From positions 372,001 to 436,000 of the forward strand of contig NZ_JACJQN010000001.1 of the NCBI RefSeq assembly GCF_014696675.1: DNA of 64,000 bases. The letters run 5' to 3'. Below, piece by piece: positions 1-64,000 of the stretch; the first letter of the stretch is position 1; each line of letters begins with the position of its first letter. A program made the position numbers and the translations under genes. Below the pieces are notes generated by a model. That model was not told where the DNA came from. It saw nothing but the letters and a program-made list of their open reading frames with translations, and searched no databases. This DNA comes from Phormidium tenue FACHB-1052. GTDB taxonomy: Bacteria; Cyanobacteriota; Cyanobacteriia; Phormidesmidales; Phormidesmidaceae.

Positions 1-127
1 GGGGGCGGCGGTGCTGGGGGCGGTGCTGACGCCCTCGACCGACCCGGTGACTCAGAGCCTGCTGGCAGGGGCGGTGCTGTTGCTCTACTTTGGCGGTATC
101 GGGTTGGTGAAGGCGATCGGGCGCTAG
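1..127 (+). CDS. tatC: Sec-independent protein translocase TatC, C-terminal fragment
   Basis: Only the last 41 codons lie in the window; the frame is open from position 2 and stops with TAG at 125-127. The visible peptide contains TPSTDPVTQ followed by a hydrophobic segment ([17 protein letters not shown]) and a short basic tail ending KAIGR. This is the typical last transmembrane helix and tail of cyanobacterial TatC, the polytopic receptor that recognises twin-arginine signal peptides and exports folded proteins across the thylakoid or plasma membrane. A likely Tat client, MsrP, is encoded at 47607-48596. The identification rests on recalled similarity of this tail to cyanobacterial TatC proteins; the N-terminus and most helices lie outside the window. 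Confidence 0.75.
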
Positions 128-304
128 CCGTTGGCAGGGGATAGGTAAACGGTATAGGGTTTAAGGGCGATCATCAGCCCTCAAACGCTAAAGCCTTCAT
201 CCCCAAGCCGTTCTAGCCAGCCAAAGTCTAAGCTCTAGCTTTCAACCGATACCTTTTCCGCAGGCTTTCAGGTTAGGATCAAGCCGTCGTTACAGGCTGA
301 CTCA

Positions 305-523
305 ATGTTTTTAGACGAGCTTACTCCCTTTGTGCAAGAGCTGACCGCTTACCCTGTGGCGTTTTTGGGTGGGCTAGCCTCGGGTCTGCTGCGGCTCAGT
401 CTATCGGATGACCCCGTCAAAAGCTGGCTACAGAACCAGGGGATCACACCTCCAAACGAAAACGGTAGTGGATGGGGAAGCAGCGATCGCAACGGCGGCC
501 CCCAAAGCATTTCAATTGATTAG
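305..523 (+). CDS. Small conserved cyanobacterial protein with one hydrophobic segment
   Basis: 72 codons, ATG at 305. Residues 1-35 contain a hydrophobic stretch (VAFLGGLASGLLRLSL) followed by a charged DDPVKSWL motif; the C-terminal third is Gly/Ser/Asn-rich and probably disordered. Short proteins with this N-terminal pattern are familiar as hypothetical proteins of cyanobacteria, but no function is known to me. It lies 177 bp downstream of tatC on the same strand and could share its transcript. A single membrane-associated helix is plausible. The length and typical codon use support a real gene. Confidence 0.55.
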   Translation: MFLDELTPFVQELTAYPVAFLGGLASGLLRLSLSDDPVKSWLQNQGITPPNENGSGWGSSDRNGGPQSISID

Positions 524-587
524 TTAGATGCACGCTGAATTAGCGCTGGGCTCGTCTCGTGGCTGGAACCGGGTGCAGCGCTTGTCG

Positions 588-1310
588 TTATGCCCAGCTC
601 TGCTGAGGCAGCAGTTCCTCCGCCCAGCCCTTGACCCGCTGCACTAGGCTCTGGAGCTGATCGCTCGCCTGCTGGGCTGCCGCTGCGGTCAAGGTGCGGC
701 GGTAGTCGGCGATCGCACAGTTCCAGTCGCCACGCAGATGGTAGGTGCGGCCCCGCTCAGCGTAGATGTACTCGGGCAGTTGGTGAAACATCAACGCTTC
801 GTCAAAGCAGTCTAGGGCGCGATCGAGGTCGCCCATCTGCCGCAGGGTAGCGCCCATGTTGATGCGGGCGCGGCCATTGAACGGGTTGAGGTCAACGGCC
901 TGTTCATAGTCGTCAAGGGCGGCGGGCAGGTCGCCCAGGGCCGCATGGCACATGGCCCGGTTGTTGTAGGCCTGGTCAAGGTCGGGGTTGAGCCGAATGG
1001 CGCGATCGCAGTCGGCCAGAGCTGCGCCGGGTTGGCCCAGCCACAGTTGCACCAGCCCCCGGTTGCTGTAGTACATAGCCCGCTGGGGATGGCGCTCAAC
1101 TAGCTGATCGAGCAGGTGCAGCGCTTGGGAATACTGTTGCCGCTTGACCGCTGCTGCCGCCAGTCGGCTGAGGGTGTCGTCGTCGGTGGTGTAAGACCCG
1201 GTCACCGAGTCGTGGGCCGTGGGCCGGGCCGCTGAGTCAACTGGGGGCAAACTCTGCGGTTGACGGGGAAGCATGCAAACCAGAGGCTGCTGTGGTCGGT
1301 AGATGTGCAT
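588..1310 (-). CDS. TPR-repeat protein
   Basis: 240 residues. From about residue 48 to 205 there are four to five tetratricopeptide repeats, recognisable from recurrent G-Y/L-A-x-A-D and LNP signatures such as AALADCDRAIRLNPDLDQAY and YEQAVDLNPFNGRA. The first ~45 residues are Pro/Gln-rich and lack an obvious signal peptide. TPR arrays are protein-protein interaction scaffolds; the partner cannot be deduced. The ATG at 1310 is preceded on the minus strand by AGGA eight bases upstream, which supports this start. It is transcribed alone, convergent with the small gene at 305-523. Confidence 0.75.
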   Translation of the reverse strand: MHIYRPQQPLVCMLPRQPQSLPPVDSAARPTAHDSVTGSYTTDDDTLSRLAAAAVKRQQYSQALHLLDQLVERHPQRAMYYSNRGLVQLWLGQPGAALADCDRAIRLNPDLDQAYNNRAMCHAALGDLPAALDDYEQAVDLNPFNGRARINMGATLRQMGDLDRALDCFDEALMFHQLPEYIYAERGRTYHLRGDWNCAIADYRRTLTAAAAQQASDQLQSLVQRVKGWAEELLPQQSWA

Positions 1311-1762
1311 GGTTTTAGTCCTGTCGTGTGCTCATAAACCGTGAAACCAATCCAGCGGAGAGCAGGGGCAGAAACCCCAAAGCTCATACCGTTTAAGCAG
1401 GAACTGTTTATAGAGTCCCACCTTGGCTGATGGGGTCTAGACGAACCTGTGGCAGTTATCGAGCTGGCTAGGTCTGGACGGCGAAGGCCCTTTGGTAATT
1501 CAAATAGGAGCTTCGCTGGCGTTGATTCTGTAATCCTGCCTGATGACGCTATAGTCGCATCTCCCCCCTGGGGTCTAAACCGGAAAAAAACGGAGGTTAA
1601 ACCCGCCTGCTAGCGGCTTAATCCCCGTTTGGCGCTATAACCTACGGGAATGTACGGAAAACCTACATGTAGTTTCTTGTGCTTAGATGATGACTCTGTA
1701 ACCACCTGAGTATTTACCGGCATTCAGCAGCTATTGCCACAGAAGCGCAGTTGGAGCACTGT
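1311..1762. other. Intergenic region between TPR gene and helicase gene
   Basis: 452 bp without a convincing gene. It should hold the promoter of the minus-strand TPR gene and the 3' end of the helicase transcript. I see no tRNA-like T-loop, no strong hairpin with a T-run and no ORF with codon use like its neighbours. Confidence 0.4.
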
Positions 1763-4117
1763 CTACTCAGCCCGCTGCAACGCCGAGATTTTAGGATCCA
1801 CAATCTTGCGGCCCTGGCCAGGAAAGTTGATCGCCAGGCAAATTTTGTTGCCCGCCCCAAATATGTGGGTTACTTCTCCGGCCCCGTAGGCCTTATGCAC
1901 CACCACATCCCCTACCGTCCAGTCTGACTCGTGGGCACCGCTGCCCGGTTTAGCGGCGGCCTCACTGCGGTTGCGGGCTTCGCGGATGGGAGTACTCCAC
2001 TTTTGGGGCAGGCCCATGGTGCTGTTGCCGGTGACCAGATCGAGGGGTAGTTCGCTTAAAAACAGCGAGGGGCTGGCAGGTTCGCGACTGCCGTAGAGGC
2101 GACGAGCACGGGCGTGGGAGATGAACAGACGCTCCTTGGCGCGGGTGATGCCTACATAGCAGAGGCGGCGCTCTTCTTCGGTGGCGGCGGGGTCTTCAAG
2201 GGAGCGATGGTTGGGGAACAGGCCCTGCTCTAAACCGACGAGAAACACCACGGGAAACTCTAGCCCCTTGGAGGAGTGCAGGGTCATCAGCGAGACGGCG
2301 TTTTTACCTTCTTTGTTGTCATCCATATCAGAGGCCAGGGAGGCATTAGACAAAAAGCCTAATAGCGATGGGTCGTCTACGTTTTCTTCTTCAAATTGCA
2401 GTGCGGCGTTGTAAAGCTCCTGCACGTTGCCAAAGCGATCGTCGGCGTCGTCGGTGCCTTCGGCCTTGAGGGCTGCCAAATAGCCACTGTCTTCAAGTAC
2501 CCCCTGGATAATTTCAGACCCCTTTCGGTTATCTATATCTTGGTGATACTTTTTGATGATGTCGGCGAATTCGAGCACACCTTTTGCCGATCGCCCCGCC
2601 AAGGTCTTCACCGAAGTATCATCGGCCAAAATCTCCCACAGAGGAATGCCGCCTAGGGTCTGAGTGGCCTGCTCTAGCTTGTCGATGGTGCCCTTGCCGA
2701 CGCCGCGCCGGGGCACATTGATCACCCGCTTGAGGCTGACAGTGTCGGAGGGGTTGGCGATCGCCCGCAAATAGGCCAGCACATCTTTGATCTCGCGGCG
2801 ATCGTAGAATCTCAAGCCCCCCACCACCTGGTAGGGAATGCTGTAACGGGTTAGCACCTCCTCAAAGGCGCGCGACTGGGCGTTCGTGCGGTAGAGAATG
2901 GCAAAGGCACCCCAATTTAGCTCCGGGTGCTGGGTTTCGAGGTGGCGAATCTGGCTGATCACAAAATCGGCCTCTGCGGTTTCATCCTCGGCCCGGTAGA
3001 CGTAGATGCTTTCGCCTTCGCCCCGGGTGGCCCGCAGCACCTTGTCGATGCGCTCGGTGTTGTTTTCGATCAGGTGGTTAGCGACTTCGAGAATGTTCGA
3101 GGTGGAGCGGTAGTTTTCCTCCAGTTTCACCATGGTGCGGGTGTCGTCGTCCGCCAGCCCGTCGCCAAAGTCATCCTGAAAGTTCATCAGAATGGTGAAG
3201 TCCGCCGCCCTAAAAGAATAAATACTTTGATCTGCATCACCTACCACAAACACCGAACGGTGGTTCCAATCTTTGTAGGTAGCAATCGATTCTCCATTGG
3301 TGGCCAGCAGGCGAATTAGATCGTACTGGGTGCGGTTCGTATCCTGGTATTCATCGACTAGAATGTGGCGAAAACGCTTGTGCCAGTAGGCCAGCACCTG
3401 CTCGTTTTGCTGAAACAAGTGCACGGGCATCAAAATCAAATCGTCAAAATCGAGGGCGTTGTTTTCTGCCAACGCCTTTTGGTAATGGCGATAGACATCG
3501 GCGATTACCCGACCTCGGTAGTTGGGCTGCTCTTTTTCGAGTTCGTCGGGGGTGAAGTTTTGGTTTTTGGCGTTGCTGATGGCAAAGCGCACGGATCGCG
3601 GGTTGAACTTTTTGTCGTCCAGATTCAGGGTTTGGGTGACGATGGTTTTAACCAAGCCCTGGGCGTCTGATTCGTCAAAAATCGAGAAACTCTTCGTCCA
3701 GCGGTACCCGGCGGGGTGCTGATACTTTTCGATATCGAACCGCAGAATGCGGGCGCACAGGGCATGGAACGTGCCAATCCACAGGTGCTTGGTGACGGTT
3801 TTATAGACCTGGGATCTGAGCTTGGTCTGCTCATACTGCGGCAGGCTAGAGAGCGATTTACCGTGGCGAGCCTGGGCATCCTGCTCGGCAAACAGTACCT
3901 CAATGCGCTCCTTCATCTCCTTGGCGGCTTTGTTAGTAAAGGTCACCGCGAGGATGTTGTCGGGGTCGGTTTTGTGGGTGAGCACTAGGTTGGCGATGCG
4001 GTAGGTCAACGCCCGGGTTTTGCCCGAACCCGCCCCGGCCACCACCAGCAGCGGGCCGCAGTAGTGCTCGACAGACTGGCGTTGGGCGGGGTTGAGCAGG
4101 GCGAGAAAATCAGTCAT
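1763..4117 (-). CDS. pcrA: ATP-dependent DNA helicase, PcrA/UvrD family (SF1A)
   Basis: 784 residues, the usual size for PcrA/UvrD. Such 3'-to-5' helicases act in nucleotide excision repair, plasmid replication and removal of RecA or stalled RNA polymerase. Motifs in order: Q-motif region (LNPAQRQSV), Walker A GAGSGKT at residues 28-34, motif Ia (AVTFTNKAAKEM), Walker B/DExx as VDEYQD near residue 257, motif III GDADQSIYSFRAAD, motif IV ENYRS, then VSLMTLHSSKGLEF and the final VGITRAKERL. The last ~50 residues form a small beta-rich tail (GDVVVHKAYGAGEV), the RNA-polymerase/Tudor-like domain at the C-terminus of PcrA. All catalytic motifs are intact. The ATG at 4117 leaves only a short lead before the Q-motif, as expected. 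Confidence 0.95.
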   Translation of the reverse strand: MTDFLALLNPAQRQSVEHYCGPLLVVAGAGSGKTRALTYRIANLVLTHKTDPDNILAVTFTNKAAKEMKERIEVLFAEQDAQARHGKSLSSLPQYEQTKLRSQVYKTVTKHLWIGTFHALCARILRFDIEKYQHPAGYRWTKSFSIFDESDAQGLVKTIVTQTLNLDDKKFNPRSVRFAISNAKNQNFTPDELEKEQPNYRGRVIADVYRHYQKALAENNALDFDDLILMPVHLFQQNEQVLAYWHKRFRHILVDEYQDTNRTQYDLIRLLATNGESIATYKDWNHRSVFVVGDADQSIYSFRAADFTILMNFQDDFGDGLADDDTRTMVKLEENYRSTSNILEVANHLIENNTERIDKVLRATRGEGESIYVYRAEDETAEADFVISQIRHLETQHPELNWGAFAILYRTNAQSRAFEEVLTRYSIPYQVVGGLRFYDRREIKDVLAYLRAIANPSDTVSLKRVINVPRRGVGKGTIDKLEQATQTLGGIPLWEILADDTSVKTLAGRSAKGVLEFADIIKKYHQDIDNRKGSEIIQGVLEDSGYLAALKAEGTDDADDRFGNVQELYNAALQFEEENVDDPSLLGFLSNASLASDMDDNKEGKNAVSLMTLHSSKGLEFPVVFLVGLEQGLFPNHRSLEDPAATEEERRLCYVGITRAKERLFISHARARRLYGSREPASPSLFLSELPLDLVTGNSTMGLPQKWSTPIREARNRSEAAAKPGSGAHESDWTVGDVVVHKAYGAGEVTHIFGAGNKICLAINFPGQGRKIVDPKISALQRAE

Positions 4118-4194
4118 CAGTAGCCGAGGGGTTTTGCCTATTTAGTATGACACTGGTTCAGCGTGTCACCGGCAGCAATGCAACAATGCCCGCC

Positions 4195-4866
4195 TCAGCT
4201 CGAAGCGCTCGAGGCGGCGGCAGCCGTCACCTGGCGCAGCATCAGCACCTTCCAGTAGGGAATGGGGGCCAGCAGCACGGTGCCGGTGCCCTCAAAGATA
4301 TTGACCAAAAACTCCCCAGAGGTCATCGATCCCAGCACTGATTTGGTAGCTTTTTCGACCCGGTAGGTGAGGGGGCCGCTGCGGGCGATCGCAAAGTTAC
4401 CGTCCACCACCAGTTTTTCTCGCCGTAGCTCAATGGTTTCCACCGGCCCTTGGGCCACCATCACCACCTTGCCCACGCCCTTGACCTTGGTCTGGTAAAG
4501 CCCTTCGCCACCCACTAGGCCCGTGATCAGCTTATTGCGCTCTACCGACACCTCAACGCTGCCGTCGCTGGCCAAATAAGCTCCCCGGTCTAACGTCCAC
4601 TCGCTGCCCGCCAGGTCAAGAATGTGAAAGCCAGAGAGAGTAGGCTCTAGGTACAGCTCTCCAGTGCCCGTGTAGGTAGGGCGAAAGATGTTTTCTCCGG
4701 TGGCCAATGACTTGAGAAAGCCACCCGCCGAGGGCGTCTTAGACTGCATGGTGATGTCGCCACGCATATAGTGCAATGCCCCTGACTCCGTGCGCACCGT
4801 CTCATTGTTTAAGGTCACTTTGACCAGGCGCGACTCTTCTCGCTCAATAATTTCGAAGTTAGCCAT
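4195..4866 (-). CDS. AIM24-family protein
   Basis: I start at the ATG at 4866, the 16th codon of a longer open frame. It is preceded by AAAGG at a five-base spacing, and family members begin directly with a sequence like MANFEII. The 223-residue product is almost all beta-strand and glycine turns (GEGLYQTKVKGVGKVVMVAQ), the pattern of the AIM24 family, which has a TRAP-like double beta-sandwich fold. Bacterial members are of unknown function; the yeast namesake affects mitochondrial inner-membrane organisation. The C-terminus ends in an Ala/Ser tail. It is in the same direction as, and 78 bp upstream of, the helicase gene, and could share its transcript. Confidence 0.75.
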   Translation of the reverse strand: MANFEIIEREESRLVKVTLNNETVRTESGALHYMRGDITMQSKTPSAGGFLKSLATGENIFRPTYTGTGELYLEPTLSGFHILDLAGSEWTLDRGAYLASDGSVEVSVERNKLITGLVGGEGLYQTKVKGVGKVVMVAQGPVETIELRREKLVVDGNFAIARSGPLTYRVEKATKSVLGSMTSGEFLVNIFEGTGTVLLAPIPYWKVLMLRQVTAAAASSASS

Positions 4867-5201
4867 AGAGACCTTTAAAACAACACCAAAACAGACGAGG
4901 CCATCAGCCATTCAACCCAGCCTGGAGGCAGCAGCCACCGACTCTAGCCATCTTAGCTTTGCCATCGATCGGCGGGCGATCGCCCCACAGCTGCATCGCT
5001 GATCGGCATTTTCTCCAACAGCCTCACGGGTACAGAGCCTCACCGTTTTAGCAGCTGCGGGGGTCACACTATCGTCACAGGGCCGTCATCTCGCTGTCAT
5101 GATTGCCCCCTAGGGTGTCAACCCATGGGCACCCAACGCGGTGCCTGGTGCAAATCTCCCCAGCGAGGTTTGCGCTTGACGATATGCGAGGATCATCGCT
5201 C
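4867..5201. other. Divergent intergenic region before DUF4168 gene
   Basis: 335 bp between the divergent AIM24 and DUF4168 genes. No coding potential is apparent. It carries the four regularly spaced GTCA repeats annotated separately at 5063-5099 and must contain both promoters. Confidence 0.5.
5063..5099 (+). promoter_or_regulatory. Four direct GTCA repeats at 11-bp spacing (Pho-box-like operator)
   Basis: GTCA begins at 5063, 5074, 5085 and 5096, exactly 11 bp apart. The heptamers are GGGTCAC, TCGTCAC, CCGTCAT and CTGTCAT. Helically phased 7+4 repeats are how OmpR/PhoB-family response regulators bind, and CTGTCAT equals the E. coli Pho-box half-site. A TAGGGT at 5111-5116 could be a -10 element. 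The presumed target is the DUF4168 gene starting at 5202. Which cyanobacterial regulator would bind is unknown. Confidence 0.45.
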
Positions 5202-5690
5202 ATGAAACCTTCCACACTGTTCAAAGGCCTGTTGGCCGCCACCCTGTTGCTGGGTGTTCCGGCCGCCGCCGTAGCCCAGGAGCAAGAGGCCCCAGCCCCA
5301 GCCCCAGCCCAAGCAGCCCCAGCAGAGGTGTCTGAAACCCAAATCGATCAGTTTGTTGATGCCTATGAGGCCATTCAAACCATTCAGCAGGCAGTGCAGG
5401 CCGACCTAGTTGCCGCTGTAGAGGCCCAGGGGCTAACGGTGGATGACTACAATGCGATCGCAGCATCGCAGCAGTCTCCCGAAGCTGCCGCCGAAGTTCC
5501 GCCGGAGCAAGCCGAGCAGTTTGCGGCGGCGGCTGAACAGGTTGCGACCCTGCGCGAAGGCGCTCGAACTGAAATGCAGGCCGCCATTGAGGCTGAATCG
5601 CTGAGCATTGAAGAGTTTGAGCTGATTATGGCCCAGGCTCAGCAAGACCCCACCCTGCAACAGGCGATTGTTGAGCGGCTGGCTGAGTAG
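5202..5690 (+). CDS. Secreted DUF4168-domain protein
   Basis: The frame is open from 5103, but I start at the ATG at 5202. It is preceded by GAGGA at 5188-5192 and opens a clear signal peptide: KPSTLFKG, a hydrophobic core, then AAAVAQ with cleavage near residue 25. The mature protein (about 137 residues) starts with a Pro/Ala-rich linker and continues with a helical domain (ETQIDQFVDAYEAIQTIQQ ... TMQAAIEAESLSIEEFELIM). This matches DUF4168, a cyanobacterial and alphaproteobacterial periplasmic family of unknown function. It is followed by a strong hairpin at 5762-5799. The upstream GTCA repeat array suggests control by a two-component regulator. Confidence 0.75.
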   Translation: MKPSTLFKGLLAATLLLGVPAAAVAQEQEAPAPAPAQAAPAEVSETQIDQFVDAYEAIQTIQQAVQADLVAAVEAQGLTVDDYNAIAASQQSPEAAAEVPPEQAEQFAAAAEQVATLREGARTEMQAAIEAESLSIEEFELIMAQAQQDPTLQQAIVERLAE

Positions 5691-5761
5691 TCAGTAGGGC
5701 AACCCAAAGCCTCAATTGATCAAGGCTTGAGCTTCTGAAGGCTGAGAGCCTAAATGCAGAA

Positions 5762-5799
5762 CAAAACCCTCCTTCGACTCATGTTGAAGGAGGGTTTTG
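5762..5799. terminator. Bidirectional rho-independent terminator
   Basis: Perfect 14-bp inverted repeat: caaaaccctccttc at 5762-5775 and its complement at 5786-5799, with a 10-base loop. The A-run on one side and T-run on the other let it serve both converging transcripts, the DUF4168 gene (plus) and the SH3 gene (minus). Confidence 0.85.
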
Positions 5800-5831
5800 A
5801 ACGTTTTGAACGGCTAAGCGCCTGCGGCCAT

Positions 5832-6464
5832 CTAAGGACAGGTGATGGGCGTTATGTTGTTGCCGATGCCGTTGGTGCCAGTCCGGGCAATCCAGCCGGT
5901 ACTGCCGTTATAGATAGTCACCTGCATCCAGCGACGACCGTCAGTGGCGGTTTGCTGGGTGGGTGGGTTGGCACTGGCAATTACGGTGTCGCCGATGTTG
6001 TAGCCAGCGACGGCGCTAGAGCCGACTGTGGGGCCAGATCTAACCACCATTTCACGATCGGCCCTAAAGCAGGCTTTGGGCGGAGGAGTCGGAGTGCTAC
6101 CGCAAGCCGTCAAAACGCTGGCATTAATCCAGCCTACGGGCTGTGTCGAAGACAGGGCACCGCTTCTCAGAAAAACCTGTGCTCGCCCTGGGGAGGTTGC
6201 CCCGGTTAGGCTGACCTGGGTGCCAGCCTGTAGGGTGCCGATGCGGGTTGCGATCGGCCCTAGCGTGGAGTTGTCAAAAACTTCAGTGGCTCGGTTGAGC
6301 TGACGACAGCCTCGAATCAGAACTGGATTTTCGGTTAGAGTCCGGGTTTCCTGAGCGAGGGCCGGGGCTATAGACAGCGACCCCGCAGAGAGTAGCGCGA
6401 TTCCCACAGGGATCGCTTTGCGAATCGCTCCGAAAGAAAATTTGCGCAACACGTTTGATGGCAT
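5832..6464 (-). CDS. Secreted protein with two SH3-like domains
   Basis: 210 residues. Residues 1-38 form a signal peptide (basic start, hydrophobic core, cleavage after APALA). Two bacterial SH3-like segments follow: residues ~45-115 (VFDNSTLGPIATRIGTLQAG ... GWINASVL) and ~135-205 (VVRSGPTVGSSAVAGYNIGD ... STGWIART), joined by a PTPPP linker. Four cysteines in the mature part could form disulfides. Such domains usually bind the cell wall or extracellular ligands; no catalytic domain is present. The gene converges on the DUF4168 gene and shares its terminator. Confidence 0.7.
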   Translation of the reverse strand: MPSNVLRKFSFGAIRKAIPVGIALLSAGSLSIAPALAQETRTLTENPVLIRGCRQLNRATEVFDNSTLGPIATRIGTLQAGTQVSLTGATSPGRAQVFLRSGALSSTQPVGWINASVLTACGSTPTPPPKACFRADREMVVRSGPTVGSSAVAGYNIGDTVIASANPPTQQTATDGRRWMQVTIYNGSTGWIARTGTNGIGNNITPITCP

Positions 6465-6778
6465 GGACAGTCCTGATCCCTTTTATATAGCTTTTTAAGG
6501 TCGAATTTCAGGGTTCACCCGGCCATCCTACCACCCACAAAATTGATCCTCGCGACGGCTTTCACGAAGCTTATCGAAGGGGTTCCAGACACGTTCTATA
6601 GCCCTGGCTTGAGGAAATCCTCGACAGACTCAACCGACTGACAAATTATTGGGTTGGCAGTTGTGGGGTAAGCCCCAGGGCGATCGCGCTGGTGACCTGG
6701 GCCAGTCCTCAACCAGAGCGCGGTAACGCCGACAGACGTGGGAGAATAAACACCCTGTGCGCAAAGAGTAACAACGGT
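6465..6778. other. Intergenic region, divergent promoters
   Basis: 314 bp between the SH3 protein (minus) and the hypothetical at 6779 (plus). A TTTTATATAGC stretch at about 6481-6491 is a candidate AT-rich promoter element for the minus-strand gene. Nothing else was recognised. Confidence 0.35.
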
Positions 6779-7825
6779 ATGACGGCGGCAATGCCCTATT
6801 CTTCTGAGGTAATTGAGTCAGCGATGCAGGCCGGGGAGCTGACCTTTGCCCTTCCCGACCCCACCGACGAAAAAATCTCTGACTATGAGTTTAACCAGCA
6901 GATGGAGGCGGCCTGGCAGGTGTGCGATCGCTTCGACCTGCAAACCGATATCTGGCGGGGCAGAATCTTGCGGACGGTGCGCGATCGCGAAAAGAAGGGC
7001 GGCGACGGGCGCGGCACCGGCTTTCTCAACTGGCTCAAGGATCGTGAAATCACCAAAAGCCACGCCTACAACCTGATCGAACTCGCCGAGAGCGCCGACC
7101 AATTGCTCGATGCGGGCATGCTCACCCCCAAAGAAGTCAACCAGTTCAGCAAACGCGCTTTCGTTGAAACTGCCAAATCGGCCCCCGAAGTGCAGCAGCT
7201 CGTCAGCGACTCCGCCCGCAAAGGCGACCACATTACCCGCCGCGAAGTGCGCCAGGTCGCCAACGAATGGGCCGCCATGACCTCAGATCTCATCCCTGAA
7301 TCTCTGCGAGAAAAAGCCGCCAACAACACCATCCCCACCCGCTACATCGCGCCGTTGGTCAAGGAGATGGAAAAGCTGCCCCCCGTCCACCAAAGCACCC
7401 TCAAAACCGAAGTTGAGCTGAACCCCGATCTCGATACCCTAAAACAAGTCACCGCCGAAGCCCGCTACCTCTCCAAGTATCTGGCCTCCGCCAACCAGGT
7501 GCAACTGCTTGAAGCCAGCGGCATTGACCTAGAACTCGCCCTCGAAGAAGCCCTGCGGGTAGGCTGCCTCAATTCTGCCGCCGACATGGTGGCCCAGGCC
7601 GCCCAGATCGAGCAGACCGCCGTCAAACTCTTCACCGCCTGGAAGCGCATCAACCAACTGGCAGAACGGGTGTTTGTGGACAGCGGCGAAAGCACCCCCA
7701 ACCTGCGCGCTCTACTCACCGCCCTCGGCCCCGTCACCAGCGAAACCATCCAGGTGCGCCTGGGCGAAATCGACAGCGTCACCGCCCAAACCATCCGCTG
7801 GCGACTCATGGTAGAAGAGGACTAA
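6779..7825 (+). CDS. Conserved cyanobacterial protein of unknown function, mostly helical
   Basis: The open frame reaches back to 6692, but I choose the ATG at 6779 (348 residues); the ATG at 6791 is also possible. The product is soluble, acidic and alpha-helical. Residues ~75-120 contain GTGFLNWLKDREITKSHAYN, then LIELAESADQLL, reminiscent of DUF3102-like or ParB-associated helix-turn-helix segments. A later stretch, SARKGDHITRREVRQVANEW, could also be DNA-binding. This resemblance is weak and I do not assign a function. No signal peptide or membrane segment is seen. It is followed by the convergent HicBA pair. Confidence 0.6.
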   Translation: MTAAMPYSSEVIESAMQAGELTFALPDPTDEKISDYEFNQQMEAAWQVCDRFDLQTDIWRGRILRTVRDREKKGGDGRGTGFLNWLKDREITKSHAYNLIELAESADQLLDAGMLTPKEVNQFSKRAFVETAKSAPEVQQLVSDSARKGDHITRREVRQVANEWAAMTSDLIPESLREKAANNTIPTRYIAPLVKEMEKLPPVHQSTLKTEVELNPDLDTLKQVTAEARYLSKYLASANQVQLLEASGIDLELALEEALRVGCLNSAADMVAQAAQIEQTAVKLFTAWKRINQLAERVFVDSGESTPNLRALLTALGPVTSETIQVRLGEIDSVTAQTIRWRLMVEED

Positions 7826-7855
7826 AACAGTAACCTATTGAAGACTCGCTGGGAC

Positions 7856-8077
7856 TCAACGGAGAAACTCGTCTGGAGTAATCTCTGCTTGTTTCAAAAT
7901 GGCTCGGAGCGTTCCTTCGGGCAGATCCCCAGGATGGTTTGGAATAGTGGTGTAGCACTTAGTTTCGGGATTTTGCCAGATTTCGTGGCTACCCGCAGCC
8001 TGGCGATCAAACTTGAAGCCCAATTGTTTAAGTCGTTTTACAACTTGACGATACTTAAATCCAGCCAGGCGACCCAT
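7856..8077 (-). CDS. hicA: HicA/YcfA-like mRNA interferase toxin
   Basis: 73 residues, typical HicA size, with the double-stranded-RNA-binding-like fold signature. The N-terminal part is MGRLAGFKYRQVVKRLKQLG, the catalytic histidine sits in AGSHEIWQNP, and PNHPGDLPEGTLRAILKQA precedes a short tail. HicA toxins cleave mRNA and tmRNA independently of the ribosome and are neutralised by HicB. The start codon overlaps the stop of the upstream antitoxin gene by one base (TAATG), so translation is coupled. Antitoxin-first order is the less common arrangement for HicAB but is frequent in cyanobacteria for this YcfA-type pair. Confidence 0.85.
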   Translation of the reverse strand: MGRLAGFKYRQVVKRLKQLGFKFDRQAAGSHEIWQNPETKCYTTIPNHPGDLPEGTLRAILKQAEITPDEFLR

Positions 8078-8307
8078 TAGACTCCGAGAACGAGAGGATA
8101 GTCAAAACTGTCTCCGACATTGGTGAGATTAATAGTGTTTTGTCGTTCTGACTGGGCTTCTAACAATTTTTTGGCAACATCACGCGCAATTTCAATAGTT
8201 TCAGCCACGGTACGCCCCTGAGCTACTAAGCCAGGAATATCATCGGATGTGGCTAAATAAACTCCTTCAGGGAGTTTTTCGATATGGAGATTAGCAATTT
8301 GTTCCAT
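8077..8307 (-). CDS. hicB: HicB-like antitoxin, short form
   Basis: 76 residues with the HicB partial RNase-H fold: IEKLPEGVYLATSDDIPGLV, then AQGRTVAETIEIARDVAKKL. The usual C-terminal ribbon-helix-helix or HTH DNA-binding domain is absent, so this short form may neutralise HicA by direct contact without strong autoregulation, or the operator-binding function may be elsewhere. It is the first gene of the two-gene module and overlaps hicA by one base. Confidence 0.8.
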   Translation of the reverse strand: MEQIANLHIEKLPEGVYLATSDDIPGLVAQGRTVAETIEIARDVAKKLLEAQSERQNTINLTNVGDSFDYPLVLGV

Positions 8308-8387
8308 TAGTTCTATCCATCACGTCGCCTAGCTGAATGATAAGAAATAACAGCACAGGCTGTTAGTGTACAAAAATCTAAATATCA

Positions 8388-9344
8388 TTAAGACTGAAAT
8401 AAATCCATAAACATTACCTCCCATACCAGGCGAGGCTGTACGAAGCGGCGTAGGTAGCCCTTGGCAGCTTCGAGTTTAGGTAGCCAGTTCTGGCTTTCGG
8501 TTGGGTAGCTCTGCCAGTACCAGTTGAGTAGGTAATCGAGCAGCCAGAGTTGCGATTCGGTATCCAGCATTTTGGCTACCTGGCGGCCTTGTTCTAGGGC
8601 TTCGCGCAGGCTGCGGGGGGGCTGATGCAGAGCGGTAAGCAGGTCAGCGGGGATGGTTTGAAGCTGCTGGTAGGCCGCGATCGCCCCCCCCGGACTCCCT
8701 TGCGCCATGGCCAGAATCTGCGGCTGCTCTAGCACCTCGGGCTGCCCTACCCGTTCCAGCACCGTCGCCATATCCGCCGTGTTCAAGCGCTGAAAGGCAA
8801 TCGTTTGGCAACGCGACACCAGGGTAGGCAGCAGCGATTGTGGCCCAGGGGCCAGCAAAATAATCGTCGCCTGCCCCGGTTCTTCCAGGGTTTTCAATAG
8901 AGCATTGGCGGCTCCCTCGGCCATAGTTTCTGCCGCCTCGACCACCACCACGGCACGGGAGGCTTCCAGAGGCGGACGGCTGAGAAATTGGGCAATCTGC
9001 CGCACCTGCTCTAGTCGAGTCTGGGGGGGGCTTTTGCGCGCGATCCCTTCCTCAGCCGCCTGGGAGGCCGCAATCAGCTTGCTCTGGTGAAGGTAGGTAG
9101 GCTCTACCCAGAGCAGGTCGGGGTGGTTGCGCTGGGCTAGGCGTCGTCGCAGGGTAGAAGATGGTGCCGCTCCATCGGGGAGCAACAAAATCTCGGCAAA
9201 GCGTTCAGCCGCTAACCGCCGCCCAATTCCATGGGGGCCAGCGAACAGGTAAGCGGGGGCTATCCGCTGCTGCTCCACCGCGCGGTAGAGCAGGGCAACG
9301 GCGGTGTCTTGGCCCACTAGGCCGTCAAACTGGGGGCGTACCAC
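8388..9344 (-). CDS. holB: DNA polymerase III delta' subunit (clamp-loader)
   Basis: 318 residues, AAA+ clamp-loader subunit. The N-terminal FDGLVGQDTAVALLYRAVE and AYLFAGPHGIGRRLAAERF correspond to the delta' P-loop region. The P-loop lysine is replaced (GPHGIGRR), as is normal for delta', which does not hydrolyse ATP. EPGQATIILLAPGPQSLLPT, then LVSRCQTIAF carries the conserved SRC motif that supplies the arginine finger to gamma/DnaX. The start is GTG at 9344 and overlaps the end of tmk by 28 bp, so the two genes form an operon (tmk-holB), a common bacterial pairing. The C-terminal third is less conserved, as usual for this subunit. Confidence 0.9.
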   Translation of the reverse strand: MVRPQFDGLVGQDTAVALLYRAVEQQRIAPAYLFAGPHGIGRRLAAERFAEILLLPDGAAPSSTLRRRLAQRNHPDLLWVEPTYLHQSKLIAASQAAEEGIARKSPPQTRLEQVRQIAQFLSRPPLEASRAVVVVEAAETMAEGAANALLKTLEEPGQATIILLAPGPQSLLPTLVSRCQTIAFQRLNTADMATVLERVGQPEVLEQPQILAMAQGSPGGAIAAYQQLQTIPADLLTALHQPPRSLREALEQGRQVAKMLDTESQLWLLDYLLNWYWQSYPTESQNWLPKLEAAKGYLRRFVQPRLVWEVMFMDLFQS

Positions 9345-10000
9345 TGCTGCAAATACCCTTCCACAACGGCAAAAATCTCGGCGGCGACGGCATCGACAGC
9401 CCCCGTTGCATCAATGGCCACAATCCGCTCTGGATACTGGGCGGCCAAGGCCTCAAAGCCCCCTTGCACCCGCTGGTGAAAGGCCAGATCAGCCTGCTCC
9501 ATACGATCGGCGGCTCCGCGCTGGTGGGTACGGGCCAGACCAGTCGCGGCATCGAGCTTGAGCCACAGAGTGAGATCGGGCACCAGGCCCCCGGTAGCGA
9601 CCTGGTTGAGTTGGTCGATCAGCCCTAGGTCAAGGCCGCGCCCGTAGCCCTGATAGGCCACGGTGGAGTCGGTGTAGCGATCGCACAGCACCCAGCAGCC
9701 CTTTGCCAAAGCAGGCTTAATCAATTCTTCAACATGCTGGGCGCGATCGGCAGCGTAGAGCAGCAGCTCAGCCCGGCTGGCCATCGCCGCCCCACCGTGG
9801 TAGCCCAGCAAAAGCTGACGCAGGCCCAAGCCCAGCTCCGTGCCCCCTGGCTCGCGAGTGGCGAGAATCTGGGAAATTAGGCCCTGCTGCTGGAGCTGCT
9901 GGAGGCGATCGCTTTTCCCTAGAGCGCTATGCAGGAGCTTTAGCTGGGTCGATTTGCCGCAGCCCTCCACCCCTTCAAACACCAGCAGCTTACCCGACAT
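9317..10000 (-). CDS. tmk: Thymidylate kinase
   Basis: 227 residues. dTMP kinase phosphorylates dTMP to dTDP in the cytoplasm. P-loop FEGVEGCGKSTQ at residues 8-19, DRYTDSTVAYQGYGRG near residue 107 (DRY/H motif) and a lid segment RTHQRGAADRMEQADLAFHQRV are all present. The length is slightly above the ~210 average because of an extended C-terminus. It is the first gene of the tmk-holB operon, with a 28-bp overlap; the ATG at 10000 is well placed just before the P-loop strand. Confidence 0.95.
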   Translation of the reverse strand: MSGKLLVFEGVEGCGKSTQLKLLHSALGKSDRLQQLQQQGLISQILATREPGGTELGLGLRQLLLGYHGGAAMASRAELLLYAADRAQHVEELIKPALAKGCWVLCDRYTDSTVAYQGYGRGLDLGLIDQLNQVATGGLVPDLTLWLKLDAATGLARTHQRGAADRMEQADLAFHQRVQGGFEALAAQYPERIVAIDATGAVDAVAAEIFAVVEGYLQQWYAPSLTA

Positions 10001-10214
10001 AGTTCGTCTCGATATTGCCTTTCTAGCTTACAGACAAGAGGGCTATCGACCCTAGGGACAGCCCAGCCCCCTAGCAAGCTATGGTATAGACTAAGATACA
10101 AACCGGACTAGTGCATAGTAAGGTCAAGGGTGCAGCTCAGCGTGGGCTTGTCAAAACATGCCTGCCATGACCATGCGCTAACTTGTAGTTAAGATGGTCT
10201 CAGCGAGGACGCCT

Positions 10215-10532
10215 ATGGCCCGGTATACCAACACACTTCCTATCTCAGCAACCACCGCTCGGCTGCGCGATGCCATTGTTAGCTCGCTGCAAGCCTGTGG
10301 GCTCAATATGGTTTACGAAACCAGCGACTATCTAATGGCCAAAGAACAGCCAGGACAGGTTTCACTGGCTCAGCTAACCACCATTGAGGTGCTGATCAGC
10401 CCACCTACCGTAGCTGCCGATGCAGCCTCGGTAAACCTGGTAGTCAGCAACCAAGAACTGCCTCTCCGCCACAACAATCATTGCGAGCAGGTGTTCAGCG
10501 CCGTCAACCAGGCCATTGTGGCCCTAGTCTAG
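10215..10532 (+). CDS. Small conserved hypothetical protein
   Basis: 105 residues from the ATG at 10215, chosen over an upstream ATG at 10194 because GAGGA lies five bases before it. The protein is soluble with alternating strand/helix character: RLRDAIVSSLQACGLNMVYE, then a central LTTIEVLISPPTVAADAASV and an SAVNQAIVAL helix. I recall similar short proteins only as cyanobacterial hypotheticals. No motif suggests a function. It stands alone between divergent tmk and convergent FHA genes. Confidence 0.55.
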   Translation: MARYTNTLPISATTARLRDAIVSSLQACGLNMVYETSDYLMAKEQPGQVSLAQLTTIEVLISPPTVAADAASVNLVVSNQELPLRHNNHCEQVFSAVNQAIVALV

Positions 10533-10567
10533 GGCTTAGGCATTCAAATCCCCCCCAGGGCGATGGG

Positions 10568-11128
10568 CTAGATCTCGGTATCATCATCCAGACTATCTGA
10601 CTCCTCGTCGCCCTCTTCCACCATGTTTGGGCTAATCAGGGTGATGTCAAACTCGTCAGGAGGCAGAGTTGACTGGCTATCGCGCTTGAGCTGGTAGTAA
10701 ATGGCGCGTGCCTGGGGGCCAAACACAATCTCATCTTCGTTTTTGAGGTCGTGGGCCTGGAGCTTGCGACCGTTGATTAACATGCCGTTGGCGCTGGGTT
10801 TGCCCTTTAGGTTGCCGTCAACGATGCGGTAGTAAAACGTATCGTCGTCCTTGGGCAACTGCACCAGGGTAGCGTGGTGGCGCGACACAAACTGCGACGA
10901 CAAGCGAATGTCGCACTTAGGATCTCGCCCAATGGAATATACCGACCCATCCAAGACAATTTCTCGGCGGCCTTTACTATCTTCAACAATGAGAATATGG
11001 CGTTGCTGATCAGCAGTATGATTTGCCCCCCTAATCCCCCAATTCTGGGGGAACCAGACAACCTCAAAGTCCCCCAAAATTGGGGGGTTGGGGAGCCGAT
11101 GCAGCAACCGTTGCTTTTGCAGATTCAT
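10568..11128 (-). CDS. FHA-domain protein with a MITE-derived N-terminus
   Basis: The body of this 186-residue frame is a forkhead-associated domain, a phosphothreonine-binding module. SIGRDPKCDIRLSSQFVSRH carries the GR and SxxH motifs, followed by NGMLINGRKL and ENEDEIVFG-like sequence, then an acidic tail (EEGDEESDSLDDD). Residues 1 to about 43, including the start codon, are encoded inside a 149-bp mobile element (10999-11147), producing an unnatural peptide rich in NPP and FPQNWG. Conceptual removal of the element and one target copy joins the frame to an ATG at 11180, giving MPLHTKLSNILIVEDSKG, which looks like the ancestral start. Whether the present gene is still translated is uncertain: AGGA abuts the ATG at 11128 with almost no spacing. 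Confidence 0.7.
   Translation of the reverse strand: MNLQKQRLLHRLPNPPILGDFEVVWFPQNWGIRGANHTADQQRHILIVEDSKGRREIVLDGSVYSIGRDPKCDIRLSSQFVSRHHATLVQLPKDDDTFYYRIVDGNLKGKPSANGMLINGRKLQAHDLKNEDEIVFGPQARAIYYQLKRDSQSTLPPDEFDITLISPNMVEEGDEESDSLDDDTEI
10991..10998 (+). repeat. 8-bp target-site duplication, left copy (GAGAATAT)
   Basis: GAGAATAT directly adjoins the left terminal inverted repeat of the MITE and is repeated exactly at 11148-11155. Confidence 0.85.
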
Positions 11129-11147
11129 TCCTCAATTCAGCAACGCC
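10999..11147. mobile_element. 149-bp non-autonomous MITE
   Basis: It begins GGCGTTGCTGA (10999-11009) and ends with the exact inverse TCAGCAACGCC (11137-11147), flanked by the 8-bp direct repeat GAGAATAT. The interior contains a C-rich/G-rich palindrome (CCCCCAATTCTGGGGG and CCCCCAAAATTGGGGG) of the kind scattered through many cyanobacterial genomes. No transposase is encoded. The 8-bp duplication fits movement by an IS6- or IS1595-like transposase; that assignment is a guess. It has inserted near the 5' end of the FHA gene. Confidence 0.85.
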
Positions 11148-11180
11148 GAGAATATTACTGAGTTTGGTGTGGAGTGGCAT
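11064..11180 (-). pseudogene. Detached original 5' end of the FHA gene
   Basis: From the ATG at 11180 this frame encodes MPLHTKLSNIL and then runs into the MITE, stopping at TGA (11066-11064) after 38 codons. Deleting the MITE plus one target copy (157 bp, not a multiple of three) puts this ATG in frame with the FHA domain. It is therefore the probable ancestral start, now cut off by a frameshift. Confidence 0.6.
11148..11155 (+). repeat. 8-bp target-site duplication, right copy (GAGAATAT)
   Basis: Exact repeat of 10991-10998 immediately outside the right terminal inverted repeat of the MITE. Confidence 0.85.
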
Positions 11181-11554
11181 GCGCTGTCACTAGCAAAAAC
11201 GGAGCTCAGAATCGGTTGAAAGTGGAACGACGACCTTAATCAACAGGGGAACGTGGAGCCGATCGCGTTTAACCCACCCCATCGCCGCGATCGCTCCCAT
11301 GAGCCAGTCTTAACCACCGCAGATACAGCCCAACTTAAGCTTACTTACGCCAGCTTACCTTTAGCCAGGAGGGGCATAGCCATGGGAGTGCGCCCAACGG
11401 TTGCTCTATATTACCCCCTAGTTGCCTTGCCTGAATGGTAGCAGAATCTTTCTTAGGTGATAGATGTGAGCCGCATCCGTAAAAATGCTTGACCCATCGC
11501 TCCAGCCAAGGAGCTAAACGGCAAATTCCTAGAGGTTAGATGTTGGGAAGAGCC
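11181..11554. other. Intergenic region upstream of the FHA gene
   Basis: 374 bp between the FHA and cyclic-nucleotide-binding genes, both on the minus strand. A 62-codon GTG-started frame at 11253-11441 exists on the plus strand but its composition is unconvincing. The original FHA promoter should lie here, now separated from the coding body by the MITE. Confidence 0.35.
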
Positions 11555-12130
11555 CTAGTCGGCAGAGTCCACCTCAAGTTCTTCCCAGGGGTTAGAGTTA
11601 ACGTTGCGCAGACGCTTGAGCATCCAGTCAAAACGGATGTTGCCCATAGAGAGCATATCGCCCATCTCGTCGAGCCCGGCATCGTTGGGGTTAGTCACAG
11701 GACGCCAGTGTTCGCCCTGTAAATGCTTGACGGTGCTACGCAGGCGGCTAGAGAGCAAAATGGCCAAAGCTCGATAAAAGCGCGAGGCAAACCACATATC
11801 TTGCTGGAGCTTGTGGCGCAGCTGACTACAGGAAATTGCCAGCACAATGCCGGGTTCGAGGGCAGTGACCGTCGCAGAGGGCGGTTGACCGTCAACAAAC
11901 GACATTTCGCCAACCACCTCACCGGTAGCCAGTTGGGCAATGGGTTGGTCGCCCATTGCCACCACCGAAACCTCCAGGCTACCGTTTAGAATGAGGAAAA
12001 TATCGTCGCAGGCGGCACCCTCACGAATCAACACCTCTCCCGGTTGCAGTTCTCGACGCTGACCAGCATCAATCAGCCAGTCAACGTCTTCGTCTTCTAA
12101 AACCCCAAGAATAAATACCACACGCTTCAT
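11555..12130 (-). CDS. Cyclic nucleotide-binding domain protein
   Basis: 191 residues. Residues ~10-125 form a CRP-like jelly roll: LQPGEVLIREGAACDDIFLI, then LNGSLEVSV and the phosphate-binding cassette region ATGEVVGEMSFVDGQPPSAT. The cassette has GEMSF and S-A-T in place of the R-S/T-A of classical cAMP sites, so cAMP or cGMP binding is not certain. There is no C-terminal helix-turn-helix, so it is not a DNA-binding CRP regulator. A helical tail of about 60 residues ends in an acidic stretch. A role as a signalling or scaffold protein is only inference. Confidence 0.75.
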   Translation of the reverse strand: MKRVVFILGVLEDEDVDWLIDAGQRRELQPGEVLIREGAACDDIFLILNGSLEVSVVAMGDQPIAQLATGEVVGEMSFVDGQPPSATVTALEPGIVLAISCSQLRHKLQQDMWFASRFYRALAILLSSRLRSTVKHLQGEHWRPVTNPNDAGLDEMGDMLSMGNIRFDWMLKRLRNVNSNPWEELEVDSAD

Positions 12131-12399
12131 GGCTGCGGCCCTACGTCACAATACCCGAACCGCCCATGGCGGTGATAACAGCACCCATTAGCCTGCACCC
12201 CTAGAACAGAGGGTAGCTGAGGACATTGCCGTATCGCTACCTGATGTCAACCCATGCCAGTTTTTAACATAACCTACGATGGGATGTGAGGAACATTTCT
12301 CTAGTATCGGCGTTCTGCAACAGTTTTCAACACCAGCCGAAGGAGTGAGACTCTGTCCTTAGGCTGCCGGATATCGCCTGTTTTCTACCCTAACTTCCC

Positions 12400-13233
12400 A
12401 TGACTACTTCTATATCAGAGACGGCTACGGCAGCCTCCGATCGCACCGACGATGTGACTGTACGCGCCTATTTTTTGGGTCAAAGTATTGATCTAGGTGC
12501 CCTGAGCAAACCTCGCAGCTCAGCGCTGGTGCCGTCTTCGCCACTGGTGGTGCCCGTTGGCGAGGGCGGGCAAGGGGTGCTGTTTAGCTACGGTGCCGTG
12601 GTGCTGTTTGGCCTTTCCGCCGCCGCAGAACAGGCTTTTATTACCAGCCTCAGACTCCACATTGCCAACCCCATTGACCACCCTGAGACCGAAGCCGCCA
12701 CCATTCGCCTAGCCCCCAACAGCAGTGGCAAAGTGCAGGATGGCCTGATTTTTTTGTCGTCCCTTGATGGACTGCGGCTACACCTGGTGGCCGATGTGAT
12801 GGCGAAAAGCGTGGTGCTGGCCTACTACGAAATCGGCGCGGCGGCTGTGTTTGACCACATCGAACCCTATGCTATGGAGCTGCAACACCAGCACCGCCCT
12901 AGCATTCAGGGCGACCAGTTGCTCAAGCAGATTGGCCAAACGCTGATGATTCAGCACAAAATTGTGGGTCGAGTCGAAATCGTCGACAAGCCCGAGCTGC
13001 TGTGGGAATATCCTGAGCTTGACCACCTCTACCACCGTCTGGAAGACGAGTACGAGATTCGCGATCGCCACTCGGCCCTAGAGCGCAAGCTCGACCTGGT
13101 CAGCCGCACTACCGAAACCGTGCTCGATCTCCAGCGGCACCAGACCGGCCTGCGGCTGGAGTGGTATGTGGTGCTGCTGATTGTGGTAGAAGTGCTGCTG
13201 TCGCTCTATGACCTGTTTGTTAGCCCCCGCTGA
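12400..13233 (+). CDS. RMD1/YagE (DUF155) family protein
   Basis: 277 residues. The family signature is seen in the beta-rich middle (SYGAVVLFGLSAAAEQAFI), the helical segment around VVLAYYEIGAAAVFDHIEP, and the C-terminal EYEIRDRHSALERKLDLVSR followed by one transmembrane helix (WYVVLLIVVEVLLSLYDL). RMD1 proteins of yeast mitochondria and bacterial YagE are of unsettled function; the single C-terminal anchor is typical. The gene directly precedes the thioredoxin gene (eight bases between stop and start) and is probably cotranscribed with it. Confidence 0.8.
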   Translation: MTTSISETATAASDRTDDVTVRAYFLGQSIDLGALSKPRSSALVPSSPLVVPVGEGGQGVLFSYGAVVLFGLSAAAEQAFITSLRLHIANPIDHPETEAATIRLAPNSSGKVQDGLIFLSSLDGLRLHLVADVMAKSVVLAYYEIGAAAVFDHIEPYAMELQHQHRPSIQGDQLLKQIGQTLMIQHKIVGRVEIVDKPELLWEYPELDHLYHRLEDEYEIRDRHSALERKLDLVSRTTETVLDLQRHQTGLRLEWYVVLLIVVEVLLSLYDLFVSPR

Positions 13234-13241
13234 GGTATTTG

Positions 13242-14060
13242 ATGGGACAGTCTATTGTTGTGAATCAAACCGAGTTTGAGCAAGCGGTGCTGCAACCGTC
13301 GTTTGAGCAGCCGGTGCTGGTTGATTTTTTTGCCACCTGGTGCGGCCCCTGTCAATTGCTCAAACCCATGCTCGAAAAGCTGGCCCAGGAGTATGACTTC
13401 ACCCTGGCCAAGGTTGATATTGACGCCAACCCTGAGCTAGCCAAGGCATTTAAGGTGGAAGGGGTGCCCGACGTGCGCATTGTCAGCCAGGGGCAGGTGC
13501 AGGAGGGGTTTGTGGGGGTGCTACCCGAGCCGCAGCTGCGGGAACTGTTGGCTGGCCTCGGTTTGCGATCCTCCCTGGAGCAAGACCTGGCGGCCTTTGA
13601 AGCCGCCCAAGCCAGCGGCGACAAAACAGAAATTTATCCAGCCCTGGCCACGCTGCTAACCCGCTACCCCAACAACGGTCAGATTTTGCTCAAGGCGGCC
13701 CAGGTCTATCTGGTGCAGGGGGATGATGCCCTGGCCAGCCAGTATTTAGATTTGATTGACCCGAGCGATCGCGCCACCGCCGACCAAGCCGACGGCATCC
13801 GCAGCCTGCTCACCCTGCGCCAATCTTTAACCGACCTGGGCGACTCTGAGTTGGATGTCGCCTACAGGGCCGCTGGCCAGGCGGCGCTAAAGGGCGATTT
13901 TGCCGCTGCCCTGGAGGGCCTTTTGGGGGTGGTGGAGCGCGATCGCACCTACCGCAGCGACGCCGGTCGCAAGGCCATGCTCACCGTCTTTAAACTCCTG
14001 GGTGACAGCGACCCGCTTACCCTCACCTACCGCAAGCGTCTCATGCAAGCCCTTTATTGA
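13242..14060 (+). CDS. cnoX: Thioredoxin-TPR chaperedoxin, CnoX/YbbN-like
   Basis: 272 residues. The N-terminal thioredoxin fold has an intact WCGPC active site (ATWCGPCQLLKPMLEKLAQE) and the cis-proline region GVPDVRIVSQG. Residues ~115-272 are TPR-like helices. This is the architecture of CnoX (YbbN), a holdase and redox co-chaperone that protects clients from over-oxidation and hands them to GroEL or DnaK. E. coli CnoX has lost the active cysteines, whereas bacteria with WCGPC retain disulfide activity. I place the start at the ATG at 13242; GAGG at 13232-13235 overlaps the stop of the RMD1 gene, pointing to translational coupling. Confidence 0.85.
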   Translation: MGQSIVVNQTEFEQAVLQPSFEQPVLVDFFATWCGPCQLLKPMLEKLAQEYDFTLAKVDIDANPELAKAFKVEGVPDVRIVSQGQVQEGFVGVLPEPQLRELLAGLGLRSSLEQDLAAFEAAQASGDKTEIYPALATLLTRYPNNGQILLKAAQVYLVQGDDALASQYLDLIDPSDRATADQADGIRSLLTLRQSLTDLGDSELDVAYRAAGQAALKGDFAAALEGLLGVVERDRTYRSDAGRKAMLTVFKLLGDSDPLTLTYRKRLMQALY

Positions 14061-14198
14061 ACCAAACCTTTACTTAGGAAAGTTTGAGGAATATGGGGCC
14101 AAAAGCGTTTGGTTAAAGCTACGACAGTTATTCTAGAAGTAGTTCCCTAAGCTGATTTTTTAGCATTTTGGCCAACGCTACCTAATCGGTAACCCCCT

Positions 14199-14417
14199 AT
14201 GTCTCTCCTGGCACGCTGGCTTGAATTTTTGCGATTTCTCGAAGGGCTGTTGGAGTTCTTAGACTTTCTCACCACCCCTCTGGGCCTGGTAGCCAGCGTC
14301 GGGCTAGGACTCTATAGCCTGCTGGTGTTTGTGGGCACCGACGCCTCAGCCGCCGCCACCCTAGCCGGGTCAGTCGCCCTGGGCCTCAGCTGCCTCATCA
14401 CCCGCCCCGACTTCTAG
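14199..14417 (+). CDS. Small membrane protein, unknown function
   Basis: 72 residues from ATG 14199. A leucine/phenylalanine-rich amphipathic start (WLEFLRFLEGLLEFLDFL) is followed by two hydrophobic segments (LGLVASVGLGLYSLLVFVG and AATLAGSVALGLSCLI). No family is recognised. It stands between the thioredoxin gene and moeA on the same strand, 46 bp before moeA. Confidence 0.5.
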   Translation: MSLLARWLEFLRFLEGLLEFLDFLTTPLGLVASVGLGLYSLLVFVGTDASAAATLAGSVALGLSCLITRPDF

Positions 14418-14421
14418 CTAC

Positions 14422-14463
14422 GCGCTAAAATTCAAAATCGCCAATCCAAAATTTTCTTCCCCC
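14422..14463 (+). promoter_or_regulatory. AT-rich 'AAAATTCAAAAT' leader before moeA
   Basis: The 40 bases before the moeA ATG contain AAAATTCAAAATCGCC and CCAAAATTTTCTTCCCCC. Repeated AATTCAAAAT motifs in front of genes are a recurring feature of filamentous cyanobacterial genomes. The function is unknown. Confidence 0.35.
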
Positions 14464-15699
14464 ATGCTCCCCGCTGCCGAGGCCGAAGCCAAAATTCTCG
14501 ATTTAGTGCCGCCGCCCACTGAGGTAGAGCAGGTTTCCCTAGATGACTGCCTGGGTCGCGTTCTCGCCAAAGCCATCCCCAGCCCGCTCGATTTTCCCCA
14601 CTGGGATAATTCGGCGATGGATGGCTACGCCGTGCGCTATGAGGATGTGCAGGAAGCCACTGCTGAGCGGCCCAAGCTGCTGACGCTGACGGAGACAATT
14701 CCGGCGGGGCGATCGCCTACGCTCCCCGTCGGCCCCGGCCAAGCCGCCCGCATTCTCACCGGCTCCATGCTGCCTGCGGGAGCCGACACCATCGTGATTC
14801 AAGAGGTTACCCAGCGCCAGGGCGATAGTGTTTTGGTGTTAGAAACCCCAGAGCCGCAGCAGTTTGTGCGCCACCGGGGTAGCTTTTGCCGGGCGGGCGA
14901 AGCGCTCATGGCCCCCGGCCTCTCCATTGGTGGGCCAGAACTTGCGGTACTGGCCTCAGCCCAATGTCTTCAGGTGCCGGTGTTTCCCCAACCTCGGGTA
15001 GCGATTCTCTCTACGGGTGATGAGCTGGTGATGCCCGATGCGCCGCTTCAGCCAGGGCAGATTGTCGATTCTAACCAGTACGCGCTGGCGGCCCTGGTGC
15101 GGCAGGCGGGGAGGATTCCCCTACCCTTGGGTATTGTGCCCGATCAGCCCCAAGCGCTGAGGGCTGCAATTCAGTCAGCGCTGGCCCAGGCGGATGTCAT
15201 CGTGTCGTCTGGGGGCGTCTCCGTCGGCGACTACGACTATGTAGATGAAATTTTGGCGGAGTTGGGGGCAACACTGCATATTCGCTCGGTGGCGGTAAAG
15301 CCCGGCAAACCCCTCACGGTGGCGACCTTTCCAGCAGAGCGGGGAACTGCGCCGCTGTACTTTGGCCTGCCGGGGAACCCGGTGTCAGCCCTGGTGACCT
15401 TTTGGCGATTTGTGGCTCCAGCGCTGCGGAAGCGATCGGGCCTGGCCAACAGTTGGGGGCCAACGTTCGTGCCCGCTACGACTCGCGATGCGCTCAAGGC
15501 CGGGGGCCAGCGAGAAACCTATCTGTGGGGCAAGCTTGAAACGACTACCCAGGGTTACGAGTTTACGTTGGCAGGGGGCGGCCACAACTCTGGAAATTTG
15601 ATCAACCTAGCAGGAACGAACGCTATGGCGGTAGTGCCGGTGGGGACGAAGCTGATTGCTGCCGGGGCAACAGTCTCAGTAATGGTGGTGGGTTCATAA
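14464..15699 (+). CDS. moeA: Molybdopterin molybdotransferase MoeA
   Basis: 411 residues. MoeA inserts molybdate into adenylylated molybdopterin, the last step of Mo-cofactor synthesis. Visible motifs: DNSAMDGYAV near residue 48, ILTGSMLPAGADTIV, the MoCF-domain ILSTGDELV, VSSGGVSVGDYDYV and YFGLPGNPVSAL. All four MoeA domains are present and the length is normal. Other Mo-cofactor functions in the window are MobA (32094-32720) and the molybdoenzyme MsrP (47607-48596), but they are not clustered with it. Confidence 0.95.
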   Translation: MLPAAEAEAKILDLVPPPTEVEQVSLDDCLGRVLAKAIPSPLDFPHWDNSAMDGYAVRYEDVQEATAERPKLLTLTETIPAGRSPTLPVGPGQAARILTGSMLPAGADTIVIQEVTQRQGDSVLVLETPEPQQFVRHRGSFCRAGEALMAPGLSIGGPELAVLASAQCLQVPVFPQPRVAILSTGDELVMPDAPLQPGQIVDSNQYALAALVRQAGRIPLPLGIVPDQPQALRAAIQSALAQADVIVSSGGVSVGDYDYVDEILAELGATLHIRSVAVKPGKPLTVATFPAERGTAPLYFGLPGNPVSALVTFWRFVAPALRKRSGLANSWGPTFVPATTRDALKAGGQRETYLWGKLETTTQGYEFTLAGGGHNSGNLINLAGTNAMAVVPVGTKLIAAGATVSVMVVGS

Positions 15700-15750
15700 C
15701 AGATAGTCGGCCCCAAGGATTTCGCGCCGGGCACGACCTCCGCAGAATGC

Positions 15751-16251
15751 TTAGTGTGGCTTTCTTTGAGCGATCGCCTCACAGACATACTCCATCGCCG
15801 CAGAGTTTAAGGGGTCGGGGGCAACGGGCATCCAGCCACTGCTGCCCACAGGGCCATCAAACTCGACATCGCGAAAGCGGCGGTGATCGCAGTCATACTC
15901 GGTCAAATAATCAGTGCGCTGGGACCGTCCAGAGCGGCGATCGACGTAGTAGCTGCCCACCCGCACATGCCCCCGTCCCAGAGGCTCTATAGAATCGATA
16001 TCGACAAACTGCTGCTGCTGACCCTGGCTGGCTTCGGCCACCGCCTGCCAGGTAGCAGCCAGGGCGCAGGTCGGGTAAACAGCCCAAGTCAGAGCTAATC
16101 CTAGAACCAAAGCAACCATCCTGTCCCGCCATTGCAATGTGATCTCTAATGGCAACAGGACATGCTTAAAAAATTGCGGTCGTTGTTTCACGGTGGGCAA
16201 TCGGGCTATAGGGACGAGTTTATGCACAAGATTCCCAAACTGGTTCATCAT
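15751..16251 (-). CDS. Secreted protein, surface-adhesin-E-like
   Basis: The open frame extends to 16335, where it would overlap the prepilin peptidase gene. I start at the ATG at 16251, preceded by AGGGGG; the adjacent ATG at 16248 is equally possible. Residues ~40-65 form a hydrophobic segment ending ALAA, consistent with a signal sequence after a long N-region. The mature ~105-residue part (FVDIDSIEPLGRGHVRVGSY ... YLTEYDCDHRRFRDVEFDG) has the WxxV/D-S-I/Y-x-C pattern of the small secreted 'surface-adhesin E' fold, with two cysteines. The function is unknown. It lies directly downstream of pilD. Confidence 0.55.
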   Translation of the reverse strand: MMNQFGNLVHKLVPIARLPTVKQRPQFFKHVLLPLEITLQWRDRMVALVLGLALTWAVYPTCALAATWQAVAEASQGQQQQFVDIDSIEPLGRGHVRVGSYYVDRRSGRSQRTDYLTEYDCDHRRFRDVEFDGPVGSSGWMPVAPDPLNSAAMEYVCEAIAQRKPH

Positions 16252-16297
16252 CCCCCTGATATTCAGTGGTACACCCTGGTGATGTAGACGATAGACC

Positions 16298-17110
16298 TTA
16301 AAGGGTAGGGAAAAACAGCGTCCGGTAAGCCCCAATTAATACCTCCCCCCAGAACACAGTGATTACGGCACCGATCGCTAAAAACGGGCCAAAGGGCATC
16401 GGCTGACGGCGGCTGATAAGTTTGAGGGCGATCGCGCCGCCCCCCACCGCCGCCCCCACCACACAGGCCAAAAAGCCGCTGAGCAGCACCCCCTGCCAGC
16501 CCAGCCACGCCCCCAGCATGGCTGCCAGTTTGGCATCGCCGCCCCCCATTGCCGTTTGGCCCAACGCCGCCGAGGCAAACAGGGTAATCAAGTCAAAAAT
16601 CCAAATGCCCAAGACCGCTCCCAATATGCCGCCCAGCAGGCTTTGCATCGGGCTAGGCCAGGGTTCACCCTGAAGCAGCGGCAGCAAAAACTTCACCCCC
16701 AGACCGAGCAGCAACCCCGACTGGGTAAGGGAATTGGGCAGCGTCAGGGTATCCACATCAATAAACGTCAGCGCCACCAGCCAGCTCAGCAGCAGCCAAT
16801 AACCCACCGTGAGCCAGGTGGGGCCAACCAGCCAAAACGTCGCCAAAAACAGCGCCCCTGTCAACGCCTCAATTAATGGGTAGCGAGGAGAAATAGGCGT
16901 GCGGCAGTAGCGACAGCGCCCCTTGAGCCAGAGCCAGCCCAGCACTGGCACATTGTCGTAGGGTTGGAGCTGGGTATGGCACTTGGGGCAGCGAGAGGGT
17001 GGGCGCAGCAGCGATAGCCCCGCCGGCACTCGGTAGATCACCACATTGAGAAAGCTGCCCACGGCGGCACCGAACAGAAAAACCAGGGCAGAGGTGACGA
17101 GGGCATCCAT
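16298..17110 (-). CDS. pilD: Type IV prepilin peptidase / N-methyltransferase
   Basis: 270 residues, polytopic A24 aspartic protease. The N-terminal part has GSFLNVVIYRVP and a zinc-binding CPKCH ... CRYC pair in a cytoplasmic loop, needed for N-methylation. Catalytic aspartates are in TFIDVDTLTLPN and GGGDAKLAAMLG. About eight hydrophobic segments are visible. PilD processes prepilins for type IV pili and pseudopilins for secretion, so it serves motility and natural competence. The ATG at 17110 is correct for the family. Its mRNA leader is strongly pyrimidine-rich (see findings). Confidence 0.95.
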   Translation of the reverse strand: MDALVTSALVFLFGAAVGSFLNVVIYRVPAGLSLLRPPSRCPKCHTQLQPYDNVPVLGWLWLKGRCRYCRTPISPRYPLIEALTGALFLATFWLVGPTWLTVGYWLLLSWLVALTFIDVDTLTLPNSLTQSGLLLGLGVKFLLPLLQGEPWPSPMQSLLGGILGAVLGIWIFDLITLFASAALGQTAMGGGDAKLAAMLGAWLGWQGVLLSGFLACVVGAAVGGGAIALKLISRRQPMPFGPFLAIGAVITVFWGEVLIGAYRTLFFPTL

Positions 17111-17352
17111 AACAAGGGTGGCAAAAGGACGATCAAGCAGGGGGAGAAGAAGGCGTGGGGGTAGGGGAGTTGGGGAGTGGATGGGAAAGGGGCTATGGAG
17201 CCACAGATGGGTGGTTGTCCCAGTCTATGGCTGATATAGCTAGGTTCAGAGTGCCCAGGATGGGGCAAATGGATAGCTGGCGGGGCGATCGCTCTATGGC
17301 AAGCCTCGGCCAACACCCCTAAAATCGAGGGCAACCCATTTTTCCTAATTCT

Positions 17353-18498
17353 ATGTCTCCCGATGCCACGCCCTTTTCCCTAGAGACCCAGGCCATTCAC
17401 AGCGGCAGCAGCATTGACCCCGCCACCGGAGCCCTAACAGCACCCATTCACCTCTCCACCACCTTTGAGCGGGATAGCGACGGCAGCTATCCCAAAGGCT
17501 ATGTCTATGGCCGTAGCGGCAACCCCAACCGCGACGCCCTCGAAACCGCCCTGACTACGCTAGAGAAAGGGGCAGAAGCCGCCACCTTTGCCTCCGGGTC
17601 TGCCGCCACCTTTAGCCTGCTGCAAGCCCTCAGCCCAGCCGATCATGTGATTGCACCCCAGAGCGTCTATTTTGGGGTGCAGCAAATGCTGAGCCAGATT
17701 TTTGCCCCCTGGGGCTTGAGCTATACCCTGGTAGATACGACAGACTTGGCGGCGGTGGCCGAGGCTCTGCGCCCCAACACACGCCTGCTGCTGATCGAAA
17801 CCCCCTCCAATCCTCAGTTGGCGGTCACCGACATTCAAGCGGTGGCCGACTTGGCCCACCAGGCCAATGCGTATCTAGCCTGCGACAACACCATTGCTTC
17901 CCCGGTGCTGCAAACCCCGCTTACCCTGGGGGCTGACTTTGTGATTCACGCCACGACGAAATACCTGGCGGGCCATGGGGATGTGATTGGCGGCGCAGTC
18001 GTAACCCGCGAAACCAATTCACTCTTCGATCAGCTACGGCTGGTGCAAACCATTGGCGGCGTGGTGCCCTCTCCCTTCGACTGCTGGCTAACGTTGCGCG
18101 GCCTGCAAACCCTGCCCTTGCGGGTACACGCCCAATCCCAGGCGGCCCAAACCCTTGCCACTTGGCTATCTCAACACTCCGCCATTGAGCAGGTGCTTTA
18201 CCCCGGCTTGCCCGAGCATCCCGGTCACGACATTGCCCAAAAGCAAATGCAGGGCTACGGCGGCTTACTCTCGTTCTTAGTGAAAGGCGATCAGGAGACA
18301 GCGATGGCAGTTGCTGCCAAAACCAGGCTGATTGCCCGCGCCACCAGCTTTGGCAGCCCCCACAGCGCGATCGAACACCGGGCATCCATTGAGAAGGGCA
18401 CGACAACCGCCCCTAACCTGCTCCGTCTCTCCGTGGGCCTAGAGCATGTCGATGACCTCATCGCTGACTTAGACCAAGCCCTAACGCTCAAGCATTGA
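17353..18498 (+). CDS. Cys/Met metabolism PLP enzyme (cystathionine gamma-synthase-like)
   Basis: 381 residues, the length of the trans-sulfuration family. Features: QAIHSGSSIDPATGALTAPI at the N-terminus, YGRSGNPNRDALETAL, FASGSAATFSLLQAL for phosphate binding, DNTIASPVLQTPL with the PLP-contacting Asp, and the Schiff-base lysine in HATTKYLAGHGDVIGG. The C-terminal ends with NLLRLSVGLEHVDDLIADL. It could be cystathionine gamma-synthase (metB), cystathionine gamma-lyase or methionine gamma-lyase; sequence alone does not separate these. It is transcribed alone, divergent from pilD, and followed by a long hairpin at 18619-18656. Confidence 0.85.
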   Translation: MSPDATPFSLETQAIHSGSSIDPATGALTAPIHLSTTFERDSDGSYPKGYVYGRSGNPNRDALETALTTLEKGAEAATFASGSAATFSLLQALSPADHVIAPQSVYFGVQQMLSQIFAPWGLSYTLVDTTDLAAVAEALRPNTRLLLIETPSNPQLAVTDIQAVADLAHQANAYLACDNTIASPVLQTPLTLGADFVIHATTKYLAGHGDVIGGAVVTRETNSLFDQLRLVQTIGGVVPSPFDCWLTLRGLQTLPLRVHAQSQAAQTLATWLSQHSAIEQVLYPGLPEHPGHDIAQKQMQGYGGLLSFLVKGDQETAMAVAAKTRLIARATSFGSPHSAIEHRASIEKGTTTAPNLLRLSVGLEHVDDLIADLDQALTLKH

Positions 18499-18618
18499 TC
18501 AGGACATCCAGTAGGGCTAGCTGGGTTAGACCAGATGCCTAGCAACAGAACGAAGATTTTTTTCTGTCCTCGCTATTGAGCAACTAGCCCCACATCCGAA
18601 CCAGGCTAACGTCACCGA

Positions 18619-18656
18619 GGCCAGTCCACCGCTGTTCTTTCAGCGGTGGACTGGCC
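18619..18656. terminator. Long perfect hairpin downstream of the MetB-like gene
   Basis: A 16-bp perfect stem (ggccagtccaccgctg and its complement) with a 6-base loop. It lacks a following T-run, so it may stabilise the 3' end or be a weak terminator rather than a classical rho-independent one. Confidence 0.55.
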
Positions 18657-18882
18657 TGCTTTGTCTGGAGAGTAAGTGACGAAATTCCTAATGCAGCGGC
18701 GATCGCCCCGCCATGACGCAACTTTGATGCAGCTTTTCAGGATCTTGCGCTGCGATCGCATACTCTCCACAGGCACACCAGCACCTGCAATAGGCTGACG
18801 CCCCACCAAGCTAGCCTCTCACCGCGTCCAAAACTGTCTTTAGCGCAAGCGCAAAATTAATGCAAGAAATTGTTGCAGTATC

Positions 18883-18911
18883 GTTACATAGCTGTTACAC
18901 TAGTTTACATA
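18883..18911 (+). promoter_or_regulatory. HLR1-like RpaB site (three half-boxes) before psb34
   Basis: Half-boxes GTTACATA (18883), GTTACACT (18894) and TTTACATA (18904). The second and third are spaced as in the HLR1 consensus of two (G/T)TTACA(T/A)(T/A) octamers separated by two bases, with one mismatch (C at position 7). HLR1 is the binding site of the response regulator RpaB, which controls high-light genes. The site is 34 bp upstream of the psb34 start. Confidence 0.6.
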
Positions 18912-18944
18912 AAGAAACATTCAGCACCCCAGGAGGGCCTCGCA

Positions 18945-19118
18945 ATGTTGACCACCACCCAACTCGACAACGGCATTCTCAACAACTACGCCGTAGAGCC
19001 TGAAGTGTATTTCGCCGCCTACCCCTCGCCCGAGCAGCAGAAAGGCTACGCGCTGCAAGCCGCGATCGCCACTCTCTTTGTGACAGCCCTAGTGCTAGTT
19101 ACCTTGGCAGTCAGCTAA
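18945..19118 (+). CDS. psb34: Psb34 / ssl1498-family light-harvesting-like protein
   Basis: 57 residues from ATG 18945, with AGGAGG eight bases upstream. An N-terminal arm with LDNGILNNYAVEPEVYFA resembles that of high-light-inducible proteins and of the ssl1498 family. A single transmembrane helix follows (ALQAAIATLFVTALVLVTLA). Psb34 binds the CP47 side of assembling Photosystem II and competes with HliA/HliB during maturation. Placing the start further upstream (18870) would add an unlikely charged extension and bury the HLR1 box. It is the first gene of a probable operon with pgr5, 50 bp downstream. Confidence 0.75.
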   Translation: MLTTTQLDNGILNNYAVEPEVYFAAYPSPEQQKGYALQAAIATLFVTALVLVTLAVS

Positions 19119-19168
19119 TTTCGTCCAGTTTTACAAGAATTTCTAAGAGTCTTTGGAGAAGAAGCGCT

Positions 19169-19366
19169 ATGTTTGCACCAATGGTTCTGCTCGTTCGCAA
19201 TATCATGGGAACCCCAAAATTTAATAAGCTGCGGGGTCAGGCGATCGCCCTTCACTCCAAGACCATTACCAACTTCTGCAACCGCTTTGGCATCGATAGT
19301 AAAGAGCGCCAAGCGCTTATTCGCAAGGCCAAAGCCAACGGCCAACGGCTCGGTTTTCTGGCCTAG
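19169..19366 (+). CDS. pgr5: PGR5 homologue (proton gradient regulation 5)
   Basis: 65 residues. MFAPMVLLVRN, then FNKLRGQAIALHSKTITNFC and RQALIRKAKANGQRLGFLA match the mature plant PGR5 and cyanobacterial Ssr2016 sequences as I recall them. The conserved single cysteine (TNFCNRFG) is present. PGR5 is a small thylakoid-associated protein required for antimycin-sensitive cyclic electron flow around Photosystem I and for pH-dependent photoprotection. The start ATG follows GGAGAAG. It lies 50 bp after psb34 and is closed by a strong terminator at 19403-19430. Confidence 0.85.
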   Translation: MFAPMVLLVRNIMGTPKFNKLRGQAIALHSKTITNFCNRFGIDSKERQALIRKAKANGQRLGFLA

Positions 19367-19402
19367 TTCATATTGAGCTAGTTTACAAAATCGCTGATAT
19401 AC

Positions 19403-19435
19403 AAACCCCCTAGCCATAGCTAGGGGGTTTTTGTT
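19403..19435 (+). terminator. Rho-independent terminator after pgr5
   Basis: Stem aaaccccctagc at 19403-19414 pairs with 19419-19430, with loop CATA, followed by TTGTT. It ends the psb34-pgr5 transcript. Confidence 0.85.
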
Positions 19436-19582
19436 AACCCGTGAATTCAACGAGGTTAAAAATGAATTTTGCTTTGGGTGCGATCGCCAAGCACACTTAT
19501 TAATCAGTACATCGAGCATTACTATTCATAAAAATTAGGGCTTTTTCCCAGCAATCCAGAAAGGGGAAGATGGGCAACAATT

Positions 19583-19948
19583 TCATGAAGCTTGCTGACC
19601 AGCCCATTGCTCTTGCAATTTAATCATCCAAGCCCTAGTCCCAAAACGACCGCCTAATAGACCTGGGACAGAAAAATCGGCATCAAGTTCTTTCCAGTGT
19701 AGCCCTGCTCCGGAAGGAGTTATTTCGACTGCTGCTAAATCCTCAGCTGATGCTCCAGCTAACCCTTGAGTAATGTCAGGCGAGAAGCTAAACACTGCCC
19801 CACTGTTGAGGCGAATCACGATCAAGTGGCTTGCGGCATCGTAGGAGGCTACTACTGCTTTAGGTTCTGTGGCACTAGCTTGCTTTGCTGCCGCTATAGC
19901 TCGCTGATACTGCTCTAGAAACTGACCATTATCAGGTAGCCCAACCAT
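19583..19948 (-). CDS. DUF2442-domain protein
   Basis: 121 residues from the ATG at 19948 (a GTG two codons earlier is possible). KAVVASYDAASHLIVIRLNS, then GAVFSFSPDITQGLAGAS and EITPSGAGLHWKELDADFSV, then PGLLGGRFGT are the DUF2442 signature, a small beta-rich family often linked to toxin-antitoxin-like or mobile gene pairs and of unknown function. The N-terminal ~30 residues are a helical extension. The gene begins about 15 bases downstream of the J-domain/WD40 gene and is surely cotranscribed. It ends near the pgr5 terminator region, converging on it. Confidence 0.75.
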   Translation of the reverse strand: MVGLPDNGQFLEQYQRAIAAAKQASATEPKAVVASYDAASHLIVIRLNSGAVFSFSPDITQGLAGASAEDLAAVEITPSGAGLHWKELDADFSVPGLLGGRFGTRAWMIKLQEQWAGQQAS

Positions 19949-19962
19949 GAGCACTTATGAAC

Positions 19963-21456
19963 CTATACTCTCAACTGTATTTTCCATATTTTAACTGAGC
20001 CATCAGAATGAGCACTAAGAATTGCATCATTAGACAAAGAAATTAGTTTCGAGTTGCCTGCGGTATGAGCCATTGTTTTGTGTAATATGGCTCCCAAGTC
20101 AACATCCCAAATAATGAGCTGACCGTTGTCATCCATGCCGCATAAAACTTGTCCACTGTAACAAAAGACCAAAGCATTCACTGATTGGTGGAATGATTCA
20201 AAAATGATCTTTGGCTCCCGACTGGGATATTTCCAGAGGCAAACTTCACCGGACAGACTACCAGACGCAAAAATTTGCTTTCCAGGGGAGAAGGCCAAGG
20301 CTTCAACGGGTTCATTATGTCCCCTCAAATTCATCACGCTGCCGTCTCTGGACACATAGCAGAGATTAACGGTGCCATCTTCAGCACCAAAAACAGCCCC
20401 ATCTCCTGTTGAGTTTAGGAAGACTGAAGAGGTTACTGCCTTTTTACGAACTATTTGTTTAATCTTTTTATTTTGCTGAAAATCCCATATTTGAATAAAT
20501 CCAGCAGCATCGGCAGTGATAATAAACTTGCGTGAATAGCAGAGATCAAAGGCTGTAACTCCGCGATCGCAGATCAGCATCGACTTGGCTAGAGAACCAT
20601 TGTTGAGGCTCCAGAGGTTCACAGTCCCATCAAGGCTGCTGCTAAAAAGAAATTGATTGTCATCGCTAAAGATTAAGTTTGTGATCTCCACCCTATGACC
20701 TTTTAGGCAAAAAAAGTGCTTTCTTGCTTTGTAGTTCCAAAGATCGATATCGCCGCTATTCTTGCCCGAAGCGAGGAATTTGTGGTTTGGACTAATGGCC
20801 ACTGCACAAATCGGCTCTGAGGTTTCTGCAAAGACAGACTCAAGCTGAATCGTCGCTGAGTAGCTAGGTTTCTTAACTTCAGGTGGCTTTTGTTGGGTTT
20901 TAGGATTTGCTCGGTTGGAATAGCTACTAGTCCTATCAGAAGAAGATTTTATGCTAAACATTCCAGCAACTTCTGGATCAAGGTTGTTTGCATTGAAACC
21001 TAGCTCACTTGCTCTTATGAAATCACTCGCACTTCTATGCCGAAAGCCAATTTCTGAGAAAACTAGGCTTCTAAAATAATAAGCTTCAGCAAATTTAGAA
21101 TCAAGCTTGACTGCTTTGCCTAATTCTTCAGCAGCTTCTGGGTACTGCTCTTTCTTCGCAAAGAATTTGGCTTTATCAAAAGACTCTTGTGGAGTTGCCT
21201 TTCGAGTTCTTATAGTTGTGCTGGTCTGCTCATAGCTAGCCTGCCCAATTGAGCCTACTTGATGAGTTTGTAAAATTTCATAGGCGACATTAATAGCTTT
21301 AATTTTTTCCTCAGCAATTCTGGCATTGGTAGGGTCATTAGCGAACTTGTCTGGATGCCACTGCTTTGCAAGTTGCTTATAGGCTTGCTTCAGGTCTTGC
21401 TTTGAAGCGCCTGGTTTGAGAGCGAATAGCTGGTAGTAAGTGTCAAGATCTGACAT
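19963..21456 (-). CDS. J-domain/TPR/WD40 multidomain protein
   Basis: 497 residues in three parts. Residues 1-65 form a DnaJ J-domain with the essential HPD (KQLAKQWHPDKFANDPTNAR). Residues ~95-150 are TPR-like (EQYPEAAEELGKAVKLDSKF). Residues ~200-497 are about seven WD40 blades, e.g. SGKNSGDIDLWNYKARKHF and GHNEPVEALAFSPGKQIFAS. It should recruit and stimulate DnaK/Hsp70 on clients held by the beta-propeller. The sequence is clearly AT-richer than its neighbours, suggesting different origin or looser codon selection. It is followed by its DUF2442 partner. The biological role is unknown. Confidence 0.85.
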   Translation of the reverse strand: MSDLDTYYQLFALKPGASKQDLKQAYKQLAKQWHPDKFANDPTNARIAEEKIKAINVAYEILQTHQVGSIGQASYEQTSTTIRTRKATPQESFDKAKFFAKKEQYPEAAEELGKAVKLDSKFAEAYYFRSLVFSEIGFRHRSASDFIRASELGFNANNLDPEVAGMFSIKSSSDRTSSYSNRANPKTQQKPPEVKKPSYSATIQLESVFAETSEPICAVAISPNHKFLASGKNSGDIDLWNYKARKHFFCLKGHRVEITNLIFSDDNQFLFSSSLDGTVNLWSLNNGSLAKSMLICDRGVTAFDLCYSRKFIITADAAGFIQIWDFQQNKKIKQIVRKKAVTSSVFLNSTGDGAVFGAEDGTVNLCYVSRDGSVMNLRGHNEPVEALAFSPGKQIFASGSLSGEVCLWKYPSREPKIIFESFHQSVNALVFCYSGQVLCGMDDNGQLIIWDVDLGAILHKTMAHTAGNSKLISLSNDAILSAHSDGSVKIWKIQLRV

Positions 21457-21540
21457 GGTGCGATGAGAAAAGTCCTTTCAAACTAAAGCAGGGCAAGATA
21501 TACCGTTCTCAGAATTCCCCGCAGACAAAGAAACTTTCAT

Positions 21541-21581
21541 AAACAAAGAGCCCCGATGCATGGCACCGGGGCTCTTTGTTT
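21541..21581. terminator. Terminator downstream of psaB
   Basis: Perfect 14-bp inverted repeat, aaacaaagagcccc at 21541-21554 with its complement at 21568-21581, with a 13-base loop. The AAAC/GTTT ends allow bidirectional use. It lies 18 bp beyond the psaB stop on the minus strand. Confidence 0.85.
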
Positions 21582-21598
21582 TACCTAACTAGCTCAAC

Positions 21599-23800
21599 CT
21601 AGCCGAAGCGGCTTGATGTCGAAGCTATCAGGAAGGCCGCGTAGGTGAGGATGTAACCCACCGTAAAGTGAGCTAGACCCACAACTCGACCCTGAATGAT
21701 CGACATGGCAACGGGCTTGTCCTTCCAGCGAACCAGGTTCGCTAGGGGAGTGCGCTCGTGAGCCCAAACAAGAGTTTCGATCAGCTCTTGCCAGTAACCG
21801 CGCCAAGAGATCAAGAACATGAAGCCAGTGGCCCAAACCAGGTGCCCAAAGAGGAACATCCAGGCCCAGACGGCTAGGTTATTCATGCCGTAGGGGTTGT
21901 AGCCGTTAATTAGCTGAGAGCTGTTGAGCCACAGGTAGTCGCGCAGCCAGCCCATCAAGTAGTTAGATGACTCGTTGAACTGAGCCACGTTGCCCGACCA
22001 GATAGCGAGATGCTTCCAGTGCCAGTAGAAGGTCACCCAACCAAGGGTGTTCAACATCCAGAACATCGCCAGGTAGAACGAATCCCACGCGGAGATGTCG
22101 CAGGTGCCGCCACGACCAGGGCCGTCGCAGGGGAAGCTGTAGCCGAAGTCTTTTTTGTCGGGCATCAGCTTCGAACCGCGCGCATCCAGCGCACCCTTGA
22201 CCAAGATCAGGGTGGTGGTGTGCAGACCCAGGGCGATCGCATGGTGAACCAGGAAGTCGCCAGGGCCAATGGTCAGAAACAGCGAGTTGTTGTTGCTGTT
22301 GATCGCCTCAAACCAGCCGGGTAGCCAAACGGCATTGGCGGTCTGAGTCACACTGTCAGGGTTTGACAGCAGGGTATCAAATCCGTAGAGCAGCTTACCA
22401 GAGCAGGCTTGCACCCACTGGGCAAACACAGGCTCCACCAGAATCTGCTTTTCGGGGGTGCCAAAGGCCACCACCACGTCGTTGTGCACGTACAGACCCA
22501 GGGTGTGGAAGCCCAGGAACAGCGATACCCAGCTCAGGTGCGAGATGATCGCTTCCTTGTGCTCCAGCACGCGGTACAGCACGTTGTTTTTGTTGGCAGC
22601 CGGATCGTAGTCGCGAATCAGGAAGATCGCGCCGTGGGCAAATGCCCCCACCATGATGAAGCCAGCGATGTACTGGTGGTGGGTATACAGAGCCGCTTGG
22701 GTGGTGTAATCCCGAGCCATGAAGGCGTAGGGGGGCAGCGCATACATGTGCTGCGCCACCAGAGAGGTGATCACACCGAGGGAAGCTAGGGCCAGAGCCA
22801 GCTGGAAGTGGAGGGAGTTGTTCAAGGTGTCGTAGAGACCCTTGTGCCCTTCACCCAAACCGCCACCGGGTGGCTTGTGAGCATTCAAGATTTCCTTGAT
22901 GCTGTGGCCAATACCGAAGTTGGTGCGGTACATGTGCCCGGCGATGATGAAGATCACCGCGATCGCCAGGTGGTGGTGGGCCATATCCGTCAGCCAGAGA
23001 GACTCTGTTTGAGGATGGAAGCCGCCCAGGAAGGTCAAAATCGCAGAACCAGACCCGGTCGCCGTACCAAAGATATGGCTAGAGGTGTCAGGATTCTGGG
23101 CATAGACCCCCCAGTTACCGGTGAAGAAAGGCATCAAACCTTCGGGGTGGGGCTTCATCGAGAGGAAGTTGTCCCAACCGACGTGGACGCCGCGAGATTC
23201 GGGGATAGCCACGTGTACCAGGTGACCGGTCCAAGCCAGAGAGCTAACACCAAACAGACCAGCCAAGTGGTGGTTGAGGCGAGACTCGGCGTTTTTGAAC
23301 CAAGACAAGCTGGGGCGAAACTTGGGCTGAAGGTGCAGCCAGCCTGCGAACAGGAAGACCGCCGACAGAATCAGCAGAAAGACAGCGCCACTGTACAGGT
23401 CGGTGTTGGTGCGCATGCCGATGGTGTACCACCAGTGGTACACGCCTGAAAAGGCGATGTTCACCGGGGTCGAAGACCCGGCCTGGGAGAAGGCATCTAC
23501 CGCAGGCTGGCCAAAGTGAGGATCCCAAATCGCGTGGGCGATCGGTTTGATGTTGAGCGGATCTTTGATCCACTGTTCAAAGTTGCCTTGCCAGGCGACG
23601 TGGAACAGGTTGCCCGACGTCCACAGAAAGATGATTGCCAGGTGGCCAAAGTGGGAGGCGAAGATCTTTTGGTAAAGATTCTCCTCCGTCATGCCATCGT
23701 GGCTTTCAAAGTCGTGGGCGGTGGCAATCCCGTACCAGAGCCGACGCGTGGTCGGATCTTGGGCCAGGTCCTGGCTAAATTTAGGGAATTTAGTTGCCAT
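21599..23800 (-). CDS. psaB: Photosystem I P700 apoprotein A2
   Basis: 733 residues, an exact fit to PsaB length. It has 11 predicted membrane helices rich in chlorophyll-ligand histidines ([25 protein letters not shown]). The iron-sulfur FX loop [18 protein letters not shown] provides two of the four cysteines shared with PsaA. The C-terminal [20 protein letters not shown] and [10 protein letters not shown] are canonical. With PsaA it binds P700, A0, A1 and FX. It lies 94 bp downstream of psaA in the same operon and ends at a strong hairpin. Confidence 0.98.
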
Positions 23801-23894
23801 GAATCAAAACGGATTCTAGTACGACATTTGAGTCATGAGGGCGGTATATAGGGGCGCAGCGCTTGCGCCCCCAGGAGATTCCATGACGAGAAAC

Positions 23895-26159
23895 CTAGCC
23901 CACCGCGATAATTCGAGCCAGGAAGAAGGCCCAGGTAGTGGCAATACCCCCAAGGAGGTAGTGGGCCACACCCACTGCTCGACCCTGAGTGATGCTCAGA
24001 GCGCGAGGCTGAATAGCAGGAGCCAGCTTCAGCTTGCTGTGAGCCCAGACAATGGACTCAATCAGCTCTTGCCAGTAGCCACGGCCACTGAACAGGAACA
24101 TCAGGCTAAAGGCCCACACAAAGTGAGCACCCAAGAACAGCAAACCGTAGGCCGACAGCGCCGAACCGTAGGAGCCGATTACCTGAGAGGCTTGCGCCCA
24201 CAGGAAGTCGCGCAGCCAGCCGTTGATGGTGATCGCACTTTGGGCAAAGTTGCCGCCGGTGATGTGACTCACCGTGCCATCGGGGCTCACTGTGCCCCAA
24301 ATGTCGGATTGCATCTTCCAGCTAAAGTGGAAAATCACAATCGAGATGGAGTTGTACATCCAGAACAGGCCCAGGAACACGTGGTCCCAACCGGAAACCT
24401 GACAGGTGCCGCCCCGACCGGGACCGTCGCAGGGGAACCGGAAACCCAGGTCGCCTTTGTCGGGAATCAGTCGAGAGCTGCGGGCGAATAAGACACCCTT
24501 CAGCAGAATCAGCGCAGTCACGTGGATGGTGAAGGCGTGGATGTGGTGCACCATGAAGTCGGCAGTGCCGAGGGTCATGGGCATCATCGCCACCTTGCCA
24601 GCCACAGCAACGACATCGCCGCCGAACACGGGGCTGACGCTGGCCATGGCGTTAGGAGCGGTGGCCCCTGCTGCCGCTGCGTGGAAGCCTTGTACCCACT
24701 GGGCAAAGACCGGTTGCAGCTTAATGGCGGTGTCAGAGAACATGTCCTGGGGACGGCCCAGGGCTCGCATGGTGTCGTTGTGGATGTATAGACCAAAGCT
24801 GTGGAAGCCGAGGAAAATACACACCCAGTTGAGGTGAGAAATAATGGCATCGCGGGAGCGCAGCATGCGATCGAGCGCGTTGTCCATGTTCACTGCCGGA
24901 TCGTAGTCACGAACCATAAAGATGGACGCGTGGGCACCAGCACCCACAATCAAGAAGGCGCCAATCCACATATGGTGGGTAAACAGCGACAGCTGAGTGG
25001 GGTAATCCGTCGCGATGTACGGATAGGGAGGCATGGCGTACATGTGCTGCGCCACGATGATGGTGAGGGAACCTAGGATGGCCAGGTTAACCGCCAGCTG
25101 GGCGTGCCAGGAGGTGGTCAGGTTCTCGTACAGGCCATCGTGGCCCTTGCCACCAAATAGTAGAGGATCGCCCTTGTGGCCCTCTAGGATCTCCTTCATG
25201 CTGTGGCCGATGCCCCAGTTGGTGCGGTACATGTGGCCCGCAACAATGAAGAGCACGGCTAGCGCCAGGTGGTGGTGAGCGGTATCCGACAGCCAAAGGC
25301 CGCCGGTCACAGGGTTCAAACCGCCCTTGAAGGTGAGGAAGTCGGAATAGACACCCCAGTTGAGGGTGAAGAAAGGCTTCAGACCCTCAGCAAAGCTGGG
25401 GTACAGGTCAGCCATCAGACTCTTATTCAAGATGAACTGGTGGGGCAGGGGAATATCCTGCACGGCCACACCAGCATCCAGCATTTTGTTAATGGGCAGC
25501 GCCACGTGGATTTGGTGACCGGCCCAGCTGAGGCAGCCCAGACCGAGGAGACCCGCCAGGTGGTGGTTCATCATCGATTCCACGTTTTGGAACCACTCGA
25601 GCTTGGGCGCTCGCTTGTGGTAGTGGAACCAGCCAGCAAACAGCATCAGAGCTGCCATGACTAACGCACCAATGGCGGTGACGTAGAGCTGGAAACCGTT
25701 GGTGATGCCAGCGGCCCGCCACATCTGGAATAGGCCAGAGGTAATTTGAATACCGTGGAAACCACCACCCACGTCGCCATTGAGAATCTCTTGACCGAAG
25801 ATCGGCCAAACGACCTGGGCGCTGGGCTTGATGCCCGTGGGGTTGGTCATCCAGGCTTCGAAGTTTGAGAACTTAGCGCCATGGAAATACATGCCGCTAA
25901 GCCAGATAAAGACGACGGCTAGGTGACCGAAGTGCGCACTAAAGATTTTGCGCGAAATGTCTTCTAAATCACTGGTATGACTATCGAAATCGTGAGCGTC
26001 GGCGTGAAGGTTCCAAATCCAAGTGGTGGTTTTGGGGCCCTTAGCTAAGGTCCGATCAAAGTGACCCGGCTTACCCCACTTCTCGAAGGAAGTAGGTACT
26101 GGATCCTTATCTACGATGACCTTGGCTTTCGCCTCCCGCTCCCGCGGGGTAGTTGTCAT
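23895..26159 (-). CDS. psaA: Photosystem I P700 apoprotein A1
   Basis: 754 residues from the ATG at 26159, where the protein starts [11 protein letters not shown] with AGGAG eight bases upstream; the open frame to 26201 is leader. FX-binding [18 protein letters not shown], many helix histidines ([20 protein letters not shown]) and the C-terminal [17 protein letters not shown] are intact. It is the partner of PsaB in the Photosystem I reaction-centre heterodimer in the thylakoid. First gene of psaAB, with a TATAAT promoter element about 120 bp upstream. Confidence 0.98.
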
Positions 26160-26201
26160 GGAGACTCTCCTCTCTCTAGACAAAAGCAAATGGAGAATCA
26201 A

Positions 26202-26593
26202 TCGCTTTAGGTCGAACTATACCCAAGTGAGCCATAGCTCACAGGCACAACCGATACTTAGGCGGTGATTGCTCTTGAGCATTATAGTCTCGCGATTTGA
26301 CGCTTTTTGACCGAGGTTTACAATAATTCAATCTGCGAAAGCCCTTGATTCATGAGGCTTCCAGAATTGCTCTGATCACAAAATTGATCTCTGAATCAGG
26401 GTTCTATTAACAAAACTCAATAAATGCGCGGGTTGATACCTCCAAATTGGCGATCGCACCCTCTTTTTATTAACTAATGTTAATTATTGCTGCCCAACGC
26501 TTGATTTTTAGCAAGTTGCAGAGACCTTAGAGTTTCCGAAATCCTAAGTACTGGCGATGTATCTGGTGGTGTGACCAATCAGGAGGCATCCCC
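26202..26593. other. psaA leader and upstream region
   Basis: About 390 bp of AT-richer sequence without genes on the minus strand. It contains the psaA promoter annotated at 26281-26324. Upstream of that, around 26461-26500, is an AT-rich tract (TTTTTATTAACTAATGTTAATT) that may aid transcription. Confidence 0.45.
26281..26324 (-). promoter_or_regulatory. Likely psaAB promoter with one HLR1 half-box
   Basis: On the minus strand a perfect -10 TATAAT occupies 26286-26281. About 30 bp upstream of it, 26317-26324 reads TTTACAAT on the plus strand, one HLR1 half-site. A good -35 hexamer is not evident, as is common for activated photosynthesis promoters. A start near 26274 would give a leader of ~115 nt. 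Confidence 0.45.
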
Positions 26594-26689
26594 ATGACTA
26601 GAAATAGTTATTTCGACATCAATAGTGTTAAGTACAGCGTTACATTTGGTGCGTCAGCTTACTACGAAGGACGTGGATCAGGCCGGTAG
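26594..26689 (+). CDS. 31-residue small protein with perfect Shine-Dalgarno
   Basis: ATG at 26594, TAG at 26687-26689. AGGAGG at 26581-26586 is placed seven bases before the ATG, the best ribosome site in the region. The peptide begins MTRNSYFDIN and ends YYEGRGSGR. It is hydrophilic with aromatic residues and no cysteine or membrane segment. I recognise no family. It could be a real small protein, a RiPP-like peptide or a regulatory leader for the downstream Nudix gene. It is too short for composition tests. Confidence 0.35.
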   Translation: MTRNSYFDINSVKYSVTFGASAYYEGRGSGR

Positions 26690-26769
26690 AGCATGAATGA
26701 TGACGCGGAATGAGGGTTTGAATGACCTGTATGTATAAGGAGTAATGAATAGAGTGAGTGATGCTCCCT

Positions 26770-27213
26770 ATGACAGCTAAACCTGAGGTGGCGATCGCCA
26801 TCCTTTACCAAGACGATCGCTTCCTGCTTCAGCTGCGCGACGATATTCCTACCATTGCCTGGCCCGGCCATTGGGCCTTCTTTGGCGGCCACCTTGAGCC
26901 GGGCGAAGACCCTGACGCGGCGGTGTACCGAGAATTAGAGGAAGAAATCGGCTACATCGCGCCTCAGCTATCGCTATTTGAGCAAGTGGAGGATGAAACT
27001 GTGGTGCGCCATGTCTACCACGGGCCGCTGGTGGTGCCGGTGGAGCAGCTGGTGCTGAGCGAAGGGTTGGACTTGGGGCTGTGGAGCGTTGACGATATTC
27101 ACCGGGGTCAGCGGTTCTCAGCTCGCGCCCGTGGGGAGCGCCCGCTGGGGCCACCGCACCAGCTAATTTTGCTGTCTTTTCTAGAGCACCGTAGGATAGA
27201 ACAGGCTATTTAA
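26770..27213 (+). CDS. Nudix hydrolase
   Basis: 147 residues from ATG 26770 (other in-frame starts: GTG 26758, ATG 26761). The Nudix box GX5EX7REUXEEXGU is complete: GHLEPGEDPDAAVY, then RELEEEIGY. It hydrolyses nucleoside diphosphates linked to another moiety, with Mg bound by the REXXEE glutamates; the substrate is not predictable. No good Shine-Dalgarno serves these starts; AAGGAG at 26737-26742 instead suits an 11-codon frame that ends just inside this gene. It is followed at short distance by the YgjP-like gene. Confidence 0.85.
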   Translation: MTAKPEVAIAILYQDDRFLLQLRDDIPTIAWPGHWAFFGGHLEPGEDPDAAVYRELEEEIGYIAPQLSLFEQVEDETVVRHVYHGPLVVPVEQLVLSEGLDLGLWSVDDIHRGQRFSARARGERPLGPPHQLILLSFLEHRRIEQAI

Positions 27214-27234
27214 AATAGTGTGTTCCTGCCGCCC

Positions 27235-27993
27235 ATGGCTGACTCGTCTGAACAGCTAGAGCTTTTCTCGCCTGAGACGGCGGCGCTGCCCGACTACCGC
27301 ATTCGGGAGAGCGATCGCGCCCGCCATGTTTCGATCAAAGTGCATCTCAATGGCCAGGTAGAAGTCGTGGTGCCCCTAGGGTTTGACCAGCGCCAGGTGC
27401 CTGAGCTATTGCATCGGCGGCGCGACTGGCTGTGGCGATCGCGCCAGCGCCTGGCCCACCAAACCGCTGGGCTGACCGACGACCACTTTGAGGAGAAGCC
27501 GGGGCAGATCGAGGTGCGATCGCGCCACCAAACCTGGCAGATCCAATACCAGCCCGCCACTACCCGCACCCTGGCTATGACCCAGAGCGGCCCCCACACC
27601 CTCTTGCTGCGCGGCGCTGTAGACAACAGCGCCGCCTGCGCCGATCTGCTGCGCCAGTGGCTGAGCCGCAAGGCCCGCGCCGAATTTGCCCCCTGGCTGC
27701 GAGAGCTGAGTTTTGTGATCAACCTGCCCTTTAGCCGCGTCTCCATACGCGGACAAAAGACCCGCTGGGCCAGCTGCTCTAGCAACAAAGACATCAGCCT
27801 TAACTACAAGCTGCTGTTTTTGCCTCCGGAGCTGGTGCACTATGTCTTTGTTCACGAGCTGTGCCACACAGTGCACATGAACCATTCCGCCGCCTTTTGG
27901 CAGCTGGTGGAAGAAAAGCAGCCAGGACATCAGCAGTTTCGCGACGAAATCCGGGATGGCTGGCAGTATGTTCCCCGCTGGGTTGAAGAATAA
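27235..27993 (+). CDS. YgjP-like zinc metallopeptidase (DUF45, M48-like)
   Basis: 252 residues from ATG 27235; the GTG at 27220 would add five residues. The family's central RGQKTRWASCSSNKDISLNY and the zinc site VHELCHTVHMNHSAAFWQLV are present: HELCH supplies two histidines and the catalytic Glu, and HMNHS the third ligand. Residues 1-120 are a beta-rich domain. YgjP/DUF45 proteins are stand-alone cytoplasmic proteins thought to be SprT-like metalloproteases; some sit next to type I restriction genes, which is not the case here. Only three bases separate its stop from the tocopherol cyclase start. Confidence 0.85.
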   Translation: MADSSEQLELFSPETAALPDYRIRESDRARHVSIKVHLNGQVEVVVPLGFDQRQVPELLHRRRDWLWRSRQRLAHQTAGLTDDHFEEKPGQIEVRSRHQTWQIQYQPATTRTLAMTQSGPHTLLLRGAVDNSAACADLLRQWLSRKARAEFAPWLRELSFVINLPFSRVSIRGQKTRWASCSSNKDISLNYKLLFLPPELVHYVFVHELCHTVHMNHSAAFWQLVEEKQPGHQQFRDEIRDGWQYVPRWVEE

Positions 27994-29069
<1,076 letters not shown>

Positions 29070-29070
<1 letters not shown>

Positions 29071-29120
29071 TGGCGCTGAAATACACCGCTCTAATGCTGA
29101 AATACACCGCTCTAATATAG
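29070..29120 (+). other. Possible 16-codon ORF made of a tandem duplication
   Basis: TAATG overlap: the last A of the cyclase stop begins ATG, giving MALKYTALMLKYTALI. AAGGAG sits only two bases before it. The frame is a 21-bp direct duplication, so the peptide repeats LKYTAL. It may be chance. Confidence 0.2.
29075..29116 (+). repeat. Perfect 21-bp tandem duplication
   Basis: gctgaaatacaccgctctaat occurs at 29075-29095 and again at 29096-29116 with no mismatch, directly after the tocopherol cyclase stop codon. A slippage or recombination event too recent to have diverged. Confidence 0.9.
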
Positions 29121-29144
29121 ATATAGAGTCAGCAGAATTTTTCG

Positions 29145-29834
29145 CTACCAGGGCAACACGTCTCCATTCGAGTGCCAGAAGGTGCCGGAATTCTCCAGCG
29201 TTAGCGCGTCGATGCGGGCCAGCAGTCCCTTGACCGAGGCTTCTGGGGTAATGCCGCTGGGGGTAAACCCGGTCATGCGGGTCTGCACCAAGCCGGGGTG
29301 CAAAATGGCTACGGCGATGCCCCTGGGTTTGAGGTCGTGGGCCAACGACTTACCGGCCATCGACAGAGCCACCTTTGACATGCGATAGCCGTAGGAGCCG
29401 CCGGAGGTATTGTCAGCGATCGACCCCATGCGGCTAGTCATGATCGCCACCTTTGACCCGGTGCTTAGATTGGGCAGCAGTGCCGCCGTCAGCCGCAGCG
29501 GGGCGATCGCATTCACCTCAAACTGCCGCCGCAGGCTGTCAAAATCCAGATTCTCCAGCGTGACGCGCTCGGCCATACCAGCGTTGTTGATCAGCACGTC
29601 GATGGCGATGCCATTGAGCCGCTGAGCCAAATCGGCGACGGCGGCCTCGTCGGTGAGGTCAATGCCGGTTTCCACCTGAATGTCTAGGGATTTCAGTTCA
29701 TCGGAGGGCTGGCGGCAGACGGCAATGACGCGATTCTCCTCCGGGGACGCGACGCGATCGCCCCCCTGCTGAAGCTGCCGACAATATTCGTAGCCGATGC
29801 CGCGATTTGCGCCAGTGATTAAATACGTAGCCAT
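29145..29834 (-). CDS. Short-chain dehydrogenase/reductase (SDR)
   Basis: 229 residues from ATG 29834, where the Rossmann strand starts (MATYLITGANRGIGYEY, the TGxxxGIG motif). Other SDR motifs: NNAGMAERV (NNAG), the catalytic Ser region VAIMTSRMGSI, YGYRMSKVAL (YxxxK) and HPGLVQTRMTG. This is the 'C-factor/sniffer-like' classical SDR type that binds NAD(P)H; the substrate is unknown. Loop insertions such as DRVASPEENR after the first helix are slightly longer than usual. It converges on the cyclase gene. Confidence 0.85.
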   Translation of the reverse strand: MATYLITGANRGIGYEYCRQLQQGGDRVASPEENRVIAVCRQPSDELKSLDIQVETGIDLTDEAAVADLAQRLNGIAIDVLINNAGMAERVTLENLDFDSLRRQFEVNAIAPLRLTAALLPNLSTGSKVAIMTSRMGSIADNTSGGSYGYRMSKVALSMAGKSLAHDLKPRGIAVAILHPGLVQTRMTGFTPSGITPEASVKGLLARIDALTLENSGTFWHSNGDVLPW

Positions 29835-29981
29835 AGGATTCAGTCCGAAGTAGAGAATTGGGGTCAATGTCTGTGGATGCAAGCGAGGGTTGGGCTGGGC
29901 AGCATTGACAGGGGCTGAGAAACCTCCATACTAAATGTCATTGGATGAGCGGCTGCCCCCTATTATTTCTGCGAAACCGTG

Positions 29982-31055
29982 ATGATGGCCCCTAGCGATA
30001 CCCACGTTTACCCGGTAGTTTGGCAGGATGACCATCTGGTATTGATTGACCAGCGGCAGCTGCCGGAGCGCTACAACATTGTCACCATTCGCCGCTGCGA
30101 CGATGTGGTGCGATCGCTCCGCTCTGGCATTGTCCAGGGCGGTTCGGCCCTGGGGCTTGCCGCCGCCTACGGCTTGTATCTGGGGGCGACCGAAATTCAC
30201 ACCGACGACCCGATCGCCTTTTGGGAACGGCTGGAGGCGATCGGCGACCAGTTTAAGCAGACCCGGCCCGACAAGGCCCACCTCCAGTGGGCGGTGGATA
30301 GAATGCTGGCGGTGGCCCACCACTCCAGCGAGGCCATTGAGGTGGTTAGGGGTCAGCTCTTGGCTGAAGCCCAGGCCATGCAGGCTGAGGACTTTAGCCT
30401 GTGCCACGCCATCGGCGACCACGGCATGGCGGTGTTGCCAGAAAATCCGGCAAAGCTGACCCTGCTAACCCACTGCAACCACGGGGCGCTGGCCACATCG
30501 GGCTATGGCACCTCGCTGGGCATCATGCGATCGCTCTGGCAAGCGGGCCGTCTAGAGCGCATCTACGCCGCCGAGACTCGCCCCACCTTTCAGGGCTCGC
30601 GCCTCACCGCCTGGGAGTGTGTGCAGGAGGGCATTCCGGTGACGGTGGTGACCGACAGCATGGCCGCCCACTGCATGCAGCGGGGGCTGATCCACGGGGT
30701 GCTGGCCGGGGCCGATCGCATTGCCGCCAACGGCGACACCCTGAGCAAAATCGGCACCTACAGCTTGGCCCTAATGGCCAAAGCCCACAACATTCCCTTT
30801 GTGGTGGCGGCTTCGATATCGACCATTGATCTGACGATCGCCAGCGGGGAGGGTATGGCGATCGCAGAGCACCCTCCTGAGGAGATTTACCAAATGGGCG
30901 ATCGCGTCACCTCTCCCAACGGCGCAGAATTTTACAACCCGGCCTCAGACGTCACCCCGGCTGGTTTAATTACGGCGATCGTGACCGAAAAAGGAGCCTT
31001 TGCCTCTCATCAACTGGAGAAAGTCAGCCAGCTCGAGCACCGTCTAGATAACTAA
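29982..31055 (+). CDS. mtnA: Methylthioribose-1-phosphate isomerase
   Basis: 357 residues. MtnA isomerises 5-methylthioribose-1-phosphate to the ribulose form in the methionine salvage pathway. It is homologous to eIF2B alpha. The catalytic Cys (THCNHGALATSGYGTSLG) and Asp (GADRIAANGDTLSKIGTY) are present, as are AAETRPTFQGSRLTAWE and VTDSMAAH. The usual VRGAPAIG segment is VQGGSALG here, so the Arg that in other MtnA proteins contacts the substrate phosphate is Gln (see findings). The start may be the ATG at 29982 or 29985; the frame also opens with a GTG at 29979. Confidence 0.85.
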   Translation: MMAPSDTHVYPVVWQDDHLVLIDQRQLPERYNIVTIRRCDDVVRSLRSGIVQGGSALGLAAAYGLYLGATEIHTDDPIAFWERLEAIGDQFKQTRPDKAHLQWAVDRMLAVAHHSSEAIEVVRGQLLAEAQAMQAEDFSLCHAIGDHGMAVLPENPAKLTLLTHCNHGALATSGYGTSLGIMRSLWQAGRLERIYAAETRPTFQGSRLTAWECVQEGIPVTVVTDSMAAHCMQRGLIHGVLAGADRIAANGDTLSKIGTYSLALMAKAHNIPFVVAASISTIDLTIASGEGMAIAEHPPEEIYQMGDRVTSPNGAEFYNPASDVTPAGLITAIVTEKGAFASHQLEKVSQLEHRLDN

Positions 31056-31095
31056 CTTTTCTTCTCGATCAAAAGCCAGATATTGAATCATCGTT

Positions 31096-31860
31096 ATGAT
31101 TAGGGGCATTATTGCCCCCGCCCTGTTTTCGTCATTCCTAACCATGCCCATCCAGCGCCCCTCAGCCAATGTATATCGGTATTTGCTGACGGTTGTTGTC
31201 GTTACTGCGGCTGTATTGGCCGCACGGTTTTTTATTACCTGGGCAGCGGAAGCATTTTTGCACCCCATTCCCATTTTGGGCGGCTGGCTTAAAAGCCTCG
31301 AAATTGTCGAGCTGAGCGTCATTATCCTATTTGCTTTTTTGGGCTTTGGGCTGGGGGCAGCCTCGCGTCACCTAGCCGCTAAAACTCCCGTGGCGATTAA
31401 GTCAATTGTGTTGGTTGTAGTGCTACCGCTGGTGTTTTTTAGCAGCTACTGGCTGCGGCATCACCTGTGGCTGAGCCAGCTGACCGCCGAGTCAGGCATG
31501 TCTCGCCAGGAGATCACGGCGCTGGCCAACCAGGCCCTCTCTAGCGAAGGCGGCAGCCAGGGCTTTTGGGGCTACTACACGACAACGACCCGCATGCCCA
31601 TTCTGCCTGCCACGGTCGCGGAGCTACAGCGCATGGTTGAAGACCAAAAGTGGTTTCGCTCCGAGCTCACCCGCTTCAGCGGCATTGAGCCAGGCGTGTT
31701 TTCAATGATTTTTGACGGGGCCGGATGGGGTATTCGTCTGTTTTATATGGTGTTGGCCTTGCTCACTGGGGTTATCTACTTCTTTAAAGGGCTGGTTTGG
31801 GCCGATGCCGCCCGGCTGCGCAAGGTTGCCCGGGGTGCTATCACTCAGGGCAAAGCATGA
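31096..31860 (+). CDS. Membrane protein of unknown function
   Basis: 254 residues, or 238 if the second ATG at 31144 is used (neither has a good ribosome site). Four hydrophobic segments: ~residues 28-48 (YLLTVVVVTAAVLAARFFIT), 70-88 (VELSVIILFAFLGFGLG), 103-120 (SIVLVVVLPLVFFSS) and 215-235 (LFYMVLALLTGVIYFFKGL). The long loop at 125-210 is probably outside the membrane. No family recognised. It overlaps the DUF167 gene by the ATGA of its stop codon, so the two are translationally coupled. Confidence 0.6.
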   Translation: MIRGIIAPALFSSFLTMPIQRPSANVYRYLLTVVVVTAAVLAARFFITWAAEAFLHPIPILGGWLKSLEIVELSVIILFAFLGFGLGAASRHLAAKTPVAIKSIVLVVVLPLVFFSSYWLRHHLWLSQLTAESGMSRQEITALANQALSSEGGSQGFWGYYTTTTRMPILPATVAELQRMVEDQKWFRSELTRFSGIEPGVFSMIFDGAGWGIRLFYMVLALLTGVIYFFKGLVWADAARLRKVARGAITQGKA

Positions 31861-32081
31861 CGGTGGTGACGGTGCGGGTTAAGCCTAACGCCAAGCAGCA
31901 AAAAGCCATCTGTCTCGACGACGGCAGCTGGCTCCTCCACCTCAAAGCCTCGCCGCAGGATGGCAAGGCCAACCAAGAGCTAGTTGTCCTGCTGGCCCAG
32001 GCATTGGGTATTTCTAAAACTCAGGTACAGATTAAGGCGGGGCACGCCGTCCGCACTAAGCGAGTCGAAATTGATGCGTAG
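31857..32081 (+). CDS. DUF167/YggU family protein
   Basis: 74 residues from ATG 31857 (ATGA overlap with the upstream stop). TVVTVRVKPNAKQQKAICLD, then LHLKASPQDGKANQELVVLL and GHAVRTKRVEID are the complete DUF167 signature, a small alpha/beta protein widespread in bacteria and eukaryotes and of unknown function. It lies between the membrane protein and mobA; 12 bp separate it from mobA. Confidence 0.85.
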   Translation: MTVVTVRVKPNAKQQKAICLDDGSWLLHLKASPQDGKANQELVVLLAQALGISKTQVQIKAGHAVRTKRVEIDA

Positions 32082-32093
32082 GGTCTGGATGAG

Positions 32094-32720
32094 ATGACCT
32101 CCCTGGCTGCCGTAATTTTGGCGGGGGGCCGCAGCTCTCGGATGGGGCGCGACAAAGCCCTGATCGCAGTTGGTGACGAAACGCTAATTCAGCGCACCTG
32201 TCGGGTCGCGCTGCAATGTACCGATGGCGTGTATGTTGTTACTCCCTGGCCCGATCGCTATCGACCGGCTTTGCCCAACACAGTCGGTTTTATTGTAGAA
32301 GCCCCAAGTCCAAGACAGGCCGGTACTTTTCATGGGCCGCTGATGGCGCTGATCACATCCCTAAGCGTTCTGCGGGCTAGGCAGGAAGATCCCCCGGCCT
32401 GGGTGCTGGCCTTAGCCTGCGATATGCCCAATCTTTCGGCGGCGGTGTTGGCCACCTGGCGCAACCAATTGGACAATCTGGAACCGCAATACTTAGCTTA
32501 CTTACCCAAGCGCCAGCAGCGATGGGAACCGCTGTGCGGGTTTTATCGGGTCAGCGCACTAGATGCCCTAGAGCAGTATGCGAATACGGGCAGGCGATCG
32601 CTGCAAGCATGGCTGAATCAACAGGCGATCGCGCCCATCCCCAACATCGATGAGGCCATGTTCGCCAACGTCAACACGCCCAGCGATCTAGCCGAGTGGC
32701 AAAAAACCAGGGATTCTTAG
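32094..32720 (+). CDS. mobA: Molybdenum cofactor guanylyltransferase
   Basis: 208 residues, a Rossmann-like nucleotidyltransferase. The signature AVILAGGRSSRMGRDKALI is at residues 6-24, followed by LALACDMPNLSAAVLATW (Mg-binding Asp) and a GRRSLQAWL helix. MobA attaches GMP to molybdopterin, giving the guanine-dinucleotide form used by the DMSO-reductase family. MsrP in this window uses the form without GMP, so a different enzyme must require MobA. It is the last gene of the run 31096-32720. Confidence 0.85.
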   Translation: MTSLAAVILAGGRSSRMGRDKALIAVGDETLIQRTCRVALQCTDGVYVVTPWPDRYRPALPNTVGFIVEAPSPRQAGTFHGPLMALITSLSVLRARQEDPPAWVLALACDMPNLSAAVLATWRNQLDNLEPQYLAYLPKRQQRWEPLCGFYRVSALDALEQYANTGRRSLQAWLNQQAIAPIPNIDEAMFANVNTPSDLAEWQKTRDS

Positions 32721-32736
32721 CGCTGTCCCTCTGTGA

Positions 32737-34221
32737 TCACTCTCCGCCTGAAGGTGAATCGTCAGAGCTTTCCGCCTCAGTTTCAGTTGGGGTGTTAGCT
32801 TCGTCGGGGGACTCGGCTTGGGGCCAGGGAATGCGGCGATCGGCGGCTAGCAGTCGAGCCATCTCTCTCGCCCCGTAGCGATTGATGTGGCTGGGGTCAG
32901 CAAACAGGTGAGATTGCCAGCGCCACTCCTCTAACCGATCCACGAGGGTAAACGCACCCTGGTTAGCCCAATTCTGCAAAAACCGCTGAAACTGGCGCTC
33001 GTAGCGCGTGCGCGTCCCGTCTAGGTAGTCGTTACTCAGGGGCAAATTCACAAACACTAATGGAATGCCTTGACTCTCCAAAAATTGGGTCATCGCCGCC
33101 AAAGACTGGGTCTGCACCCCTTCCAGGCGAAAGGCGCGGTAAGCATCGTCATACTGACCGCGCACCCGAGGAAAGCGGCGGTAGTATACCGTCGGGTTGA
33201 ACTGATCGTTAATCGCCAAAAAGCCCTGGGAGTTGATTGGGGTCAGCGGTACGGTTCCGTAGCTGGCGACGGCGGTGGCAGAGGACATTTCTGAAGCGTC
33301 GTCGGGGGTTTTAGTCGATTCTTCAGCGGGCTCAGTCCCAGCTTCAACGACGGGCTCAGACACTTCAGCTTCAGAATTGTCAGCGATTTCAGGGGATGCG
33401 GCAGTTTCAGCAGACGCCTCGGCGGGATCTTCGAGGGCAGAGGCGGAAGGAGCCTGGGCTGGCAGGGTCAACTTCGCACCCTGCTGCACGGCAGCGTAGC
33501 CTGGAGACGCCAAAATTTCGGCAAAGGTGCGGTCAAACCGACCGCTGTTAAAGGCGCGGGAGCCCTCAGCCCAGACAATTAGCCGGGGCTGCAGATCGGT
33601 GGCCAACAGCTGCCGAATGACAAAGCTCACCACCTGGGCCGTGGCCCCGTTGACGCTGAAGTTATATACCCGTAGGCCAGGGTAGCCCTCTACCGCCAGC
33701 GCCTGTTGCAGTACCTGGGGGTCAATGCCCTGGAGCGATCGCGAACTGCCCACAATCAGCACATCGGGTGGGCCTTGGGCCGCGACATAGGCCCGGTAGA
33801 GACTGACCTGCTCGTCTAGCACATCGCTGCCCAGGGCCGGAAAAGCGCGGGGTAACCCCTGCAGCTCGGCCTTTTGGTAGGCCAGCAGCAAATTTTGCCG
33901 ATATTCGCGGGCCTGGCGCTGACTAAAGACATGGCGGGGGTCATCGGTGGGGATAGCTTGCAGCAGGGTTAGCGATCGCCCCCAGGCTCCAGCCACCTGT
34001 TGCCACTGGTCAGCAGTAGTGGCCGTCGCCGCTAGCTGACTAGCTCGGTTGGCTTCACCAATAGCTCCATGCCAGGGGTCAGCGGGCACCGCTGCCGCCG
34101 CTTCGCCGTTGCCGGCCTGAGGAATGCCCTGGGGGCCAGGAGAGCCGATGCAGCAGGAGAGTAGCGTGCCCAACGACAGCGACACCACCAGCCCAGCGCG
34201 AGACGTGAAGAGTTTAGTCAT
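32737..34221 (-). CDS. DUF1574-like SGNH lipoprotein
   Basis: 494 residues from ATG 34221; the frame upstream to 34323 is not coding in character. Residues 1-24 are a lipoprotein signal with lipobox LLSC. The SGNH-like core has VLIVGSSRSLQGIDPQVLQQ (Ser block) with IVWAEGSRAFN, FVNLPLSNDYLDG and a C-terminal LFADPSHINRYGAREMARLL carrying the D-x-x-H pair. Between residues ~260 and 340 is an acidic Ser/Ala/Glu-rich linker that interrupts the core, and a similar tail closes the protein. Such DUF1574/AlgX-like proteins often modify exopolysaccharides by acyl transfer or hydrolysis; the substrate is unknown. Confidence 0.7.
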   Translation of the reverse strand: MTKLFTSRAGLVVSLSLGTLLSCCIGSPGPQGIPQAGNGEAAAAVPADPWHGAIGEANRASQLAATATTADQWQQVAGAWGRSLTLLQAIPTDDPRHVFSQRQAREYRQNLLLAYQKAELQGLPRAFPALGSDVLDEQVSLYRAYVAAQGPPDVLIVGSSRSLQGIDPQVLQQALAVEGYPGLRVYNFSVNGATAQVVSFVIRQLLATDLQPRLIVWAEGSRAFNSGRFDRTFAEILASPGYAAVQQGAKLTLPAQAPSASALEDPAEASAETAASPEIADNSEAEVSEPVVEAGTEPAEESTKTPDDASEMSSATAVASYGTVPLTPINSQGFLAINDQFNPTVYYRRFPRVRGQYDDAYRAFRLEGVQTQSLAAMTQFLESQGIPLVFVNLPLSNDYLDGTRTRYERQFQRFLQNWANQGAFTLVDRLEEWRWQSHLFADPSHINRYGAREMARLLAADRRIPWPQAESPDEANTPTETEAESSDDSPSGGE

Positions 34222-34583
34222 GGCTGTTTGAGGGCGTGGTGACGAATAGTGAATCCTGGAAATAGTGCTGTGCCCCAGCCCCTCATTCCAGTGTAGAAAA
34301 TTGTGTCGCCGAGCAGACAGCATTCCCCTTGGCTTTTCGGCTCCAGCCTTCGTCCCGGAGCGGATAAGGGGGAGCAGGTTTTAAACCTTGCTTAAGTCTA
34401 GCTATGTCAGTTGCCAGCGATCGCCTTCTCAAGCCCCGCATTCAAAATCCAGATTGCTCTCAGGTACGACGGCTGCTGACCACGAGCACCACATATTGAG
34501 TTCATTCTGCTGCCAGCAGGCTGCTAAACCTGAAGCAAAGGCCCACCAGAGACAGATTTTCATTTTTTGAACACTCTGCAATA

Positions 34584-35354
34584 GTGTCTTTGTCTCCAGC
34601 ACTATTTGCGAGGTCACTGGTGGTACCCCTAAAAGACTATAATCCAGGTCAGCGGACGCCCTACGTCACCTACGGGCTGATTGCGCTCAACATCGCCATT
34701 TTTATCTACGAGCTCAGCCTGCCCGCCTACGGACTGACCGATTTTTTCCACAGCTGGGCCTTGGTGCCCGACGAGCTGTCCACCAGCTTCACCACGGGAG
34801 TCTCAGCCCCCAACGCTGAAGAATGGGTGACGATATTCACCAGCCAGTTTCTCCACGGTGGCTTTTTGCACGTGGCCGGCAACATGCTCTACCTGTGGAT
34901 CTTTGGCAACAATGTCGAAGACCAGATGGGGCATGGGCGGTTTTTGGTGTTTTACCTACTGTGCGGCGTGCTGGCCAACCTGGCCCAGTGGTTCTTTGCA
35001 ATGGGTTCAGAGATTCCGTCTTTGGGGGCGAGTGGGGCGATCGCAGGCGTCATGGGGGCCTATATTTTCCGCTTTCCAGAGGTGCGCATTCTCACCCTGG
35101 TGCCCCTAGGGCCGTTCCCTCTACCGCTGAGAATTCCGGCCTTGTTTTACCTGGGTATCTGGTTTGTGCAGCAAGCCTTCTACGGTTTCGCCAGCCTCGG
35201 GGCCCCGGCCATGATCGGCATGGAAAGCGGCGGCATCGCCTACTGGGCTCACGCGGGCGGCTTTGCCATTGGGGCGCTGCTCGGCCCCCTGTTTGGTCTA
35301 TTTAGTCAGCCCGGTCCTATGGCAGCTGGCGCTGAGACACCCAGCGCCGAGTAG
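34584..35354 (+). CDS. Rhomboid-family intramembrane serine protease
   Basis: 256 residues with six to seven membrane helices. The catalytic serine is in SLGASGAIAGVMGAYIF (GxSG), the histidine in GGIAYWAHAGGFAIGALLG; the oxyanion-helper FLHGGFLHVAGNMLYLWIFG also fits. Rhomboids cleave membrane proteins within or near the bilayer. The start is a GTG at 34584; no ATG is available upstream of the first helix. Alternatively a TTG at 34590 could be used. Divergent from the DUF1574 gene. Confidence 0.9.
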   Translation: MSLSPALFARSLVVPLKDYNPGQRTPYVTYGLIALNIAIFIYELSLPAYGLTDFFHSWALVPDELSTSFTTGVSAPNAEEWVTIFTSQFLHGGFLHVAGNMLYLWIFGNNVEDQMGHGRFLVFYLLCGVLANLAQWFFAMGSEIPSLGASGAIAGVMGAYIFRFPEVRILTLVPLGPFPLPLRIPALFYLGIWFVQQAFYGFASLGAPAMIGMESGGIAYWAHAGGFAIGALLGPLFGLFSQPGPMAAGAETPSAE

Positions 35355-35705
35355 GTCACAAACGAACTGGGAGCAGTCTGGGAACCCCAGCACGCAAACT
35401 GGCTCAAAACGAGTTTTCTTAAACCGCTGGCCCAGGGTTCACCGACTCAGGATGAAGCGCCCTACCCGTGGATCCCTGTAATCTTTCCCTCAGGCCTAAG
35501 ACGAGCAAAACCCTTGGCCACTTTCAAGCTGCCGACGGATGCTGTAGCCGGAGTCGGTATTTTTTGTCGCGCTTGCAACCGGAATGAGGAGTTGTTACAT
35601 TAGTTTACAATTGTGTAACAATTAGCAACGTGATGAGGTCTTGATTCGCAAGCCTGTGAGAAATCAGCTGTCCCTGAGCGGCAGCATCGGTTGGAGTATT
35701 GTCTG
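35355..35705. other. Intergenic region with HLR1 box
   Basis: 351 bp between the rhomboid and pentapeptide genes. Apart from the HLR1 box at 35594-35611 and a nearby TGTGTAACAA inverse half-site, no gene or terminator is evident. Confidence 0.45.
35594..35611 (+). promoter_or_regulatory. Perfect HLR1 (RpaB) box
   Basis: GTTACATT, AG, TTTACAAT fits the HLR1 consensus (two (G/T)TTACA(T/A)(T/A) octamers separated by two bases) without mismatch. It is 95 bp upstream of the pentapeptide gene start. An inverse half-site, TTGTTACA on the minus strand, follows at about 35613-35621. Confidence 0.7.
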
Positions 35706-36290
35706 ATGGGTAAAAACAGTCCTATGGATGCTCAATCCATCACCATCACCATGGCTCAGGTGCTAGACCTGTATGCCGCTGGTCGCCGCGATTTTAGCCG
35801 CCTCGACTTCCACGAAGCCTGGATGCCTGGGCTAGAGCTGCCCGGCATCAACCTGAGCCAGGCCAACCTGGTGTCGATCAATCTCAGCGGGGCTATGCTG
35901 GCCGGAGCTAAACTGGGCGGCTGCAACCTGTGGCGCGCCAATCTAGAAGATGCCAATTTAGACGGTGCCGACCTGGCTCGGGCCGTTTTGATTCGAGCTG
36001 AACTCAGCCGGGTCAACCTGACGGGGGCCACCCTGCGCTGTGGCGACCTGCGCCTGGCCACCCTGCACTACAGCACGCTGATCGGCGCTGATCTGCGCCA
36101 TGCCAACCTCAGTTACACCGATTTGCGCGGTGCCGACCTCACTGGTGCTGACCTACGCGGTGCCGATCTCACCGGCGCTAACCTGCGGAGTACGACCTTA
36201 GGGTTCACCCGGTTAGAGGGCACCTGCCTCGATCGCGCTTGGCTGGACGAAGCCGAACCGCCTCACCCCGAACTATCTTCCAGGGTTTAA
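35706..36290 (+). CDS. Pentapeptide-repeat protein
   Basis: 194 residues from ATG 35706, with GGAG nine bases upstream; the ATG at 35724 is an alternative. Residues ~45-175 are A(D/N)LxX pentapeptide repeats (LSQANLVSINLSGAMLAGAK, LRGADLTGADLRGADLTGAN), which form a right-handed quadrilateral beta-helix. No signal peptide, so cytoplasmic. Many cyanobacterial members are of unknown function; some bind DNA gyrase or act in membrane biogenesis. Its upstream HLR1 box suggests light-dependent control. Its stop overlaps the murQ stop on the opposite strand. Confidence 0.85.
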   Translation: MGKNSPMDAQSITITMAQVLDLYAAGRRDFSRLDFHEAWMPGLELPGINLSQANLVSINLSGAMLAGAKLGGCNLWRANLEDANLDGADLARAVLIRAELSRVNLTGATLRCGDLRLATLHYSTLIGADLRHANLSYTDLRGADLTGADLRGADLTGANLRSTTLGFTRLEGTCLDRAWLDEAEPPHPELSSRV

Positions 36291-37246
36291 ACCTTCCCCT
36301 CAGGCCGATCGGCCAAAGCCTGTCGCAGCTGCCCCCGGTGCTGGGTTAAGCGCTCGGCTGCGGCCTGGGCGTCGAGGTTGCCCAGGTGCATCATTAGGGC
36401 CAGTTTGACTTGCTGGTTGCTGCGATCGAGCAGGTCGGCGGCAGCCTCGCGATCGAGGTCGGTCAGGTCGCAGAGAATGCGTAGGGCGCGATCGCGCAGT
36501 TTAGTATTGGTCACCGCCACATCGACCATGCGATTGCCATAGACCTTGCCCAAACGCACCATCACTCCCGTCGAGAGCATGTTGAGGGCCATTTTGGTGG
36601 CGGTGCCCGCCTTTAGCCGGGTCGAGCCCGCCAGCAGCTCTGGGCCGACCAGCAGACGAATGTCGATATCGGCCTCGGTGGGCACCTGGTCGGCGGGCAC
36701 GCAGGCCATAAACACCGTGGTAGCTCCGCGCCCATTCGCGGCAGCGATCGCCCCCTGTACGTAGGGCGTCGTGCCCCCAGCTGTAATACCCACCACCACA
36801 TCGTGGGACTGCACATTGCGCTCGGCGATCGCCGCGGCCCCGTCTGCGGCAATATCCTCCAGCCCCTCAGAGCTTTTCACCAGCGCCCCGGCCCCTCCGG
36901 CAATGATGCCCTGCACGAGATCGGGCGGGGTGCAAAAGGTGGGCGGGCATTCTGCCGCATCGAGCACCCCCAGACGACCGCTAGTGCCCGCACCCACGTA
37001 AAACAGTCGCCCCCCCTGGCGCAACGCCTCGCTAGCAGCATCGATCGCCGCCGCTAGCGCCTCCCTAGCTCCAGCGATCGCGGTTAGGGTACGTTGATCC
37101 TCGCCATTAAATAGATCGACGAGTTCCAGCGCGCTGAGCCGATCGAGCTGGGCGCTGCGGGGATTGGCTTGCTCGGTGAGCAAGTAACCGCGATCGGTCG
37201 GGTCTGCGGGGTTAGCCAGGGAAAAATCAGCGGTCACAGGCAGCAT
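36287..37246 (-). CDS. murQ: N-acetylmuramic acid 6-phosphate etherase
   Basis: 319 residues from ATG 37246 (the upstream frame would overlap the next gene). MurQ cleaves the lactyl ether of MurNAc-6-phosphate to GlcNAc-6-phosphate and D-lactate in peptidoglycan recycling. SIS-domain motifs: FYVGAGTSGRLGVLDAAECP, then PPDLVQGIIAGG, SSEGLEDIAADGAAAIAERN and GITAGGTTPYVQGAI; the catalytic Glu in AAECPPTF is present. The helical tail has RLGKVYGNRMVDVAVTNTKL. It ends by overlapping the pentapeptide gene's stop by four bases (GTTTAAAC, TAA on both strands). It is downstream of the DUF4870 gene. Confidence 0.92.
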   Translation of the reverse strand: MLPVTADFSLANPADPTDRGYLLTEQANPRSAQLDRLSALELVDLFNGEDQRTLTAIAGAREALAAAIDAASEALRQGGRLFYVGAGTSGRLGVLDAAECPPTFCTPPDLVQGIIAGGAGALVKSSEGLEDIAADGAAAIAERNVQSHDVVVGITAGGTTPYVQGAIAAANGRGATTVFMACVPADQVPTEADIDIRLLVGPELLAGSTRLKAGTATKMALNMLSTGVMVRLGKVYGNRMVDVAVTNTKLRDRALRILCDLTDLDREAAADLLDRSNQQVKLALMMHLGNLDAQAAAERLTQHRGQLRQALADRPEGKV

Positions 37247-37289
37247 CCATAAGGCATATACACTGCCGCTAATGTAAGGGATGGTGGGT

Positions 37290-38213
37290 CTAGCGCACAA
37301 ACCGAATCGCTACGCCATAGCGGACGGGTTTGCCCTCGGCGGCCTGAATCGTCGCCACAATGCAGCTGACGATTTCGACCAGAGTCAGGGGCACCACCAG
37401 CAAAAAGCCCACCAAAATAAACATCAGCGCAATGGTCACGACCCAGGCAATTAGCATCGTTAGCTGAAAGTTGAGGGCGGCCTTTGCCTGGCTTTGCACG
37501 AAGGCAGAATTTGGGGCAGCATTGGGAGCCGCATCGGGGTTAGATGCAGACCCCGCTCCTTTTACTAAAAGCAGCACTAGAGGCACCACCACCCGCCAAG
37601 GCAGCAAAAATGAACTGCCCCACAACAGCGGCCACCCCCCTAGCCACTGGCTGCCGATCGCCAGATAGCTCACCAGCGGCACCAGGTGAGTCAGCGCGAC
37701 CAGGGTCGTTTCTGATATTCCCCCTCTGTCATTGTCTGAAATAGGGGGCGCTGGCGGCGAGTTGTCCACAGGAGAGGCAACTGCTATCCCAGCCAAGGAA
37801 TCCTGAGGCAGTCCCGTTGACTCAGCATTCTCTGCGGTAGCAGGCGGATTCAATGTCGTGCCGCTAGCGTCCTCAGCCGCTCCAGCCGCCTGAGCATCCG
37901 TTGGGGTAGATGAGCCCTTGAGACTAAAGGATTCTTGCCAGTCGGCGGTGTCAGCGCCAGTTTGTCGCCCGCTGACCCACACGCCATCGATCGGGCACGT
38001 TAACCCCAGGCGCATCATGCCCCGGCGGATGTGAGGCACCACCAGATTTTGAGGGATAGCGGTATCGGCCTCTAGATCGAGGTGGAGCATGGTACCCCGC
38101 CACTGACCACGAGCGACTACACCGGCGGCTAGGGAAGGAGTCAGTAACTGGGCGATCGCCCGAGCATCGCCCTGGCGGGCTTGAGCAACCAAGGTTGAGA
38201 TCGGAGTTGGCAT
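37290..38213 (-). CDS. DUF4870-type membrane protein with N-terminal extension
   Basis: 307 residues. Residues 1-80 form a small folded domain (PTPISTLVAQARQGDARAIA ... GLTCPIDGVWVSG) also seen at the start of several cyanobacterial proteins of unknown function. Residues ~95-165 are a Pro/Ala/Ser-rich linker. Residues ~165-300 have four hydrophobic segments and end with the DUF4870 pattern (QAKAALNFQLTMLIAWVVTI ... AAEGKPVRYGVAIRFVR). The function is unknown. Between the DUF3110 and murQ genes on the same strand, likely one transcript. Confidence 0.7.
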   Translation of the reverse strand: MPTPISTLVAQARQGDARAIAQLLTPSLAAGVVARGQWRGTMLHLDLEADTAIPQNLVVPHIRRGMMRLGLTCPIDGVWVSGRQTGADTADWQESFSLKGSSTPTDAQAAGAAEDASGTTLNPPATAENAESTGLPQDSLAGIAVASPVDNSPPAPPISDNDRGGISETTLVALTHLVPLVSYLAIGSQWLGGWPLLWGSSFLLPWRVVVPLVLLLVKGAGSASNPDAAPNAAPNSAFVQSQAKAALNFQLTMLIAWVVTIALMFILVGFLLVVPLTLVEIVSCIVATIQAAEGKPVRYGVAIRFVR

Positions 38214-38224
38214 TGTCCGTCACC

Positions 38225-38626
38225 CTAAAGCAATTTCTCAAGCTGCTGGCGCATGCGGTCTAGCTCAGCTTGAGAAAGTCCGTTATCGTCGGTGGGCGCA
38301 GCACTGTCGGCCAGTGGCGCAACGGCGTCGGGGTCATCGGGGTTCCAGGTAATTTGCTCAAGGGTTTGATCGGGAGGCACAGCCAGAGTACCTTCTGGCA
38401 CCAGGCGATAGCCGTACCCAGCCGAGTCGCAAAATTCTTCAATTTCGCCTTGGTCAAACCCCTCTACAGCGGCCTCGGGAAAGTCTTGGGCCTCCAGCAT
38501 CAGGGCATAGCGGATGGCGTCGTCCTCATGCTCAAACATCAAGATGATGTTTTGCCCGTTCATGGTTTCGGCATGAATGCCCTCGTTATCGGTGCGGGCA
38601 TTGAACAACAGCACGTACACCACCAT
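38225..38626 (-). CDS. DUF3110-domain protein
   Basis: 133 residues. VYVLLFNARTDNEGIHAETM, then NIILMFEHEDDAIRYALMLE, then FPEAAVEGFDQGEIEEFCDS and YGYRLVPEG constitute the DUF3110 domain, found in cyanobacteria and plastid-containing organisms; the function is unknown. A C-terminal acidic linker ends with a short helix (DRMRQQLEKLL). First gene of the DUF3110-DUF4870-murQ run, with 12 bp to the next gene. Confidence 0.8.
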   Translation of the reverse strand: MVVYVLLFNARTDNEGIHAETMNGQNIILMFEHEDDAIRYALMLEAQDFPEAAVEGFDQGEIEEFCDSAGYGYRLVPEGTLAVPPDQTLEQITWNPDDPDAVAPLADSAAPTDDNGLSQAELDRMRQQLEKLL

Positions 38627-38879
38627 GGCCCTATCTCGCTAACAGCATTACTTGTTTACTCTACCGGGCCGGTGCCCCGCGAACAAAGCCACCTCGATGG
38701 TCGTCTACAACTTGAAGCGCTCAGTCAAGGGACTGAAGCTGGGCGATTCAGGTTTCCTCGCGATTAGGCCCCATAGTTTCACTACAGACAGCGCCGACCA
38801 TTAAGTTCATCGGAAGTGGTAGGCAGAAAGCGGGGAGTTCATTACTATTGGTGGGTGTTCTGCGGTGGCGTAAACGGGT

Positions 38880-41800
38880 ATGACCCCTTCTCAAGAACCA
38901 GAGCCTTCTCAAGAACCAGAGTCTCATCAGGAGCCGGAGCCGAGCGGCAGTGGACGCTGGCTCACGGCGGGCCTAGTGCTGGGTTCGCTGCTAGTACTGG
39001 GAGGTGCAGCAGCGCTAGGGGGCTGGCTGTGGAGCCGCAATAACCTTGTACCCTTACTGGCCAGGGAGCTATCGGAAGCCCTGGAACGCCCGGTGGAGCT
39101 AGGGCCGATAGAACGAGTCGGTCTATCAGGAGTGCGGCTGGGGCCGTCTCAAATTCCACCAACACCAACGGATCCCGATAGTCTGTCGCTGGCAGCGGTA
39201 GAGGTGCGGTTTAAGCTATGGGATTTGTGGCGGCGAGAACTGCCCCTTACGGTGACCCTAGAGCAGGGCGAGCTTTACCTGGAGCAGAATGCCGAACGCG
39301 AATGGTTTGATATAGATCTAGACCTATCCGATCGCGACCCGGAGCGCGATCCATTCATCAATGTGAATCTCGACCAGCTCTACGTCAAAGATTCTCAGTT
39401 GACCATGGTGCCCTACGTGGAGGGTGATGTTGAGCCGGTGCGGGTAGCGATCGAAAACTTGCAAGGCCAGCTAGACTTCAACGAAACGTTCATTGAGGTG
39501 CCTGAAGCTCCTAATTCACCCATTGAAACTCGGCAGCTCGACTTAAAACTCAGCGGCGAATCTACCCAGGGGGGCGACCTAGATCTCACCGGGTCAGTGC
39601 TACTGCCGCCGCCCAAAGAAACCCCCAGCGAAACCGCTGATTCTCCGGTCGACCCGACCGAGGTACCTGGCCCTGGTCTGCGGGCCAACATTAATCTGCG
39701 CACCCAGAAGGCGCGCACCACCGACGTCATGCCCCTGGTCGACTCCTTTTTAGAGGAGCCTCTGCCGGTGCAGTTTCCCGCTGGCGTGGTCAGCGGGCAG
39801 GTCGATATTGAAAGCGGTGCTGGCATCCCCACCAACGTCGTAGGCACCGCCCGAGTAGACGAGGGCAGCGTAGTCCACCCTATTCTGCCCGAGCCCCTGC
39901 AAAATGTTCAGGGCGACGTACGCTTTCGGGGCCGCACCTTCGAATTTGAGAATGTCACCGCCAGCATGAGCGACCTGACCGCCCGCGCTGGGGGCAGCCT
40001 CAATTTAGATGAAGGCTACAATCTCAGCGGCCAGGTCAACCCGTTTACCATAGCCCAAGCCTCTGAACTGCTGGACAGAAGCCTGCCGGTCGAGGCCAGC
40101 GGCACCTTTGGAGCCGACGTCACCATGACTGGGCCTCTGGGCAAGCCGGTGCTGACTACCGAGCTAATCTCCCAAGACCAAATCATCGTTGACCGGGTAG
40201 CCTTCAGCGAAGTCAGGGCCACAGGCACCCTGCGATCGCCCAACCTAGAGATTGATAACATTCTGGCGGTGCCTGTAGGGGGCGGTGCCCTGACCGGCAG
40301 CGGCGTTTTTACTTTTGGCGAACCGGGGCGGCTGGTGCTGGCGCTGAATGGCGATCGCATTCCCGCCGACACCATTGGCCAGGCCTACGGGCTGTCTGAC
40401 CAGGTGGCCCTGGGGCCAGTGTTTTTTGAGGCCGAGATCACTGGCCCCGTCAGCCAGCTCGTCGGCACGGCTAGCTGGCGCGCCCCCATGGGCGACTACC
40501 CAGCCCAGGGCAATCTCAGACTGGCGGGCAGCCAATTGCGTTTCACCGATACCTTTGTGCAGGTGGCGGGGGGCACCCTAGCGGGCGATGGCCTGCTCGC
40601 CAATGGTCAGTGGAACGCTGACCTACGGGGTCAGGGGGTGCAGCTTCGCCGCCTGGGGGCTAGTGTAGATGGGGTGGCCAGCGGCACCGCTCAGCTTTCA
40701 GGCACCCTCGACAATCCTGGGCTGGCGGGGGTGCGGGGCCAGGGCAATGGCGCGATCGCCCTAGCTGGCGGCGGCACCGTGCTCACCAATGCCAGTCTGG
40801 CGGGCGGCCAGTGGAGCGCTAATGTGCAGGGCCAAGATCTGCAAATGGCGGCCTTTGCTTCCGATCTTCAGGGCACGGCTGACGGCAATTTTCGCTTTAC
40901 GGGCAGCACCGACAACCTGAGCTTGGCCGGGGTAAGAGGGCAGGGGCAGCTCGTGCTCTCCGATGGGTTAGCTACCGCCGCCGCCCGCTCGCCCCAGCTC
41001 GCCCAAGTGCGCGGCCCCCTCACCGCCAACCTGGTCTGGAATGGGCAGTCGGTGCTGGTGCAGCAGGCGAGCACCACCGGGATTCAGGCCAACGGGTTTA
41101 TCACCCCGTTGCTCAGTGGCCCTGGAGCGCCAGCGATCGCCAACCTCGATCTCAACCTCAACGTCGATAATTTCAGCCTAGCGGCCCTGCCCGTGCCCCA
41201 GGTGATTCCCCTAGCGGGCAACGCCTTCTTTAACGGACGGCTGCGCGGACGGCCCGGAGCGCTGGCCCTCAGCGGCGACGCCTCTCTGGTGGGGCTTCAG
41301 GCGGGCGCTCTGGCCTTTGCCTCTCCCCTCAGCGGCCCGGTCACCTACAACCAGGGCGGTGCGCTGGCGGTCGATCTGACAGGAGGAGGCGATCGCGTCT
41401 ACGTCGCCAGCGCCGAGGGCGACCGCGATCTCGCCTTTGAGATTCGCAGCGGCGAAGCCCTGGCCGAGGGCTACACCCGTGGCGATAACCTCTATGCCAC
41501 TATCGAAAATCTGCCCATAGATGACCTCCGCCTGCCCCAGGCTGGCGTCAATGGCATTGGCACCGTCAGTGGTCTGATCAGCCGAGCCGACATTGTCGCT
41601 AACCTACGGCAGCCTACCCTGCAAGCCACCTTCGACGTACAAGACCCCAGCATTGGCTACCTCAGACTGCCCTACGAAACCACCACCGTCGCCATTGACC
41701 CCACTGCCCCCGAGCGCCCCGCCGAGTTTACTCAATATGGTCGGCTGAGGGGCAGCGTCACCTACGCCAACAACGTCATCGGTCTGGCCGGAGTCGTGCT

Positions 41801-44357
41801 CGAATCGGCCTCTGGGCTCAGCCGCTACCTGGTTAGCGGCACCTACACCCTGGGCGACCAGCCCCAGATCAACGGCGAACTCGTGGTTGACAACGGCCAA
41901 ATTCAAGACCTGCTCCAAACCTTTCTGATTTTTGAGCAGGCCGATTTTCGCTTTAACGTGCTCCAACCCCCCGAGTGGTTTCGCCCCGTCACCGAGGCCG
42001 ATTTGGCTTCACTAGAGGAGGTGCAGCCCGTGGGCGATCGCAACGCCAGCCTGCTCGACCAGCTCCGCCGTCTAGCCGAAGTGCAAGAGCTTAAAGACAT
42101 GCTGGCCGCCCAGGGCGAAACCGCTACCCTGCCGCCCCTCGATGAATTCGTCGGCAGCTTTTCAGGCAAAGTGACCGCCAGCGGTGCCGTGCCCGACAGC
42201 CTCAACATCACCTTTGACCTCGCCGGAGCCGATTGGGTCTGGGGCAACGCCGACGGCAGCAACGGTGCCACCTACCGCATTGATGAAGTGATTGCTAAGG
42301 GCAGCTATCAAGACAGCGTCATTCGTCTCGAGCCAGTCAGCCTGCGCTCCAACTTCACCGACTTTTCCGACACCACCCAGCAGGGTGTAGCGCTGGCTAC
42401 CCTCAACGGCGACTTTAGCCTGCGTCCCGATGACCCCGTGGCCCGCACGCTGCGTCTGGAGGTGAGTAATGTGCCCATCAACGCGCTGCGCCAGCCTTTA
42501 CGCCTGCCCGACAACCTCGACGGTCTGGTCAACCTAGGGGCCACCCTCACTGGCACCCTGGCTGCCCCCCAGGTGCGTGGTCAGCTAGCGGTCAACGAAG
42601 CCACCATCAACCGCAACGCCATCGATCTGGCCACGGCCAACTTTCGGTACGAAAATGCCCGTCTCAACCTGATCAGCCGCGTCGCCATTGACGAACAGGT
42701 CGACCCTCTACGACTGGTGGCCAGCGTGCCCCTGCCGCTGCCCGGTCTTCGTCAACAGCCTGAAACCGATACGGTCGACGTTTCCCTCAGAGTGCGCGAC
42801 GAGGGCTTTGCCCTGGTCAATCTGTTCACCCGCGCCATCACCTGGGAGTCAGGCCCAGCCAGCCTCGACCTAGCCGTTCAAGGGCGCTGGCCCGTCAACA
42901 AGCCCATCCAGGAAGCCCTCACCACCCTCAATGTGACCGGCAATGCCAACCTTGAGGGCGTCACCATCAGCTCCCGCAGCCTGTCCGAGCCCCTCACCAA
43001 TATCCAGGGCCGCATTGACGTGCTCGAAGGCCCTGACACCATTCGCGGCAACTCCGTCTACACCAACGGCCTAGTGCTCGCCGTCCAAAACCTAGAGGGC
43101 GACTTTAGCAACGGCAAGGTAACGGCTGAGGGCAACCTCAAGCTGCTGCCTTCAGTGCAAGACTTGGCCCCTGGACTGTTTGACACCCGCACGGCCCTAG
43201 AGGACGGCACGCCAGCACCCACGGGTGAAAACCCCTTCCGCGTTACCCTCGACAACATTGCTCTTGACCTGCGTAACCCGGCTGGTACCTATCGGGGCCG
43301 CGTCGATGGCAACGTTGTGGTCGACGGCAGTGTCTTTTTGCTGCCGCCCTTAGTCTACGGCGAAGTGAAGCTATCCGACGGGCTGCTCACCCTGCCCGAT
43401 ACGAGCGTCGGAGGGGGCACCGCAACTGGCTTTGCGTCGACCGCAGAGCCCAGAATCTTTGATCCCATTCCGCCGGTGCTAGAAGACTTTAAGCTGGTGC
43501 TGGCTGAGAACGTGCGGCTGGCCATCCCCGGCATTGTGGATGTGAGGGCCGAAGGAACACTAGACCTCGTGGGTACTGTTCCCAACATCAGACCCGATGG
43601 CCGAATCAATCTACCTTCAGGCCGCATTAACCTACTGACCACTGAGTTTCGCCTCACAGGTGATGAAAACTACGCCGAGTTTAGCGATCTTGACGAAACC
43701 ATCGATCCTTACTTAGTGGCCAACCTATCAGCGGCAGTGCCCGATAGTGCTGCCGCTGGCAATACCCTGGCGGTAGCCACTCCCTTCCCCCGCAACGAAA
43801 TTAGCGTGTCTCGCATCGACCAGCTAGGTCTGACCCAGGCTGGGGTGCAAACCGTGCGCATCCGCGCCAGCGTCAACGGCCGCGCTAGCCGCGTGGTGAA
43901 TTTGCAGGGGGTAGAGCTATCCAGCACCCCACCGCGCTCCGAGGGTGAGATTGTGGCCCTGCTCAGCGGTGGGCTACTGGCAGCGCTAGAATCCACCTTG
44001 GGCAGCGTATCAGGCGGCGGCGATGGGTTCCAGGGTCTGCTGGCGTTTGCGGGGTCAGCCCTGCTCAATAACCTGCAAAATCTGCTGGGGTCGGGGCTAG
44101 ATCGCACCGAGCTACGCCTGTTTTCTGCCTCGCCACCAGGGCAGCAGGCCGGTGCTCTCGACATTGGCGGCGAGATTGGCTTTAACTTTTCTCCGAGTAT
44201 CTCGGTGTCAGTGCAGAAAGTATTTACGAATGTTACTCCCGCCGTATTTAGCGTGCGCTATCGCATCAACGACCAGATCACCATCCGGGGTATCACCAGC
44301 TACGAGCAGTTCAATGAAAATACCGGCGCAGTTGTAGAATTTCGATTTCAGCCCTGA
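38880..44357 (+). CDS. tamB: TamB-like intermembrane lipid-transport protein
   Basis: 1825 residues, from ATG 38880. A short cytoplasmic tail with three SQEPEP-type repeats is followed by one signal-anchor helix (LTAGLVLGSLLVLGGAAALGGWLWS). Then about 1500 residues of repetitive beta structure follow, including imperfect duplicates such as LAGVRGQGNGAIAL and LAGVRGQGQLVLSD. The C-terminal DUF490/TamB domain ends in QITIRGITSYEQFNENTGAV then FRFQP. TamB/AsmA-like proteins span the periplasm as a hydrophobic groove carrying phospholipids to the outer membrane. Cyanobacterial and chloroplast homologues (Tic236/SYN-Tam) are similar in size. lepB follows 73 bp downstream. Confidence 0.9.
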   Translation: MTPSQEPEPSQEPESHQEPEPSGSGRWLTAGLVLGSLLVLGGAAALGGWLWSRNNLVPLLARELSEALERPVELGPIERVGLSGVRLGPSQIPPTPTDPDSLSLAAVEVRFKLWDLWRRELPLTVTLEQGELYLEQNAEREWFDIDLDLSDRDPERDPFINVNLDQLYVKDSQLTMVPYVEGDVEPVRVAIENLQGQLDFNETFIEVPEAPNSPIETRQLDLKLSGESTQGGDLDLTGSVLLPPPKETPSETADSPVDPTEVPGPGLRANINLRTQKARTTDVMPLVDSFLEEPLPVQFPAGVVSGQVDIESGAGIPTNVVGTARVDEGSVVHPILPEPLQNVQGDVRFRGRTFEFENVTASMSDLTARAGGSLNLDEGYNLSGQVNPFTIAQASELLDRSLPVEASGTFGADVTMTGPLGKPVLTTELISQDQIIVDRVAFSEVRATGTLRSPNLEIDNILAVPVGGGALTGSGVFTFGEPGRLVLALNGDRIPADTIGQAYGLSDQVALGPVFFEAEITGPVSQLVGTASWRAPMGDYPAQGNLRLAGSQLRFTDTFVQVAGGTLAGDGLLANGQWNADLRGQGVQLRRLGASVDGVASGTAQLSGTLDNPGLAGVRGQGNGAIALAGGGTVLTNASLAGGQWSANVQGQDLQMAAFASDLQGTADGNFRFTGSTDNLSLAGVRGQGQLVLSDGLATAAARSPQLAQVRGPLTANLVWNGQSVLVQQASTTGIQANGFITPLLSGPGAPAIANLDLNLNVDNFSLAALPVPQVIPLAGNAFFNGRLRGRPGALALSGDASLVGLQAGALAFASPLSGPVTYNQGGALAVDLTGGGDRVYVASAEGDRDLAFEIRSGEALAEGYTRGDNLYATIENLPIDDLRLPQAGVNGIGTVSGLISRADIVANLRQPTLQATFDVQDPSIGYLRLPYETTTVAIDPTAPERPAEFTQYGRLRGSVTYANNVIGLAGVVLESASGLSRYLVSGTYTLGDQPQINGELVVDNGQIQDLLQTFLIFEQADFRFNVLQPPEWFRPVTEADLASLEEVQPVGDRNASLLDQLRRLAEVQELKDMLAAQGETATLPPLDEFVGSFSGKVTASGAVPDSLNITFDLAGADWVWGNADGSNGATYRIDEVIAKGSYQDSVIRLEPVSLRSNFTDFSDTTQQGVALATLNGDFSLRPDDPVARTLRLEVSNVPINALRQPLRLPDNLDGLVNLGATLTGTLAAPQVRGQLAVNEATINRNAIDLATANFRYENARLNLISRVAIDEQVDPLRLVASVPLPLPGLRQQPETDTVDVSLRVRDEGFALVNLFTRAITWESGPASLDLAVQGRWPVNKPIQEALTTLNVTGNANLEGVTISSRSLSEPLTNIQGRIDVLEGPDTIRGNSVYTNGLVLAVQNLEGDFSNGKVTAEGNLKLLPSVQDLAPGLFDTRTALEDGTPAPTGENPFRVTLDNIALDLRNPAGTYRGRVDGNVVVDGSVFLLPPLVYGEVKLSDGLLTLPDTSVGGGTATGFASTAEPRIFDPIPPVLEDFKLVLAENVRLAIPGIVDVRAEGTLDLVGTVPNIRPDGRINLPSGRINLLTTEFRLTGDENYAEFSDLDETIDPYLVANLSAAVPDSAAAGNTLAVATPFPRNEISVSRIDQLGLTQAGVQTVRIRASVNGRASRVVNLQGVELSSTPPRSEGEIVALLSGGLLAALESTLGSVSGGGDGFQGLLAFAGSALLNNLQNLLGSGLDRTELRLFSASPPGQQAGALDIGGEIGFNFSPSISVSVQKVFTNVTPAVFSVRYRINDQITIRGITSYEQFNENTGAVVEFRFQP

Positions 44358-44430
44358 GTTTAGGGGCCACGTCCCTAGGCCTGTAAGGTGAAGGGGAAGA
44401 TCGCTGCCCATATTTTGACAACGAAAGCCG

Positions 44431-45054
44431 ATGGATCCTAAGCTACCGCAATCTGCCCCGCCCAATCGCCCCGCCGACGAAAAAGCACCGCCAGCGGAGG
44501 TTTCAGCTTGGGATCGCTGGCGATCGCTCTGGGCCGGGCAGTGGAGCAATATCCGAGTGCTGGCGATCGCTCTAGCAATAGCTCTCACGGTACGGGTGCT
44601 GATTGCTGAACCTCGCTACATTCCCTCCAACTCGATGGATCCGACGCTGCACATCGGCGATCGCCTGCTGGTCGAAAAAATTAGCTACCGCTGGCAGCCC
44701 CCCCACCGGGGCGATATCGTAGTGTTTGCGCCACCGCCACAGCTAGCTCGCCTGGGATACGAAACCCGTCAGGCCTTCATTAAACGAGTGATTGGCGAGC
44801 CCGGCCAAACCATCGCCGTTCGCCAAGGACAGGTGATCGTTGACGGTGAACCGCTGCAAGAGAGCTATACCCTCGAAGATCCTGCCTACACGTTAGAGCC
44901 CGTCACCGTCCCTCCAGGGCAGGTGTTTGTTATGGGTGACAACCGCAACGACAGCAACGACTCCCACGTGTGGGGCGGGCTCCCTCAGCAAAACATCATT
45001 GGCCGCGCCCGGTTTCGGTTCTGGCCCCTCGATCGCCTCGGCCCCGTCGGTTAA
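44431..45054 (+). CDS. lepB: Signal peptidase I
   Basis: 207 residues. A cytoplasmic Pro-rich start precedes one membrane helix (VLAIALAIALTVRVLIAE). Catalytic Ser in YIPSNSMDPTLHIGDRLLVE and Lys in RQAFIKRVIGEPGQTIAVRQ form the Ser/Lys dyad; GDNRNDSNDSHVWGGL is the conserved box E region. Signal peptidase I removes signal peptides from exported proteins; cyanobacteria also have a thylakoid isoform, and the sequence alone does not say which this is. It probably shares a transcript with tamB. Confidence 0.95.
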   Translation: MDPKLPQSAPPNRPADEKAPPAEVSAWDRWRSLWAGQWSNIRVLAIALAIALTVRVLIAEPRYIPSNSMDPTLHIGDRLLVEKISYRWQPPHRGDIVVFAPPPQLARLGYETRQAFIKRVIGEPGQTIAVRQGQVIVDGEPLQESYTLEDPAYTLEPVTVPPGQVFVMGDNRNDSNDSHVWGGLPQQNIIGRARFRFWPLDRLGPVG

Positions 45055-45095
45055 GCATCAAAGATTCAGTCGTGGGCGATCGCCGTCTCAGCTGT

Positions 45096-45249
45096 CCTGG
45101 GTCAAGCAGAAGGCTTAACTAACACAACGGGAATTGCCTTAAATCCCTATTTACTGACCCAGGGCGCTATGGGCTGGGGCCACAACCCCAAATCTTTGGC
45201 TAACTGCCCAATCGCGTACTGCATTACCACCACAGCCCAAGGGGTTGTG
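45096..45249 (+). ncRNA. Candidate structured RNA leader with two long-range inverted repeats
   Basis: Two successive 9-bp perfect inverted repeats: cctgggtca (45096-45104) with 45155-45163, and cacaacccc (45181-45189) with 45241-45249, with loops of 50 and 51 bases. Within the first, aaggc (45110) can pair with gcctt (45136). GGGGCCACAACCCC at 45176-45189 can form a competing hairpin. The element ends 45 bp before the start of the next gene. It may be a lepB 3' element, a leader or chance. Confidence 0.25.
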
Positions 45250-45294
45250 TAAGATCAAAGCGACTTCAGATCACGCGATCGCGAGGAAAGCTTC

Positions 45295-45939
45295 ATGCTT
45301 GTACAGCTTGTTCGCCCCCTGGTGCGTACCCAAGTGCAAATGCTGGCCCAGGCCCAGTCGGCCAGCAGCAAGCTGGTGGGCATGGTATCGCAGTGGCTCG
45401 GCTATCTGGGCATTCACGCCGAAGTGACTCAGCTGCAAACCACCGGCAATCGCATTCAGGTATCGCTCTGTGTGGGCAAGCCGGAGCAGTGTACTGAGGC
45501 TGAGTGGCAGCAAATTCTCGATAACCTCAACCGAGATGTCAACGCTGCCCCCGCCGTCGACACCCTCGCCTACAGCGCTATGCCCCCAGCTCATCAAAGC
45601 AAGGTGCAGCGACTTTTGGCCGCCATTCTCCACGCCAGCGGACAAGACCCCCTCGCAGATTGGCCCGCCCTGCGTCCCCGACTAGTGTCCATGGGCATGG
45701 AAGAATCGTTGCTGATGGGCATTCACGCAGCCCTAAAGGTACCCATGCCAATGGCTCTTTTAGTGGAGCAACTCGAACCTGAGGTAGCCGCCTTTGTGCT
45801 GTCAAAAGCCATTCACATTGCCCTGCTAGACCAGCAAATTAGCCAAGCTGAAGATACTGCCCTCAAAGCCCTGCTCAATGCCGTCGATTCCGGCACGGAT
45901 CCTCATGCTGAGTCGGTTTCCGTCTCTGGGATACCGTAA
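45295..45939 (+). CDS. Conserved cyanobacterial protein of unknown function
   Basis: 214 residues from ATG 45295, with GAGGAAAG seven bases upstream. Residues 1-75 (LVRPLVRTQVQMLAQAQSAS ... GIHAEVTQLQTTGNRIQVSL) form one part and 95-205 a helical part (QLEPEVAAFVLSKAIHIALL then QAEDTALKALL). No membrane segment, signal or catalytic motif is visible. I do not recognise the family. The gene is preceded by the structured region 45096-45249. Confidence 0.55.
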   Translation: MLVQLVRPLVRTQVQMLAQAQSASSKLVGMVSQWLGYLGIHAEVTQLQTTGNRIQVSLCVGKPEQCTEAEWQQILDNLNRDVNAAPAVDTLAYSAMPPAHQSKVQRLLAAILHASGQDPLADWPALRPRLVSMGMEESLLMGIHAALKVPMPMALLVEQLEPEVAAFVLSKAIHIALLDQQISQAEDTALKALLNAVDSGTDPHAESVSVSGIP

Positions 45940-46024
45940 GCGTGACGCTGCGCGAATGGCGCAGCCGCAACTTAAGACTAGGGCGATCGCGGCCCATCAT
46001 CATCAAATTGCAACCGCTAGCCCT

Positions 46025-46459
46025 ATGGACTCTGCTGCCGTTCTATTTCACCTTGCTTTTCCTGTGGCCGACATTTCCACAGCGAAAGACTTTTACGTCA
46101 CCGGGCTGGGCTGTAAGTCAGGACGGGAAACGGCCAGCTCTCTCATTCTCAACCTCTGTGGCCATCAGCTCGTGGCCCACACCACCGCCAACTTAGCCCC
46201 GCAAAAGGGAATTTACCCCCGCCACTTTGGCCTAGTGTTTTTGGTCGAGACCGACTGGGAAGCCCTACTGCACCGGGCCAAGGACAAGCAACTCAATTTC
46301 TACCAGGGCGAAAAGCGACGCTTTATGGGCAATATCCTAGAACATCGCACTTTCTTTCTGCAGGATCCATTTTTTAATCTGCTGGAGTTTAAGTATTACT
46401 GTCATCCCAGCGCCATCTTTGGTGAGGTAGACGAGGCTCGAGTGGGAGATGCCGAATAA
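46025..46459 (+). CDS. VOC-superfamily (glyoxalase-like) protein
   Basis: 144 residues from ATG 46025, where the domain begins (LFHLAFPVADISTAKDFYVT). The open frame reaches upstream into the previous gene, but that part has no domain character. The fold is two beta-alpha-beta-beta-beta modules with metal ligands expected at FHLAFPV (His), the ICE-like RHFGLVFLVET (His) and DPFFNLLEFKYY (Glu). The family includes extradiol dioxygenases, glyoxalase I and resistance proteins; this branch is annotated in cyanobacteria only as VOC family, function unknown. It lies 85 bp after the previous gene. Confidence 0.8.
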   Translation: MDSAAVLFHLAFPVADISTAKDFYVTGLGCKSGRETASSLILNLCGHQLVAHTTANLAPQKGIYPRHFGLVFLVETDWEALLHRAKDKQLNFYQGEKRRFMGNILEHRTFFLQDPFFNLLEFKYYCHPSAIFGEVDEARVGDAE

Positions 46460-46547
46460 GCTACTCCACCGCTGAGTCGCAGTAGAAGTTGTTCTCTCTC
46501 CCCGGCTGTCGCCGTGATAGGTTGAGGATCAGCGCAATAGAAAGGCT

Positions 46548-47603
46548 ATGCATAAAATTCCAGTCACTATCATTACCGGCTTTTTGGGGGCGGGTAAAAC
46601 TACCTTGATTCGCCAGCTGCTGCAAAACCCAGAGGGTCGGCGCATTGCCGTGTTGGTCAACGAGTTTGGCGAAGTCGGCATCGATGGCGACCTGCTGCGT
46701 AGCTGCCAGGTGTGTGACGAAGATGGGGAGGCGATCGCCTCCGAAACCAACATTCTCGAACTCACCAACGGCTGCCTCTGTTGCACCGTGCAGGAGGAGT
46801 TTTTGCCCACCATGCAGCAGCTCATGACCCGCCGCGAGCAAATAGACTGCATTGTGATCGAAACCTCTGGCCTCGCCCTGCCTAAGCCTTTGGTACAAGC
46901 CTTTCGCTGGCCTGAAATTCGCACCGCCGCCACCGTTGACAGCGTCATTACCTTAGTTGACTGCGAAGCACTGGCCGCAGGCGACCTGGTGTGCGACCTG
47001 CCCGCGCTGGAGGCCCAGCGCCAAGCCGACGACAGCCTCGACCACGAAACACCCCTCGAAGAACTGTTTGAGGACCAGCTCAACTGCGCCGACCTGGTGC
47101 TATTGACCAAGGTAGATAAGGTAAGCGCAGGCGATCGCACCCGCATCGAAACCTGGCTCACCCAGCAGCTGCCCCACCCGGTCAAAGTACTGAGCCTGGC
47201 CGGGGGTGAGGGCAGCAACCCCATCAGCCCCGACCTGCTGCTGGGCTTTAACGCCGCCGTCGAAGACAACCTCGACAGCCGCCCCAGCCACCACGACCAT
47301 GAGCATGACCACGACCATGACGACGACATCGTCGCTATCCCCATCGTGCTCGATCAAGGTTTTGAACCAAAGGCTCTGGTCAAGCGGTTAGAAATCCTTG
47401 CTGCCAACCACGAAATCTACCGCATCAAGGGCTTCGTTGATGTTCCCAACAAAGCCATGCGCCTAGTGGTTCACGGCGTTGGCCAGCGGTTTGACTCCTT
47501 CTTTGACCGAGCCTGGCAACCCAGCGAGCCTCGCCAGACGAGACTGGTCGTGATTGGTAAGGATTTGGATCAAGCGGTGATTCGGGCGGCGATCGCTGCC
47601 TAG
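46548..47603 (+). CDS. CobW-family metallochaperone GTPase (COG0523)
   Basis: 351 residues. G1 P-loop GFLGAGKTTLI at residues 11-21, metal-binding CLCC in LTNGCLCCTVQEEF, G3 VIETSGLALP, G4 LTKVDKV. A histidine/aspartate-rich metal loop (SHHDHEHDHDHDDD) separates the GTPase from the CobW_C domain. COG0523 proteins deliver metals to target enzymes; family members act on cobalt (CobW), zinc (ZNG1/ZigA) or others. The metal here is not defined; the His-rich loop suggests zinc or cobalt. Convergent with MsrP, only three bases between stops. Confidence 0.9.
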   Translation: MHKIPVTIITGFLGAGKTTLIRQLLQNPEGRRIAVLVNEFGEVGIDGDLLRSCQVCDEDGEAIASETNILELTNGCLCCTVQEEFLPTMQQLMTRREQIDCIVIETSGLALPKPLVQAFRWPEIRTAATVDSVITLVDCEALAAGDLVCDLPALEAQRQADDSLDHETPLEELFEDQLNCADLVLLTKVDKVSAGDRTRIETWLTQQLPHPVKVLSLAGGEGSNPISPDLLLGFNAAVEDNLDSRPSHHDHEHDHDHDDDIVAIPIVLDQGFEPKALVKRLEILAANHEIYRIKGFVDVPNKAMRLVVHGVGQRFDSFFDRAWQPSEPRQTRLVVIGKDLDQAVIRAAIAA

Positions 47604-47606
47604 CCC

Positions 47607-48596
47607 CTACCCATACAGCCCCGCCACATACTCCCCATAGCCGTTGTAGATCACCGTGGGCTGCTGCTCCCAGGAAAACATCGCCGTCGATTCTCCGATC
47701 AATCGCTCTTTAGCCTGCGACCAGCGCGGGTGAGGCACATCGGGCTCCACATTGGCCTCAAATTTATACTCATTGGGGGCTAGCGTATTCCAGTAGGTGG
47801 CGGGCTGCTCGGCCACAAACTCAATTTTGACAATTGACTTAGCCCCCTTAAAGCCATACTTCCAGGGCACCACCATGCGAATCGGGGCACCGTGTTGTTT
47901 CGGCAGGGTGCGCCCGTAAACGCCTACCGCAAAAAAGGCCAGGTCATTGGCCATTTCTTCTACAGTCAGCCCCTCGGTGTAGGGCCAGGGCAGGTTGCGG
48001 GCAAAACCCAGACTGGGGCCAGGGCACACCGCCGCATCATAGTAGGAGATAAACCGAACATACTTAGCCGCTGAGTTCGGCTCCACTGCCGCCATCAGCG
48101 ATCGCATGGGGAAACCAATCCACGGCACAACCATAGCCCAGGCTTCTACACAGCGAAACCGGTAGATACGCTCCTCCAGAGCAAAGCGCTGGGTTAAGTC
48201 ATTTAAGCTAAAGGTCTGAGGATTTTTGACCAACCCTGTCACCTCTACGCTCCAAGGGTCAGTCGGCAGAGCCTGGGCGCTCGCCCAAATATCTTTGCTG
48301 CCACCAAACTCGTAGAAATTGTTGTAGCGGCTGGCATACATTTGCGGCGTCGGCTCTCGCCCAGCATCGGCAAAGGCACCGTTGAGCTTCGCCCCGCTCA
48401 GGGGTTCTCCTAGGGTATTTGCCAGGTCTGCGTCCATCGTGGGCGATCGCTGACAGGCCCCCACGGAAGCCGCCGCGAAACCAACTCCGGCTCCAATCAG
48501 CGACTTCATAAACCGTCGCCGCTGCCAAAACACCCCCTCGGCAGTCACACGAGACTCTGGCAGCTGCCAGCCGGAGCGAGAGTGAAAGAAAACCAT
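47607..48596 (-). CDS. msrP: MsrP (YedY) methionine-sulfoxide reductase catalytic subunit
   Basis: 329 residues. The Tat signal is QRRRFMKSLIGAGVGFAAAS. The molybdopterin-binding sulfite-oxidase fold includes YRFRCVEAWAMVVPWIGFPM, whose Cys coordinates Mo, then ISYYDAAVCPGPSLGFARNL and YGFKGAKSIVKIEFVAEQPA. MsrP repairs oxidised Met in envelope proteins using electrons from the membrane haem protein MsrQ (YedZ), which is not encoded nearby. Export needs Tat; TatC ends at the left edge of the window. Mo-cofactor comes through MoeA. Confidence 0.93.
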   Translation of the reverse strand: MVFFHSRSGWQLPESRVTAEGVFWQRRRFMKSLIGAGVGFAAASVGACQRSPTMDADLANTLGEPLSGAKLNGAFADAGREPTPQMYASRYNNFYEFGGSKDIWASAQALPTDPWSVEVTGLVKNPQTFSLNDLTQRFALEERIYRFRCVEAWAMVVPWIGFPMRSLMAAVEPNSAAKYVRFISYYDAAVCPGPSLGFARNLPWPYTEGLTVEEMANDLAFFAVGVYGRTLPKQHGAPIRMVVPWKYGFKGAKSIVKIEFVAEQPATYWNTLAPNEYKFEANVEPDVPHPRWSQAKERLIGESTAMFSWEQQPTVIYNGYGEYVAGLYG

Positions 48597-49288
48597 AGCG
48601 ATCAGTCCTAGGATGACAAACTGGCGATCGCCAGCCTAAAGTCCATTTTGGCATCGCCTCTCTGACCGTAGATTAATTTAGGGTGAGCAAGGTACAGCTA
48701 CACCGACCCTAAACTAGGTATTGACTCCGAACTTATGTAACGGTTCTGAACCCACCCCAGGGAAAATACGGGACTTTGTTCTAGTCACCCAAGCAGAGGT
48801 TAAAGACTTAATTTCAATCAAAAGCCAGGCTTGCCCAGCCGCCTCCGTAAGAATCGGCAGACTTCGCCAAAAGTTTACAGAGCCATAGAAATTATGTAAA
48901 CAAGGCCAAACCGATTGGGGTGCAAGGCCTGGCGATTCACAAATTTTGAGAGGGAGCCCCCAAATCAGCCCTCTCAGGCCTTAGCAAGCAGGAGCTGAGT
49001 TGGAAGACTTTAGAACAGAATCGCCAGCTCTTATACTAATGAGGCGAGTCCATAGGTATCCGTAGTTACGCCATTGTGGTCGCCTCCGTCGGCCCTTAGT
49101 CTTAATATCACGAGCACACGATCCTGTGATGCACTGCTTTGTCGTTAACAGAGAGTAGCTGAGCGAGGGCAGCGAGGTTTTCTCTACCGCCTATTCCCCC
49201 AACTATCTTTGCTACCGTTTAAGGCCCCACCGTCAGGCAGCATAGTTCTCGGTTTACCCGATTGGATTCACCACTTCCTGAGATCGCC
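48597..49288. other. Large divergent intergenic region between msrP and sigF
   Basis: 692 bp without a gene. It contains an 8-bp inverted repeat, tttagggt at 48677-48684 with 48706-48713, a gtttaca at 48873-48879 with its inverse tgtaaac at 48895-48901, and one GTA-N8-TAC at 49056-49069. The length suggests complex promoters or an unannotated RNA. Confidence 0.4.
49056..49069 (+). promoter_or_regulatory. NtcA-type palindrome GTA-N8-TAC
   Basis: GTA at 49056-49058 and TAC at 49067-49069, with TAGTCT 27 bp downstream as a possible -10. It is 220 bp upstream of the sigF ATG. The pattern is expected many times by chance in 64 kb, so this is only a candidate. Confidence 0.2.
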
Positions 49289-50068
49289 ATGGTCGCTACT
49301 TCCCGGTTTCAAGCTAAAGGCAGCACCCTAGAACTGCTGCGGCTCTATCAGAGCAATCCCGATCTCAACTTGCGCAATCAGCTGGTGCAGCTCAACATTG
49401 GATTAGTCCGGCGCGAGGCCTACCGCTGGCTGCAACAATCTAACGAAACCTTTGACGACCTCATGCAGGTGGGTAGCTTGGGGTTGATTCGCGCCATCGA
49501 GCGCTTTGATATGGGCAAGGGCTATGCCTTTAGTTCCTTTGCGATTCCCTACATTCGCGGCGAGATTCAGCACTACCTGCGCGACAAAAGCACCTCTATG
49601 CGCATCCCACGGCGATGGCAGGCGCTGCAAAGCCAGTCGGCCCGGGTGATTCGCCAGCTACAAGCCGATCTGGGCCGGCTGCCCAACGATGCCGAAATTT
49701 CTGCGGCCCTTGATATCTCTACAGCCGAATGGCAAGAGGTCAAGCTGGCCACTCGCAACCGATCGCTGCTGAGCCTTGACGCCCCAGTGCAAGATGAAGA
49801 ATCAGGCTGTCTAGGCGACCTGCTGCCCGACCTGAAATATAAAAGCTTTCAGCTGGCTCAGGAAGATCAACTTCGCCTCCAACAGGCTCTGCACCAACTT
49901 GAGCATCGCACCCGTGAAGTGCTGGAGTTTGTCTTTCTCTACGACCTCACCCAAAAAGAAACCGCCGAACGCATGGGGATTAGCGCCGTTACCGTATCGC
50001 GCCGAGTGAAGCAAGGGCTAAAGCATCTTCAGGTGCTGATGGTGTCTAACGAAGACGAAACCGCCTAA
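49289..50068 (+). CDS. sigF: Group 3 sigma factor, SigF-like
   Basis: 259 residues from ATG 49289 (the frame opens with TTG at 49262). Sigma region 2 is FDDLMQVGSLGLIRAIERFD followed by AFSSFAIPYIRGEIQHYLRD; region 3 covers SARVIRQLQADLGRLPNDAE; region 4 helix-turn-helix is LTQKETAERMGISAVTVSRR. It belongs to the SigB/F/G group of alternative sigma factors. In Synechocystis SigF controls type IV pilus and surface genes. The next gene encodes a Pro/Gly-rich membrane protein with a possible pilus link, which fits. Confidence 0.85.
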   Translation: MVATSRFQAKGSTLELLRLYQSNPDLNLRNQLVQLNIGLVRREAYRWLQQSNETFDDLMQVGSLGLIRAIERFDMGKGYAFSSFAIPYIRGEIQHYLRDKSTSMRIPRRWQALQSQSARVIRQLQADLGRLPNDAEISAALDISTAEWQEVKLATRNRSLLSLDAPVQDEESGCLGDLLPDLKYKSFQLAQEDQLRLQQALHQLEHRTREVLEFVFLYDLTQKETAERMGISAVTVSRRVKQGLKHLQVLMVSNEDETA

Positions 50069-50137
50069 AACGCTCTGCATCCTCAGAATTGAGCTATCGT
50101 TTAGGAACATCGGCTCAGGAAGCAAGGAGGCTAAGCC

Positions 50138-51172
50138 ATGGGGGCGATCGCGTTTTTAGTCTTATTTATTCTCGGCTTTTTGCTGGCTACTGTGGGCAGC
50201 ATCGTTGGCATTGTAGACGCGTTTAAGGTTAGCCCTGTCTGGGGTTTGCTGTCGCTGCTTGTCCCCTTTGCTCTCCTGGTCTATTGGATTAAGTTTCGAG
50301 GCCGCAAGTGGGCTCGCAACAGCTTCCTGATATCCGTAGGCGGGCTGCTGTCCATGCTGGCGTCGGTGCCTTTCTTAGGCGGGTTTATTGCCCAGAGAGC
50401 CCAGCAGGCCGGTGCCCCCATTGAAGAGAGCATTCCTGCGGAAGAAGTTCCGGTAGAGTCGGTGCCAGTACCTGACGAGCCAGTGGCGACCCAAGAGGAC
50501 TTTGCCGAGCCTCTGGTGCCCATTGCACCTCAGTTCTCTCCCATTGCTCGGGCCGATCTAATTCAGTCTACAGACCCCAACGAGCGGCTTCAGCAAATTA
50601 ACAACAGCCGTACCGATCCCTTCGCCATAGTGCCCATTCCCCCGCCGCCGCCCCGGGTGATTGCTCCACCGCCGCCCCCAGGAGGCACGTCCCCTGGCAC
50701 GGCTACGGCTGGTAACACCGCGGGGGGTGGCAGAGCAGGTGCAGGTGGTGGCGCTGGATCCGCTGTGGCTAGGGCTGGTGGCAGTGGCGCTGGTGCAGCT
50801 AGATCTGGTGGTACTACTGGCGCTGCGGGTAGTACATCGGGTGGGTCAGGGGCCGCTGCGGGCAACGCTGGTGCTGGACGACCCACAGCCCCGCCGCCAT
50901 TAGCACCGCTACCCCAGCTCCCGCAGCCCACTCTGGCGCAGGCCGTGCAGGTGACCGGGGTGATGACCATTGGCAACGAGAACTTTGCTGTGGTAGAGAC
51001 CTCTGCTGGGAGTCAATACGTCAAGGCGGGTCAGCGGGTCTCGAACGGCCAGGTATTGGTTAAGCGCATCGATATGCGCGGTAGCGATCCGGTGGTGGTG
51101 CTAGAAGAGAACGGTATTGAGGTATCGCGCCCAGTGGGTGCGCCTTCTACAGCCGAAGAGCCCGCGGCTTAG
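50138..51172 (+). CDS. Membrane protein with Pro/Gly-rich linker and PilP-like C-terminus
   Basis: 344 residues with AAGGAGG eight bases before the ATG. Residues 1-85 hold three hydrophobic segments (IAFLVLFILGFLLATVGSIV, VWGLLSLLVPFALLVY, NSFLISVGGLLSMLASVPF). Residues ~100-265 are low-complexity: acidic and Pro-rich, then long Gly/Ala/Ser stretches. The C-terminal ~70 residues (TGVMTIGNENFAVVETSAGS ... VLVKRIDMRGSDPVVVLEEN) form a compact beta domain resembling PilP or type II secretion GspC/HR domains. A role in envelope or pilus assembly is inference. It is 69 bp after sigF and ends at a strong terminator. Confidence 0.65.
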   Translation: MGAIAFLVLFILGFLLATVGSIVGIVDAFKVSPVWGLLSLLVPFALLVYWIKFRGRKWARNSFLISVGGLLSMLASVPFLGGFIAQRAQQAGAPIEESIPAEEVPVESVPVPDEPVATQEDFAEPLVPIAPQFSPIARADLIQSTDPNERLQQINNSRTDPFAIVPIPPPPPRVIAPPPPPGGTSPGTATAGNTAGGGRAGAGGGAGSAVARAGGSGAGAARSGGTTGAAGSTSGGSGAAAGNAGAGRPTAPPPLAPLPQLPQPTLAQAVQVTGVMTIGNENFAVVETSAGSQYVKAGQRVSNGQVLVKRIDMRGSDPVVVLEENGIEVSRPVGAPSTAEEPAA

Positions 51173-51199
51173 CTGTTTCTGTTTGGCTAAATCCTGAGC

Positions 51200-51241
51200 A
51201 ATAGCAAAGCCCGGAGGATCACCTCTGGGCTTTGCTATTGT
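51200..51241 (+). terminator. Rho-independent terminator
   Basis: aatagcaaagccc (51200-51212) pairs with 51227-51239, and inside it gagg with cctc around loop ATCA; TTGTT follows. It ends the sigF/membrane-protein transcript. Confidence 0.9.
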
Positions 51242-51297
51242 TGTGAGCCCTGCACCCCGCAGCAAGTCGTGTCAGAATGTGAATTGCTCGATGTGGT

Positions 51298-52494
51298 GTG
51301 GATTTTTATATGCCGCTTGAAACGGTTGTTTGGCAGGGATTGTGGGGCGCGATCGCGATCCTAGTAGCAGAGGCGGTGCGCGATATTTATCATATGGTCA
51401 GCCACTACTGGCCGCCCCTCATGCGCCTTCACAACTGGCATCATCGGGCCTATAAAAAAGACTTTACCCCCGTTAGCTCCGACCTCTATCGCCAGGCTCA
51501 GCTCTATAACGACACCCCCGAAGCCATTGTCATGACTGGGGCACTGGCGGGTCTAGCGATTTCTACTGGCATCGCTGGGCTGTGGCTGGGGTCACTATAT
51601 GGGTTGGGGTTTTTGCTGGCTGCGATCGCCCGCTCCCAGGGCTGGTTGCTGACCACCGACCTCACCCACGAACCCGGCGAACTCACCACAATCCCCGGCA
51701 ACTGGCGCGTGAACCGCACCTACCACTGGCGGCACCACTTCGACGACACCAACGCCTACTTTGCTGGCTACTTTACGGGTCTGGACAAGCTGATGGGCAC
51801 CGCTGTTTCTCTCAAGGGCAAAACCGTGGCGGTTACTGGCGCGTCGGGCACGATGGGCCGCGCCCTGCTCAAGGAGTTGGTTCGCCAAAAGGCTCGCCCG
51901 ATCGCCCTGACAACTTCCCCCAATGCCACCTTTGAGGAGGGCATTCCCTGCTGGCAGTGGCAGCCTGGGGCTGAAGCCGATCTGCGCGAGGCGCTCAAGA
52001 AGGTGGATATTTTGATTTTGAACCACGGGCTGAATGTGCATGGCGATCGCACCCCTGAAGCCATTCAAACCTCGCTGGAGGCCAACGCCCTTTCAGGCCA
52101 CCGTTGGATGGAAGTCTTTTTTAGCACCGTAGAAACCTCACCCCAGCGGGCTACCAAAGAAGTCTGGGTCAACACCTCCGAAGCCGAGGTAAACCCGGCT
52201 TTTAGCCCGCTATACGAATTGTCTAAACGACTGATGGGCGATTTGGTGAGTCTGCGGCGGCTCGATGCACCCTGCGTAGTGCGCAAGGTGGTCTTGGGGC
52301 CATTTAAGAGCAACCTCAACCCAGTGGGGGTAATGTCTGCCGATTGGGTAGCCTGGGCGGTGGTAGCGTTGGCCAAGCGCAACGTGCGCAACATCATCGT
52401 CACCATCAACCCGCTGACCTATTTGTTATTTCCGATCAAAGAACTGAGTCAGGGGATCTATTTCAGGCTCTTTACTCGCTCCAGTGAGAGCTGA
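51298..52494 (+). CDS. Sterol desaturase-like / short-chain dehydrogenase fusion
   Basis: 398 residues from GTG 51298, or 394 from ATG 51310. Residues 1-170 are a membrane fatty-acid-hydroxylase-like domain with His boxes: HNWHH, LTHEPGE and HWRHHFDD. Residues 175-398 are an SDR domain with VAVTGASGTMGRALLKEL and LYELSKRLMGDL, the latter containing YxxxK. The arrangement is familiar in cyanobacteria as a 'bifunctional sterol desaturase/short-chain dehydrogenase' of unknown substrate. A di-iron oxygenase paired with a reductase would oxidise and then reduce a lipid; inference only. Confidence 0.8.
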   Translation: MDFYMPLETVVWQGLWGAIAILVAEAVRDIYHMVSHYWPPLMRLHNWHHRAYKKDFTPVSSDLYRQAQLYNDTPEAIVMTGALAGLAISTGIAGLWLGSLYGLGFLLAAIARSQGWLLTTDLTHEPGELTTIPGNWRVNRTYHWRHHFDDTNAYFAGYFTGLDKLMGTAVSLKGKTVAVTGASGTMGRALLKELVRQKARPIALTTSPNATFEEGIPCWQWQPGAEADLREALKKVDILILNHGLNVHGDRTPEAIQTSLEANALSGHRWMEVFFSTVETSPQRATKEVWVNTSEAEVNPAFSPLYELSKRLMGDLVSLRRLDAPCVVRKVVLGPFKSNLNPVGVMSADWVAWAVVALAKRNVRNIIVTINPLTYLLFPIKELSQGIYFRLFTRSSES

Positions 52495-52535
52495 TGATCA
52501 TAGGTTCACAACTCTCGCTGCTAAATTTTGCCCAA

Positions 52536-52835
52536 CTAGCTACGGTTAAAGAACTCGACTTGGGGCAGACGGGGGTCGTTGACCATGCCCAAACCCTGGA
52601 AATCCCAGCGGTTGATTAAGGGTTTGAGGCTAGAGGCGGTGATGGTCTCGATCGCAAATTTGTCGCTCAGCTCGGGGGCGTGGGCGTTGAGGTAGCTGAG
52701 GGCATCGTAGTCGGCAGTAAACACCAGCAGAAACCCCGTAGGAAGAGGTTGATCGGGGCTAGCACCGTGGGGGCGGGCGACCAAATAGCTGCCGTCGGCG
52801 CGCGATCGCAGCAAATAATAGAGTTGAGAAACCAT
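52536..52835 (-). CDS. Small conserved hypothetical protein
   Basis: 99 residues. YYLLRSRADGSYLVARPHGA, then FLLVFTADYDALSYLNAHAP and IETITASSLKPLINRWDFQG give an alternating strand/helix fold. I recall similar short proteins as cyanobacterial hypotheticals. Ten bp downstream of the DUF6010-like gene and in the same direction. Confidence 0.6.
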   Translation of the reverse strand: MVSQLYYLLRSRADGSYLVARPHGASPDQPLPTGFLLVFTADYDALSYLNAHAPELSDKFAIETITASSLKPLINRWDFQGLGMVNDPRLPQVEFFNRS

Positions 52836-52844
52836 AGTTCAACG

Positions 52845-53288
52845 TTAAGATTTAAGGCTCGATAGGGCCGAGATGGGGTCAGGCGTTGCCCGGCTACGGG
52901 TTAGCTGGGTAATCAGAATATAGATGGCCACCACTAGATCAAAGCTGATGCAGCTAATGGCATACCCCTGAGGGGCAAAGGCTGAGCCACGGCCTAGCAC
53001 GTGTAGCCCGACATCCCATAGGGGATGCGCTAGCCATCCCAGCATTAGCCACCAGCGCGATCGGTACAGACCCAGGCCAGCCGCTACCCCATAGCCAAGA
53101 GCCCCGCCCATTTCAGTGACCACCCATGCCGCTGAGGCCTGCCCAATCCAGGCAAAGGCAATATAGAGAACTGCGGCTATCCCCAGCCCGAGGGCCAGAA
53201 TGCGATTTTCCTGCGGTGACTGCGCGGCGAGCCCCAAGAAAACAACCGCGCCCAAAGCGCCCAACAGTAGATAGGTTAAGGCGATCAT
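52845..53288 (-). CDS. DUF6010-like integral membrane protein
   Basis: 147 residues with four to five hydrophobic segments (LTYLLLGALGAVVFLGLAA, LGIAAVLYIAFAWIGQAS and others) and conserved WLAHPLWDVGLH. It resembles small DUF6010 membrane proteins; no function is known. The start ATG at 53288 is six bases from the end of the ABC permease gene, so both probably belong to one transcript. Confidence 0.65.
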   Translation of the reverse strand: MIALTYLLLGALGAVVFLGLAAQSPQENRILALGLGIAAVLYIAFAWIGQASAAWVVTEMGGALGYGVAAGLGLYRSRWWLMLGWLAHPLWDVGLHVLGRGSAFAPQGYAISCISFDLVVAIYILITQLTRSRATPDPISALSSLKS

Positions 53289-53294
53289 AGGCCA

Positions 53295-54350
53295 CTAGTT
53301 GATGTCTGAGAGGCGAATGCGCGGGTCAGCAAAGCTCAGCGCTAGATCCGCCAGCAGGTTGCCCACAATCAGCAGCACCGCCCCCGTAATCAAGCTGGCC
53401 ATCACCAGATACAAGTCCTGAGCTTGCACCGCTTCAAGGGTCAGTTTCCCTAAACCAGGCCAGTTGAAATAGGTTTCGGTAATGAATGAGCCGCCCAGCA
53501 AACCCGCAAACTCAAAGCCCAGAAGCGTGATCAGCGGGTTCACCGCATTGCGCAGGGCATGGACGTAAACCACGCGATTTTCTGACAAGCCTTTGGCGCG
53601 GGCGGTTTGAATGTAGTTTTGGCGCAGCACGTCGAGCAGTTGCCCTCGGGTCACCCGCTGGAGCCCGGCAAAGCTGGTGATGCTCAGGGCCAGGGTCGGC
53701 AAGATCAGGTGCCAGCCCACATCCACGAGCTTGCCAAACCAGTTGAGGTCGTCGTGGATAATGCTGGTGCGTCCGCCGATGGGGAACAGCGGGGCCACGC
53801 TCTGAGCAAAAAACAGCAGCAGCAGGCCGGTGACAATGCTGGGCATGCCCTGCCCCAGATAGCTCAGCACCCGCAACACGCGATCGGTAGGGCGGTTTTG
53901 GTTGACAGCACTCACAATGCCCATAGGAATGGCGATTAGCCAGGTAACCAAAAAGGCTGCAAAGGCGAGCAACAGGGTATTAGGCACCCGCTCCCAGAGC
54001 AGGTCGATCACTGGGCGCTGGTAGGCAAAGCTGAGGCCAAAGTTGCCGTGGAAGATCACCTGGTAGAGCCAGTTGAGGTACTGCCGCCAGGCGGGCTGGT
54101 CGAGGCCAAACTGGGCTTCTAGCTGTGCCAGGGTCTCGGGCGAAAACTGCGGGCTTTGCCGATACTGATCGAGAAAATTGCCCGGCGCGAGCTGAATTAC
54201 AAAGAAGCTGAGGGCCGAGGCCAGCAGCAGCGTCAGGGCGGCCTGCAAGATACGCTTCAGCACATAGAGGACGGTTTCGCTGTTGGCCAAGACCACCAGG
54301 CGTTCCCAGGGGCTGACTGAAGGGCGGCGAGGAGTAGAAGACTGAGCCAT
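53295..54350 (-). CDS. ABC transporter permease, DppB/OppB type
   Basis: 351 residues from ATG 54350 (an ATG at 54362 is four codons earlier). Six membrane helices, with a characteristic N-terminal VLKRILQAALTLLLASALSF then VIQLAPGNFLDQYR, and the EAA loop ARAKGLSENRVVYVHALRNA that couples to the ATPase. It is the first of the two permeases of peptide/nickel (or oligosaccharide) importers; the partner permease, ATPases and binding protein are not in the window. It stands alone, so it may be an orphan subunit. Confidence 0.9.
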   Translation of the reverse strand: MAQSSTPRRPSVSPWERLVVLANSETVLYVLKRILQAALTLLLASALSFFVIQLAPGNFLDQYRQSPQFSPETLAQLEAQFGLDQPAWRQYLNWLYQVIFHGNFGLSFAYQRPVIDLLWERVPNTLLLAFAAFLVTWLIAIPMGIVSAVNQNRPTDRVLRVLSYLGQGMPSIVTGLLLLFFAQSVAPLFPIGGRTSIIHDDLNWFGKLVDVGWHLILPTLALSITSFAGLQRVTRGQLLDVLRQNYIQTARAKGLSENRVVYVHALRNAVNPLITLLGFEFAGLLGGSFITETYFNWPGLGKLTLEAVQAQDLYLVMASLITGAVLLIVGNLLADLALSFADPRIRLSDIN

Positions 54351-54664
54351 TCCCAAATGCACAGAGATTAAAGGGCTATCTGTGGTGATTCTAAACCAAT
54401 CGCGCCCAGCCTATTGATATTGATGCTGATGGCGGTGGGGGCGATCGCACCTAACAAAACCGATACTTACCCGACTACTTTGCAACGTTAGATTGCTGAA
54501 TTGAACCCACTAGGGTAGCCATCATCTTTGATGTTTATATTCCCCCCAAAAGGCAACGCTCAACACCACGCCTTTGCCTGACTCAGACTGAACTTTGTCA
54601 TACCCCAAAGTCATTTGACGGTTCCCTAATAAACCCCGCATCACATTTTCTCCAGGATCTACCT
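54351..54664. other. Intergenic region, divergent promoters
   Basis: 314 bp between the ABC permease and PTS genes. No gene seen. The stretch 54487-54506 (ATTGCTGAATTGAA) faintly resembles the MITE end. An AGGAT before the PTS start is its likely ribosome site. Confidence 0.35.
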
Positions 54665-57223
54665 ATGACAGCCCTTGAAGCCCCCCCCACCAAAACCAAC
54701 CGTCTGGTTTTAACGGCCCCGCTGTCGGGGCTAGTAGTTCCGATAGAAACCGTGCCTGACCCAGTATTTGCGCAAAAAATGGTGGGCGATGGTGTGTCTA
54801 TCGACCCAACCAGTCAGGTGCTGCTAGCCCCCTGCGATGGGGATATTGTGCAAATCCACAGCGCTAGCCATGCAGTCACCGTGAAGACCACCGAGGGCAT
54901 TGAAATTTTGATGCACATTGGTCTGGATACCGTAGCTTTAAAGGGTGAGGGGTTTACGGCCAGGGTAAAGGTGGGCGATCGCGTTAAATCTGGCGACACC
55001 TTAATTGAGTTTGACGCCGACTATGTGGCGCTGCACGCCCGCAGCTTGCTGACTCAGATTGTGGTGACCAACAGCGATCGCGTCGCCCAGTTCAAACCCA
55101 CCAGCGGTATGGTCAACGCCGCCCGCGACACTATCTTGGAACTGGTGCTGGTTGGAGAGACTACCGAAAGTGTTCAGGAATCGGGGTCAACGGTGACCTC
55201 TGAGGCTATTGTCATTCCCAATCCGGTGGGGCTGCACGCTCGACCAGCGGCGGTGCTGGCCCAATTAGCGAAAAAATATCAGTCGGCCATCCGCCTGCAT
55301 CGGGGCAGCGACAGCGCCAACGTTCGCAGCGTGGTGGCGATCATGGGGCTGGAAATTGGCCGAGGCGAGACGGTGACGCTGGCGGCCACTGGAGCCGATG
55401 CCGAGGCAGCGATCGCAGAACTCTCCACCGCCCTGCACGATGGCCTGGGCGAAGAGGGGGCCGTTCCTGTGACTGCCGCCGCCAGCATTGCCCAAGCCGA
55501 GATCTCGGCCCCGGCTCCTCGGCCCAAGAGCGACGACCCCAACATGATCTTGGGCGTAGCCGCTTCACCAGGGGTGGCCGTGGGCAACACCTACCGCCAG
55601 CGACGGCAGGAGATTCGCGTCGAGGAAACCGCCGATAGCCCCCAGGTCGAGCGCCGCAAGCTCGACAGAGCGATCGACCAAGCTGCCCTTGAGATCGAGA
55701 GCCTGCGGGCCAAGGTGCACGGCCAGGGCGACCCCAGCAAAGCCGCCATCTTTGCGGCCCACCAGGAGCTACTGGCAGACCCAGAGCTGATGGATATGGC
55801 CAGTAGTGCGATCGACCAGGGCAAGAGCGCCGCCTTTGCCTGGCAGCAGACCTACACCGCCCAGGCCGATACCCTGGCTCGGCTCAAGAGCGAGCTGCTG
55901 GCCCAGCGGGCGAATGATCTGCGGGATGTGGGCGATCGCGTGCTCCGCATTCTCACAGGCGTCAAGGCAGAAGCCCTGGTTTTGCCCGCCGAGAGCATTT
56001 TGCTGGCCGAAGACCTCACTCCCTCGGATATGGCCAACCTTGACCCAGCCCGAGTGGTGGGCTTTGCTACGGTGGCGGGGGGAGCTACCTCTCACGTAGC
56101 GATCTTGGCTAGGTCGATGGGCATACCGGCGATCGCGGGCATCGAACCCCGCATTCTAGACTTTGCTGACGGCACCCCGGTGATTCTCGACGGCACCAAG
56201 GGGCGGGTGAGGCTCAACGCCTCCGTAGACGAGCTAGAAGCCACCCAAGACCGTATCACTCGCCAAAAGGCCAGGCAGGCAGAGGATCTGGAGCACGCTT
56301 TCGAACCCGCCATCACCCAGGATGGGCGGCAGATCGAGGTGGTCGCCAACATTGGCAGCCAAAAAGACGCTGAGGCCTCCCTCAAGGTGGGTGGCGAAGG
56401 GGTCGGTCTGCTCAGAACCGAGTTTGTGTTTATGGAGGCCAGCTCGGCCCCCACTGAGGACGAGCAGGAGGTGATTTACTCAAGTATTTTGAGGGTGTTG
56501 GGCGATCGCCCCATGATTATTCGCACCCTGGATGTGGGCGGCGACAAACCCCTGCCCTACCTGCCTATGGCCCACGAGGAGAATCCCTTCCTCGGTGAAC
56601 GGGGCATTCGCCTGGGCTTCGATCGCCCCGAGCTGATGCGCACCCAGTTTCGCGCCATTCTCAGAGCCTCTACCGCTGGCAAAGCGCGGGTCATGTTCCC
56701 CATGATTGCCCGCATGGAGGAGTTAGAGATGGCCAAGGCAGTGATGGAAGAGGAGCGCCAAAAGCTGGGCGTGCCGCCTATCGAAATCGGCATCATGGTC
56801 GAGGTGCCCGCTGCCGCTGTGTCCGCTGAGCGGTTTGCAGAACAGGTGGACTTTTTTTCCATTGGCACTAATGACCTAACCCAATACACCCTGGCGATGG
56901 ATCGCGGCCACCCCAAGCTGGCCCCCTACGTCGATGCCCTCAACCCCAGCGTGCTGCGCATGATTGACCTGACGGTGCGCGGGGCCGACAAGCACGGCAA
57001 ATGGGTCGGTGTCTGCGGCGGTATGGCGGGCGACCCCCAGGCGGTTCCCATTCTGCTGGGATTGGGTGTGAAAGAACTCAGCGTCAGCGTGCCGGTGATT
57101 CCGGCGGTGAAAGCTCAGGTGCGGGGCTTGACCCTAGCTCAGTGCCAAGATTTAGCGCAGCAGGCATTGAATTTAGACTCTGCCGCCCAGGTGCGCGATC
57201 TGGTGCCGCTAGAAGAAGCGTAG
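54665..57223 (+). CDS. PTS IIA-HPr-Enzyme I fusion protein
   Basis: 852 residues carry the whole soluble phosphorelay. Residues 15-140 are a glucose-type IIA domain, with the pair His69 (SASHAVTV) and phosphorylated His84 (ILMHIGLDTV). Residues 180-265 are HPr, with His191 (NPVGLHARPAA) and the regulatory-serine region NVRSVVAIMGL. Residues 295-852 are Enzyme I, with His477 (GGATSHVAILARSMGIPA), the PEP-binding FSIGTNDLTQYTLAMDRGH and a C-terminal CGGMAGDP with the catalytic Cys. It takes phosphate from PEP and passes it to the membrane IIBC of the next gene. Such PTS systems are rare in cyanobacteria. Confidence 0.95.
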   Translation: MTALEAPPTKTNRLVLTAPLSGLVVPIETVPDPVFAQKMVGDGVSIDPTSQVLLAPCDGDIVQIHSASHAVTVKTTEGIEILMHIGLDTVALKGEGFTARVKVGDRVKSGDTLIEFDADYVALHARSLLTQIVVTNSDRVAQFKPTSGMVNAARDTILELVLVGETTESVQESGSTVTSEAIVIPNPVGLHARPAAVLAQLAKKYQSAIRLHRGSDSANVRSVVAIMGLEIGRGETVTLAATGADAEAAIAELSTALHDGLGEEGAVPVTAAASIAQAEISAPAPRPKSDDPNMILGVAASPGVAVGNTYRQRRQEIRVEETADSPQVERRKLDRAIDQAALEIESLRAKVHGQGDPSKAAIFAAHQELLADPELMDMASSAIDQGKSAAFAWQQTYTAQADTLARLKSELLAQRANDLRDVGDRVLRILTGVKAEALVLPAESILLAEDLTPSDMANLDPARVVGFATVAGGATSHVAILARSMGIPAIAGIEPRILDFADGTPVILDGTKGRVRLNASVDELEATQDRITRQKARQAEDLEHAFEPAITQDGRQIEVVANIGSQKDAEASLKVGGEGVGLLRTEFVFMEASSAPTEDEQEVIYSSILRVLGDRPMIIRTLDVGGDKPLPYLPMAHEENPFLGERGIRLGFDRPELMRTQFRAILRASTAGKARVMFPMIARMEELEMAKAVMEEERQKLGVPPIEIGIMVEVPAAAVSAERFAEQVDFFSIGTNDLTQYTLAMDRGHPKLAPYVDALNPSVLRMIDLTVRGADKHGKWVGVCGGMAGDPQAVPILLGLGVKELSVSVPVIPAVKAQVRGLTLAQCQDLAQQALNLDSAAQVRDLVPLEEA

Positions 57224-57605
57224 GGTGCATTCGGCGGTATGAGGTTGCGATCGGTGTCATTCCACTTTGCCCCGCCAATGCGCCATCCTCGAAAACCCAA
57301 AGCCCCGTAGGGTGGGCACGGCCCACCATGAGCTACGCAGTATTCAAATCGATAGCTTGCAGGAAAGCGTGGCGCACGATTGACGGCAAAAGCCAAGCCT
57401 GCCGCTGGGGCCATTTCGCTGGCCCCAGCCCCCCTTCTCAAAGGGCATTCCGCCGCCCTTCACCCCACGGCAAGGATTAGCTGATCATCGGTTTAAACCT
57501 CTGTTCTGCTAACGAATCGATGAGAGACATAAACTCCGCTGTGTAGGCCCCTTTGATTCACTCCATCGCCCATCCACCCCATCACCCCCTACCCCTTGAC
57601 CCTCT
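57224..57605 (+). other. Intercistronic region with hairpins between the PTS genes
   Basis: 382 bp with no credible gene. It holds a 7-bp hairpin at 57311-57327 (ggtgggc, loop acg), part of the CGTAGGGTGGGCACGGCCCACC motif repeated in many cyanobacterial genomes, and a 10-bp hairpin at 57404-57429 (gctggggcca, 6-base loop). A C/T-rich tract precedes the next ATG. Confidence 0.5.
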
Positions 57606-59459
57606 ATGAAAATTAAAGAAACCTGGAACCACACCTTCGGGCTGCTGCAAAAAATGGGGAAGTCGCTGATGCTTCCCGTGTCAGTGCTGCCGGTGGCGGG
57701 CCTGCTGCTGGGCCTGGGCAGCGCTCGGCTGATCGAGCTTCAGCAGATTGAGCAGGGCGTGCTCAGCGATCCGAAGTTTTGGTGGCTGCCGGAGTGGCTG
57801 GCCGCCATTATGAAAACGTCTGGGGACGCTATTTTTGCCAGTCTGCCGCTGATTTTTGCGATCGCCGTGGCGATCGGCTACACCGGCAACGATGGGGTCT
57901 CGGCCCTGGCTGCCACCGTCGGCTTCGTAGTATTTCTCGCCACCTTGGGCACCGTCGCCCTCGGCATGGGCTTAGAAACCAAGACAGTGCTGGGCATCCC
58001 CACGCTGGATACGGGGGTGTTTGGCGGCCTGATTATGGGCTGCATCGCGGCCTATATGTTCAACAAATTCTTTCGCATCAGCCTGCCCCGCTACCTGGGC
58101 TTTTTTGCCGGTAAGCGGTTTGTGCCAATTATCACGGCCTTTGCCGCCATTCTGACGGGCTTAGTGATGAGCGTGATTTGGCCGCCCATTGGGGCTGGCA
58201 TCAACAGCTTTGCCCAGGCGGCAGCGGAGGGCGGCAACGTGCCGCTGACCGTGGCCCTCTATGGCTTTATTGAGCGCTTGCTCATTCCCTTTGGGCTGCA
58301 CCACGTCTGGAACGTGCCGTTCTTCTTTGAGATTGGTTCATTCCAAGACCCAATTACCGGGGAGACTGTGCGGGGTGATATTGCGCGTTTCTTTGCGGGC
58401 GACCCCACCGCAGGGATTTTGGGTGGAGCCTACTGGTTCAAGATGTTTGGGCTGCCAGCAGCGGCGATCGCCATTTGGCACAGCGCCAAACCCAAAAACC
58501 GCAGGCAGGTCGGCGGTCTGATGATTTCTGCCGCTCTGACCTCGTTTTTGACCGGCATCACTGAACCAATTGAGTTCTCGTTCTTGTTCGTTGCCCCTCA
58601 GCTGTTCGCCATTCACGCCGTGCTGGCCGGGTTTGCCGACTGGCTATTTGTCACCCTGGGCGGACGTATGGGCTTTACCTTCTCCCACGGACTGATCGAC
58701 TTTGTGCTGTTCAACAGCTTGGGGACGCGGGTTTGGCTGATTCCGGCCCTGGCTCCGGTGTTTGTAGCGCTGTATTACTTCATCTTCCGCTTTGCCATTC
58801 GCCAGTTCAACCTCATGACTCCAGGCCGCGAAGAGGATGTGGATGCAGATGAATCCACCGCCGCCATCACAGGCGACAAAGCTGAAATGGCTAAGGCCCT
58901 GGTGCTGGCCTTTGGCGGTCGCAGCAACATCAAAAACCTAGATGCCTGTATTACCCGTCTGCGGATTAGCGTAGACGATATGGCAAAGGTCAACGTCCCC
59001 CGCCTAAAGGCGCTGGGAGCCTCTGGGGTGTTACAGATGGGGCAAAATGCCCAGGCTATTTTTGGCCCCCAGTCTGACAACCTCAAGACCGATATGGCCG
59101 ACTACCTCAAAACCGCTGGCCCTGAAGCCGATGTAGTAGAGGTACCTGCCACAGGCTTTGTGAATGAGACCACCCCCGATCCGATCGCAATTCCCTCTGA
59201 CCCCCAAGTGGCCCAAAAAGCCGAGGCTGCGATCGCGGCTCTAGGCGGTGCCAACAACATTCGCACCGTTGACTCCGTCGCCCTGACCCGCCTGCGAGTA
59301 GAAGTCACCGACCCCGCCGCCATTGATGAAACCGCGCTCCAGGCTGCTGGGGTTCAAGGCATCATGCGGCTACAGAATGACGTGCTGCACCTGGTGACTG
59401 GGCTCAACGCCGATCAGTACGCTGATGAAATCGCCCAGCGACTCGCAGCCAAGGTATAG
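57606..59459 (+). CDS. PTS glucose/GlcNAc-type IIC-IIB transporter with extra IIB domain
   Basis: 617 residues. IIC: residues 1-400, about ten membrane segments, the substrate motif [10 protein letters not shown] and [15 protein letters not shown]: residues ~425-500, with phosphorylation Cys448 in [12 protein letters not shown] second IIB-like domain at 535-615 repeats the fold ([18 protein letters not shown]) but has no cysteine at the active position. The sugar specificity within the glucose/N-acetylglucosamine group is not certain from sequence. It receives phosphate from the upstream IIA-HPr-EI fusion; together the pair is a complete transporter. Confidence 0.93.
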
Positions 59460-60242
59460 GTTGGTCTGCTGAGCGTCCGGTTCCATGGGTCTGTTAGGGC
59501 GTAGGGGATGCGATCGCCCCTACCGCCCTACAAAATTCATAGCAAATTAGCGTTTCATCAATTCAGTGTTGATAGCCGATGTGACCCTGGTTCATCTCTC
59601 CACCCGTGCCGCTCAGGTAGGCAATCAGGTATTAGTGGGCTACGACGGGCCGGGGGGCCGTGGCACCTGCGCCCGTTCTGCCATATCGCTGTAGTGTCGT
59701 TAGCGCTTATCGCTAACCACAAAAAACCCCAGCCGTCCAAAGCTGGGGTTGTCAGGTTAAATGGCTGATTCAACGATTTGATTTAAGGTTTTGATTTAAA
59801 GGTTTGATTTATGAAAATGCGTTAGTGGTGCTTTTGTTCTAGCTGCTAACGTTATCTTTTGGGCTGAGCCCGCCAGCATCGGTCAGTGAACTATGACATT
59901 GTCAACACTGCATAAAGCTTATGTTAGCTCAACATTGTCCGCCGTCACACAGACTACGTTTAAGTAAATGTGTGCGGCAGCGCTGCATGCTTTATCTAAC
60001 CTCAACCAAGCGCGGAGAACTAAGCCTATCTCCCTTTTGCCCTAGGGCTATGGCAACGGCCTACCGATTTTTCGGCGATAAAGTATTACAGCTTAGAGTT
60101 AGAGAAACTTCTGGCATTGCTGACTACAGGTACGAATCAAAACTGCCACGTCTCTTGTGAGGGCAAACGGCTGTAAAGCCTTTGGCTTGGCTGCACCTAT
60201 GCCCTACCCACATTCATGCTTCAATTCAGCGACACCAAACTT
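59460..60242. other. Large intergenic region downstream of the PTS and Cry-DASH genes
   Basis: 783 bp between convergent genes. It contains a minus-strand terminator (59725-59750), a hairpin gttagcg/cgctaac at 59699-59717, and a 48-codon open stretch ending at 59694. No complete gene is convincing. A plus-strand 79-codon frame at 59921-60160 lacks any support. Confidence 0.4.
59716..59750 (-). terminator. Rho-independent terminator on the minus strand
   Basis: On the minus strand, aaccccagc (59750-59742) pairs with 59733-59725 around an 8-base loop and is followed by TTTTTT. It lies about 490 bp downstream of the Cry-DASH stop, so it ends either a long 3' UTR or a separate small transcript. 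Confidence 0.75.
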
Positions 60243-61700
60243 CTAACCAATTTCGCGGGCGGCATTGTAAATCGCTTCGTTGGCCTGCACCGACTTGTGC
60301 AAATCTACCACCGGGCGCGGATAGTCAACCCCGAGGATAACCCCAAAGCGCTTTTGCTCCACCGGCTGAAGTTTCCATAGCTCATGCACCTTAGCAGCAG
60401 GAACATCTGTTAGTTCTGGCAACCAGTGCTTCACGTAGAGGCCGTCGGGGTCATAATCCTTCGACTGCTTGGGAATGTTGAAATAGCGGAAGCCCCGCGC
60501 GTCGTTGCCAACTCCAGCGGTGTAATTCCAGTTGCCGTAGTTACTACATGGGTCGTGGTCGACCAGCAGCGACTCAAACCACTCAGCCCCCATGCGCCAG
60601 TCAATACCCAAGTTTTTGGTGAGAAAGCTGGCCACATTCTGCCGCCCTCGGTTCGACATAAACCCCGAGTGGGACAGCTCGCGCATGTTGGCATCCACCA
60701 ACGGAAAGCCGGTTTCGCCGTTGCGCCAGGCATCGAAGCGTTGCCAGTCCTGTTTCCAGTCGATCAACAGCCCCCGCAGACCAGAGGGGTAAAACACTTT
60801 GTTGCCGTGCTTGGCACAGATAAAGCGAAAGTAGTCGCGCCACAGCAGCTCAAAAACCAGCCAGTAGGTGGAGTCGTTGCGGATGCGCTCAGCTTCGTAA
60901 TCTCGCACGGTCTCGTATACCCGCCGGGGCGAGAGGCAACCCATCGCTAACCAGGCCGACAGCTTTGAGGAATAGTCGGCCCCCACCATGCCGTTGCGGG
61001 TCTGCTTGTAGGTCTTGAGGCAGTCAGCCTCCCACACATAGTGGTTGAGGCGAGCCAGGCCAGCCGTTTCGCCCCCCTCAAAGGTGAGTACAGCACGGCT
61101 GTCGAGGTTTGGGGCTTCCAAGCCGAAGTCTGTCAGGGCAGGCATGGTGCCAGGATTGACCTGAGGCAGGGGCAGAATTTTTTGGGGCGTGGGTAGAGCC
61201 ACATCCACCGTGCTGTGCTGCTCCACTTTTTTACGAAACTGGGTAAACACCTCTGGCAAGCGGCTAATAGCAAAGGGCAGGTTGTCGGGATGGTAGAGAG
61301 TGGCCCCCCAGTACACCTCCGTTTTGCAGCCCATAGTCGCTAGTTTGGTTTCCACCGCCTGCTCCACTCGCAGTTCTTCAGCGGTGACTTCCTCGTGCCA
61401 GTAGACCGCCTCAACGCTGTGGGCTTTGACCAGCTCTGGGATGATGTCTTCGGGCTGACCCAGTCGCACGACGAGGTCGCTGCCCAGGGCTTGGAGCGAT
61501 CGCCGCAAATCCGCCACACTCTCTAGCAAAAACTGCGCCCGATAGGCTCCCGTTTTAGGAAAACCAAAGGCGGTTTGGCCAAACTGACGCGGGTCAAAAC
61601 AGTAGAGGGGAATAATCGGCTGACCGGCCCGCAGCGCCTCGTCAAGGGGCTGGTGGTCGTGAAGGCGGAGGTCGTTGCGAAACCAGACGAGAGTAGTCAT
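60243..61700 (-). CDS. Cryptochrome DASH / photolyase
   Basis: 485 residues. N-terminal photolyase domain TTLVWFRNDLRLHDHQPLDE; FAD-binding helical domain with YWLVFELLWRDYFRFICAKH, then ANMRELSHSGFMSNRGRQNV, then NYGNWNYTAGVGNDARGFRY. These are DASH-type signatures. Cry-DASH proteins repair pyrimidine dimers in single-stranded DNA with blue light and may also be light sensors. The start ATG at 61700 directly follows a long pyrimidine-rich leader. Confidence 0.93.
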   Translation of the reverse strand: MTTLVWFRNDLRLHDHQPLDEALRAGQPIIPLYCFDPRQFGQTAFGFPKTGAYRAQFLLESVADLRRSLQALGSDLVVRLGQPEDIIPELVKAHSVEAVYWHEEVTAEELRVEQAVETKLATMGCKTEVYWGATLYHPDNLPFAISRLPEVFTQFRKKVEQHSTVDVALPTPQKILPLPQVNPGTMPALTDFGLEAPNLDSRAVLTFEGGETAGLARLNHYVWEADCLKTYKQTRNGMVGADYSSKLSAWLAMGCLSPRRVYETVRDYEAERIRNDSTYWLVFELLWRDYFRFICAKHGNKVFYPSGLRGLLIDWKQDWQRFDAWRNGETGFPLVDANMRELSHSGFMSNRGRQNVASFLTKNLGIDWRMGAEWFESLLVDHDPCSNYGNWNYTAGVGNDARGFRYFNIPKQSKDYDPDGLYVKHWLPELTDVPAAKVHELWKLQPVEQKRFGVILGVDYPRPVVDLHKSVQANEAIYNAAREIG

Positions 61701-61842
61701 GGAGGGAAGAGAAGAATGATGGGGGTGGGGAGGGTGAGGGGGGTGAGGATAGAGGCTCTGTCTGGGGTTATTCGCTGATCAGAGGGTTGGTTTATTAAGT
61801 ATTCTAAAGAACTATCCATCCCCGTGCAGGAGATTTGCGTCT

Positions 61843-62304
61843 ATGGCAATCAACGTAGGTGACCTAGCCCCCGACTTTACGCTGCCCAACCAGGCGGGCG
61901 AGACCGTTACCCTAAGCAGCTTTCGGGGGCAGCGGGCGGTGGTGCTGTACTTTTATCCCAAAGATGACACTCCTGGCTGCACGGTAGAGTCATGCTCGTT
62001 TCGCGACAGCTACGAAGACTTTGTGGCGGTAGGGGCCGAGGTGATCGGCATCAGCAGCGACTCGACTGACTCCCACAAAGCTTTTGCCCAGAAGCACAAT
62101 CTGCCCTTTACTCTAGTCAGCGATCGCGACTCTGCCGTGCGCAAGGCCTACGGCGTGCCCGCCACCCTGGGGCTACTGCCGGGTCGAGTCACCTACATCA
62201 TCGACAAAGAGGGCAAGGTACGGCATATTTTTAATTCCCAATTTAACCCCAAGGGCCACGTAGAGCAGGCCATGGGCATTCTCAAAACCCTACAACCCGC
62301 CTGA
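61843..62304 (+). CDS. Peroxiredoxin, PrxQ/BCP type
   Basis: 153 residues. GDLAPDFTLPNQAGETVTLS, then YPKDDTPGCTVESCSFRDSY carries the peroxidatic Cys and, five residues later, the resolving Cys of the atypical 2-Cys PrxQ class. It reduces peroxides with electrons from thioredoxin. A hydrophilic start with no signal peptide puts it in the cytoplasm or at the thylakoid surface. AGGAG precedes the ATG. One base separates it from the NuiA-like gene. Confidence 0.95.
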   Translation: MAINVGDLAPDFTLPNQAGETVTLSSFRGQRAVVLYFYPKDDTPGCTVESCSFRDSYEDFVAVGAEVIGISSDSTDSHKAFAQKHNLPFTLVSDRDSAVRKAYGVPATLGLLPGRVTYIIDKEGKVRHIFNSQFNPKGHVEQAMGILKTLQPA

Positions 62305-62305
62305 T

Positions 62306-62719
62306 ATGGAACTTCAACCCGAGCACTATGAACTGGCGATCGCCCTATCGGCCATCGAAGGGGCGATGGCCGGTCTCTGGTATCCCAGCGAAAGCGACGC
62401 CCTGGTCTCCCTGGTGATCTACGCCGACCCCCTGCCCGATACGGAGGCCCTGGCCCACAAGCTAGGGGCTGGCGAGGAGCACCTCGAAATTCGACCCGCC
62501 GAAACGTTTTTTCGGCCTGTGCTCAACAACCCCTACTGGGCCAGCGAACAGGGCGGTCACCTGGCGCAGAAATTTGCTAATCTCCGCGATGTGCTAGAGA
62601 CTCACCTGGAAGACATCCACAGCATTCGCGTAGGTGTGGTCAATGTAACGGTATACCTGCTGGGGCGGCATTCTAGCGGCTGCTTTCTGGGGGCCTGCAC
62701 CCACGTTGTCGAGACGTAG
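62306..62719 (+). CDS. Nuclease A inhibitor (NuiA)-like protein
   Basis: 137 residues. The order of elements agrees with NuiA of Anabaena, the inhibitor of the sugar-nonspecific nuclease NucA: MAGLWYPSESDALVSLVIYA, then PAETFFRPVLNNPYW, VAK-like LAQKFANLRDVLETHL, then HSIRVGVVNVTVYLLGRH and a final ACTHVVET. No nuclease gene is nearby. Start ATG lies one base after the PrxQ stop, so the two are cotranscribed. Confidence 0.8.
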   Translation: MELQPEHYELAIALSAIEGAMAGLWYPSESDALVSLVIYADPLPDTEALAHKLGAGEEHLEIRPAETFFRPVLNNPYWASEQGGHLAQKFANLRDVLETHLEDIHSIRVGVVNVTVYLLGRHSSGCFLGACTHVVET

Positions 62720-62772
62720 CCACCCCGGTCAGATAACGGTAGCCTGACGGTAGCAACCGAGGCAGTGTATCT

Positions 62773-64000
62773 ATGGCTTTTCAAACCCCAGACTGGGTGA
62801 AGCACGCGGTCTTCTACCAGATTTTTCCCGACCGATTTGCCCGTACCCAGCAGCATCTCAATGACCCGGCGATGGCGGTGACGCTAGAACCTTGGGAGTC
62901 GCCGCCGACGCCCTTTGGCTACAAGGGTGGCGACCTCTGGGGCGTAGCTGAAAAACTCGACTATCTGGCCGATCTAGGGGTTACAGCTATCTACATGACG
63001 CCGATTTTTCAGTCGGCCTGCAATCACCGCTATCACACCCACGACTATTACCAGGTTGACCCACTACTGGGGGGCAATCCGGCTTTTTTTGATCTGCTAG
63101 AGGCCGCCCACGCCAAAGATATCAAAGTGGTGCTGGACGGGGTGTTTAACCACTGTAGCCGGGGCTTTTTCTTCTTTAACGACATTCTCGAAAACGGCCC
63201 CAACTCACCCTGGCTGGAATGGTTTGAGGTGGGGGGTTGGCCCCTGTCGGCCTACGACGGGTCGCAGCCCGCCAACTATCGCAGTTGGATCGACAACCGG
63301 GCTCTGCCGGCCTTTAAGCACGACCACCCAGCGGTGCGCGAATACCTGATGCGGGTGGGTGAGTATTGGGTGCGCCAGGGCATTGATGGCTGGCGGCTGG
63401 ATGTGCCCTTTGAGATCAAAACCGAGGGCTTTTGGCAAGAATTTCGCGATCGCATCAAAGCCATCAACCCCGAGGCCTACATTGTGGGCGAGGTGTGGAC
63501 CGATGCCAGCCAGTGGCTTGACGGCACTCAGTTTGACGGGGTGATGAATTACATGTTCACCGGGCCAACGATGGCGTTTACGGCGGGCGATCGCATCCGC
63601 ATGGATCTAGTCGAAAAGCCCCACTATTACCCCTACCCTGCCCTAGATGCGGCGGGCTATGGCGAAAACATTCAACAGCTGCTGGCGCTCTACCCCTGGG
63701 AGATTCAACTCACCCAGCTTAACCTGCTCTCTAGCCACGATGTCGCCCGCATCTACTCGGTGGTGAATGGGGATGACGCCAGCATGGTGCTGTCTACCCT
63801 GCTGCTGTTGACCTTTCCGGGCGCGCCGAGCATTTACTACGGCGATGAGGTGGGGCTACCGGGCGAGCTAGACCCCGACTGCCGCCGCACCTTTCCCCCT
63901 GAAAAAGAGTGGCACCTCGATCTGCTGACCGTTCACCGAGAGCTGATTGCGCTGCGTCACCGGCACCCGGCCCTGCGCATCGGCACCTACGACGTACTGC
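62773..64000 (+). CDS. GH13 alpha-amylase-family enzyme, truncated by the window edge
   Basis: The first 409 codons are visible. The barrel motifs are intact: DGVFNH (region I), GWRLDVPFE with nucleophile Asp (region II), VGEVW with the acid/base Glu (region III) and LLSSHD (region IV). The N-terminal VKHAVFYQIFPDRFART and TPFGYKGGDLWGVAEKL suggest the cyclomaltodextrinase/neopullulanase/maltogenic-amylase branch, though the N-terminal CBM34 is missing. It hydrolyses or transfers alpha-1,4-glucans, perhaps in glycogen turnover. The start follows the NuiA-like gene by 53 bp. Confidence 0.9.
   Translation, partial: MAFQTPDWVKHAVFYQIFPDRFARTQQHLNDPAMAVTLEPWESPPTPFGYKGGDLWGVAEKLDYLADLGVTAIYMTPIFQSACNHRYHTHDYYQVDPLLGGNPAFFDLLEAAHAKDIKVVLDGVFNHCSRGFFFFNDILENGPNSPWLEWFEVGGWPLSAYDGSQPANYRSWIDNRALPAFKHDHPAVREYLMRVGEYWVRQGIDGWRLDVPFEIKTEGFWQEFRDRIKAINPEAYIVGEVWTDASQWLDGTQFDGVMNYMFTGPTMAFTAGDRIRMDLVEKPHYYPYPALDAAGYGENIQQLLALYPWEIQLTQLNLLSSHDVARIYSVVNGDDASMVLSTLLLLTFPGAPSIYYGDEVGLPGELDPDCRRTFPPEKEWHLDLLTVHRELIALRHRHPALRIGTYDVL

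Follow-up and report, generated by a model that had tools for sequence, protein, structure and literature searches.

A putative two-protein glucose phosphotransferase system with a cysteine-less second IIB domain in the cyanobacterium Phormidium tenue

The genome of Phormidium tenue FACHB-1052 carries a pair of adjacent genes that, very probably, encodes a complete and self-sufficient glucose phosphotransferase system (PTS), ancestral in the genus (probably also in the family) and lost repeatedly. The pair lies in a stretch of 64,000 nucleotides, here called the window. A two-protein glucose PTS is a known kind of system; cyanobacteria seldom have it, and in this genus it is old and has often been lost. 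Passages of a 2008 survey describe the PTS as absent from Cyanobacteria (PMC2405797), and part of a 2010 genome paper describes it as lacking in most of them (PMC2900214). No report of a cyanobacterial glucose PTS was found among the open-licence papers listed, as judged by titles and abstract openings, and the text of PMC12661447 contains no PTS terms. The present analysis locates the glucose PTS in various filamentous and some unicellular cyanobacteria and gives a locus history for one genus.

Gene pair and phosphorylation sites

Both open reading frames were confirmed at their predicted positions (Table 1). The original prediction that two fusion proteins, IIA-HPr-Enzyme I and IIC-IIB, make up a complete PTS is borne out by the Pfam domains and the active residues, and the permease also has a second IIB-fold domain, B'. 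The E-values of the domain matches are 9e-22 or better, which excludes chance. Pfam matches three Enzyme I domains at residues 297–821 of the multiphosphoryl transfer protein (MTP) and finds PTS_EIIB as two stretches in the permease. The MTP scores 553.4 bits against TIGR01417 (cut-off 341.7).

Table 1. Features of the PTS locus, in window positions
Feature	Position	Strand	Basis or remark
MTP, IIA(Glc)-HPr-Enzyme I, 852 aa	54665..57223	+	Pfam and NCBI models
IIA(Glc) domain, residues 16-139	54710..55081	+	Pfam PTS_EIIA_1
HPr domain, residues 180-257	55202..55435	+	Pfam PTS-HPr
Enzyme I domain, residues 297-847	55553..57205	+	Pfam, TIGR01417, active-site motif
Spacer between MTP and permease genes, 382 bases	57224..57605	+	some relatives shorter
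Glucose permease (predicted), IIC-IIB-IIB', 617 aa	57606..59459	+	Pfam and NCBI models
IIC membrane domain, residues 18-342	57657..58631	+	Pfam PTS_EIIC
Catalytic IIB domain, residues 428-502	58887..59111	+	Pfam PTS_EIIB
B', second IIB-fold domain, residues 536-617	59211..59456	+	alignment and structure model
ABC transporter permease gene, left neighbour, locus marker in genus	53295..54362	-	Pfam and genus loci
DNA photolyase gene, right neighbour in part of genus	60243..61700	-	Pfam and genus loci
Sigma-70-family gene, 4.6 kb upstream of PTS pair	49262-50068		domain scan

The four predicted phosphorylation sites are real, as judged by alignment to E. coli Crr and by canonical motifs. The IIA site had been placed at either His69 or His84. 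In the alignment, His84 (54914-54916) corresponds to the histidine of VHFG, which we take to be the phospho-acceptor of Crr, and His69 corresponds to that of NHAF, presumably its catalytic partner. His191 of HPr lies within the motif GLHARPA, His477 of Enzyme I within GGATSHVAI, and the phospho-cysteine Cys448 (58947-58949) of the first IIB domain within LDACITRLR. His84, His191 and His477 are present in all 20 complete cyanobacterial glucose MTPs, and Cys448 is kept in all 35 cyanobacterial permeases of the glucose type. The MTP is of the N-terminal IIA(Glc) type, with IIA(Glc), HPr and Enzyme I in one chain and every active histidine in place.

Wherever a cyanobacterial locus has enough flank, the MTP and permease genes lie next to each other, the exceptions being gene remnants and the MAG contig L055. 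Their co-transcription is unproven because of the length of the spacer. A sigma-70 scan gave 0 promoter-like sites against 2.4 expected. A motif at position 57307 of the spacer occurs once in the window.

Sugar specificity of the permease

The permease scores above cut-off with two glucose models, TIGR02002 (673.2 bits, cut-off 591.8) and PRK11089 (656.7, cut-off 647), and below cut-off with the GlcNAc model TIGR01998 (495.8 against 553.2). It is 56% identical to E. coli PtsG over 498 columns. The residues that contact glucose in the solved structure of E. coli PtsG were taken from part of PMC11393339. Their counterparts in the permease are E223, R224, H232, H233, N236, K279, G317, T319, E320, F359 and S360, of which the last two fall slightly beyond the Pfam range of the IIC domain. 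All 11 are identical to those of PtsG in each of the 35 glucose-type cyanobacterial permeases, the one in the window included.

At the positions of PtsG E202 and K257, the window permease has E and K, and all 17 GlcNAc-type rows that include B' show N and M. Within the sampled sequences, we infer that the N/M pair marks the GlcNAc class. The E/K pair is not universal outside the cyanobacterial clade, as three Bacillota permeases have K or Q together with M. A fructose PTS of the FruA/FruB kind does not fit, the IIA domain belonging to PTS_EIIA_1 and the IIC domain to the glucose type. The transported sugar is probably glucose and not an amino sugar.

The B' domain and the proposed mode of action

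In B', Ala559 (59280-59282) occupies the position of the catalytic cysteine, and alanine is found there in 24 of 24 aligned cyanobacterial B' sequences. Being cysteine-less, B' cannot carry phosphate on cysteine. An AF2 model of B' (pLDDT 86.7) matches the IIB(Glc) structures 3bp3, 1o2f and 3bp8 with TM scores of 0.77–0.81 and rmsd values of 1.1–1.3, so in the model B' has the same fold as solved IIB(Glc). Median dN/dS values of 0.055 for IIC, 0.023 for the catalytic IIB, 0.128 for B' and 0.195 for the linker indicate that the permease, including B', is under purifying selection and that the catalytic IIB and IIC are its most constrained parts.

An intact MTP stands beside 43 of the 47 B'-bearing rows and beside none of the nine rows without B', in a count of 56 rows, mostly close kin, that have at least 2.9 kb of upstream sequence or in which an MTP was seen. 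For this count, B' status was assigned by group name after alignment, the window row was counted by hand, and enteric controls are absent, their flanks being too short. The other four B'-bearing rows are frameshifted MAG copies (L038 and L061) or are cut by the contig end (both L051 rows). In a tree of IIB and B' domains, from which 13 near-duplicate cyanobacterial proteins had been removed beforehand, a branch separates all catalytic IIB domains sampled from the B' domains, those of glucose-type permeases and those of GlcNAc-type ones alike, while the permeases themselves fall in different clades.

In the proposed mechanism, His477 of Enzyme I would take phosphate from PEP, and the phosphate would be passed inside the MTP polypeptide to His191 of HPr and on to His84 of IIA, from which it would reach Cys448 of the first IIB domain. 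IIC would move glucose across the membrane by an elevator mechanism, and IIB would phosphorylate it to glucose-6-phosphate, which could feed glycogen metabolism or the oxidative pentose phosphate pathway. The system may serve mixotrophic growth. B' would most likely give the large IIA-HPr-Enzyme I protein a further site for docking or regulation. A fuller version of this idea, which we offer tentatively and rate as rather less than an even chance, is that B' is a dead IIB domain co-evolving with the fused IIA-HPr-Enzyme I; as a receptor for docking or regulation, it would keep the 850-residue phosphodonor at the permease and make the pair a channelled two-protein glucose PTS. If so, the module of B' plus MTP predates the sugar classes or has moved between them. 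A conserved dead IIB beside a fused phosphodonor poses a testable question of PTS mechanics that reaches beyond cyanobacteria.

It is improbable that the pair is instead an amino-sugar PTS for GlcNAc, with glucose as a side substrate, like NagF/NagE of P. aeruginosa, the textbook GlcNAc-type pair of MTP and permease. GlcNAc-type relatives do share the arrangement of an MTP followed by IIC-IIB-B', and cyanobacterium CCP2 has one gene run that includes a GlcNAc-type permease, nagB, nagA, the end of an MTP and a glucose-type permease. The nagA gene of the host genome lies about 41 kb downstream of the PTS pair; however, nagA is above cut-off in every one of the 26 genomes in the genus, PTS-bearing or not, and so says nothing for GlcNAc uptake. 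None of the eight neighbouring ORFs scanned (49.3–62.7 kb) is a nag gene. With the permease also scoring under the NagE cut-off and carrying E and K at the contact positions, the amino-sugar PTS was set aside; of the sugar or amino-sugar use first envisaged, glucose use is the probable one. A mainly regulatory PTS, in which the phosphorylation state of the MTP would signal PEP/pyruvate status and transport would be secondary, seems more improbable still. In its favour, other bacteria use IIA(Glc) and HPr as regulators, B' is under purifying selection although it lacks the cysteine, the IIB fold is able to bind partners, Mlc for one (3bp8), and a sigma-70-family gene lies upstream. Yet it is the catalytic IIB and IIC that are most constrained, the sugar site is intact, and no regulator gene directly flanks the pair.

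Distribution, locus history and origin

The predicted rarity of the PTS in cyanobacteria held up, with PF02378 above cut-off in 7 of 386 cyanobacterial genomes. A glucose-PTS match was found in six of the 386, one of them a remnant, and in 25 of 63 genomes of the family, two of which have remnants only; more relatives exist than those listed. Ten of the 26 genomes of the Nodosilinea-like genus have no match, so the glucose PTS is dispensable in many strains. Within the genus, the PTS occupies one locus adjoining one ABC-permease gene. This locus is present and lacks the PTS in seven congeners and contains PTS fragments in two, which indicates that the ancestor of the genus had the system and that losses have recurred since. 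The pair was probably present in the ancestor of the family too. Ancestry in the lineage with broken copies in relatives, named at the outset as grounds against acquisition, thus describes the genus and probably the family, and not the phylum. The genus, with close relatives that have the system whole, in fragments or not at all, provides a natural test of its value to a phototroph. One such relative is the culturable Nodosilinea FACHB-131, whose permease is 97% identical.

Among the nearest known systems are the ptsP-ptsG pairs of Burkholderiaceae (Caballeronia grimmiae LDZ21_RS19875/RS19880 and relatives). They share order, strand and the sequence of IIA-HPr-Enzyme I followed by a PtsG-type IIC-IIB with a cysteine-less B', but identity to both window proteins is 52–55%, with nearly half of the residues different, and the Burkholderiaceae and Azospirillum permeases form a clade separate from the cyanobacterial ones. 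All 7 Burkholderiaceae plasmid records with a glucose-type permease, among the matches listed, contain the two-gene unit, and so do, with a GlcNAc-type permease, all 16 Pseudomonadota loci fetched for their B'. Those 16 loci and Gemmatirosa share the two-protein architecture with B' but differ in permease clade, in N202 and M257, and in a permease identity of about 37–42%. The E. coli system of PtsG with PtsI, HPr and Crr resembles the present one in its permease, glucose contacts and phosphate route, whereas its Enzyme I, HPr and IIA are separate proteins and B' is absent. The compact arrangement had been taken as a sign of acquisition or retention; as a sign of recent acquisition it fails on these two-gene units in Burkholderiaceae and Pseudomonadota and on the shared genus locus with its empty and fragmentary copies.

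The 35 glucose-type permeases of cyanobacteria group together as a single clade, with support of 100 in a quick tree of 95 rows (made after removal of 11 enteric near-copies and of fragmentary or duplicate loci) and 100/100 in a careful tree of 65 of these rows (30 long-branch, near-duplicate or distant rows removed). Proteobacterial PtsG is nearest to this clade. The permease phylogeny proposed earlier therefore yields a single cyanobacterial group and leaves its sister group unsettled: the branch joining cyanobacteria with Burkholderia/Azospirillum has support of 93 in the quick tree and 28/0 in the careful one, and the alternative that holds the Pseudomonadota PtsG rows together has a p-AU of 0.439 with the 65 rows. 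No donor is therefore claimed. The tree of glucose-type permeases is explained by a single entry into cyanobacteria or by ancestry followed by losses.

Eleven family rows form one split in both the RpoB tree (95) and the permease tree (100). The two trees share 13 of 26 splits, with well-supported conflicts at L030/L044/L046 and L012. Each alignment rejects the tree of the other (AU p = 3e-37 for the RpoB topology with the permease alignment), so purely vertical descent is rejected. That this strain or species recently acquired the pair horizontally from a proteobacterium might be suspected from the rarity of the PTS in the phylum and from the best full-length plasmid-collection matches, B' included, which among those listed are Burkholderiaceae and Azospirillum permeases at 53–55% identity. 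Such an acquisition is highly improbable and was rejected, since related strains carry the pair at the same locus, where remnants and empty sites also occur, the glucose-type copies of cyanobacteria fall in a single clade, and the family split is common to RpoB and permease; for the genus it is contradicted. The GC content of the PTS region, 0.55–0.60, also resembles that found elsewhere in the window. Acquisition at a deeper point, before the ancestor of the family, is likely.

The host genome also encodes a complete fructose-type PTS elsewhere, whose permease has a doubled IIB at the N terminus; none was confirmed in the viral contigs searched for a fructose permease. FruA/FruB systems likewise combine an MTP partner with a duplicated IIB but differ in their IIA and IIC families. 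Both IIB domains of E. coli FruA are needed for full activity, according to a passage of PMC2405797. A PTS is reported for Nostoc (Trichormus) azollae in part of PMC2900214, and the protein detected there is, by homology, a fructose-specific IIC in a passage of PMC10095879, so that the Nostoc azollae system, as far as these passages describe it, resembles the fructose PTS of the host and not its glucose PTS. An SP-family sugar porter is above cut-off in one of the 26 genus genomes, itself without the glucose PTS, and at an E-value of 0.001 SP-family matches, mostly weak, appear in 24 of the 26.

Domains, active residues, and sugar specificity

The two genes encode a multiphosphoryl transfer protein (MTP), which fuses IIA(Glc), HPr, and Enzyme I, and a PtsG-type permease. 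The MTP passes the cut-off of the Enzyme I equivalog-domain model (TIGR01417, 553.4 versus 341.7 bits). An alignment with E. coli Crr (150 columns, 43% identity) matches His84 and His69 of the MTP to both active histidines of that protein, and of this pair we take His84 to be the phospho-acceptor. His84, His191, and His477 are kept in all 20 complete cyanobacterial glucose MTPs, as is Cys448 in all 35 permeases of the main cyanobacterial clade. With the Pfam and TIGR01417 domains and all four residues found, the original prediction of a complete two-protein PTS with its phosphorylation residues is therefore correct.

Phosphate would most likely pass from PEP through His477 of Enzyme I, His191 of HPr, and His84 of IIA to Cys448 of IIB and then to glucose. 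The first three carriers would share one polypeptide, and the intracellular product would be glucose-6-phosphate. For relay, transport, and product fate we draw on family knowledge; the residues alone were seen directly.

Features of the PTS locus and of related loci
Feature	Location	Strand	Basis or remark
MTP gene, 852 aa	54665-57223	+	ORF call
MTP, IIA(Glc)	residues 16-139		Pfam
MTP, HPr	residues 180-257		Pfam
MTP, Enzyme I	residues 297-821		Pfam
Permease gene, 617 aa	57606-59459	+	ORF call
Permease, PTS_EIIC	residues 18-342		Pfam
Permease, two PTS_EIIB stretches			Pfam
Permease, second IIB domain (B')	residues 536-617
Palindrome-like motif	57307-57327		spacer between the two genes
fruB, fruK, fruA	G000:C22:30589-36006 (L105: 8590-14007)		host genome, outside the window; in a row on one strand
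Fructose permease	L105: 8590-10419		host genome
Gene run, cyanobacterium CCP2	L051: 3-7317
Permease remnant, genome G309	L107: 6405-6786
Permease, PMM_0002 MAG	L055: 2965-4467
SP-family sugar porter	G022:C1:1407090-1408481

No regulator or sugar gene directly adjoins the pair among the eight neighboring ORFs scanned, which encode an ABC permease, a DUF6010 protein, a photolyase, a peroxiredoxin, a NuiA-like protein, a fatty-acid-hydroxylase/dehydrogenase fusion, a protein without a match, and, 4.6 kb upstream of the pair, a sigma-70-family protein. The palindrome-like motif in the spacer occurs once in the window and is possibly a scattered repeat element.

Against curated profile models the permease passes the glucose cut-offs and fails the GlcNAc cut-off, and it shares 56% identity with E. 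coli PtsG over 498 columns. A study of E. coli IICB-Glc names E202, R203, H211, H212, N215, K257, T297, E298, and F337 as cryo-EM contacts, and G295 and S338 as simulation contacts (PMC11393339). All 11 contacts named there are identical in the window permease (E223, R224, H232, H233, N236, K279, T319, E320, F359, G317, and S360), in all 35 cyanobacterial rows, and in all five Burkholderia/Azospirillum rows; among 17 other PtsG-type rows, one deviates at 257 and one at 338. Position 202 is N and position 257 is M throughout the 17 B'-bearing GlcNAc-type rows. This contrast should not be oversimplified: not all relatives carry the E/K pair, since three Bacillota rows show K or Q at 202 together with M at 257. 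In the genus of the Nodosilinea-like host, all 26 genomes have nagA above its cut-off, whether the PTS is present or absent.

A single gene run of the filamentous cyanobacterium CCP2 contains an MTP end, nagB, nagA, and both a GlcNAc-type and a glucose-type permease, each carrying B'. A GlcNAc-type PTS therefore exists in cyanobacteria as a different paralogue, and in CCP2 a single phosphodonor may serve two sugars.

The second IIB domain

The original prediction overlooked B', which shares 29% identity with the first IIB domain of the same permease over 68 columns. Ala559 stands at the cysteine position, and the TRLR loop is retained. All 24 aligned cyanobacterial B' sequences have alanine at this position, with 18 columns invariant, as do 56 of 58 B'-bearing rows; the other two have Gly (L102) and His (L165). 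An AlphaFold2 model of B' from the 24-row alignment (mean pLDDT 86.7) matches the solved IIB(Glc) structures 3bp3, 1o2f (a IIA-IIB complex), and 3bp8 (an Mlc-IIB complex); TM values are 0.77-0.81 and rmsd values 1.1-1.3.

Among ten copies of the genus, the median pairwise dN/dS of B' is 0.128 (41 of 45 pairs usable), which lies between the value of the linker (0.195, 32 of 45) and those of IIC (0.055, 45 of 45) and the catalytic B domain (0.023, 44 of 45). Thus, B' is constrained, less so than the catalytic parts. A tree of 125 domains, IIB and B' together, separates all 45 B' from all 80 catalytic IIB domains (SH-aLRT 96), a split weakened by few columns (79) and long branches. Unlike their B' domains, the B'-carrying permeases themselves fall in two clades of the permease tree.

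Among 56 rows with enough flank, which are kin to each other and labeled for B' by group and so give a pattern, not a statistical test, an intact IIA-HPr-EI gene accompanies 43 of 47 B'-bearing permeases and 0 of 9 without B'. The remaining four B'-bearing rows are frameshifted or contig-cut copies, and permeases without B' have IIA fused or near to them, EI alone, or nothing nearby. There is a precedent in FruA, for which a 2008 survey states that duplicated IIB domains go with FruB proteins and that the E. coli protein needs both for full activity (PMC2405797). We propose that B' acts in docking or regulation, and its association with the MTP is the part that deserves follow-up.

Phylogeny and locus history

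The phylogeny of IIC and Enzyme I that the original prediction proposed as a check recovered single clades of the glucose-type cyanobacterial proteins, with PtsG-type proteins of Pseudomonadota nearest to the permeases, but left the sister branch poorly supported. The permeases form one clade in a quick 95-row tree (35 sequences, support 100) and in a careful 65-row tree (24 sequences, 100/100), as do 24 MTP Enzyme I domains (support 100). Among the nearest outsiders, Burkholderiaceae have a permease with the same B' and an adjoining MTP, as in cyanobacteria. In the careful tree the sister branch has support 28/0, and an alternative has p-AU 0.439. Azospirillum pairs a PtsG-type permease with a GlcNAc-group MTP, so the two genes can reassort.

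Permease and RpoB trees of 29 hosts have 13 of 26 splits in common. The split of 11 rows of the host's family, some assigned by identity to matches in the family-genome search, is common to the RpoB and permease trees (95 and 100). Each data set nevertheless rejects the tree of the other: the permease alignment that of RpoB (AU p = 3e-37), and RpoB that of the permease (p = 0.0009). Descent is therefore vertical only in part, and some exchange has taken place among lineages.

Within the genus, the left neighbor is an ABC-permease gene in the window and in 8 of 8 other copies with a left flank (L033, L035, L037, L038, L060, and L217-L219). The right neighbor is a photolyase in L033, L035, L036, L037, and L217, and also, as far as short flanks extend, in L001-L008 and L034; none was found in the ~7-8 kb right flank of two more divergent strains (L218 and L219) or in 1.6 kb of L038. 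In 7 of the 10 genomes without a permease match (G022, G023, G024, G029, G036, G037, and G043), the two neighbor genes are separated by 0.4-1.9 kb that lack the PTS, and both edges align to the window; a 25-residue MTP match in G024 (E 0.002) was not counted. No photolyase adjoins the ABC-permease gene in G027 and G040, and in G028 the stretch at this gene is too short for locus comparison. G021 retains a 55-residue PTS fragment between the two neighbor genes, and G041 has two fragments adjoining the ABC permease at a contig end. In a tree of the two neighbor genes, strains with the PTS present, absent, or as a remnant are interleaved. From the common locus, empty sites, remnants, and interleaved tree we conclude that the PTS was present in the genus ancestor and repeatedly lost. 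In the Planktothrix-like genome G309, an internally deleted permease gene sits upstream of a retained PEP-utiliser-like gene, which has 72% identity to its counterpart downstream of the PTS in Planktothrix locus L045, where the system is intact.

Distribution and the companion fructose system

Permease matches occur in 6 of 386 phylum-sample genomes (4 of 140 genera), one of them G309 with its remnant only. PF02378 is found in 22 of 386 at E 0.001 and in 7 of 386 over cut-off, namely the six permease genomes and G070, which has a fructose-type system. The host's family has matches in 25 of 63 genomes and the genus in 16 of 26, including fragments only (G021 and G041) and some other family matches that are contig-cut or frameshifted. 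A contig search gave at least 41 permease relatives, at least 30 from cyanobacterial records; those listed include Nodosilinea, Leptolyngbya PCC 7375, Planktothrix, Chroococcus FPU101, Aphanothece, Stenomitos, and Phormidium. At E 0.001, matches to the permease, other sugar classes included, occur in 60 of 347 Pseudomonadota and 19 of 99 Bacillota genomes.

The host genome also encodes a second, complete PTS, of fructose type. Its fruB is a IIA-HPr-EI fusion of 816 aa, fruK is over cut-off (TIGR03828, 335 versus 292 bits), and fruA is over TIGR01427 (430.8 versus 157.55 bits) and under the PRK10712 equivalog cut-off (665.7 versus 793). Of the 63 genomes of the family, 24 have this fructose permease; within the genus it occurs in 18 of 26, among them 8 of the 10 without the glucose PTS. 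A PTS has been reported for the Azolla cyanobiont, and PMC10095879 calls it fructose-specific on the basis of homology. The host's fructose permease begins with a degenerate IIB copy (SAAGEAHT, without Cys), followed by a second copy with CPTGIAHT; in G070 (L106) both copies have the cysteine.

The 2008 survey gives Cyanobacteria as without PTS (PMC2405797), and a 2010 paper gives the PTS as missing from most cyanobacterial genomes (PMC2900214). Among the titles and abstract openings listed from open-licence literature, none described a glucose PTS in cyanobacteria. All parts and the two-gene arrangement are already known in Pseudomonadota, and the surprise is a modest one: a rare PTS that goes back to the ancestor of a cyanobacterial genus and is accompanied by a fructose PTS.

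The cyanobacterial permease of the PMM_0002 MAG has no adjoining MTP despite nearly 3 kb upstream, which may reflect misassembly or rearrangement. Of the 26 genus genomes, G022 alone has an SP-family sugar porter over cut-off; this strain is without the glucose PTS, and one sugar uptake route has possibly been replaced by another there.
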